Shown here piece after piece: positions 1-34,043 of a DNA stretch of 34,043 nucleotides; the stretch's first letter is position 1, and every line of letters starts with the position of its first letter. The DNA is taken from assembly GCA_947587485.1 (NCBI GenBank), contig CANPXZ010000007.1, positions 1-34,043 of the forward strand. Reading direction: 5' to 3'. The notes beneath the pieces are model-generated. The model was not told the DNA's origin and ran no database searches. It worked only from the letters and a program-made list of their open reading frames with translations. The stretch is from an uncultured Oscillospiraceae bacterium (GTDB taxonomy: Bacteria; Bacillota; Clostridia; Oscillospirales; Oscillospiraceae). The translations under genes were made by a program, and so were the position numbers.

Positions 1-1395
1 CTGCGGGAGGAGATCCGCCGGGGCGTGCAGACCATCCAGTATCAGGTGGTGACGCTGCTGACCACCAACGGACAGGCCCCCTTCGTGACGGTGTTCATGT
101 ACCTGAACGAGGCCAAGAGCGAGCAGGAGAAGAAGGACCTGGCCATCATCATCGAGGAGACCCTGCTGCAGCGCCACGAGGGCGTGAAGAACGAGCAGGG
201 CATCTGGGTGACCCCCGCGTTCCCCAAGCTGATCTACGTCTTGGAAGAGGACAACGTGGAGGAGGGCACGCCCTACTGGTACCTGACCAAGCTGGCCGCC
301 CGGTGCACCGCCAAGCGGATGGTGCCCGACTACATCTCCGAGAAGAAGATGCTGGAGCTGAAGGGCGACGTGTACACCTGCATGGGCTGCCGCTCCTTCC
401 TGACCCCGGACCGGTTCACGGACGCCGGCATCGGAAACATCGCCAACGCCGGCAACTACGAGCCGGGCAAGCACAAGTACTACGGCCGCTTCAACCAGGG
501 CGTGGTCACCATCAACCTGCCGGACGTGGCGCTTTCCTCCGGCGGCAATCTGGACAAGTTCTGGAAGATCTTCGACGAGCGGCTGGAGCTGTGCCACCGG
601 GCCCTGCGCTGCCGCCACGAGCGGCTGAAGGGCACCCTCTCCGACGCGGCCCCCATCCTGTGGCAGTACGGCGCTCTGGCCCGTCTGCAGAAGGGCGAGC
701 CCATCGACAAGCTGCTCTATAACGGCTATTCCACCATCTCCCTGGGCTACGCGGGCCTTTACGAGTGCGTCAAATACATGACCGGCAAGAGCCACACCGA
801 CCCCTCCGCCACGCCCTTTGCCCTGGACATCATGCAGAAGATGAACGACAAGTGCAAGGAGTGGAAGCTGGCGGAGAACATCGACTACTCCCTGTACGGC
901 ACGCCCCTGGAGAGCACCACCTACAAGTTCGCCAAGTGCCTGCAAAAGCGCTTCGGCGTCATCGAGGGCATCACCGACAAGGGCTATATCACCAATTCCT
1001 ACCACGTGCACGTGACGGAGGAGATCGACGCCTTCACCAAGCTCAAGTTCGAGGCCCAGTTCCAGCATCTGTCTCCCGGCGGCGCCATCAGCTACGTGGA
1101 GGTGCCGGACATGCAGAACAACCTGGAGGCTGTGCTGCAGGTGATGAAGTTCATCTACGACAACATCATCTACGCCGAGCTGAACACCAAGAGCGACTAC
1201 TGCCAGGTCTGCGGCTGGGACGGCGAGATCGAGATCGTGGAGGACGACGGCAAGCTCATCTGGCGCTGCCCCCGCTGTGGCAACACCAACCAGGACAAGA
1301 TGAACGTGGCCCGCCGGACCTGCGGCTACATCGGCACCCAGTTCTGGAACCAGGGCCGCACCCAGGAGATCAAGGACCGGGTCCTGCATCTGTAA
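1..1395 (+). CDS. nrdD: Anaerobic (class III) ribonucleoside-triphosphate reductase, C-terminal part
   Basis: Catalytic subunit that reduces ribonucleoside triphosphates to deoxyribonucleotides without oxygen, using a glycyl radical. The frame is open from the first base of the window, so the N-terminal part, including any ATP-cone, lies upstream; the GTG at 25 is internal. About 464 codons are present. Visible hallmarks are CMGCRSF (active-site cysteine region), a C-terminal zinc ribbon made of CQVCGW and CPRCGN, and the glycyl-radical motif RRTCGYIG shortly before the stop. The activase gene nrdG starts three bases after the stop, so the two are co-transcribed. An oxygen-sensitive enzyme of this class fits an obligate anaerobe. 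Family assignment is secure; only the start is missing. Confidence 0.97.
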   Translation: MREEIRRGVQTIQYQVVTLLTTNGQAPFVTVFMYLNEAKSEQEKKDLAIIIEETLLQRHEGVKNEQGIWVTPAFPKLIYVLEEDNVEEGTPYWYLTKLAARCTAKRMVPDYISEKKMLELKGDVYTCMGCRSFLTPDRFTDAGIGNIANAGNYEPGKHKYYGRFNQGVVTINLPDVALSSGGNLDKFWKIFDERLELCHRALRCRHERLKGTLSDAAPILWQYGALARLQKGEPIDKLLYNGYSTISLGYAGLYECVKYMTGKSHTDPSATPFALDIMQKMNDKCKEWKLAENIDYSLYGTPLESTTYKFAKCLQKRFGVIEGITDKGYITNSYHVHVTEEIDAFTKLKFEAQFQHLSPGGAISYVEVPDMQNNLEAVLQVMKFIYDNIIYAELNTKSDYCQVCGWDGEIEIVEDDGKLIWRCPRCGNTNQDKMNVARRTCGYIGTQFWNQGRTQEIKDRVLHL

Positions 1396-1398
1396 GAG

Positions 1399-1932
1399 AT
1401 GAATTACGGCCAGATCAAAAACTGTGATATCGCCAACGGCGTAGGCGTGCGGGTGACGCTGTTCGTGTCGGGCTGCACCAACCGGTGTCCCGGATGCTTT
1501 CAGCCGGAGACATGGGATTTTGACTACGGCGAGCCCTTCACCCTCAAGACGGAGGGGCGTATCCTGGGACTGCTGGCGCCGGACTATATCAACGGCCTGA
1601 CGCTGCTGGGGGGCGACCCCTTCGAGCCGGCCAATCAGCGGGCGCTGGTACCGTTCCTGCGGCGGGTCAAGGCCCTGTATCCCAATAAGACCGTCTGGGC
1701 CTTTACCGGATATGTCTACGACGATCTGCTGCGCATCGGCAGGCCGCCCCGCTGCGAGGTGACGGACGAGATGCTGGGCATGATCGACGTGCTGGTGGAC
1801 GGACCCTTTGTGGAGCGTCTGAAGGACATCAGTCTGCGTTTTCGGGGCTCGTCCAACCAACGGCTCATCGACATGAACAAGACCCGTGAGGCGGGCAAGA
1901 TCGTCCTCTGGGACGATGGGATGGCAAAATAA
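1399..1932 (+). CDS. nrdG: Anaerobic ribonucleotide reductase activating protein (radical SAM)
   Basis: Radical S-adenosylmethionine enzyme that installs the glycyl radical on NrdD. It has 177 residues, the usual short size of the family. The iron-sulfur cysteines are Cys26, Cys30 and Cys33 in SGCTNRCPGC, the CxxxCxxC signature; a GGDPFEP segment follows in the SAM-binding region. The ATG lies three bases after the nrdD stop and its ribosome-binding site must be inside the end of nrdD, indicating translational coupling. A terminator hairpin follows at 1939-1970, so the nrdDG unit ends here. Confidence 0.96.
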   Translation: MNYGQIKNCDIANGVGVRVTLFVSGCTNRCPGCFQPETWDFDYGEPFTLKTEGRILGLLAPDYINGLTLLGGDPFEPANQRALVPFLRRVKALYPNKTVWAFTGYVYDDLLRIGRPPRCEVTDEMLGMIDVLVDGPFVERLKDISLRFRGSSNQRLIDMNKTREAGKIVLWDDGMAK

Positions 1933-1938
1933 AACGCG

Positions 1939-1970
1939 CCGGCCCTTCCAGATGTGGGAGGGCCGGTTTT
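1939..1970 (+). terminator. Intrinsic terminator after nrdDG
   Basis: The arms CCGGCCCT (1939-1946) and AGGGCCGG (1959-1966) pair perfectly around a 12-base loop and are followed by TTTT. The hairpin begins seven bases after the nrdG stop and ends 16 bases before the next start codon. Confidence 0.85.
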
Positions 1971-1986
1971 ACCAGGGGAGATACAC

Positions 1987-2724
1987 ATGGAGAAGAACGT
2001 ATACGAGAGGGAATTTTCCGTCCAGTCCAGCCAGGTGGACGCCCAGGGCTTCATGTCCGTGCCGGGGATATTCGACCTGTTCATGGACATGGCCTCGTCC
2101 CACGCGGAGGAGCTGGACGTGGGCTTTGACGCCATGCATGAGCGCCGGGCCTACTGGGTGGCGGTGCGGACCCGGGTGCGCTTCGCGGGGCGGAGGCCCC
2201 GTCTGATGGAGCGCGTCACGGCCCGGACCTGGCCGGGAAAGCCGGCGGCGGTGAAGTGCGACCGGTTTTACACCGTCTCCCGGGGCGATACCGTCCTGGT
2301 GGAGGGCCGGACCGAGTGGGTGGGCCAGAACATCGACACCGGCCGGGTGATGAAGGTGGGGGACTACGGCTATCCTCTCGCCATGGAGCACCGGACGGAG
2401 CGGGTGTGCGACACGCCCTTCACCCGGTTCCGGGAGCAGCCGGACCCGGCGAACCTGTGCCTGACCTACACGGTGGGCTCCAGGGACATCGACCTGGGCC
2501 GGCACATGAACAACGTGGCCTATATCCGCATGCTCCTGGGCACGTTCACCGTGGCGGAGCTGGAGGAGATGGACATCGCCGAAGCGGAGGTATCCTATTC
2601 CATGGCCTGCCGGGAGGGGGAGACGCTCGCCGTCTACCGCCGGCGGGATGAGGAGGGCTGGCATTTTCTCGTCCAAAAGCCGGACGGCACCGCCGCCGTG
2701 CAGATGGCCATAAGGGTAAAATGA
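1987..2724 (+). CDS. Acyl-ACP thioesterase family protein (FatA/B-like, double hotdog)
   Basis: Predicted to hydrolyse acyl-acyl-carrier-protein and release free fatty acid; the physiological substrate cannot be read from sequence. It has 245 residues and two hotdog folds, about 1-135 and 150-245. The second contains DIDLGRHMNNVAYIRM, matching the D...H.NN.xY block that carries catalytic residues in plant and bacterial Fat enzymes. The ATG at 1987 is chosen over an in-frame GTG at 1954 because the latter lies inside the upstream terminator and AGGGGAG sits just before 1987. It is a single gene between the nrdDG terminator and a strong hairpin at its 3' end. Such thioesterases are common in Clostridia, where they are thought to adjust membrane fatty acids. 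Confidence 0.88.
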   Translation: MEKNVYEREFSVQSSQVDAQGFMSVPGIFDLFMDMASSHAEELDVGFDAMHERRAYWVAVRTRVRFAGRRPRLMERVTARTWPGKPAAVKCDRFYTVSRGDTVLVEGRTEWVGQNIDTGRVMKVGDYGYPLAMEHRTERVCDTPFTRFREQPDPANLCLTYTVGSRDIDLGRHMNNVAYIRMLLGTFTVAELEEMDIAEAEVSYSMACREGETLAVYRRRDEEGWHFLVQKPDGTAAVQMAIRVK

Positions 2725-2732
2725 AACCCGAC

Positions 2733-2762
2733 GCCCCGGAGCGGTCCTGACCGCTCCGGGGC
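2733..2762. terminator. Perfect hairpin between convergent genes
   Basis: A 14-base arm GCCCCGGAGCGGTC (2733-2746) is repeated inverted at 2749-2762. It lies between the thioesterase stop and the stop of the converging asnB gene, so it could end transcripts from both sides. The following T-tract is weak. Confidence 0.75.
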
Positions 2763-2778
2763 TTGTCATATGCTTTGG

Positions 2779-4359
2779 TCACGTGCCGCTCGCGCCGTAG
2801 TTGGCCAGGACGCGGGCGCTGGGATCGTTCACGTCGCAGCCGGCCCAGGACTTGTTGGGCATCCAGAAGTCCTTGATCATGGGGGCCTGGCCGGGGTAGT
2901 ATTTCTCAAAGATCTCCCGGTAGAGCAGGCTCTCCTTGGTGAAGGGCCGGGCGAAGTCGTAGGCCATGCGGCGCTTTTCAAATTCCTCGTCCGTGTACTT
3001 CGTCTCGGCGTATTCCTTCAGGTCGTCCACCATGGAGTGGCCCACCGCATCGGAGAAGGCCGCCTTCTGCCGCCAGAGGATGGAGTCGGGGAGGATGTGG
3101 TCCTTTTCAAAGGCGTGGCGGAGCAGGTACTTGCCCATGTTGTAGCTGTTCACCTTCAACTTCGGGTCGATGCTCATGACGTACCGGACGAATTCCAGGT
3201 CCCCGAAGGGCACCCGGGCCTCCAGGGAGTTGGCGGAGATGCACCGGTCGGCCCGGAGCACGTCGTACATGTAAAGCTCATCCACCCGCTTTTTTGCCTC
3301 CCGCTGGAAGGCCTCGGGGGAGGGGGCGAAGTCGGTGTACTTATAGCCGAACAGCTCGTCGGATATCTCGCCGGTCAGCAGCACCCGCACGTCGGAGGTG
3401 TCGTGGATGGCCTTGCAGCACAGGTACATGCCCATGCTGGCCCGGATGGTGGTGATGTCCCAGGTGCCCAGCATGGCGATCACTTCCTCCAGGGTGTCCA
3501 GCACCTGCTGGCGGGTCATGTACACCTCCGTGTGGTCTGCGCCGATGTAGTCCGCCACCTGCCGGGCGTACTTGAGGTCGATGGCGTCTTTATCCATGCC
3601 GATGGCGAAGGAGCGGATGTGCTTGCCCAGGATGCGGGCGGAGATGGCGCACACCAGGCTGGAGTCCAGGCCCCCGGACAGGAGAAAGCCCAAGGGCGCG
3701 TCCGCGTCCAGGCGCTTGTCCACGCCCAGGATCAGCTTTTCCCGGATGCTGCGGCAGACGGTCTCCAGGTCGTCGTCCACATAGCGGTCTACGGATATCA
3801 CGTCGGCGTAGCGGACGAATTTCCCGTCGGCGTAATAGTGGCCGGGCGGGAAGGGAACGATCTCGCGGCACAGCCCCACCAGGTTTTTCGCCTCGCTGGC
3901 AAAGACCATGCTGCCGTCGTCCAGACAGCCGTAAAAAAGCGGCCGGATGCCGATGGGGTCCCGGGCGGCGACGAACCGGTCCTTTTTGCTGTCGTAGATG
4001 ATCATGGCGAATTCCGCGTCCAGCATTTTAAACATCTCCAGCCCGTATTTCCGGTACATGGGCAGGATGATCTCGCAGTCGGATTCGCTCTGGAAGGTAT
4101 AGTCTTTGGCAAGCTCCGCCTTCAATGGCCGGAACAGGTACAGTTCCCCGTTGCACACCGCCATGTCCCCGTCCAGGTGGAACGGCTGCATCCCGTTGGG
4201 ATGCAATCCCATGATGGCCAGCCGATGGAAGCACAGCCAGCCGCCGCCGGCCTCCTCCACCCGGGTCATATCCGGGCCCCGGAAGCAGGTCCGGTCAAAG
4301 TATGGCCGCAGCTGGTCGCGCGTCAGCGTCCGTTTGGTAAATCCCATGATCCCACACAT
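2779..4359 (-). CDS. asnB: Asparagine synthase (glutamine-hydrolysing)
   Basis: Makes asparagine from aspartate, ATP and glutamine. It has 526 residues with the class B two-domain plan. The N-terminal glutaminase domain begins MCGI, so Cys2 is the nucleophile after Met removal; CNGELY (69-74) and RDPIGIRPLFY follow. The synthetase domain carries the ATP-pyrophosphatase loop SGGLDSS at 228-234 and TGEISDELFGY further on. The start is fixed by the need for Cys2. A GGGGG stretch lies nine bases upstream, a modest ribosome-binding site. Only 91 bases separate it from the upstream gene on the same strand, and these hold a consensus promoter and a terminator-like hairpin (4380-4454), suggesting premature termination as a control. 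Confidence 0.96.
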   Translation of the reverse strand: MCGIMGFTKRTLTRDQLRPYFDRTCFRGPDMTRVEEAGGGWLCFHRLAIMGLHPNGMQPFHLDGDMAVCNGELYLFRPLKAELAKDYTFQSESDCEIILPMYRKYGLEMFKMLDAEFAMIIYDSKKDRFVAARDPIGIRPLFYGCLDDGSMVFASEAKNLVGLCREIVPFPPGHYYADGKFVRYADVISVDRYVDDDLETVCRSIREKLILGVDKRLDADAPLGFLLSGGLDSSLVCAISARILGKHIRSFAIGMDKDAIDLKYARQVADYIGADHTEVYMTRQQVLDTLEEVIAMLGTWDITTIRASMGMYLCCKAIHDTSDVRVLLTGEISDELFGYKYTDFAPSPEAFQREAKKRVDELYMYDVLRADRCISANSLEARVPFGDLEFVRYVMSIDPKLKVNSYNMGKYLLRHAFEKDHILPDSILWRQKAAFSDAVGHSMVDDLKEYAETKYTDEEFEKRRMAYDFARPFTKESLLYREIFEKYYPGQAPMIKDFWMPNKSWAGCDVNDPSARVLANYGASGT

Positions 4360-4379
4360 AATCGTTTTCCCCCTGATGC

Positions 4380-4419
4380 AAAAAAGAGCAGCGGCGATCG
4401 TAAGAACGCCGTTGCTCTT
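4380..4419 (-). terminator. Intrinsic terminator / possible attenuator in the asnB leader
   Basis: Read on the minus strand, AAGAGCAACGGCG (4419-4407) pairs with CGCCGCTGCTCTT (4396-4384) with one G-U pair, and a run of six T follows. It stands 21 bases before the asnB ATG and begins at the predicted +1 of the promoter at 4426-4454. It could simply end the upstream transporter transcript, but because the promoter is upstream of it, asnB transcription must read through it. Confidence 0.8.
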
Positions 4420-4425
4420 GTGGGC

Positions 4426-4454
4426 ATTATAGGCTCCCGGGGGAGGAATGTCAA
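4426..4454 (-). promoter_or_regulatory. Consensus sigma-A promoter of asnB
   Basis: On the minus strand TTGACA (4454-4449) and TATAAT (4431-4426) are separated by exactly 17 bases, a perfect match to the vegetative consensus. The -35 box overlaps the stop codon of the transporter gene. The predicted start point, near 4419, is the first base of the terminator stem. Confidence 0.85.
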
Positions 4455-6268
4455 GAATTTTTTGTCTCCGGCGCCTCCGCGGCGGGGTGGAAGTATTTCT
4501 GGTAGTTCTCCCGGAACATCTTCCGGTAGGTCTCGTTGTCGGAGTGGTGCAGGTCGTGCAGGTACTGGTGCTCCTGGCCGGTGATGGCGCTGTCCGCCTG
4601 GCTGAGGATGTACACGGCCAGGTCGGAGCACTGGTCGGATACCCGCTCCAGGCTCTGGAGGATGTTCTGGTACTGGATGCCGGTGTACACGTCGCAAATG
4701 CCCTTCGTCATCCGGTCCACATGCCGGGCCTTCATGGCCTCGATCAGGTCGTCGATGACCTCCTCCAGGGGCTCCACGGCCCTGGCGCTGGAGATATCGT
4801 TCTCTTTGAAGGTGTTGACGGAGAGCCGCAGGATGTCCGTGACGGCGCTGATGGTGTTTTGCAGGTCAACCTGGGCCTGTTCGGAGATGGACTTGCCGCT
4901 CTCGCGCATGTGCTGGCTGTCGTGCTCGATGTCTACGGCCAGGTCGCCGATGCGCTCAAAGCAGGACAGCGCCTTCATCAGGTAGCTCTGGGTCCGGTTG
5001 TCGGAAGCGAGGGTGATATGGGAGGAGAGGTTGACAAGATACTGGTTGGTGGCGTCTGCCATCCTGTCCAGAAGGGCCTCCCGGCGGGAGATGCGCTCGG
5101 TCTGCTTGGGATCGAACTCAAAAAGCTGCCCGGTGGCGATGAGGTAATTGTCCAGGGCCACGTCGGCCATGTGGCCGATCAGGTGGGATGCCTGGTCCAG
5201 GGCGATGCGGGGGTTGGTGACCAGGTGGCTGTCCAGTTCCCGCAGGTTCTCCACGATGTCCAGGTACTCCGGCGGGGCGGGCTTGTCCGGCACCAGCTTT
5301 TCGGCCAGCCTGGCAAAGACCCCGGACAGGGGCAGGAACAGCACCGCCGGGATGAGCCGGAACAGGCCGTGGACGTTGGCCACGCCGCCGGAATCCAGCG
5401 TGGCGTACCACAGCCCGTCGCCCACGACGCCGGTGCCGCGCAGGACCGCCAGCGCCACGGTGAGCAGAAGCGCCGCGCAGATGTTGTAGATCACATGGAC
5501 CGTGACGGTGCGGATCTGCTCGGGCTTGGCCCCGATGCGGCAAACAAGAAAGGTGGTCAGGCAGTCGCCGATGTTGACGCCGATGATGACGCCCACGATG
5601 CCGCTCAGGTGCACGCCCACGGAGCTTGCGAAGGTCTGCAAAATGCCGATGACGGCGGAGGAGCTCTGGATGACGCCGGTCACCGCCGTACCGGCCAAAA
5701 AGCCCAGGAAGTGGCTGCCCTCAAAGGCGGTCAGAAGGCCGCTCAGCGCGTCGCCGAAGCTGCTCACCGCGTCGCTCATGAAGATGAGCCCCATGAACAG
5801 CACCCCGAAGCCGATGGCGATGGTGCCCACGTTTTGGGCGGAGCTGCCGTGGATGAACATCAGCAGTACGATGCCGACGATCAGGGCGATGGGGGCCAGA
5901 TTCTCCGCGTTGAACAGGTACAGCAGACTGGAGGAGCCGGCCTGCAGGTCCATCAGGCGGATGATCTGGGCGGTGATGGCGGTGCCCACGTTGGCGCCCA
6001 GGACGATGCCGATGGACTGGCGGAAGGTGAGGAAGCCCGCGCCCACCAGGCCCACGGTCAGCACGATGGTGGCGGTGGAGCTCTGGATCATGCAGGTGAC
6101 CAGCGTGCCCAGCAGAAAGCCCAAAGCGGGCTTGCTGGTGACCTTGGCCAGAGCCGCCTTCATGGCGCTGCCGGAGCAGCTTTTCAGCCCGTCGCCCATG
6201 ACGCGCATGCCGTACAGGAACATGGCCAGGCCGCCCAGCAGAGCGATGATCTTATAGAACGTATCCAT
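4451..6268 (-). CDS. Na/Pi cotransporter family protein with C-terminal PhoU-like domain
   Basis: Predicted sodium-dependent phosphate transporter of the NptA/YjbB family, in the cytoplasmic membrane. It has 605 residues. The membrane half (about 1-330) shows the family's inverted repeat, with QSST at 62-65 and QSSS at 201-204, the residues that form the substrate site. The soluble C-terminal half, from about 350, is helical and rich in charged residues, like the PhoU domain found in many bacterial members. Phosphate as substrate is inferred from the family. A TTCTCCGG stretch precedes the ATG, a weak ribosome-binding site. The gene is divergent from guaB, sharing a 227-base AT-rich intergenic region. 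Confidence 0.9.
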   Translation of the reverse strand: MDTFYKIIALLGGLAMFLYGMRVMGDGLKSCSGSAMKAALAKVTSKPALGFLLGTLVTCMIQSSTATIVLTVGLVGAGFLTFRQSIGIVLGANVGTAITAQIIRLMDLQAGSSSLLYLFNAENLAPIALIVGIVLLMFIHGSSAQNVGTIAIGFGVLFMGLIFMSDAVSSFGDALSGLLTAFEGSHFLGFLAGTAVTGVIQSSSAVIGILQTFASSVGVHLSGIVGVIIGVNIGDCLTTFLVCRIGAKPEQIRTVTVHVIYNICAALLLTVALAVLRGTGVVGDGLWYATLDSGGVANVHGLFRLIPAVLFLPLSGVFARLAEKLVPDKPAPPEYLDIVENLRELDSHLVTNPRIALDQASHLIGHMADVALDNYLIATGQLFEFDPKQTERISRREALLDRMADATNQYLVNLSSHITLASDNRTQSYLMKALSCFERIGDLAVDIEHDSQHMRESGKSISEQAQVDLQNTISAVTDILRLSVNTFKENDISSARAVEPLEEVIDDLIEAMKARHVDRMTKGICDVYTGIQYQNILQSLERVSDQCSDLAVYILSQADSAITGQEHQYLHDLHHSDNETYRKMFRENYQKYFHPAAEAPETKNS

Positions 6269-6387
6269 TGTTTTTTCTCCGGTGCAGTATCGAATAGGAT
6301 CGAAATCAAAATCGCGCCTTTTCCCTTAATTGTATACTACACTATGAATTTTCCCCATACAAGTTAAAAATAAATGTCATTTGGTAA

Positions 6388-6406
6388 CGCATTTGTCGAA
6401 AATGCG
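6388..6406. promoter_or_regulatory. Inverted repeat upstream of the guaB promoter
   Basis: CGCATTT (6388-6394) and AAATGCG (6400-6406) form a 7-base inverted repeat with a 5-base spacer. It lies ten bases upstream of the guaB -35 box, in the region shared with the divergent transporter gene. The position suits an operator, but no regulator is identified. Confidence 0.4.
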
Positions 6407-6415
6407 CCTGGCTCG

Positions 6416-6445
6416 TTGACTTTGGATTTTCCTTCATGATAGAAT
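6416..6445 (+). promoter_or_regulatory. Promoter of guaB-fhs-tmk
   Basis: TTGACT (6416-6421) and TAGAAT (6440-6445) are separated by 18 bases. The predicted start is near 6452, giving a 5' leader of about 44 bases. That leader holds a short hairpin, ACGGG/CCCGT, followed by six T at 6475-6480, just before AAGGAGG. Confidence 0.7.
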
Positions 6446-6495
6446 GAAAAATAATAAATCACACGGGCTGCCCGTTTTTTGCAAGGAGGACTCCC

Positions 6496-7998
6496 ATGGC
6501 CTTTTATTACAACGAACCGTCCCACACCTTCAGCGAGTATCTGCTCATTCCCGGATACACCTCGGAGCAATGCGTGCCGGACAACATCAGCCTGAAAACG
6601 CCCCTGGTGAAGTACAAAAAGGGCGAGGCCCCGGCCATCACCCTGAGCATCCCCATGGTGAGCGCCATCATGCAGTCCGTGTCCAACGACACCCTGGCCA
6701 TCGCTCTGGCCCGGGAGGGGGGACTTTCGTTCATCTATGGCTCCCAGTCCGTGGAGGACGAGGCCGCCATGGTGGCCCGGGTGAAGAACTACAAGTCCGG
6801 CTTCGTGGTCAGCGCCTCCAACGTGACGCCGGACGCCACGCTGGGCGATATCCTGGCCCTGAAGGCGAAAAACGGCTTCTCCACCGTGGCCGTCACCGAG
6901 GACGGCACCGCCAACGGCAAGCTCCTGGGCATCGTCACCAGCCGTGACTACCGTGTCAGCCGCATGACCACGGACATCCCGGTGCGGGATTTCATGACCC
7001 CCCTGGAAAAGCTGGTCACCGCCCCCAACGGCACCAGCCTCAAGGAGGCCAACGACATCATCTGGGACCACAAGCTCAACTCCCTTCCCATCGTGTCCGA
7101 CGACGGCCGGCTGGAGTACTTCGTGTTCCGCAAGGACTATGCCAGCCACAAGGAAAACCCGGACGAGCTGCTGGACGATCAGAAGCGCCTTCTGGTGGGC
7201 GCGGGCATCAACTCCCGGGACTATGCCGTGCGGGTGCCGGCCCTGGTGGAGGCGGGCGCGGACGCGCTTTGCATCGACTCCTCCGAGGGCCACTCCATCT
7301 GGCAGAAGAGGACCATCGAATGGATCCGGGAGCGTTACGGCGACAGCGTGAAGGTGGGCGCGGGCAACGTGGTGGACCGTGAGGGCTTCCGGTTCCTGGC
7401 GGAGGCCGGGGCGGACTTTGTGAAGGTCGGCATCGGCGGCGGCTCCATCTGCATCACCAGGGAGACCAAGGGCATCGGCCGGGGCCAGGCCACGGCGGTC
7501 ATCGAGGTGGCGGCGGCCCGGGACGAGTATTTCAAGGAGACCGGCGTGTACGTGCCCATCTGCTCCGACGGCGGCATCGTCCACGACCACCACATCACCC
7601 TGGCCCTGGCCATGGGCGCGGACTTTGTGATGCTGGGCCGGTACTTCGCCCGCTTCGACGAGAGTCCTACCCCCAAGCTGAACATCAACGGCACCTATGT
7701 GAAGGAATACTGGGGCGAGGGCTCCAACCGGGCCCGGAACTGGCAGCGGTACGATCTGGGCGGCAGCGAGGGCCTGAGCTTCGAGGAGGGCGTGGACAGC
7801 TACGTCACCTATGCCGGCGGTCTGCATGAGAACGTGCAAAAGACCCTTTATAAGGTCAAGTCCACCATGTGCAACTGCGGCGTCACCGACATCCCCTCTC
7901 TGCAGCGGGACGCCCGGCTCACCCTGGTCAGCGAGACCAGCATCGTGGAGGGCGGCTATCACGACGTGACGCTGCGCACCACCAGCTCCATCAAGTAA
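6496..7998 (+). CDS. guaB: IMP dehydrogenase
   Basis: Oxidises IMP to XMP with NAD, the committed step of guanine nucleotide synthesis. It has 500 residues. A TIM-barrel catalytic domain is interrupted at about 95-220 by two CBS modules (GIVTSRD near 145-151 is typical), which bind nucleotides and regulate the enzyme. The catalytic loop [12 protein letters not shown] contains the nucleophile Cys319; canonical enzymes have a proline at the fourth position of this loop, here glycine. CSDGGI binds substrate phosphate and GRYFA follows. AAGGAGG stands six bases before the ATG. It heads a same-strand run with fhs (33-base gap) and tmk, which links purine, one-carbon and thymidylate metabolism. Confidence 0.96.
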
Positions 7999-8031
7999 CA
8001 AAAGACCCACACATTACCAAGGAGGAAAGCT

Positions 8032-9699
8032 ATGACCGATATCGAGATCGCCCAGGCCTGTAAAATGGAGCCCATCGGCCGCATCGCGGAGCGGGCCGGC
8101 GTGGATGAGAAGTATCTGGAGCCCTACGGCAAGTACAAAGCGAAGGTGGACTACGCTCTGCTGGACGAGAGCTCCCGGCCCGACGGGAAGCTGATCCTGG
8201 TCACGGCCATCACCCCCACCCCTGCGGGCGAGGGGAAGACCACCACCAGCATCGGCCTGGCGGACGGCATGCGGCGCATCGGCAAGAACGTGATGCTGGC
8301 CCTGCGGGAGCCCTCCCTGGGCCCCGTGTTCGGCGCGAAGGGCGGGGCGGCCGGCGGCGGCTACGCCCAGGTGGTGCCCATGGAGGACATCAATCTGCAC
8401 TTCACCGGCGACTTCCACGCCATCGGCGCGGCCAACAACCTCTTGGCCGCTATGCTGGACAACCACATCTACCAGGGCAACGCCCTGGGCATCGACCCCA
8501 AGACCGTCACCTGGAAGCGCTGCGTGGACATGAACGACCGGCAGCTGCGCCATGTGATCGACGGCATCGGCGGCAAGGTCAACGGCGTGCCCCGGGAGGA
8601 CGGCTATGACATCACCGTGGCCACGGAGATCATGGCGGTGTTCTGCCTGGCCAGTTCCATCCACGACCTCAAAGAGCGCCTGGGCCGCATCGTGGTGGCC
8701 TATACCTACGACGGCGCGCCCGTGACCGCCAAGGACCTGAAGGCGGTGGGCGCCATGGCGGCCCTTTTGAAGGACGCTTTGAAGCCCAACCTGGTCCAGA
8801 CCCTGGAGGGGACCCCGGCCTTCGTCCACGGCGGGCCTTTCGCCAACATCGCCCACGGCTGCAACAGCGTGCTGGCCACCCGCATGGCCATGCATCTGGC
8901 GGACTACACCGTCACGGAGGCCGGCTTCGGCGCGGACCTGGGGGCGGAGAAGTTCCTGGACATCAAGTGCCGCTACGCGGGCCTCACCCCCTCGGCGGTG
9001 GTGGTGGTCGCCACCATCCGGGCCCTCAAGATGCACGGGGGCCTTGCCAAGACCGAGCTTGGCCGCGAGGACCTGGCGGCCCTGGAGAAGGGCATGCCGA
9101 ACCTGCTGCGGCACGTGTCGAATATCAAAAACGTCTACGGTCTGCCCTGTGTGGTGGCGGTGAACCGCTTCCCCACGGACACGGACGCGGAGGTGGCGCA
9201 GGTCATCGAAAGCTGCGGCAGGCTGGGCGTCAAAGCCGTGCTGGGCGACTTCTGGGCCAAGGGCGGCGCCGGCGCCACGGACCTGGCCGGGGAAGTGGTG
9301 CGCCTGTGCGCGGAGGAGGAGCCCCATTTCCGCTTCAGCTATGAGCTGGACGCGCCTCTGGACAAGAAGATCGAGGCGGTGGTGCAAAAGGTCTACGGCG
9401 GCGAGGGCGTGTCCATCCTGCCGGCGGCCCAAAAGCAGATCGCGAGGCTCACGGAGCTGGGCTTCGGGGGCCTGCCCGTGTGCATTGCCAAGACACAGTA
9501 CAGCTTTTCTGACGACCCGGCCAAGCTTGGCGCGCCGGAGGGCTTCACCGTCACGGTGAAGGAGGTCAAGGTCTCCGCCGGCGCGGGCTTCGTGGTGGTG
9601 CTCACCGGCGACATCATGACCATGCCCGGCCTGCCCAGGGTGCCCGCCGCAGAGAAGATCGACGTGGATGACAGGGGCGTCATCTCCGGACTGTTCTGA
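8032..9699 (+). CDS. fhs: Formate-tetrahydrofolate ligase
   Basis: ATP-dependent ligation of formate to tetrahydrofolate, giving 10-formyl-THF for purine synthesis and, in acetogens, the methyl branch of the Wood-Ljungdahl pathway. It has 555 residues, the full family length. The ATP loop [12 protein letters not shown] lies at 61-72 and is followed by [11 protein letters not shown] and the [11 protein letters not shown] segment, all highly conserved. CAAGGAGGAAAG precedes the ATG closely. It sits between guaB and tmk. No other Wood-Ljungdahl gene is present in the window, so a biosynthetic role is the safer reading. Confidence 0.97.
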
Positions 9700-9702
9700 G
9701 AC

Positions 9703-10368
9703 ATGGAAGAAAAAGGAAAACTGATCGTGCTGGAGGGCGTGGACGGCAGCGGCAAGGCCACCCAGACAAAGCTGTTGTACGAGGCCCTCATGAGCCGGGG
9801 CGTATCCGTCCGGCAGGTGTCCTTCCCGGACTACGGGAGCGATTCCTCGGCTCTGGTGAAGATGTACCTGCGGGGGGACTTCGGCAAGGAGCCGGGGGAC
9901 GTGAACGCCTACGCCGCGTCCAGCTTTTACGCCGTGGACCGCTACGCCAGCTTTAAAAGGGACTGGGAGGCGTTCTACCGCTCCGGCGGCGTGGTGGTTG
10001 CGGACCGTTACACCACCTCCAACGCCGTGCACCAGTGCTCCAAGCTGCCGGAAGGGGAGTGGCCGGGTTTTCTGGACTGGCTGTTCCGGTTTGAGTATGA
10101 GCTTTTGGGCATCCCCGCGCCGGATCAGGTGATTTTTTTACAGACGGAGGCCGCCGTGACGGAAAAGCTGCTCTTAAAGCGCTATCACGGCGACGAGAGC
10201 CGGGAGGACATCCACGAGGCGGACCGGGCCTATATGGCCCGTTCCCGGAAAGCGGCGGAATACTGCGCGGAGAAGCTGGGCTGGACCACTGTCCACTGCA
10301 CCCGGGACGGTGCCATGCGCACCATAGAGGACATCCACGCCGAGGTGCTGGATAAACTGGATATTTGA
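9703..10368 (+). CDS. tmk: Thymidylate kinase (dTMP kinase)
   Basis: Phosphorylates dTMP to dTDP for DNA synthesis. It has 221 residues. The P-loop GVDGSGKAT lies at 12-20, and DRYTTSN at 101-107 is the dTMP-binding DR(Y/H) motif. A lid-like segment with YHGDESREDIHEAD follows. The ATG comes three bases after the fhs stop, so the two genes are translationally coupled. The sequence is of the longer clostridial kinase type that also resembles deoxynucleoside kinases, but thymidylate kinase is the best call. A bidirectional terminator follows immediately. Confidence 0.9.
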   Translation: MEEKGKLIVLEGVDGSGKATQTKLLYEALMSRGVSVRQVSFPDYGSDSSALVKMYLRGDFGKEPGDVNAYAASSFYAVDRYASFKRDWEAFYRSGGVVVADRYTTSNAVHQCSKLPEGEWPGFLDWLFRFEYELLGIPAPDQVIFLQTEAAVTEKLLLKRYHGDESREDIHEADRAYMARSRKAAEYCAEKLGWTTVHCTRDGAMRTIEDIHAEVLDKLDI

Positions 10369-10370
10369 GC

Positions 10371-10407
10371 AAAAAAGAAAGACCCGCGCCGCGGGCCTTT
10401 CTTTTTT
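10371..10407. terminator. Bidirectional terminator between tmk and the anti-sigma gene
   Basis: AAAAAAGAAAG (10371-10381) pairs with CTTTCTTTTTT (10397-10407), and CCCGCG with CGCGGG inside it. A run of T closes the hairpin on either strand, so it ends both the guaB-fhs-tmk transcript and the converging sigma/anti-sigma transcript. Confidence 0.9.
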
Positions 10408-10418
10408 GCGCGAAAAAA

Positions 10419-11018
10419 CTATATCTCAAACTCGCATTGCCAGACGCCGCTGATTGGCAGGGGCTGATCCGCCTTCTTGCTGCCGGTGAACCCGCTGACG
10501 GTCAATGTATAGCGGCCGCTGCCCAAACCGTCCAGGGGCAGCGTCATCTCCGCCTTTCCGTCGAGGATCGGGGCCGGTTCTGTGCCGGCGTTCTCGAGGA
10601 CCACGTTCCCGGACATGTCCGCGATCCGGCAGCCGCCGAACCTGAGCTGTTCGCACTCGCTGTAGGGGGGCTTGTCGGGAAAAAGCATCGTTACCGTGAC
10701 ATGCAGCCGGTCTCCGTCCACAGACGCGCTCAGCGTCAGCTCGTCCGTGGCCTGCTCATAGACCGCCCCCACCACGGTGCCGTCCGCCCGGATCACGTCC
10801 TTAAAATATCCGGCCGCCGCTGCCGCCGCGCCGATGGCGGATAGGCAGAGGACAACGGCCAGGGCCGCCGCGATCAACGCCGATCTTCTGACAGGCGTTC
10901 TTTTTGTTGTGTTCACAGTTGGGCTCTCCTTGTTGGCGCAGCCGGCCACGATCCGCGCTTTCATTTGCTCCGGCATTTCCAGCTTTCCGAGCGTTTCCCG
11001 CAATCTTTCGGTGTCCAT
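10419..11018 (-). CDS. Putative membrane-anchored anti-sigma factor
   Basis: Not assigned to a named family with confidence. The product has 199 residues: a short cytoplasmic N-terminus (1-44), one membrane helix at about 45-71 rich in Ala and Leu, and an extracytoplasmic beta-rich domain. The ATG at 11018 is preferred to the upstream in-frame ATG at 11048 because it lies one base after the stop of the sigma factor and is preceded by AAGGAG; the longer version would overlap the sigma gene. The topology and coupling to an ECF sigma factor suggest it holds the sigma factor inactive at the membrane. The classic zinc-binding HxxxCxxC motif was not seen. Confidence 0.7.
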   Translation of the reverse strand: MDTERLRETLGKLEMPEQMKARIVAGCANKESPTVNTTKRTPVRRSALIAAALAVVLCLSAIGAAAAAAGYFKDVIRADGTVVGAVYEQATDELTLSASVDGDRLHVTVTMLFPDKPPYSECEQLRFGGCRIADMSGNVVLENAGTEPAPILDGKAEMTLPLDGLGSGRYTLTVSGFTGSKKADQPLPISGVWQCEFEI

Positions 11019-11019
11019 A

Positions 11020-11505
11020 TCACAGATACTCCTTCCTGTATTTTTCATCCAGCAGTTTTCTGCCCTTTTGCAGCCGCATCTTCACCGCCGAGGGCGACCG
11101 GCCGATGATGCGGGCGATGTCCTGGACGCGGTACTCTTCCACATAGTAGAGCACCAGCACAAGACGGTATTTTTCCGGCAGGGACATGAGCGCGTCCAGT
11201 ATCCCGCTGTCCGTCTCATCCAGAGAGGCGTCCTCCAAGCACGTCAGGCTGAGCTGCGGGTGTCTCCGTCTTGCCCGGAGCATGTCGCGGCACTCGTTTT
11301 TCGCGACGGTGATGAGCCACGCCCTTTGGTGCGCGGGTCCTTCAAAGGACGGCGCTTTTTGCAGATACTTCATGACGGTCTCCTGCACCGCGTCCTCCGC
11401 GTCCGCCTCGCTGCCCAACATGACAAGACACAGCCGGAACAGCGCGTCGCCATATAGCCGTACGACCGTCTCCGCGTCGTCTGCCCGCCGCGCGGGTTTT
11501 TCCAT
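11020..11505 (-). CDS. ECF-type RNA polymerase sigma factor
   Basis: Sigma-70 family factor with only regions 2 and 4, which redirects RNA polymerase to a small regulon. It has 161 residues. Region 2 spans about 14-80 (YGDALFRLCLVMLGSEADAE, with AWLITVAKNECRD for the -10 recognition part). Region 4 spans about 108-155, with LPEKYRLVLVLYYVEEY and the helix-turn-helix IIGRSPSAVKMRLQKGRK. GAAAGGAGG precedes the ATG. The next gene, one base downstream, encodes a single-pass membrane protein, probably its anti-sigma factor. The signal and target genes cannot be told from this window. Confidence 0.9.
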   Translation of the reverse strand: MEKPARRADDAETVVRLYGDALFRLCLVMLGSEADAEDAVQETVMKYLQKAPSFEGPAHQRAWLITVAKNECRDMLRARRRHPQLSLTCLEDASLDETDSGILDALMSLPEKYRLVLVLYYVEEYRVQDIARIIGRSPSAVKMRLQKGRKLLDEKYRKEYL

Positions 11506-11526
11506 ACCAACGTCCTCCTTTCACCC

Positions 11527-11556
11527 TATACACGTCCGAAGGCGCGCTTCGGTCAA
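11527..11556 (-). promoter_or_regulatory. Promoter of the ECF sigma operon with palindrome in the spacer
   Basis: On the minus strand TTGACC (11556-11551) and TGTATA (11532-11527) are 18 bases apart. The spacer starts inside an inverted repeat, CCGAAG and CTTCGG with a 5-base centre (11536-11552). A repressor bound there, or the sigma factor itself acting on its own promoter, would be possible readings. Confidence 0.5.
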
Positions 11557-11578
11557 TTTTATCATAAAAAAATGAACC

Positions 11579-11604
11579 GGGGACCGTCAGCTCTGACAGT
11601 CCCC
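11579..11604 (-). terminator. Terminator-like hairpin upstream of the sigma gene
   Basis: GGGGAC-GTCAG pairs with CTGAC-GTCCCC with one mismatch inside. On the minus strand the stem is followed within a few bases by seven T (around 11564-11570). It would terminate transcripts coming from the tRNA-Val side before the sigma promoter. Confidence 0.6.
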
Positions 11605-11885
11605 GTATTTGCCTATGTCATCACCAATCAAATCGCCGCCCTACGGGCGGCAACATTGTTATCAGGGCTCCCAGCGCAAACCAGCGCAGCGTTTGCGATG
11701 GGAAAAAGGAGGGGCAGCGGAACGGACAAGCTTTGGCGCTTGCCGCCGGAGCGAGGGATGTGGAGCTTGTCCCGACGCCGGGCCCCCACGCGGCACGCCT
11801 GTCGCGTGGGGAAAAGGAAGAATGGCTCTGACCGATGGAAGGGACCCACTTGTGGGGACCTGACATCTTCAGAGCCATTCTGACT
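11605..11885. other. Non-coding stretch with clustered hairpins
   Basis: About 280 bases with no convincing gene. Inverted repeats follow one another: GCCGCCC/GGGCGGC (11635-11651), CGCAAAC/GTTTGCG (11675-11697), GGACAAGCT/AGCTTGTCC (11724-11732 and 11764-11772), CCCCACGCG/CGCGTGGGG (11784-11811) and AATGGCTCTGA/TCAGAGCCATT (11821-11831 and 11869-11879). The last lies just downstream of tRNA-Val on the minus strand and, with pyrimidine-rich DNA after it, may terminate the tRNA transcript. The short plus-strand frames here are not credible proteins. Confidence 0.6.
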
Positions 11886-11961
11886 TGGTGGACGATACAA
11901 GACTCGAACTTGTGACCTCCCGCACGTCAAGCGGATGCGCTACCAGCTGCGCCAATCGTCC
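11886..11961 (-). tRNA. tRNA-Val (anticodon GAC)
   Basis: A complete cloverleaf can be drawn on the minus strand. The acceptor arm is GGACGAT with ATCGTCC, the D stem GCGC/GCGC, and the anticodon loop TTGACGT gives GAC (11926-11928), reading GUC valine codons. The T arm is ACAAG-TTCGAGT-CTTGT and the 3' CCA is encoded. A near-consensus promoter lies immediately upstream. Confidence 0.95.
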
Positions 11962-11975
11962 GTTCAGTGTGTGAT

Positions 11976-12004
11976 ATTCTATCCCAAAAGTTCGTATCTG
12001 TCAA
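11976..12004 (-). promoter_or_regulatory. Promoter of tRNA-Val
   Basis: On the minus strand TTGACA (12004-11999) and TAGAAT (11981-11976) are 17 bases apart. The -10 box ends 14 bases before the mature 5' end of the tRNA. Confidence 0.8.
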
Positions 12005-12024
12005 GAGCTTTGTTCGCAAAAATG

Positions 12025-12543
12025 CTAATATGTCTGCCGCTTGCCCTCCACGGACAGCTCGATGATCTCCAGACCCTGGCGCATGGCGTAGAGCATGGTG
12101 CTGCGGGTGCCGCCGGGCTCGCCGTTGTACACGGCCACCAGCACCCGGGACGCGTCCACCATATAGCGGTTGCGGTCCATCATGCAGGTGGGCGTATAGG
12201 CGCTGTGCAGGACCGTGACCGTGTCGCACGCCTCCGCCAGGCGGAAATACCGGCGCTGCCAATAGGCGCTCCAGCGCTTTTCCTGCCCCTGGAAGGGGAC
12301 GGCGGCCTCCAGCGTCACGTCCGGGTGTTCCTCCCGCAGAGCGGCAACCGCCTCGCCGAAATACATATCCGCGCCGGTGGCCATGCCGCAGATGAAATGG
12401 CGAAAGCCCCCGGCGTACAGGCTGGCCAGCACGTCTGCCAGGACGGCCTTCAGCCGCACGCAGCCCGGGTCGCCGTCATCGTTCCGCCAGGGGAGCTTCT
12501 CGGCTCTGTGGCCGGTAAAGCAGCAAGTTTTCTCTCGTTCCAT
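12025..12543 (-). CDS. SLOG-domain protein (YpsA/DUF1273-like)
   Basis: 172 residues with a Rossmann-like SLOG fold, related to YpsA and to the nucleotide-binding part of DprA. Diagnostic parts are CCFTGHRAEKLPW at the N-terminus, FICGMATGADMYFGEAV near 48-64, and a C-terminal AVYNGEPGGTRSTM that resembles the ligand-binding glycine-rich turn. SLOG proteins are thought to bind or cleave nucleotide-derived ligands; the role of this one is unknown. The ATG at 12543 is chosen because the family begins there; the frame continues upstream but that extension is antisense to the next gene. No strong ribosome-binding site was seen. Confidence 0.82.
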   Translation of the reverse strand: MEREKTCCFTGHRAEKLPWRNDDGDPGCVRLKAVLADVLASLYAGGFRHFICGMATGADMYFGEAVAALREEHPDVTLEAAVPFQGQEKRWSAYWQRRYFRLAEACDTVTVLHSAYTPTCMMDRNRYMVDASRVLVAVYNGEPGGTRSTMLYAMRQGLEIIELSVEGKRQTY

Positions 12544-12604
12544 GGGCTCATTATGGCATAAGCCGCCGTCCGGCGCAACAAAAAATTTTTTGGCAGCCAT
12601 GAAA

Positions 12605-12616
12605 TTTCCGCGGAAA
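12605..12616. promoter_or_regulatory. Perfect palindrome upstream of the small lipoprotein gene
   Basis: TTTCCGCGGAAA is a perfect 12-base palindrome about 50 bases before the lipoprotein start, between it and the divergent SLOG gene. It looks like an operator, but no binding protein is known. Confidence 0.4.
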
Positions 12617-12664
12617 TATAGGCATAATAGTGCTGTTACAATACTATATGACGGAGGCAAAAAG

Positions 12665-13072
12665 ATGAAGACCATCTTGACGATCATACTCGCGGCTGTG
12701 CTGCTGCTGTCCATGCTGGGCGGCTGTGCCAAGGACATGAGCGGCGAGACGAGACCCTCGGCAACTCCGACTGCCACGGTCCGGCCCACGGCCACCGGCA
12801 GGCCCACCGCGACAGCTAAGCCCAGCGCGGAGCCCACGCCCGCATCCACCGACACCACCGCCGACGGCATCATCGACGAGGGCAGGGACGCCGTGGACGG
12901 CGTAGTCGGCGCGGGCGAGGACGCGGTGAACGATATCATGGACGCGGGCGAGGACATGCTTGACGACGTGACCGGCCGCAATCAGACCAACACCAGCGGA
13001 AACGGCACCAACAACGACAGCACCAGCGCCAGCAAGCCCACTGCAACGCCCAAGTCCGCCGCCAGCGACTGA
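12665..13072 (+). CDS. Small lipoprotein with Pro/Thr-rich linker, function unknown
   Basis: Hypothetical protein of 135 residues. The N-terminus is a lipoprotein signal: MKT, a hydrophobic stretch, and the lipobox LGGC with Cys21 as lipidation site. Residues 30-60 are Pro/Thr/Ala-rich, with TPTATVRPTATGRPTATAKP as an extended spacer. An acidic helical part follows (about 63-103) with three similar units, DEGRDAVDGVVGAGEDAVND and DAGEDMLDDV, then a low-complexity Asn/Ser/Thr tail. The ATG at 12665 is preferred over earlier in-frame starts because of GGAGG just before it and the intact signal peptide. No enzymatic domain is apparent. Confidence 0.8.
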   Translation: MKTILTIILAAVLLLSMLGGCAKDMSGETRPSATPTATVRPTATGRPTATAKPSAEPTPASTDTTADGIIDEGRDAVDGVVGAGEDAVNDIMDAGEDMLDDVTGRNQTNTSGNGTNNDSTSASKPTATPKSAASD

Positions 13073-13084
13073 ACATTGCGCATG

Positions 13085-13115
13085 GAAAAGCGGTCCGGAG
13101 CCTCCGGACCGCTTT
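13085..13115. terminator. Terminator hairpin, first copy of a 31-base duplication
   Basis: The arms AGCGGTCCGGAG and CTCCGGACCGCT pair around a 2-3 base loop, with A and T flanks. It follows the lipoprotein stop by 12 bases. The same 31 bases occur again at 13293-13323 in the same orientation. Confidence 0.8.
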
Positions 13116-13292
13116 CAGACTGCTAAAGAACGATGAATGGGAGCGAAGCCCGGTCAGGGCGAGCCGCGCGGCATTCCCGCGCGTGAAGTCAAAATCCGCT
13201 GTGCGACAGGATTTTGACTTCCTGCGAGGGGGAATTCACTTCCCCCTCGCAGTTTAAATCTGAGTTGTCAAAAAACTTGTTTTTTGACAATC
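13116..13292. repeat. Array of non-coding hairpins between duplicated terminators
   Basis: 177 bases without a gene but with four successive inverted repeats: CGCGCG/CGCGCG (13165-13183), GAAGTCAAAATCC/GGATTTTGACTTC (13185-13221), CTGCGAGGGGGAA/TTCCCCCTCGCAG (13222-13252) and TTGTCAAAAAA/TTTTTTGACAA (13265-13290). The two central stems have 13 perfect base pairs and lie back to back. The block is bounded by two identical copies of a 31-base hairpin. Confidence 0.75.
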
Positions 13293-13323
13293 GAAAAGCG
13301 GTCCGGAGCCTCCGGACCGCTTT
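13293..13323. terminator. Terminator hairpin, second copy, at the dapA end
   Basis: Identical over 31 bases to 13085-13115. On the minus strand the stem is followed by TTTTC, so it is a fair terminator for dapA, whose stop lies five bases away. Confidence 0.8.
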
Positions 13324-13327
13324 GACG

Positions 13328-14227
13328 TTACATGGTTTCCTTTGGGAGAAGGCCGTGCCGGACCAGGACCTGGGCCAGGGCGGCCCTGTTGGCCTCGCCC
13401 ATGGGGACCAGGGGCAGGCGCATCCCGTCCCCGCACAGACCCATCATGGCCATGGCGGTCTTGACCGGGATAGGATTCACCTCCCGGAACAGGACGGAGA
13501 ACAGGTCCATGTACGCCCGGTTGAGGGAGGCTGCGGCGGCGTAGTCCCCGGCCAGGCACAGGGCGCAGAGCTTGCTGACCACGCCGGGGACGATGTTGGA
13601 GGCTACGGAGACGACGCCCTTGGCGCCCAGGGCCATCATGGCCACGGTGTCGCTGTCGTTGCCGCTGTAGAAGTTCAGCCCGCCGTCGCACAGGGCCACG
13701 GTCTTGGCGAACTCTCCGATGTTCCCGGAGGCCTCCTTGACGGCGTTGATGTTGGGGTGTCCGGCCAGGATCGCGTATGTTTCCGGGGCGATGCCCACGC
13801 CGGTGCGGCTGGGCACGTTGTAGAGGATGATGGGCAGGGCCGTCCGGTCCGCCACGTAGGTGAAGTGCTTCACCAGCCCCGCCTGGGTGGTCTTGTTATA
13901 GTAGGGCGTGACCATCAGAAGCCCGTCCGCGCCGGCCTGCTCGGCCCGCTTGGCCATATCCAGGGCGGCGGCGGTGTCGTTGGAGCCGATGCCGGCCACG
14001 ATCTTCATCCGGCCGGCGCTCTTTTCCGCCGCGAAGCGAAACATTGCCTCGTGCTCCTCCGGGGTGAGGGTGGCGCCCTCGCCGGTGGTGCCGCATACGA
14101 CCAGGGCGGCGGTGCCCCCGGCGGCCTGTGCCTCGATGAGGCGGGCAAAGGCGGCAAAGTCTATGGTGCCTTCCGACAGCGGCGTCACGATGGCGGTGCC
14201 GGAGCCGGTGAATACAGGCGTTTTCAA
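13328..14227 (-). CDS. dapA: 4-hydroxy-tetrahydrodipicolinate synthase
   Basis: Condenses aspartate semialdehyde with pyruvate, the first committed step to diaminopimelate and lysine. With the TTG start at 14227 it has 299 residues, the usual length; AGGAGG sits seven bases before that TTG, and MKTPVFTGSG is a normal N-terminus for the family. The frame runs further upstream but into a hairpin. The pyruvate-binding CGTTGEG lies at 45-51, the catalytic Tyr136 in LYNVPSRTG, and the Schiff-base Lys164 in AVKEASG. It lies downstream of asd, the gene for the preceding enzyme, so the pair forms a metabolic unit. Confidence 0.95.
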   Translation of the reverse strand: MKTPVFTGSGTAIVTPLSEGTIDFAAFARLIEAQAAGGTAALVVCGTTGEGATLTPEEHEAMFRFAAEKSAGRMKIVAGIGSNDTAAALDMAKRAEQAGADGLLMVTPYYNKTTQAGLVKHFTYVADRTALPIILYNVPSRTGVGIAPETYAILAGHPNINAVKEASGNIGEFAKTVALCDGGLNFYSGNDSDTVAMMALGAKGVVSVASNIVPGVVSKLCALCLAGDYAAAASLNRAYMDLFSVLFREVNPIPVKTAMAMMGLCGDGMRLPLVPMGEANRAALAQVLVRHGLLPKETM

Positions 14228-14247
14228 GAGAATTCCTCCTAATGGAA

Positions 14248-14280
14248 GATGCCGCGGGCGATCGGCCCACGGCATCTTTT
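14248..14280 (-). promoter_or_regulatory. Strong hairpin between asd and dapA
   Basis: In the minus-strand RNA AAGATGCCGTGGGC pairs with GCCCGCGGCATCTT over 14 bases with one G-U pair. It begins 18 bases after the asd stop and ends five bases before the AGGAGG of dapA. On the asd-dapA side no T-run follows, so it is more likely a processing or translation-control element than a terminator. Confidence 0.55.
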
Positions 14281-14298
14281 GCTTGAAATTTCAGGAGG

Positions 14299-15384
14299 TC
14301 AGCGGTCCAGCCAGCCCTCCGCGCACAGCAGCTCCGCCAGCAGCACGCCGCCGCCGGCAGCGCCCCGCAGGGTATTGTGGCTCAGGCACACGAACTTGTA
14401 GTCGTACTGGGTGTCGGGCCGCAGACGGCCGATGCTCACGGCCATGCCGCCCTCCAGGTTCCGGTCCAACTTGGTCTGGGGCCGGTTGTCCTCCTCAAAG
14501 TAGTGGAGGAACTGCTTGGGGGCGGAGGGGAGCGCCAGGGCCTGGGGCTTGCCGGAGAAGGCGGCCCACCGGGCCAGGATCTCTTCCCTGGAGGGCTTTT
14601 TCGCGAAGCTGGCGAATACGGCGGCCATGTGGCCGTTGCTGGCGGGGACCCGCAGGCACTGGGCGGTGATGGACGGGGCGGCGGCGCTGACGATCTGCCC
14701 GTTCTCCACGTGGCCCCAGAGCTTCATGGGCTCCTGCTCGCTCTTTTCCTCCTCGCCGCCGATGTAGGGGATCACGTTGTCCACCATCTCCGGCCAGGTC
14801 TCAAAGGTCTTGCCGGCGCCGGAAATGGCCTGGTAGGTGCACACCAGCACCTTCTCCAGCCCGAACTCGTCCTTCAGCGGGTGCAGCGCGGGCACATAGC
14901 TCTGCAAAGAGCAGTTGCTCTTGACGGCGATGAAGCCCCGCTTGGTCCCCAGGCGCTTTCTCTGGGAGGGGATCACGTCCAGGTGCTCCGGGTTGATCTC
15001 CGGCACCACCATGGGCACGTCCGGCGTCCAGCGGTGGGCGCTGTTGTTGGAGACCACCGGGCACTCCAGCTTGGCGTAGCCCTCCTCCAGGGCACGGATC
15101 TCGTCGGTCTTCATATCCACGGCGGAGAACACCAGGTCCACCTCCGAGGCGATGGCGGCCATGTCGTCCACGGCGCTCTTCACCACGATGCCCTTGGCCT
15201 TCTCCGGCATGGGCGCCTCCAGGGCCCAGCGCGCGCCGGCGGCCTGCTCGTAAGTCTTCCCGGCGCTGCGGCCGCTGGCCGCGATCGTGGTCAGCTCGAA
15301 CCAGGGATGCTCCGCCAGCAGGGAGATGAAGCGCTGTCCCACCATACCGGTGCCGCCGATGACGCCAACTTTCAGCTTTTCCAT
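14299..15384 (-). CDS. asd: Aspartate-semialdehyde dehydrogenase (archaeal/fungal-like subtype)
   Basis: Reduces aspartyl phosphate to aspartate semialdehyde with NADPH, the branch-point step to lysine, threonine and methionine. It has 361 residues. The NADP-binding GGTGMVGQRF lies at 10-19, the catalytic Cys158 in SNCSLQ, and the general-base candidate His252 in SNGHMA. Length and the SNCSLQ and SHNTLRGAAGGG motifs match the subtype first known from archaea and fungi rather than the E. coli type; this subtype is also found in anaerobic Firmicutes. AGGAGG stands before the ATG. The predicted 5' leader is only about 12-15 bases. Confidence 0.93.
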   Translation of the reverse strand: MEKLKVGVIGGTGMVGQRFISLLAEHPWFELTTIAASGRSAGKTYEQAAGARWALEAPMPEKAKGIVVKSAVDDMAAIASEVDLVFSAVDMKTDEIRALEEGYAKLECPVVSNNSAHRWTPDVPMVVPEINPEHLDVIPSQRKRLGTKRGFIAVKSNCSLQSYVPALHPLKDEFGLEKVLVCTYQAISGAGKTFETWPEMVDNVIPYIGGEEEKSEQEPMKLWGHVENGQIVSAAAPSITAQCLRVPASNGHMAAVFASFAKKPSREEILARWAAFSGKPQALALPSAPKQFLHYFEEDNRPQTKLDRNLEGGMAVSIGRLRPDTQYDYKFVCLSHNTLRGAAGGGVLLAELLCAEGWLDR

Positions 15385-15402
15385 TTTTTGACCTCCTGAA
15401 AC

Positions 15403-15431
15403 AGTATATGCAACCGTGAAAAGTGTGTGAA
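15403..15431 (-). promoter_or_regulatory. Promoter of asd-dapA
   Basis: On the minus strand TTCACA (15431-15426) and TATACT (15408-15403) are 17 bases apart. It is divergent from the promoter at 15445-15473. Confidence 0.65.
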
Positions 15432-15444
15432 GGTTACATAATCA

Positions 15445-15473
15445 TTGACATTTTGCCTGTTTCTGTTTATAGT
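15445..15473 (+). promoter_or_regulatory. Promoter of the SLH-SpoIID gene and queA-tgt
   Basis: TTGACA (15445-15450) and TATAGT (15468-15473) are 17 bases apart. This resembles a vegetative promoter, which suggests the SpoIID-like protein is made during growth rather than only in the mother cell. The leader to the ATG is about 67 bases. Confidence 0.75.
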
Positions 15474-15546
15474 GTAGCCTGTAAAGTATAGCACTAGTGC
15501 GCTTTTCCGTCAACAGACAGACGGGCCTGACGGGGGGAGGAGCATC

Positions 15547-17247
15547 ATGTTTTTTTCACGGCGGATACGGCGTTTCATCGCGGCCGGCATGCTTGTGCTC
15601 ATGGCGGCGGCATGTCTGCCGACTGCGCCGGCGGAGGCCGCCGGCTTTGCCGACGTGTCGAGCTCCAGCTGGTATTATGACGCGGTGAACTATGTGGTAG
15701 GGCAGGGGCTTTTCAAGGGCACCGGCGACACGGCCTTTTCGCCCAATGTCAGCATGTCCCGGGCCATGTTCGTCACGGTCTTGGGCCGGTATGCCGGCGT
15801 CGACGCCTCGTCCTGGACGGACGGGGGCTTTTCCGACGTGCCCGCCGGGGCCTATTACGCCGGCTACGCGGCCTGGGCCAAGGCCAAGGGGATCGTATCC
15901 GGCACGGGCGGCGGCCAGTTCAGCCCCAACGCCGACATCACCCGGGAGCAGATGTGCGCCATGCTGAACCGCTTCGCCTCGGCGCTGGGCCTGTCCCTGA
16001 GCCAGACCGGGAGCGCGTCCTCCTTCCCCGACAGCGGGCAGATCAGCTCTTGGGCCAAGGCCGATATGGACGCCATGCAGCGCTGCGGCGTGCTCAAGGG
16101 CAACGCCAACGGCCTTCTCAATCCCCTGGGCTCCGCCACCCGTGCGGAGGCGGCCACCATGCTCATGCGCTTTGCCGGCGCGTGCGGCGGGGCATCTTCC
16201 TCCGGCGGCGGGGCGTCCCCCGCGCCGGAACAGTCACCCGTACCGGAGCAGTCGCCCGTGCCGGAGCCCTCTCCGCTGGACCCGGCGGCCATTCCGGATA
16301 CGCCCGCCGCGCGCCCCGGCGGCACGGTGGCCGTCAAGGCCGGCGTGATCCGGGTGGGCGTGCTGGCGCGGACGAAGAATATCGACACCAGCGTGGCGTC
16401 CGTGTCCCTGCGGTGCGAGAACGGGACGGGCTTTGAGTACGGCACCATGTCCGGCCGGCAGTTCGTCTCCGGCGGGTCCGTGACCGATACGACCGTCAAT
16501 ATCACTGCGGACGGCTCCGTCTTCACGGTCTCCGACTCCATGGGCAACGTGATATGCACGCCCTCCGGAAACCTGGCCATCCACCCGGTCAGCGGCGGCA
16601 AGGCCGTCACCCGCGTCAACGAGGGATACAAATACTTCGGCGACTTCGAGCTGCTTCAGGCCTCCGGCAAGCCCGGATACATAACGGTCGTGAACTATGT
16701 GGGCGTGGAGGACTATGTGAAGGGCGTGCTGCCCTTTGAGTTCTCCAACGGCTGGCCCGCCGAGGCGATGAAAGCGGCGGCCATCGTCTGCCGGAGCTTT
16801 GCCATGAGCTACGACTGGGGCATCTACGGGGCCTATGGCATGGACATCGTCACCGGCAGCGGGACACAGCTCTATTACGGCCGGTCCAAGAGCTATGACG
16901 AGGGCTGGTTCTCCGCCTCGGACGCGGCGGTGGACGCCACCAGCGGGCAGTACCTGACCTACAACGGCAGCATCTGCGTGGCCAGCTTCTCCGCCTGCGA
17001 CGGGGGCCAGACCCTGAGCGCGTCGCAGGTGTACGGTACCAACTATCCCTATCTGACCGGCAAGGCCGACCCCTACGAGCAGGCGGCGAAAAACGAGATC
17101 AGCGGCTATGACAGCCTGGTCTCCGCCAGCCACCGGGTGGGGATGAGCGCCTGGGGCGCCTACGCCATGGCCAAATATTACAACAAGAGCTGCGATGCCA
17201 TCCTTGGGTTCTACTACACCGGGACGAGCATCCAGAGCGGAGGCTGA
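15547..17247 (+). CDS. SLH-domain protein with SpoIID/LytB amidase-enhancer domain
   Basis: Secreted 566-residue protein predicted to act on peptidoglycan. Residues 1-32 form a signal peptide ending near AEA. Three S-layer homology repeats follow (about 33-78, 95-140 and 160-205), which normally bind pyruvylated wall polymer. A Pro/Ser/Glu-rich linker spans about 218-255. The SpoIID domain covers about 267-562, with [13 protein letters not shown] at 387-399, where Glu398 aligns with the proposed catalytic glutamate of lytic-transglycosylase SpoIID, and [14 protein letters not shown] near the end. GGGGAGGAGC precedes the ATG. It is adjacent to queA, whose ribosome-binding site lies within its last codons. 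SpoIID itself works in engulfment; SLH fusions more likely serve vegetative wall remodelling. Confidence 0.88.
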
Positions 17248-17248
17248 G

Positions 17249-18271
17249 TTGAAGACATCCGATTTCATGTACGATCTGCCGGAGCGGCTGATCGCCCAAA
17301 CGCCCCTGGAGCGCCGGGACGGGTCAAGGCTTCTGGTGCTGGATAAGGTCACCGGCGAGATGGAGCACCGCCATTTTTACGACCTGCCGGACTATCTGCG
17401 GCCCGGGGACTGCATGGTGCTGAACGACTCCCGGGTGATCCCGGCCCGGCTTATCGGAACGAGAGCCACCGGCGGCGCGGCGGAGGTGGTGCTGCTGCGG
17501 GACCTGGGCGGCGGGCGCTGGGAGTGCCTGACCAGGCCGGGGAAGAAGATGCGCCCCGGCGCGGCGGTCTCCTTTGGGGACGGGGAGCTGACCGGGGAAG
17601 TGGAGGAAGTTCTGCCGGACGGCAACCGGATCATCCGCTTTGCCTATCAGGGCATCTTTCTGGAGGTGCTGGAGCGGCTGGGCCGCATGCCCCTGCCGCC
17701 CTATATCAAGGAGCAGCTGGACGACCCGGAGCGGTACCAGACCGTCTATTCCGCCCATCCCGGCAGCGCTGCGGCACCCACAGCGGGCCTGCATTTCACG
17801 AATGAGCTGCTGGATAAGATCCGGGCCATGGGGGTGGACGTGCGGTTCGTCACGCTCCATGTGGGCCTGGGCACCTTCCGGCCCGTGAAGGCGGAGAACG
17901 TGGAGGACCACGACATGCACAGCGAGTTCTGCACCGTCCCGGCGGACACGGCCCAGGCCGTGAACCGGACCAGGGCCGCCGGCGGCCGCGTCGTGGCCGT
18001 GGGCACCACCTCCTGCCGGACATTGGAGAGCTTTACGGGAGAGGACGGCGTGCTCCGCCCGGAGAGCGGCTGGACGGACATCTTCATCTATCCCGGTTAC
18101 CGCTTCAAATGCATCGACGCGCTGGTGACCAACTTCCACCTGCCGGGCTCCACGCTGGTGATGCTGGTGTCCGCCCTGGCGGGGCGGGAGAACATCCTGA
18201 ACGCCTACGCCGAGGCGGTGCGGCAGGAGTACCGGTTTTTCAGCTTTGGGGACGCCATGTTCATCCATTAA
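17249..18271 (+). CDS. queA: S-adenosylmethionine:tRNA ribosyltransferase-isomerase
   Basis: Transfers and isomerises the ribose of S-adenosylmethionine onto preQ1-modified tRNA, giving epoxyqueuosine. With a TTG start at 17249 the product has 340 residues, the normal size; GGAGG stands five bases before it, and [20 protein letters not shown] is the standard N-terminus with M for the TTG. Earlier in-frame codons lie inside the previous gene. Characteristic segments are [30 protein letters not shown] and the C-terminal [16 protein letters not shown]. It begins two bases after the stop of the SLH-SpoIID gene and is followed by tgt. Confidence 0.95.
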
Positions 18272-18292
18272 AACACAAACAGCGAGGAAGCT

Positions 18293-19426
18293 ATGTACAG
18301 ACTTTTGAAGCAGGACGAGGGCCATGCCCGGCGGGGGGAGTTCACCACGCCCCACGGCACGGTGCAGACCCCGGCCTTTATGAACGTGGGCACTGCGGCG
18401 GCCATCAAGGGAGGTTTGTCCGCCAAGGACCTGGAGGACATCGGCTGCCAGGTGGAGCTTTCCAACACCTACCATCTGCACGTCCGTCCCGGAGACGAGC
18501 TGGTGAAGGCCATGGGCGGGCTGCATAAATTCATGGCCTGGCGGCGTCCCATCCTGACCGACAGCGGGGGCTTTCAGGTCTTCTCTCTGGCTGGACTGCG
18601 GAAGATCACGGAGGAGGGCGTGTCTTTCCAGAGCCATGTGGACGGCCGGCGGCTGTTCATCGGCCCGGAGCAGAGCATGCGCATCCAGGCCAATCTGGGC
18701 AGCGACGTGGCCATGGCCTTTGACGAGTGCGTGAAGATCCCCTCGCCCCGGGAGTATTTCGAGGCGGCCACAAAGCGCACCTATCGCTGGCTTGTCCGGT
18801 GCAAAAAGGCCCTGGCGGAGTATAACGCCGAGCCGGACGCGGTGAACCCGGGCCAGATGCTCTTCGGCATCAACCAGGGCGGCATATACCCGGACCTGCG
18901 GGTGGAGCACATGAAGGCCATCGCGGACCTGGACCTGCCGGGCTACGCCATCGGCGGCCTGGCGGTGGGGGAGACCCACCAGGAAATGTATGACACCATC
19001 GAGCTGGTGCAGGAGCACATGCCCGCCGACCGGCCCCGGTATCTGATGGGCGTTGGCACGCCGGGGAACATCATCGAGGGCGTCTGGCGGGGGGTGGACC
19101 TTTTCGACTGCGTGATGCCCGCCCGGAACGGCCGCCACGCGCACCTTTTTACCAAGCAGGGGATCATCAACCTGAAAAATGAGAAATACGCCATGGACGA
19201 AAGTCCCATCGACCCGGCATGCGGCTGCCCGGTCTGCCGGCGGTACAGCCGGGGCTATATCCGGCACCTGTTCAAGGCCCAGGAGGCCCTGGGGCTGCGG
19301 CTGGCGGTAATGCACAACCTGTGGTTCTATAACCACCTGATGGAGGAGATCCGCGCGGCTCTGGAGGCCGGGACCTTCGCCGAATACAGGGCAAAATATT
19401 CCAAAATTCTTGACACGAGGATATGA
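18293..19426 (+). CDS. tgt: tRNA-guanine transglycosylase
   Basis: Exchanges guanine 34 of GUN-anticodon tRNAs for preQ1, the step before QueA. It has 377 residues. The two catalytic aspartates are Asp90 in TDSGGFQVFS and Asp272 in LFDCVMPARNGRHAH. Zinc ligands are Cys310, Cys312, Cys315 and His341. CGAGGAAG is upstream of the ATG. It is separated from queA by 21 bases; the preQ1 synthesis genes are not in the window. Its last codons contain the promoter of yajC. Confidence 0.97.
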   Translation: MYRLLKQDEGHARRGEFTTPHGTVQTPAFMNVGTAAAIKGGLSAKDLEDIGCQVELSNTYHLHVRPGDELVKAMGGLHKFMAWRRPILTDSGGFQVFSLAGLRKITEEGVSFQSHVDGRRLFIGPEQSMRIQANLGSDVAMAFDECVKIPSPREYFEAATKRTYRWLVRCKKALAEYNAEPDAVNPGQMLFGINQGGIYPDLRVEHMKAIADLDLPGYAIGGLAVGETHQEMYDTIELVQEHMPADRPRYLMGVGTPGNIIEGVWRGVDLFDCVMPARNGRHAHLFTKQGIINLKNEKYAMDESPIDPACGCPVCRRYSRGYIRHLFKAQEALGLRLAVMHNLWFYNHLMEEIRAALEAGTFAEYRAKYSKILDTRI

Positions 19427-19439
19427 AGGCATTTATAAT
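19410..19439 (+). promoter_or_regulatory. Promoter of yajC inside the end of tgt
   Basis: TTGACA (19410-19415) and TATAAT (19434-19439) both match the consensus exactly, with an 18-base spacer. It overlaps the tgt stop codon, and start would fall some 20 bases before the yajC ATG, so yajC can be transcribed independently of tgt. Confidence 0.8.
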
Positions 19440-19466
19440 AGAGGCAACATTTTTGGAGGTATACGC

Positions 19467-19868
19467 ATGAAAATTTCTCGCCTTTTCAGGGTCCTGGCCC
19501 TTTTGATCGTAACGGCGCTGGGCGCGCTCATGGTGAGCGGCTGCGTCCCCGCTGAGACCACGGCCGACGGCACCGCCGCGGCGGCCGGCGGCGGCATGAG
19601 CATGATCATCATGATGGTCGTGATGATCGCCGTGTTCTACTTCCTGATGATCCGCCCGGAGAACAAGCGGAAAAAGCAGGCCCAGCAGATGCGGGACAAC
19701 ATCGCCGTGGGCGATACCATCACCACCATCGGCGGCATCATGGGCAAGGTCGTGAACGTGCGTGAGAACGCCATCGTCATCGAGACCAGCGATGATCGGG
19801 TCCGGCTCCAGCTGATGAAGTGGGCCATCTCCAGCGTGGGCAAGCAGACCGAGGAGCCCAAGGACTGA
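19467..19868 (+). CDS. yajC: YajC, Sec translocase accessory subunit, with lipoprotein-like N-terminus
   Basis: YajC associates with SecDF and the Sec translocon. The ATG at 19467 follows TTGGAGG, giving 133 residues. The conserved core is present: a membrane helix at about 44-62 (MSMIIMMVVMIAVFYFLMIRP), then the cytoplasmic part with KRKKQAQQM and VGDTITTIGGIMGKVVNV. Unusually, a second hydrophobic segment precedes it (about 5-25), ending in VSGC with Cys26, which fits a lipobox. A typical YajC has only one membrane helix. The extension may be a cleaved lipoprotein signal or simply another helix. The neighbouring tgt is the common yajC partner. Confidence 0.9.
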   Translation: MKISRLFRVLALLIVTALGALMVSGCVPAETTADGTAAAAGGGMSMIIMMVVMIAVFYFLMIRPENKRKKQAQQMRDNIAVGDTITTIGGIMGKVVNVRENAIVIETSDDRVRLQLMKWAISSVGKQTEEPKD

Positions 19869-19893
19869 CGCGGCAACATTCAAGCATCATTTG

Positions 19894-19937
19894 ATCCCCC
19901 CGGGAATAGGCTTTATCAGCCTGATTTCTGGGGGGAT
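19894..19937 (+). promoter_or_regulatory. Hairpin that pairs the ribosome-binding site of the next gene
   Basis: ATCCCCCC (19894-19901) pairs perfectly with GGGGGGAT (19930-19937), enclosing a small AGGCT/AGCCT stem. The GGGGGG is the only candidate ribosome-binding site for the ATG at 19944, so folding would hide it. It may also work as a terminator for yajC, but no T-run follows. Confidence 0.5.
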
Positions 19938-19943
19938 ATCATT

Positions 19944-20345
19944 ATGACGTTTTTCAGAAAACGCCCGTTCATCGTCTGTGCGGCGATCGGGTGGGGATGT
20001 GCGCTGGTACTGACGGCGCTGCTGTGTCTGCCGCTGGCCTGGGCGGTCACGAAGGAGATACTGCCGGAGCCCGCCGGACCTGCCGCCTGCGCCTTGGCGG
20101 CGGGCCTGTCCGTGCTGATCCCGACGGCGGTCATCGTGCGCGGACGGGGCAGGGAAGCCCTGGCCACCGGCGGCGCCATCGGCGGGGGCTATCTGCTGCT
20201 GGCGGCGCTGGCCTGCGCCCTGGCCGGGAGCAGGAGCGCCTTCGGTCCCTGGCTCATTTGGCTGGCCGCAGCCGTCCTGGCCGGCGGTTTGGCCGGTTCC
20301 ATGGTCTCGATTCGTCAAAATACCCATAAGAAAAGGCGGCGTTAG
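19944..20345 (+). CDS. Small integral membrane protein (TIGR04086-like)
   Basis: 133 residues with four predicted membrane helices (about 8-35, 45-65, 72-93 and 102-122) and a basic C-terminal tail, KKRRR. Its size, topology and position directly downstream of yajC match the uncharacterised TIGR04086 family of Clostridia; the assignment rests on context as much as on sequence. No function is known. The alternating Gly/Ala-rich helices hold no charged pore residues. The ribosome-binding site lies in a hairpin. Confidence 0.7.
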   Translation: MTFFRKRPFIVCAAIGWGCALVLTALLCLPLAWAVTKEILPEPAGPAACALAAGLSVLIPTAVIVRGRGREALATGGAIGGGYLLLAALACALAGSRSAFGPWLIWLAAAVLAGGLAGSMVSIRQNTHKKRRR

Positions 20346-20561
20346 GCAGATTTAATAACTATACGTTATCTATGGCAGGGGTGCACATAAACAGTTACAA
20401 AAGCACAAAATATCGTCATAAATTGTAACCAATGATACCAGAAATAGAGAAATATCCCAGATAATGCCTGTTCAACAATTACAAAACGTAACTTTTTTAA
20501 AATTTCAATTAACATAACATCCGTTAAAAGTAACAAAAATGACAAATTATGTGAAAAACTC
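20346..20561. other. AT-rich intergenic region upstream of the xerD-like gene
   Basis: A distinctly AT-rich 216-base stretch without a gene, in a GC-rich neighbourhood. TTACAAA or its complement recurs (20395, about 20423 as TTGTAA, 20479, and 20578 in the promoter). GTAAC occurs at 20425, 20488 and 20530. A weak dif-like site could be drawn at 20530-20557, whose right arm TTATGTGAAAA resembles the XerD arm of known dif sites while the left arm fits poorly. These may be binding sites for a regulator. Confidence 0.5.
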
Positions 20562-20590
20562 TTGATTACATCCTGAATTTGTAATATATT
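20562..20590 (+). promoter_or_regulatory. Promoter of the xerD-like gene
   Basis: TTGATT (20562-20567) and TATATT (20585-20590) are 17 bases apart. The predicted start near 20597 leaves a leader of about 40 bases to the GTG at 20636, and makes the ATG at 20606 an unlikely start. Confidence 0.7.
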
Positions 20591-20635
20591 ATGGTCACGT
20601 AGATTATGTCAAGCACACAAAGGAGCGTGACGACC

Positions 20636-21526
20636 GTGACGAATTCAGAATGCCTGACGAAGTACGAGCGTTATCTGGCCGATGAAAAGAAGGCATCCAA
20701 GAATACGCTCAGCTCCTACCTGCGGGATATCCGCCAGTTTGGCGAGTACCTGGAGGAAGAGGACGGCGGCGATTATGTCACTGCGGACGAGGAGCATGTC
20801 AGCGGCTACATCGACCATCTGCGGGAGGCAGGAAAGTCGGTCGCCACGGTTTCCCGTAATATCGCCTCGTTGAAGAACTTCTACATATGGATGAAGCTTC
20901 AGGGCTTCGTGGAGGTCAACCCGACCGGCCGTCTGGTGCCGGACAAGGCCACCCACAAGCTGCCGGAGATCCTGACGGCCCAGGAGGTGGACCTGCTGCT
21001 GGCCCAGCCGGAGTGCACGGACCGGAAGGGGTACCGGGACCGGGCCATGCTGGAGCTTCTGTACGCCACGGGCATCCGGGTCAGCGAGCTGATCGGCCTG
21101 GACGTGTCGGACCTGAACCTGTCCGCCGGCATCATCAACTGCCGGGGCAGGAACAAGGTCCGGGCCATCCCTCTTTATCCCAAGGCCATCAAGGCTCTGA
21201 AGGACTATGTGGACTTCATCCGGCCGGAGATGCTGGCCTCGCCCAGCGAGCGGGCGCTGTTCGTGAACGTCAGCGGCGAGCGCATGAGCCGCCAGGGCTT
21301 CTGGAAGATCGTCAAGAGCTATCAGCAGAAGGCGGGCATTGAAAAGGACATCACGCCCCACACCCTGCGCCACAGCTTCGCCACCCATCTTCTGGAGAAC
21401 GGCGCGGACCTGCATTCCATCCAGGAGATGCTGGGCCACGCGGACATCAGCTCCACGCAGATCTATTCCCAGCTTGTGAAAAAGCAGCTCAAGGATGTCT
21501 ACACCAAGGCCCATCCCAGAGCGTAG
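20636..21526 (+). CDS. xerD: Tyrosine recombinase, XerC/XerD type
   Basis: Site-specific recombinase that resolves chromosome dimers or acts on a related site. With the GTG at 20636 it has 296 residues, close to the 298 of XerD; AGGAG lies ten bases before that GTG, whereas the ATG at 20606 has no ribosome-binding site. The N-terminal SAM-like core-binding domain spans about 5-90. All catalytic residues are visible: Arg148 (TGIRVSEL), Lys174 (GRNKVR), His242 and Arg245 (HTLRHSF), His268 (LGHAD) and nucleophile Tyr277. No integrase-specific additions or flanking att repeats were seen, so a housekeeping role is more likely than a mobile element. XerC versus XerD cannot be settled here. Confidence 0.88.
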   Translation: MTNSECLTKYERYLADEKKASKNTLSSYLRDIRQFGEYLEEEDGGDYVTADEEHVSGYIDHLREAGKSVATVSRNIASLKNFYIWMKLQGFVEVNPTGRLVPDKATHKLPEILTAQEVDLLLAQPECTDRKGYRDRAMLELLYATGIRVSELIGLDVSDLNLSAGIINCRGRNKVRAIPLYPKAIKALKDYVDFIRPEMLASPSERALFVNVSGERMSRQGFWKIVKSYQQKAGIEKDITPHTLRHSFATHLLENGADLHSIQEMLGHADISSTQIYSQLVKKQLKDVYTKAHPRA

Positions 21527-21541
21527 AAAAGGATAACAAAG

Positions 21542-21568
21542 CAGCCCTGCCGGTATTTGGCGGGGCTG
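21542..21568 (+). terminator. Terminator-like hairpin after xerD
   Basis: CAGCCC-GCC pairs with GGC-GGGCTG with one internal mismatch, followed by TATTTGT. The hairpin starts 16 bases after the stop. Confidence 0.65.
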
Positions 21569-21640
21569 TATTTGTCCGTATGATCGCAGTGCTTGCCCGG
21601 CGGCATTCGCTGCGGCAGGGCCGGCCCCTGAAAAAACACC

Positions 21641-21669
21641 TTGCAAACGGTGCATGCAGGCGCTATAAT
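21641..21669 (+). promoter_or_regulatory. Promoter of the structured RNA / LRR protein leader
   Basis: TTGCAA (21641-21646) and TATAAT (21664-21669) are 17 bases apart. The start should lie near 21676, over 300 bases before the next start codon. Confidence 0.8.
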
Positions 21670-21675
21670 GGACCT

Positions 21676-21886
21676 AACGGAATAACAAAGGCGGGACTTG
21701 GAGTGGTAGCAACACCCCAAGCCCCTATGCAGGAGAGTCGCAGTCTCCCACACAGCAGTAATCTGCGCCCAGCTCATTATACCCGTTTGCCTTCCCTTTT
21801 ACAAGGGAAAAGCAGATAGGTATCGCAGGTATGTGTCGCAGCCTTTCATGCGGTGTAGGGAATCTTAATCCCCTGCGCCGCTTTTG
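21676..21886 (+). ncRNA. Candidate structured RNA of about 210 nt, family not recognised
   Basis: It runs from the promoter at 21641-21669 to a terminator. Successive stems are GGGACTTGG/CCAAGCCCC (21693-21724), GGAGA/TCTCC (21732-21748), GCAG/CTGC (21755-21766) and TTCCCTT/AAGGGAA (21792-21809). CCTAT near 21724 can pair with ATAGG near 21816, giving a multibranched fold. TCGCAG occurs three times. The final stem GCGGTGTAGGG/CCCTGCGCCGC (21850-21881, two G-U pairs) is followed by TTTTGTTG. It may be an independent RNA or an attenuating leader for the gene at 21981. It did not match 6S RNA, SRP RNA, tmRNA, T-box or the common riboswitch motifs I checked by eye. Confidence 0.55.
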
Positions 21887-21959
21887 TTGTTCCGGCAGGA
21901 AAGCCCGGGGGCGCGAACGCGCCCTCTGGGCCGGTACTGTCGTGAAAAGAACAACAAAA
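21882..21959 (+). promoter_or_regulatory. Long imperfect hairpin before the LRR protein gene
   Basis: TTTTGTTGTTC (21882-21892) pairs perfectly with GAACAACAAAA (21949-21959). Inside, CGGCAG pairs with CTGTCG, then GCCC with GGGC, and GGGCGCG with CGCGCCC. The first arm is the T-run of the preceding terminator, so the two structures compete. AGGAAGG and the ATG at 21981 lie just downstream of it. Confidence 0.6.
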
Positions 21960-21980
21960 AATGAAAGGAAGGCAAACATC

Positions 21981-24203
21981 ATGGCAAAGCGCAGTTTATG
22001 TATGCTCCTGGCGGTGGCGACGCTCTTCTCCCTGGCCGTCCCGGCATTCGCGGAGGAAGCCCCGGCGGAAGAGCCCGTCGTCACCGAGGAGCCCGTTGTC
22101 GAGGCGGCGGAAGAACCCATTGAGGAAGCCGCTCCCGTCGAGGAGCCCATTCCCGTCGAGGCAACGGAAGAACCTGTCGAGGATACAGAAGAACCCGCCA
22201 TCGAGACAACGGAGGCTCCCATTGAGGAAGCAGCCCCCGTTGAGGAGCCCATTCCCGTCGTGACGGAAGAACCCGTTGCGACGGAAGAGCCTGTTGTGAC
22301 GGAGGAACCCGTTGTCACGGAGGAACCTGTCGAGGTCTCAGAGGTCACCGAGGCTCCGGAAAATGTTGAATCAGAAAGCGGGCCGGAGGTCATAGATGTC
22401 ATATTAGATGAAGGTTTCTGTGGGGGTGAAGGGGACGGAACCAATCTAGCTTGGATAGTTGTTCAGAGCGGGACAGTTGATACAACGTGGGATTCTAAGC
22501 CGGTTTATAATCTCATAATCTCAGGCTCTGGAAAAATGAAGGATTACGAAGATTCTTATAATGAAGTACCATGGTATTGGTGTTCTAATGACATCAGGGA
22601 AATTGTTATTCAGGAAGGTGTGACTAGCATTGGAGCTAGGGCTTTTGACGCATGTGCCAACCTTGAGAGTGTAACAATCCCGGAGGGCGTGACTAGTATC
22701 GGATTGGCAGCATTTCGAACATGTTACAATCTGACGAGCATAACAATTCCAGCAAGCGTAACAAACATCGGTGCGTGGGCGTTTGGCTTAAGCGGCATAA
22801 CAAATATCATTGTTGTAGATGGCAATAAAAGCTACACGTTTGTAGACAATGCGCTGTTCGATATTAATAAAACGGAACTGGTTTGTCATTTGTATAGTGA
22901 CGAATCCCCTTATTATGTTATTCCCAATACTGTAAATATCATTGATGATGGCGCATTTTGGTGGAACGATCGTTTGAAGGAGATTACAATCCCAGCGAGC
23001 GTGACCAGTATTGGGGAAGGCGCGTTTAAGAGTTGTCTCTTTTGTAATTTAATCGTTCCGGAGAGTGTGGCTAGTATCGGGAAGGAAGCATTTAATAATA
23101 ACGATCTTACCGGTAGCATAACAATCCTAAATCCCCAATGCGATATTGCCCCTAATGGTATTTTATTCTGGGGTATCGTTTGTGGTTATGACGGATCCAC
23201 GGCAGAGGCATACGCCAAACAGTATGGCTATGAATTTGAATCTCTTGGTCCTGTCCCAACGCCTGTGCCCACTGCGACGCCTGCACCCACGGCAACACCA
23301 AAACCCACGGCGACACCAAAACCCACCGCCACCCCCAAGCCTACGGCAACGCCCAAGCCCACCGCCACTCCCAAGCCCGCGTCCAAGCTGGCCACGCCGA
23401 AGCTCACCCATATCGCCCATACGGCCAGCGGCATCCAGGTCACCTGGAACAAGGTCCCCGGCGCGGTCCGGTACACGGTGTTCTATAAGCTCAAGGGCGC
23501 CAAGAGCTGGACCAAGATCGGCACCACTACCGCTACCACCTATACACGCCCGGCCTCTAAGATGACCAGCGGCAAGACCTATGTCTTTACGGTCCGGTGC
23601 GTGGCCAATGACAAAAAAACCTATACCAGCGGTTATGACAAGACCGGCATAAGCCTGACCTATCTGGCTGTGCCAAAGGTGAGGCTAGCCAAAACGACAA
23701 CGGGGCTCACGGTCTCCTGGGACAAGGTCCAGGGAGCGGTCAAATACCGGGTGTATTACAAGACCAGCAAAAACGGCGGCTGGAAGAAGATCGGGGACAC
23801 GACAAAGACCAGCTATACCCGAAAAAACGACAAACTCACCAATGGCGCCACATACTGGTTCACGGTGCGCTGCGTGTCGAAGGACGGCAAGAGCTTTACC
23901 AGCGGGTATGATAAGAACGGCAAGAGCATCGTCTTTGTGCGGGCGCCCAGCGTTCCATACGTGTGGAAGACGGACAAGGGCATCCTCATAAATTGGGGCT
24001 CGATCAAGGGATGCACGAAGTACCGGGTCTATTATAAGACGGGGAACGGCCCCTGGAAAAAGCTGGCCGATGTCAAGACGGGCAGCTACACCTGGACGAA
24101 AGCCAAGAGCGGGACCACATACACTTTCACGGTCCGGGCGTATAAGGGGAGCGACTACAGCGCCTATAACACGAAGGGCAAGACCTTCACTTACAAGAAA
24201 TAG
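21981..24203 (+). CDS. Secreted surface protein: EP-rich repeats, BspA-like LRR, PT linker, three Fn3-like repeats
   Basis: A 740-residue exported protein. A signal peptide ends at AFA (residue 24). Residues 25-120 are Glu/Pro/Val repeats, with EEPIPV and TEEPVV units. LRR_5 (BspA-like) repeats span about 205-420, with units such as VTIPEGVTSIGLAAF and ITIPASVTSIGEGAF. A linker of TATPKP units spans about 425-467. Three Fn3-like domains of about 85 residues follow (475-740), each with a VxWxKVxGAxxYRVYYK core. No LPxTG, SLH or other wall anchor was seen. BspA-like proteins usually mediate adhesion; that role is inferred. The LRR part is much AT-richer than the rest of the gene (23 of 60 bases G+C at 22801-22860, 38 of 60 at 23401-23460), so the gene looks mosaic. 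The ATG follows AGGAAGG. Confidence 0.88.
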   Translation: MAKRSLCMLLAVATLFSLAVPAFAEEAPAEEPVVTEEPVVEAAEEPIEEAAPVEEPIPVEATEEPVEDTEEPAIETTEAPIEEAAPVEEPIPVVTEEPVATEEPVVTEEPVVTEEPVEVSEVTEAPENVESESGPEVIDVILDEGFCGGEGDGTNLAWIVVQSGTVDTTWDSKPVYNLIISGSGKMKDYEDSYNEVPWYWCSNDIREIVIQEGVTSIGARAFDACANLESVTIPEGVTSIGLAAFRTCYNLTSITIPASVTNIGAWAFGLSGITNIIVVDGNKSYTFVDNALFDINKTELVCHLYSDESPYYVIPNTVNIIDDGAFWWNDRLKEITIPASVTSIGEGAFKSCLFCNLIVPESVASIGKEAFNNNDLTGSITILNPQCDIAPNGILFWGIVCGYDGSTAEAYAKQYGYEFESLGPVPTPVPTATPAPTATPKPTATPKPTATPKPTATPKPTATPKPASKLATPKLTHIAHTASGIQVTWNKVPGAVRYTVFYKLKGAKSWTKIGTTTATTYTRPASKMTSGKTYVFTVRCVANDKKTYTSGYDKTGISLTYLAVPKVRLAKTTTGLTVSWDKVQGAVKYRVYYKTSKNGGWKKIGDTTKTSYTRKNDKLTNGATYWFTVRCVSKDGKSFTSGYDKNGKSIVFVRAPSVPYVWKTDKGILINWGSIKGCTKYRVYYKTGNGPWKKLADVKTGSYTWTKAKSGTTYTFTVRAYKGSDYSAYNTKGKTFTYKK
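22057..22340 (+). repeat. Glu/Pro-rich tandem coding repeats
   Basis: Short units coding for EEP(V/I) recur throughout. A longer unit of about 40 bases, coding IEEAAPVEEPIPV, appears near 22118 and again near 22221 with a few silent changes. Such repeats can expand or contract by recombination. Confidence 0.75.
23253..23384 (+). repeat. PT-rich tandem coding repeats
   Basis: Imperfect 18-base units coding TATPKP, at least five in a row, form the linker between the LRR and Fn3-like domains. Codon choice drifts from ACACCAAAACCC to ACGCCCAAGCCC along the array, which marks the move from AT-rich to GC-rich sequence. Confidence 0.8.
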
Positions 24204-24221
24204 CAAGATGAAATAAACTAT

Positions 24222-24250
24222 GGGCGCGTCCGGAGTTTCCGGACGCGCCC
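24222..24250 (+). terminator. Terminator-like hairpin after the LRR protein gene
   Basis: GGGCGCGTCCGGA and TCCGGACGCGCCC pair perfectly over 13 bases with a 3-base loop. No clear T-run follows. Confidence 0.65.
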
Positions 24251-24276
24251 AACCTTACAGGTGCGCTTTCGCCGCG

Positions 24277-24305
24277 TTGCATTTGGTCCCGGTTTGCGCT
24301 ATACT
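24277..24305 (+). promoter_or_regulatory. Promoter of the TrmH-family methyltransferase gene
   Basis: TTGCAT (24277-24282) and TATACT (24300-24305) are 17 bases apart; the start would lie about 30 bases before the ATG. Confidence 0.65.
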
Positions 24306-24341
24306 TACCGGCAGAGCATTTGATTGCCGGAGGTGCCGCCC

Positions 24342-25157
24342 ATGGCGCATGTGGTCGAGATATCGGATATCAACGCCCCGGAGCTGGACGTATATGCCCG
24401 GCTGACGGAGGCGCAGCTTCGAAACCGCCTGGAGCCGGAAAAGGGCCTTTTCATCGCCGAGAGCGCCAAGGTCATCCGTGTGGCACTGGCGGCGGGATAT
24501 ACCCCCCGGTCGCTGCTCATGGAGCGGCGGCACCTGCATGGTCAGGGCGCGGACCTCATGGCCCTGTGCGGGGATATCCCGGTCTATACGGCGGACCGGC
24601 CCGTGCTGGAGGCTCTGACGGGGTACACGGTCAACCGGGGCATTTTATGCGCCATGGTCCGCCCCGCGCCCAAGACCGCTGAGCAGGTCTGCGCCGGGGC
24701 CCGGCGGGCGGCGATTCTGGAAAACATCGTGGATTCCACCAACATCGGGGCTATTTTCCGCTCGGCGGCGGCCCTGGGCATGGACGCGGTGCTGCTGACG
24801 GAGAGCTGCTGCGACCCCCTGAACCGCCGGGCGGTCCGTGTCAGCATGGGCACCGTTTTGCAGGTCCCCTGGGCCTATATAGACGATTGGCCGGAGGCGG
24901 GCATGGCCCGGCTGCGTGCGCTGGGCTTTCAGACCGCGGCCATGGCCCTGGAGGACGATTCCGTGGACATCGACGACCCGGCCCTGGCGGCGGCGGAACG
25001 GCTCGCCGTGGTGCTGGGGGCGGAGGGGGACGGTCTCGCGGCCCGGACCGTGGCCGCCTGCGACTGGACGGTGCGCATCCCCATGCAAAACGGGGTGGAC
25101 TCTTTGAACGTGGCCGCCGCCGGCGCGGTGGCCTTTTGGCAGCTCCGGGCCCGCTGA
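24342..25157 (+). CDS. RNA 2'-O-ribose methyltransferase, TrmH/SpoU family
   Basis: Predicted SPOUT-fold enzyme that methylates a ribose in rRNA or tRNA using S-adenosylmethionine. It has 271 residues from the ATG at 24342, which follows GGAGG; an upstream in-frame TTG would place the ribosome-binding site inside the gene. An N-terminal substrate-binding part (about 20-110) holds KGLFIAESAKVI. The catalytic domain shows the three family motifs: ENIVDSTNIGAIFRSAAALG (motif 1), VVLGAEGDGL (motif 2) and IPMQNGVDSLNVAAAGAV (motif 3). The exact target nucleotide cannot be told. Confidence 0.9.
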   Translation: MAHVVEISDINAPELDVYARLTEAQLRNRLEPEKGLFIAESAKVIRVALAAGYTPRSLLMERRHLHGQGADLMALCGDIPVYTADRPVLEALTGYTVNRGILCAMVRPAPKTAEQVCAGARRAAILENIVDSTNIGAIFRSAAALGMDAVLLTESCCDPLNRRAVRVSMGTVLQVPWAYIDDWPEAGMARLRALGFQTAAMALEDDSVDIDDPALAAAERLAVVLGAEGDGLAARTVAACDWTVRIPMQNGVDSLNVAAAGAVAFWQLRAR

Positions 25158-25212
25158 TGTCCGGATTTTTGGACAGCGAATGTGGATAATGGCAGGAAAG
25201 GAGGGACGCGCC

Positions 25213-27360
25213 ATGGCAGAACATACGCTGAACGCCGCCCAGATGGAGGCGGTGACGACCACGGAGGGCTACGTGCGGGTCATCGCGGGAGCCGGGTCCG
25301 GCAAGACCCGGGCCCTGACCCACCGGTTCGCCTATCTTGTGAACGAGCTGGGCATCCTGCCGGGGAACATCCTGTGCGTCACCTTCACCAACAAGGCGGC
25401 CAATGAGATGCGCCAGCGCATACACAACCTGACCGGGGACAACGACACCGGCTATATCAACACCTTCCACGGCTTCTGCGTCTCGGTGCTCCAGGAGGAC
25501 AGCTACGCGGTCCAGTACCCCAAGAGCTTTCTTGTGCTGGACAATTCCGACATCGACGCCATGCTGAAGATCATCTACGAGGAACGGCGCCTGACGCTGC
25601 GGGACATGACCTTCGCCAACGCCCGGGACATGATCGAGATATTGAAGCTGTTCAAGCGGCCGGAGTATTACCTGGACATGATCCGCATGGACCTGGACAC
25701 GCTGCACGAAAAATATTTGCAGGCCGTGTCCGCCCAGGACATCATCTTCTACGGCTATCTCTACCAGGAGAAGAAGTGCTTCGGGCTGGATTACAACGAC
25801 CTGATCAAGTTCACCCTGTACATCTTCCAGCAGCACGAGGACATCCGCCTGAAGTGGCAGAAGCGGCTGGAGTACATCATGATCGACGAATTCCAGGACA
25901 TCGACTCGCTCCAGTATGAGCTGATGGAGGCCCTGTGCGGCTACCACAAAAACCTGTTCATCGTGGGGGACCCGGACCAGACCATCTATACCTGGCGTGG
26001 CGCCAACGTGAAGTACCTGCTGGACTTTGACAAGCGCTTTCCCGGCACAAAGACCATCATGATGATGGAAAATTACCGCTCCACGCCGCAAATTCTGGCC
26101 GCCGCCAACTCCCTGATCGACAAAAACCGGACCCGGATCAAAAAGGACCTGATCCCCAGACTGCCGGAGGGCCCCTCCGTGCTGTGCCATTACGCCAAGA
26201 CAGCCGAGGCGGAGGCGGAATGGATGGTCCTGCAGATGCAGGAGCTCCACGATACCGGCGTGCCCTATAAGGACATGACGGTGCTCTACCGGGCCCATTA
26301 CGTGACCCGGGCGGTGGAGGAGGCGCTGCTGAAGCGGAAGGTGCCGTACACCATTTACAGCGGCGTGCAGTTTTTCGGCCGGATGGAGATCAAGGACGCG
26401 CTCTCCTATTTGCGCATGATCGCCTACAAGGACGATCTGTCCTTCCGGAGGATCGTGAACAGCCCGAAGCGGAACATGGGCCAGAGGCGGATGAAATTTC
26501 TGGAGGAAGCCTCGGCCAAATACGGCTGCTCCCTCTACGACGCTCTGTGCAGGACCCTGGACGACGAGATCTTCAAGGGCGCCAAGGCGTCCCAGTTTGT
26601 GGGCCTCATCGAGGCGTACGCGGCCAATTACGCCCAGCGGCCCGTGTCCGAGGTTCTCAGCGCCATATTGAACGACAGCGGCTACGAGCTGGCCCTACGC
26701 ACCGAGGGGGCCCAGGAGCGGCTGGATAACCTGGCGGAGCTGAAACAGTCGGTATACGAGTATGAGACCACCTGCGGGGAGGAGGCCACGCTGGAGCACT
26801 ATCTGGCCCATGTGGCGCTTTTCACCAACGCCGACGGCCAGCAGACGGGGGACAAGGTGAAGCTCATGACTGTCCACGCCGCCAAGGGCCTGGAGTTTCC
26901 CTACGTGTTCCTGTGCGGCATGAACGAGGGGGTATTTCCCTCCCGGAAGACGAAGACCATGCCCGGGATGGAGGAGGAGCGGCGGCTTGCCTTTGTGGCA
27001 TTGACCCGGGCGGAGAAGAGGCTCTATCTCAGCGAGGCGGAGGGCCGGAATCTGGACGGCTCGCCACGGTATCCGTCCCGGTTCATCCTGGACATCGACC
27101 CGGCGCTGCTGGAATACACGCAAAAGCCTCGGGAGGGCCTCATCGCGGACGCCCGGGACTACATCGCCGCCAGCGAGAGGCGGCTGCCGGAGGGTCTGGA
27201 GCAGGAGACCTTTGCCGTGGGCGACCGGGTGGAGCACGACGTGCTGGGGCCCGGCACGGTGGTGGAGGTGGATACGGACCGGAGCGCCCATGTGGTGCTG
27301 TTCGACTCCATGCCCACGCCCCGGGCGATCTCCTTCCGGGCCAGGCTCCGGAAGGATTGA
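25213..27360 (+). CDS. pcrA: ATP-dependent DNA helicase, UvrD/PcrA family
   Basis: Superfamily 1A 3'-5' helicase for nucleotide-excision repair and clearing of conflicts. It has 715 residues from the ATG at 25213, preceded by AAAGGAGGG. A Q-motif (LNAAQMEAV) precedes Walker A GAGSGKT at about 26-32. FTNKAANEMRQR, the Walker B IDEFQD, GDPDQTIYTWRGA, ENYRST and, towards the end, MTVHAAKGLEFPYVF and VALTRAEKRLY are the canonical helicase motifs. The C-terminal 50 residues (VGDRVEHDVLGPGTVVEV) form the Tudor-like domain that in PcrA binds RNA polymerase. It has no visible promoter of its own and may be read with the methyltransferase. Confidence 0.92.
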   Translation: MAEHTLNAAQMEAVTTTEGYVRVIAGAGSGKTRALTHRFAYLVNELGILPGNILCVTFTNKAANEMRQRIHNLTGDNDTGYINTFHGFCVSVLQEDSYAVQYPKSFLVLDNSDIDAMLKIIYEERRLTLRDMTFANARDMIEILKLFKRPEYYLDMIRMDLDTLHEKYLQAVSAQDIIFYGYLYQEKKCFGLDYNDLIKFTLYIFQQHEDIRLKWQKRLEYIMIDEFQDIDSLQYELMEALCGYHKNLFIVGDPDQTIYTWRGANVKYLLDFDKRFPGTKTIMMMENYRSTPQILAAANSLIDKNRTRIKKDLIPRLPEGPSVLCHYAKTAEAEAEWMVLQMQELHDTGVPYKDMTVLYRAHYVTRAVEEALLKRKVPYTIYSGVQFFGRMEIKDALSYLRMIAYKDDLSFRRIVNSPKRNMGQRRMKFLEEASAKYGCSLYDALCRTLDDEIFKGAKASQFVGLIEAYAANYAQRPVSEVLSAILNDSGYELALRTEGAQERLDNLAELKQSVYEYETTCGEEATLEHYLAHVALFTNADGQQTGDKVKLMTVHAAKGLEFPYVFLCGMNEGVFPSRKTKTMPGMEEERRLAFVALTRAEKRLYLSEAEGRNLDGSPRYPSRFILDIDPALLEYTQKPREGLIADARDYIAASERRLPEGLEQETFAVGDRVEHDVLGPGTVVEVDTDRSAHVVLFDSMPTPRAISFRARLRKD

Positions 27361-27406
27361 CCGGCGGCAGATATTGAAAAATCTGACGAAATATGTGGGG
27401 GGAAGC

Positions 27407-27434
27407 TTGCAAAAAATTTTGCAGATGGTATAAT
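27407..27434 (+). promoter_or_regulatory. Promoter of the lic operon with overlapping palindrome
   Basis: TTGCAA (27407-27412) and TATAAT (27429-27434) are 16 bases apart. The palindrome TGCAAAA-AA-TTTTGCA (27408-27423) covers the -35 box and spacer, where a repressor would block polymerase. The leader to the licD start is about 57 bases. Confidence 0.7.
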
Positions 27435-27497
27435 GCTGCTTGAAAGCGATCCATTTGTCGTTTTTGGCAGAAACGTAAGAAAAGAGGCTGGACTTGA

Positions 27498-28310
27498 TTG
27501 AATATCCATGAGCTCCATGACAAGCTTTACGATGTGCTTTGTGTGATCGATGACATCTGCCGGCAGGAAAATATACGATATTTTCTGGATGGCGGCACCG
27601 CGATCGGCGCGGTCCGCGAAAAGGATTTTATTCCCTGGGATGACGATATGGACATCAAGGTCCTGGCGGAAGATTATCCCGCTTTCAAGCAGGCGATGGA
27701 GAAGTATCTGCCGGAGCATATGCATCTTCTGGAGCCAGACAGCTTTGCGCCCCACTTTTACGATTTTACCGTCCGGATCTATGACGACCGCTGGCTGATC
27801 CGCAAGGAGACGCCGGAGGATGCTTTTTATGGCGATATGCAGAACCGCGTAGGGACGGACGTTTTTATTTATTTTCCGGCGCCGGCCTCGCCTCTGGCCC
27901 AGCGCTGGATGCAGCTGCGGTACAAGATCGTCTACGGTATGGCAATGGCACACCGTTTCACTGTAAAGGACGAGAAGTATTCCTTTCTGCAAAAGCTCCA
28001 GGTGACGGTGCTGCGCTGCATGGGGCGGCTTTTCACATTCCGGCAGATCTATGGGATGTGGGAGAAGATCATGTGGAAGGAGCGGGGAGATACAGGCTAT
28101 TTCTTCACGGGTAATTACCCCCTTGCGTGGCTTTATTTCTTCCCCTCTGATGGCTATCACAGCGCGGTCATGGGACAGATCCGCAGCCGGCAGTTTCCCT
28201 TGCCGTCCTGCGTGGACAGGGAATTGAGCACGATCTACGGCGACTATATGAAGCCTCCGGAGGATAAGGGTATCTACATACAGCACCTTGACGCAGAGGA
28301 CATGGTCTGA
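27498..28310 (+). CDS. licD: LicD-family phosphotransferase (phosphorylcholine transfer)
   Basis: LicD enzymes move phosphorylcholine from CDP-choline onto a cell-surface glycan. It has 270 residues from a TTG at 27498, with AGAGG about ten bases upstream; no in-frame ATG is better placed. The family signature DGGTAIGAVREKDFIPWDDD at 31-50 contains the nucleotidyltransferase-like GG and the metal-binding DDDMD. No signal peptide was seen, so it acts on the cytoplasmic side. It heads a locus with licC, licA and licB, which supports choline as the substituent. The acceptor polymer is not known. The sequence is lower in GC than pcrA upstream. Confidence 0.9.
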   Translation: MNIHELHDKLYDVLCVIDDICRQENIRYFLDGGTAIGAVREKDFIPWDDDMDIKVLAEDYPAFKQAMEKYLPEHMHLLEPDSFAPHFYDFTVRIYDDRWLIRKETPEDAFYGDMQNRVGTDVFIYFPAPASPLAQRWMQLRYKIVYGMAMAHRFTVKDEKYSFLQKLQVTVLRCMGRLFTFRQIYGMWEKIMWKERGDTGYFFTGNYPLAWLYFFPSDGYHSAVMGQIRSRQFPLPSCVDRELSTIYGDYMKPPEDKGIYIQHLDAEDMV

Positions 28311-28383
28311 TGCGCGCGTGGAAAAAAGATGTGACACGGATACCTTATCGAACATCACAGGGCGGTGTCCCGGAGGCGGAGAT

Positions 28384-29256
28384 ATGAGCTACCAAGCAGA
28401 TAATGCCATCATCATGGCGGCGGGAACGTCCAGTCGTTTTGCGCCGCTTTCCTATGAGGTCCCGAAGGCGCTTGTGGAGGTGCGGGGAGAGATCCTCATT
28501 GAGAGGCAGATCCGGCAGATCCTGGATGCGGGCATACCGGAAGTGATCGTTGTAACAGGGTATAAGGGCGAGGAGCTTTTGTACCTGAGGAAGAAATTCG
28601 GCGTCCGTATCGTTGAAAACAGGGACTACCTGGCGAGAAACAACAACGGCAGCCTGCATGCCGCGCGGGAATATATTCGCAACTCCTATATTTGTTCATC
28701 TGACAATTATTTTTCTGTGAATCCCTTTGAAAAACAAGTGGAGGGCGCATACTACGCCGCCGTCTATGCGGAGGGACACACGGAAGAGTGGTGCATGGAG
28801 GAGGATGAAAACGGATACATAAGCGGCGTGACCATAGGCGGTGAAAACGCTTGGTACATGCTGGGGCATACATTTTGGGACGAGGCGTTCAGCAGGCAGT
28901 TTTTCCGGATCCTGGACGGCATCTATGACCTTCCGGAGACGAAGGGCCTGCTTTGGGAAAGTATTTTTTCCGCGCATCTGCACGAGCTGAAAATGCGGAT
29001 GCGCCGGTATCCTCCCTCCACGATTTTTGAGTTTGATACGCTGGACGAGCTGCGCGCGTTCGATGACAGCTATGTAACGAATACCCGGTCGCGTATCCTG
29101 CGGTCGGTCGCCGGGCAGCTTGGCTGCCGGGAGAGCGACATCCGAAGGGTGGAGGCGTATAAGGAGACGGACAACGCCGCAGCCGGTTTTCGGTTTCAGG
29201 TCGGACAGCGCACGTATGAGTATTGCTATCAAACCAAACAATGGAGGGAGATGTAA
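28384..29256 (+). CDS. licC: CTP:phosphocholine cytidylyltransferase
   Basis: Activates phosphocholine to CDP-choline for LicD. It has 290 residues from the ATG at 28384, which follows GGAGGCGGAG. The nucleotidyltransferase loop IIMAAGTSSRFAPLSYEVPKAL lies at 9-30, with the Mg-binding Asp107 in SSDNYF. It is some 60 residues longer than pneumococcal LicC (about 229); the extra part is a C-terminal region after about 225, with RILRSVAGQLGC. The upstream part of the frame (from 28288) overlaps licD and is not used. It lies between licD (73-base gap) and licA (4-base gap). Confidence 0.88.
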   Translation: MSYQADNAIIMAAGTSSRFAPLSYEVPKALVEVRGEILIERQIRQILDAGIPEVIVVTGYKGEELLYLRKKFGVRIVENRDYLARNNNGSLHAAREYIRNSYICSSDNYFSVNPFEKQVEGAYYAAVYAEGHTEEWCMEEDENGYISGVTIGGENAWYMLGHTFWDEAFSRQFFRILDGIYDLPETKGLLWESIFSAHLHELKMRMRRYPPSTIFEFDTLDELRAFDDSYVTNTRSRILRSVAGQLGCRESDIRRVEAYKETDNAAAGFRFQVGQRTYEYCYQTKQWREM

Positions 29257-29260
29257 GTCA

Positions 29261-30167
29261 ATGGCAAAGGAGATTCTGGCGGGCGATCTGCCCGCAGTCG
29301 GCAGCCTTGTGCAAAAAGTGCTCCATGCGGACAGCTATGCCCACATTGAGCGGCTGGGCGGACTGACCAACCACACGTACGCCGTGACGCTGCATAACGG
29401 GGAGCGGTATGTGGTCCGTCTGCCGGGAGAGGGGACGGAGGAGATGATCGTCCGAAAGGACGAACAGGTCAGTACGGAGCTGGCCTGCTCCGTCGGGATC
29501 GACACGGAGCTTCTGTACTTTGGTCCGGACGGATCTAAGGTGTCGCGCTATATCGACGGCGCGGTCACGATGTCCGCCGCCTCGATGAAGGAGCCTGCGC
29601 ATATCCGGCAGGCGGCGGCGATATTCAAAACGCTCCACACCTGCGGAAAGGATACCGGCGTGCCCTTTGAGGTGTTCGACATGGCCGGGAATTACGAGGC
29701 GATCATCCATAAGAATCATGTGCCCATGTATGAGGACTACGCGGCGGTCAAGGCCCGTGTCATGCAGATCAAGTCGGAGATCGACGCGGCCGTGGACGCG
29801 GCCAAGGTCCCCTGCCACAACGATCCGCTATGCGAGAATTGGGTGACCGGCGCGGACGGGAGAATGTATCTGATCGACTGGGAATACGCCGGAATGAACG
29901 ACGGCATGTGGGATCTGGCGGACGTCTCGATCGAGGCGGGATACGACAGAGAATGTGACCGGATGCTGCTGGGGGGGGTATTTAGATCGGGAACCCGATA
30001 AGGTAGACTGGCGTCATTTTTACGCCAGCAAGATCTATGTGGACTATCTCTGGACCCTGTGGGCAAAGACAAGAGTTCCCTTTGACGGGCAGCCGATGGA
30101 GGATTGGGCTGCCGAGCGCTATGCACGGTTGAAAGGAAATCTTGACCAGTTTGCTGATATTGCGTGA
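29261..30167 (+). CDS. licA: Choline kinase, frameshifted at a run of eight G
   Basis: Phosphorylates choline, the first step of phosphorylcholine decoration. The frame from the ATG at 29261 (AGGGAG upstream) codes 246 residues and stops at 30001. The catalytic HND (186-188, CHNDPLCENW) and DWE (206-208, LIDWEYAGMNDG) of the kinase fold are present. Just after DRMLLGG the sequence passes through GGGGGGGG (29971-29978). In the other frame the expected C-terminus continues directly, from YLDREPDK through DYLWTLWAKTR to QFADIA, with stop at 30167. With seven G the product would be a normal 301-residue kinase. As read here the last 60 residues are replaced by VFRSGTR, probably inactive. It is either a phase-variable OFF state or a sequencing error. 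Confidence 0.88.
29971..29978 (+). repeat. Poly-G tract (G8) in licA
   Basis: Eight consecutive G, the site where the licA frame breaks. Seven G joins both parts in frame; eight gives an early stop at 29999-30001. Homopolymers of this size are slippage-prone. Confidence 0.9.
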
Positions 30168-30182
30168 CAGGGGGGAAGAGAG

Positions 30183-31133
30183 ATGTTTGCAGGGATCTTG
30201 GCAGGTATCACCTGGGCTTTAGAGACTATCACACTGGGCATCGCGCTGGCTATGACGCCGTTCGTCTCAACGGAGCAGGCGGTCTTTCTGGCGCCCTTTG
30301 TCAGCACGTTCCTCCATGACGCGTGCTCCGCGCTGTGGGCGACGGCCTATAACGGCGTACGCGGGAATCTGGGGAACGTATGGCGTGCATTCAACAAACG
30401 CGGCGGCCGGTTCGTAGTGCTGGCGGCGGTCATCGGCGGTCCCATCGGCATGACGGGCTATGTGCTCTCCATCAACTACATGGGCGCATCCATCGGCGCG
30501 GTGGCCAGCGCCGTATTCCCGGCGATCGGCGCGATTTTGGCGTACTTTTTCCTGAAGGAGAAGATGCAGTGGTACCGGTGGCTGCTTTTGATCGCCACGC
30601 TGCTGGGCGTATACGGTCTGAGCTATTCGCCGGAGATCAACATCACCAACTTTTGGCTGGGTCTTGCGGGTACGTTCATGTGCGCTTTTGGCTGGGGGAT
30701 CGAGGCGGTGATCCTGGCCAAGTGCATGCAGGACCCGGAGGTCAAGGATGAATACGCGCTGCAGATCCGCCAAACCACGTCGGCAGTGGTCTATGGCGTG
30801 ATCATCCTTCCGGTCCTGAAGGGTTGGGGCTTTACCGTGAGCCTGTTTACGTCGGGCACCGGCTGGCTTTTGCCGGTGATCGCGCTGGCGGCGCTGTTCG
30901 CCACCGTGTCGTATCTGTTTTACTACCGGGCGATCGCCCAGATCGGCGCTTCAAAGGCCATGGCGCTGAATGTTACCTATGCCGCCTGGTCCATCGTCTT
31001 CACAGTGATCCTCCTGCGGGATACGAGCGTTTTGACGCCGGTAACGATCCTCTGCTCGCTTGTCGTGCTGGTCTGCGGTATTTTTGCTGCAGCGGATTTC
31101 AAAGAGCTGTTTCCCGGCAAAAAGACCGAGTGA
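30183..31133 (+). CDS. licB: Choline permease of the LicB type (DMT/EamA family)
   Basis: Predicted choline uptake protein of the drug/metabolite transporter superfamily. It has 316 residues with ten hydrophobic segments in two EamA repeats (about 1-140 and 160-305). It is preceded by GGGGGGAAGAG and begins 15 bases after the end of the licA reading. Its identity as LicB comes from the locus; on sequence alone DMT transporters cannot be assigned a substrate. Together with LicA it would supply phosphocholine from host or dietary choline, since the locus shows no synthesis pathway. A strong terminator follows 22 bases after the stop. Confidence 0.87.
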   Translation: MFAGILAGITWALETITLGIALAMTPFVSTEQAVFLAPFVSTFLHDACSALWATAYNGVRGNLGNVWRAFNKRGGRFVVLAAVIGGPIGMTGYVLSINYMGASIGAVASAVFPAIGAILAYFFLKEKMQWYRWLLLIATLLGVYGLSYSPEINITNFWLGLAGTFMCAFGWGIEAVILAKCMQDPEVKDEYALQIRQTTSAVVYGVIILPVLKGWGFTVSLFTSGTGWLLPVIALAALFATVSYLFYYRAIAQIGASKAMALNVTYAAWSIVFTVILLRDTSVLTPVTILCSLVVLVCGIFAAADFKELFPGKKTE

Positions 31134-31154
31134 TCCGCCGGAAAGCGTTTGCGG

Positions 31155-31196
31155 AAAAACGGCGCGCTCTCATGGTTTGAGAGCGCGCCGTTTTTT
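31155..31196. terminator. Bidirectional terminator closing the lic operon
   Basis: An 18-base perfect stem, AAAAACGGCGCGCTCTCA with its inverse (31155-31172 and 31178-31195), has a 5-base loop and T-runs on both strands. It ends the lic transcript and the converging S66 peptidase transcript, whose stop codon touches it. Confidence 0.92.
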
Positions 31197-32239
31197 CATG
31201 CTGTGGCCGGTTCCAGCAGCGTCAGGGTCTTTTTGTCCGTGTCCAGGCGGCAGTTCACCCCGATGGGGAGCACGCCGATGGGCTCCGCGTGGCCCACGTT
31301 GACGTTGTACAAAATGGGAAGCTCCGGATGCCCGGCCTCGAATCCGATCACCTTCCGGTAGACCTCTTTATAGGGCTCGTACTTGCTGCGCCGGGCGGGC
31401 TTGCCCACGATCACGCCCTTTATCACATCGAACAGCCCCTGTGCGGCCAGATTGCGCAGATACCAGGTGAGATAGTCGCAGGATGGATCGTCCTCGCTGG
31501 TCTCCAGGAACAGCATCTTGCCTGTCCATTCCTCCTTGGACGGCCAGATGCTGGTGCCGACCACCTCGGGGAACACGTCGATGCATCCGCCCAGCAGGGG
31601 ACCCTCGGCAATTCCGGAGCCCTGAAGGACCTCATAACCGATCTTCTCCGGGTGATATGCCTTGAGCCGGTGCATGTTCTCCGGCTTCCACCAGATCTTC
31701 TCGTCCTCGTCGTCGTACCAATAGGGGGCGGAGGGGATGTCCAGGGTGGGCTTAGGCTCGAAGAGCGTTTCCCGTATCATACCGGCGGTATAGTCGTTGA
31801 TCTTGAAGTATTCCGCGAAGTTGTTCATGACGCTGGCTCCGTAGTAGGACACGAGGCCCGCCTTGTACATCATCAGATGGTTGGTGGTGGTGTCGGAAAA
31901 GCCGGTGAAGATCTTCGGATTTTCCCGGAGCACGTCAAAGTCGATGTAGGGCAGCAGGCGGATGGTGTCGTCCCCGCCGATGGCGTTGAATACGGCCTTG
32001 ACGGACCTGTCCCGGAAGGCGTCCATCAGGTCGGCGGCCCGGGCCTCCGGGTGTTCATAGAGATAATCGATGCCCTTGAGGGCGTTGGGCATGACCTTGA
32101 CGCGCAGGCCGTAGTCGTTTTCCAGCCGCTCCCGGGCGATATCCAGCTTGTGGATGGCCCAGGGCTCGCCCAGCATGCCTCTCGACAGGCTCACGATGGC
32201 GACGGTGTCGCCCTTTTGCAGATGCGCGGGCTTGATCAT
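31196..32239 (-). CDS. S66-family peptidase (LD-carboxypeptidase / MccF-like)
   Basis: 347 residues. Members are LD-carboxypeptidases, which trim murein tetrapeptides, or MccF-type proteins, which inactivate microcin C-like aminoacyl nucleotides. The nucleophile Ser115 lies in FTGFSDTTT, after AIGGDD. The other two triad residues are probably Glu in FLETSED and His in NVGHAEPIG. No signal peptide was seen, so it is cytoplasmic, which fits both options. The ATG at 32239 overlaps the stop of the upstream ABC-F gene (ATGA), so the pair is translationally coupled; the longer frame upstream is not used. Length and motifs such as WWKPE look closer to the MccF branch, but this is a guess. Confidence 0.82.
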   Translation of the reverse strand: MIKPAHLQKGDTVAIVSLSRGMLGEPWAIHKLDIARERLENDYGLRVKVMPNALKGIDYLYEHPEARAADLMDAFRDRSVKAVFNAIGGDDTIRLLPYIDFDVLRENPKIFTGFSDTTTNHLMMYKAGLVSYYGASVMNNFAEYFKINDYTAGMIRETLFEPKPTLDIPSAPYWYDDEDEKIWWKPENMHRLKAYHPEKIGYEVLQGSGIAEGPLLGGCIDVFPEVVGTSIWPSKEEWTGKMLFLETSEDDPSCDYLTWYLRNLAAQGLFDVIKGVIVGKPARRSKYEPYKEVYRKVIGFEAGHPELPILYNVNVGHAEPIGVLPIGVNCRLDTDKKTLTLLEPATA

Positions 32240-33852
32240 GCCTGTTCCTCCGTCTCGTTCACGTCCCGGCCCATCATGTGCATATACTCGTCGTATGTGC
32301 ACATCCGGTCCACGCAGCCGTCCTCAGTCAGTTCGATGATACGGTTGGCCACGGTCTGGGTCAACTGGTGGTCGTGGCTGTAAAAGATGATGTTGAAGGG
32401 GAAGGCGGTCATGCCGTTGTTGAGGGCGGCGATGCTCTCCAGGTCCAGATGGTTGGTGGGCTGGTCGAACATGAGCACGTTGGCGCCCTCCAGCATGGTC
32501 TTGGAGATCATGCAGCGGACCTTCTCGCCGCCGGACAGGACCGACACCTTCTTGTACACGTCGTCCCCGGAGAAGAGCATCCGGCCCAAAAACGTGCGCA
32601 GGTAGCTCTCCCGCTTGTCGGCGGAGAACTGGCGCATCCAGTCCATCAGCTCCAGGTCGCAGCCGTTAAAGAAGTGGTCGAAGTCCCTGGGGAAGTAGCT
32701 CTGGGTGGTGGACACGCCCCACTTGATCTCGCCCTCGTCGGGCTCCAGCTCCCCGGCCAGCAGCTGGAAAAGGCAGGTGATGGCGTTTTCGTTGGCGCCG
32801 ATGACGGCGATCTTGTCCTCCCGGCCCATGATGAAGCTGACGTTGTTGATGAGCTTCACCCCGTCCACGGTCTTGGACAGGTTCGTCACGAACAGCCGGT
32901 CCTTGCCCGGCTCCCGCTCGGCCTTGAAGCCCACCCAGGGATAGCGCCGGGAGGACGCGGGCATCTGCTCCACGGTGATCTTGTCCAGCAGCTTCCGGCG
33001 GCTGGTGGCCTGGCGGGACTTGGACTTGTTGGCGGAGAACCGGGCGATGAAGCTTTGCAGTTCGGCGATCTTCTGCTCGGCCTTCTTGTTCTGGTCCTTG
33101 ACCAGCTTTTGCATGAGCTGGCTGGACTCGTACCAGAAGTCGTAGTTGCCCACGTACATGCGGATCTTGCCGTAGTCGATGTCCACGATGTGGGTGCAGA
33201 TGTTGTTGAGGAAGTACCGGTCGTGGCTCACCACCAGCACGGTGCCCTCGTAGTCCATGAGGAAATCCTCCAGCCACACGGTGGAGGCCAGGTCCAGGTT
33301 GTTGGTGGGCTCGTCCAGAAGGATGATGTCCGGGTGGCCGAACAATGCCTGTGCCAGCAGGACCTTCACCTTCTGCCGGCCCTCCAGCTCGCTCATCTGC
33401 TTTGCGTGCAGAGAGGTGTGGATGCCAAGGCCCTGCAAAAGCCTGCCCGCGTCGGACTCGGCCTCCCAGCCCCCAAGCTCCGCATATTCCTCCTCCAGCT
33501 CCGCCGCCCGGATGCCGTCGGCGTCGGAGAAATCGGGCTTTTCGTAGATGGCGTCCTTTTCCTTGCCGCAGTCGTACAGGCGCTTGTTACCCATGATGAC
33601 CGTCTCCAGCACCCCGTAGGCGTCGAACATGTTCTGGTCCTGCCGCAACACGCTCATGCGGCACTTGGGGTCGATATAGACATGGCCGCGGGTGGGCTCC
33701 TCCACGCCGGAGAGGATCTTTAAAAACGTGGACTTGCCCGCGCCGTTGGCGCCGATGATGCCGTAGCAGTTGCCGGCGGTGAACTGCAGGTCCACGTTGG
33801 AAAACAGCGCCTGGCTGCCGTATTGCAGAGAAAGGTTTTCAACAGTGATCAT
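32236..33852 (-). CDS. ABC-F family ATPase with one intact and one degenerate ATP site
   Basis: Soluble tandem-ATPase protein of the ABC-F family, which acts on ribosomes; the closest pattern is the YkpA/YbiT-like group. It has 538 residues and no membrane part. ATPase 1 has Walker A GANGAGKS, Walker B LLDEPTNNLD and a degenerate signature (SELEGRQ). ATPase 2 has a degraded Walker A (GANENAIT), DQPTNHLD with Gln in place of the catalytic Glu, and an intact LSGGEKV. ABC sites are composite, so site 1 is complete and site 2 is not. A charged linker of about 80 residues (about 235-315) joins the domains. CAGGAGGCG precedes the ATG. The S66 peptidase overlaps its stop. Confidence 0.92.
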   Translation of the reverse strand: MITVENLSLQYGSQALFSNVDLQFTAGNCYGIIGANGAGKSTFLKILSGVEEPTRGHVYIDPKCRMSVLRQDQNMFDAYGVLETVIMGNKRLYDCGKEKDAIYEKPDFSDADGIRAAELEEEYAELGGWEAESDAGRLLQGLGIHTSLHAKQMSELEGRQKVKVLLAQALFGHPDIILLDEPTNNLDLASTVWLEDFLMDYEGTVLVVSHDRYFLNNICTHIVDIDYGKIRMYVGNYDFWYESSQLMQKLVKDQNKKAEQKIAELQSFIARFSANKSKSRQATSRRKLLDKITVEQMPASSRRYPWVGFKAEREPGKDRLFVTNLSKTVDGVKLINNVSFIMGREDKIAVIGANENAITCLFQLLAGELEPDEGEIKWGVSTTQSYFPRDFDHFFNGCDLELMDWMRQFSADKRESYLRTFLGRMLFSGDDVYKKVSVLSGGEKVRCMISKTMLEGANVLMFDQPTNHLDLESIAALNNGMTAFPFNIIFYSHDHQLTQTVANRIIELTEDGCVDRMCTYDEYMHMMGRDVNETEEQA

Positions 33853-33943
33853 AAGGGGGCGCCTCCTGAATAATTGCGTACCGGTATCATATCATACTTT
33901 TTGCGCCGTTCCTAGCCCCATGGAAAAATTTCGGGGAATGGAA

Positions 33944-33972
33944 TTGACAGGCCCGGTTTTGTGTGGTAATAT
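33944..33972 (+). promoter_or_regulatory. Promoter of tRNA-Ser
   Basis: TTGACA (33944-33949) and TAATAT (33967-33972) are 17 bases apart, ending 12 bases before the tRNA. Confidence 0.75.
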
Positions 33973-33984
33973 GTTCGGGCATGC

Positions 33985-34043
33985 GGAGAGATGTCCGAGT
34001 GGTTTATGGAGCTGGTCTTGAAAACCAGTGACTCCGCAAGGGG
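33985..34043 (+). tRNA. tRNA-Ser (anticodon TGA), 3' end cut by the window
   Basis: Starts with acceptor strand GGAGAGA. The anticodon arm CTGGT-CTTGAAA-ACCAG gives TGA (34019-34021), reading UCA serine codons. A long variable arm typical of serine tRNA begins (GACTCCGCAAGGGG) and is then cut off; the T arm and CCA lie beyond the window. Confidence 0.92.

Follow-up and report, generated by a model that had tools for sequence, protein, structure and literature searches.

The window (the whole stretch of DNA analysed here, 34,043 nucleotides of one contig) comes from a fragmented MAG of an uncultured gut-type Clostridia bacterium, 74% complete and in 201 contigs, and carries a licD-licC-licA-licB row on a single strand, with Pfam matches for all four genes that together characterise a Lic-1 locus. 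The row begins with a licD-like phosphorylcholine transferase gene (27498..28310, + strand; Pfam LicD, E 5e-24) and a licC-like nucleotidyltransferase gene (28378..29256, +; Pfam NTP_transf_3, E 7e-14), which precedes licA in relatives too. It continues with licA, whose present frame encodes a truncated choline kinase (29261..30001, +; Pfam Choline_kinase, E 1e-18), and with a licB-like permease gene of the EamA family (30183..31133, +; Pfam EamA, E 3e-14). The order licC-licA-licB was found at 38 of 70 homologous loci. Judged from sequence, LicC is a candidate phosphorylcholine cytidylyltransferase and LicB a candidate choline importer.

The licA frame opens with an ATG at 29261, runs into a tract of eight G (29971..29978, +; flanks T-G8-TA) and stops at 29999-30001, giving a product of 246 aa. 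On the 3' side of the tract another frame reads YLDREPDKVDWRHFYASKIYVDYLWTLWAKTRVPFDGQPMEDWAAERYARLKGNLDQFADIA up to a stop at 30165-30167, and this 3' part of licA (29979..30167, +), with its DYLWTLWAKTR...DWAAERY stretch, was placed by alignment to the LicA of S. pneumoniae (4r77). Apart from the break at G8 both halves of licA are without damage, the configuration of a contingency locus, in which a repeat tract within the coding sequence sets the frame; the length of the tract is known from one allele, the consensus of one MAG. A preliminary description of this DNA had located the frame break exactly at the eight G and the missing C-terminus, intact, in the other frame, and we found both to be so, the second frame being open to 30167. 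Of the interval it gave, 29955-30167, the end holds; the start, 16 bases before the tract, is that of an open reading frame listed mechanically from a GTG. The 34 kb contig has no run of at least seven G or C other than this candidate contingency tract. Poly-G runs are plainly avoided by the genes of this genome (about 21 G7 windows expected from dinucleotide shuffles of the window vs 2 seen), and since composition alone permits such runs, we do not use rarity by shuffling as an argument.

The protein is recognisable as a member of the LicA family, with 68 bits to Pfam Choline_kinase against a cut-off of 29, and with both the HNDxxxxN-like catalytic motif (CHNDPLCEN) and the acidic WEY motif (LIDWEYAGMND). 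A LicA homologue aligned with 4r77 over its full length, and all 70 licA homologues are unbroken over the part compared, none having a tract at the G8 site; relatives uniform for G8 and devoid of a full-length licA, an outcome that the preliminary description had named as speaking against phase variation, are not what is found. At this site the homologues have Leu-Leu-x-x-Tyr with varied residues at x-x (most commonly Thr-Ala, Asp-Ala and Cys-Ala), which in the licA of this genome are Gly-Gly. The LW-x-x-W motif, present in 70 of 70 homologues, is here encoded 3' of the tract. The choline pocket of pneumococcal LicA is formed by Trp251, Trp254, Tyr268, Tyr197 and Val178 (PMC4364537). In the alignment to 4r77, whose chain numbering is offset by a 20-residue tag, Trp251 and Trp254 (the tryptophans of LW-x-x-W) and Tyr268 correspond to the part after the tract, and the chain read in the G8 frame ends before them, leaving this aromatic pocket outside the same polypeptide. 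By these sequence comparisons, this licA is a gene of the LicA family in an allele without a functional part, and the 246-aa LicA should be inactive, since the counterparts of the choline pocket are lost downstream of the tract. No second choline kinase was found in the 74% complete assembly.

The licA tract belongs to the same class as 18 other runs in its own genome, where pattern searches and sequence stretches, on which the genome counts rest, gave 19 runs of G8-G10 (five G8, thirteen G9 and one G10). Across 203 kb of tract-bearing contigs there were 4449 runs of G3, 38 of G6, 8 of G7, 5 of G8 and 13 of G9, which makes a second mode of run length at G9, and no run longer than G7 was found in 80 kb sampled evenly from the rest of the genome. 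Nearly all of the runs read pyrimidine-Gn-T-A/T, with T directly 3' of 17 of the 19 runs of at least G8 vs about 17-20% for G3-G6. Because of this genome-wide rise at G9 and the T after the runs, we regard the licA G8 as beyond chance. The tracts are concentrated in the polysaccharide clusters of contigs C4, C6, C27 and C61, where they are on the coding strand, and most lie in or next to glycan or surface genes. By Pfam, the tract genes and their neighbours include GT8, a tandem GT4 protein, SDR, sugar-nucleotide epimerases or dehydratases, RmlC, CapA, two acyltransferase-3 proteins, radical SAM proteins and DUF362, joined by AMP-binding CapK-like ligases that are under the Pfam cut-off and were assigned by sequence resemblance. 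A further tract, G9 and in frame, lies in the catalytic domain region of a 2573-aa surface subtilase with Ig-like domains (L132:433-8151, G000:C55), while the C45 run is just 5' of the start of an isocitrate-dehydrogenase-like gene and the C83 run is within no clear gene. The tracts are thus unusually long, as the G9 mode indicates, and appear to lie preferentially in surface genes, a preference judged from the Pfam gene list, random-gene control picks in GC-rich DNA being too often spurious ORFs. Some of them are in frame, some frame-breaking and some close to the 5' or 3' ends of genes, a mixture to be expected when one consensus captures a set of switches. We also observed on C27 a frame that runs through a G9 from a complete GT4-like glycosyltransferase into the C-terminal half of another (L127:7112-8635, G000:C27).

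Among relatives, tracts were counted by a flanked pattern with a reversed control, because long G stretches in some assemblies confound plain poly-G counts across the family. The pattern Y-G9-T-W was counted 132 times across 35 genus genomes vs 7 times for the reversed control; 19 of these genomes have it, and at the level of the order 74 of 394 genomes do. In G001, G002 and other genomes of the genus, G stretches as long as about 27 lie at contig ends or close to them; they are probably artefacts of two-colour sequencing and were excluded from the tract counts. Genus tracts of at least G8 followed by T (n=124) were in frame in 42 cases, frame-breaking in 17, near a gene end in 35 and in short or unclear frames in 30, and the gene families that carry them comprise epimerases, glycosyltransferases, FkbM methyltransferases, acyltransferase 3, MBOAT, a permease family and choline-binding-repeat proteins. 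Differences in length were seen between two genomes (G011 and G032) that share a locus with 98% identity, where the G9 of one is in frame and the G10 of the other is not, among FkbM paralogues (G8, G9 and G10) and at loci of a small-gene family found without length bias (G6 to G11). In another family of the order, three tandem acyltransferase-3 genes have, at the same tract site, G9 in frame, G10 broken and G9 in frame (L393, G608:C2:71600-77700). Many matched tracts in relatives share one length, G9, a constancy that is partly selection since most genus loci were retrieved by the exact G9 pattern, the bias-free set being the own genome and a few loci. A search for sequence of the same species in viral contigs found none.

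Other tracts of the relatives lie in small genes or at gene ends. In genus genomes, families of small genes resembling peptide precursors with leaders, such as MSEEKKIQ[G9]TPEQE..GG, MTDEKKTL[G9]LTPEQ.. and MNEEMLKKL[G9]KSPEEV.., each have a G tract near codon 8-10, which is in frame in some of them and out of frame in others (L265, L306, L256, L257, L284, L288, L216, L286). On contig C9 of G031 (about 13641-14051; L206) a small peptide gene is present in three tandem copies, about 200 bases apart, each with G9 just before an FxSxxGC-like tail. At tracts of 3' ends two frames stop together and the third runs 17-45 codons to the start of the next gene (L125, L127, L129, L135, L249, L250, L289, L292, L304). 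One post-tract frame ended on the start of the next gene at 15 of 29 tracts vs 40% of control positions, a difference no more than suggestive of a possible phase-variable C-terminus or of translational coupling. A degron role for the Ala-Ala ends of many such tails was dropped, the ribosome-binding site of the next gene and the ATGA overlap explaining Ala-Ala.

The T after the runs is independent of the reading frame: among in-frame genus tracts the first G falls at codon position 1 in 12, at position 2 in 8 and at position 3 in 11. In licA the run stands in place of two codons, and the T that follows it opens the conserved Tyr codon. We know of no rule of T after the run for poly-G contingency loci. 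The near-constant T, its independence of frame, the sharp G9 peak and the two-codon placement in licA led us to consider that pyrimidine-G9-T-A/T could be a defined DNA element, placed by a specific process and not by chance slippage alone, a reading we regard as rather improbable. If it were true, contingency loci would be introduced into the surface genes of gut Clostridia throughout an order, by some unknown enzyme or bias of mutation.

The frame break in licA might have arisen as an error of the assembly consensus, in which case all cells would have one intact licA whose tract was miscounted. This we find unlikely: the source is indeed a fragmented assembly, Illumina reads are known to be disturbed by G tracts (PMC9187656) and artefact-like long G stretches occur at contig ends in some genus genomes, but the tract itself is real even if its length should be off by one, the homologues having varied codons there, and the same motif with its flanks is far more frequent in the genus than the reversed control, many of its occurrences being in frame. 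Moreover, a one-base mistake in a true G7-G9 tract would still permit licA to be a contingency locus. No more probable, to our mind, is a recent fixed loss-of-function frameshift that made licA a young pseudogene in this strain, the tract being merely the site. A single lesion in an otherwise undamaged licA fits such a loss equally well, and so does the licA of relatives, which is without the tract; however, the lesion falls in a rare class of tract with the same flanks as 18 other surface-gene runs, several of them in frame, and in relatives homologous tract loci are found both in frame and broken.

We give somewhat less credence still to RNA polymerase or the ribosome slipping at the tract, so that it would be read through and some full-length LicA always made. 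G runs can be slippery, a short perfect inverted repeat (ATCGGG-AA-CCCGAT) lies 3' of the licA tract, and stems after tracts have a mean of 3.8 vs 3.3 bp at random places (p about 0.013, sought post hoc). Against this, the excess of stems is weak, differing tract lengths at near-identical loci are changes at the level of DNA, and the many in-frame tracts need no recoding. A hairpin 3' of the tract as part of the device was likewise set aside, its effect being weak and post hoc.

Taken with the tracts of relatives, the evidence makes it likely that licA is a translational contingency locus with ON/OFF phase variation of phosphorylcholine by slippage, and one switch of a large phasome in Clostridia. 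Change of tract length by slipped-strand replication is an established mechanism for such tracts (PMC9187656, PMC2823697) and would, by our proposal, be the cause here, the length of the licA tract varying in its turn. Only one of the three length classes puts the halves of licA in one frame, and G8 falls outside it. The G8 allele would then give the 246-aa LicA without the choline pocket, which could not phosphorylate choline, so that the LicD acceptor glycan would have no phosphorylcholine, the OFF state. The licA tract is a member of a genome-wide set in surface-glycan and surface-protein genes, which would be a strategy common to the genus and to parts of the order. The preliminary description had proposed a phase-variable licA, and like tracts throughout the genome and the genus, together with the length differences at near-identical loci of relatives, support that proposal as very probably right; speaking against it are the shortness of G8, since short tracts of this kind mutate less, the 74% completeness of the MAG, the G9 shared by many matched tracts of relatives, and the licA of relatives, which is without the tract, so that the licA switch would be specific to the species or to a group of strains. 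About 19 like runs, mostly in surface sugar genes, lead us to propose that slippage probably turns parts of the surface coat on and off in this organism and its relatives, much as it does in Campylobacter and Helicobacter.

Poly-G phase variation is textbook knowledge for the mucosal Campylobacter, Helicobacter and Neisseria, and in lic1 of Haemophilus influenzae licA carries CAAT repeats. ChoP is phase-variable in H. influenzae (PMC2992063), and the pathway, the gene and the ON/OFF frameshift of choline kinase through repeat length are the same as proposed here, whereas in H. influenzae a tetranucleotide repeat lies near the 5' end and serves a Gram-negative lipooligosaccharide, and in the present Clostridia cluster a mononucleotide G tract lies late in licA. 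Neisseria pptA resembles our locus in having a coding poly-G tract tied to phosphorylcholine, its length correlating with phase-variable phosphorylcholine on pilin (PMC10434233); PptA is, however, a protein transferase unrelated to the Lic pathway, to which this licA belongs, and pathogenic Neisseria are without lic genes (PMC10434233). The phasomes of Campylobacter and Helicobacter similarly comprise tens of G tracts in each genome, of which many lie in surface-glycan genes and some at the 3' ends of genes, where they alter the C-terminus only (PMC6321876, PMC2823697), but they belong to another phylum and their tracts are often longer (G10-G17 in H. canadensis), whereas ours are sharply G9 with T nearly always after. 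In Bifidobacterium breve, also a Gram-positive gut commensal, a coding G tract slips in replication and turns a surface structure, the pilus, ON and OFF under gut selection (PMC9187656); there, in Actinomycetota, one or two pilus loci of G11-G12 are concerned, whereas the present Clostridia have tracts at many glycan loci and in licA.

The mechanism is thus known elsewhere, and what appears new is the lineage, the poly-G in licA and the flanking motif. For Clostridioides difficile, a review mentions phase variation through invertible promoters and related systems but not through poly-G (PMC11868660). In the open-access literature, as weak evidence, we found no description of a poly-G or homopolymer phasome in gut Firmicutes, Clostridia, Oscillospiraceae or Ruminococcaceae; a large Clostridia phasome of this kind is apparently undescribed. 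The larger finding reaches beyond licA itself: the lineage has many switches of this kind, licA among them. If the reading is true, gut Clostridia commensals of this order also hedge their surface, a phosphorylcholine switch included. Phosphorylcholine is recognised by C-reactive protein and by natural antibody. Choline-binding-repeat proteins are encoded in the same genome, on C10 and C1, and the licA switch might therefore also decide which proteins stay at the surface, several perhaps being released at once. On C10, two neighbouring long frames of 822 and 391 aa have many choline-binding repeats (G000:C10:22760-25943; L369-L375).
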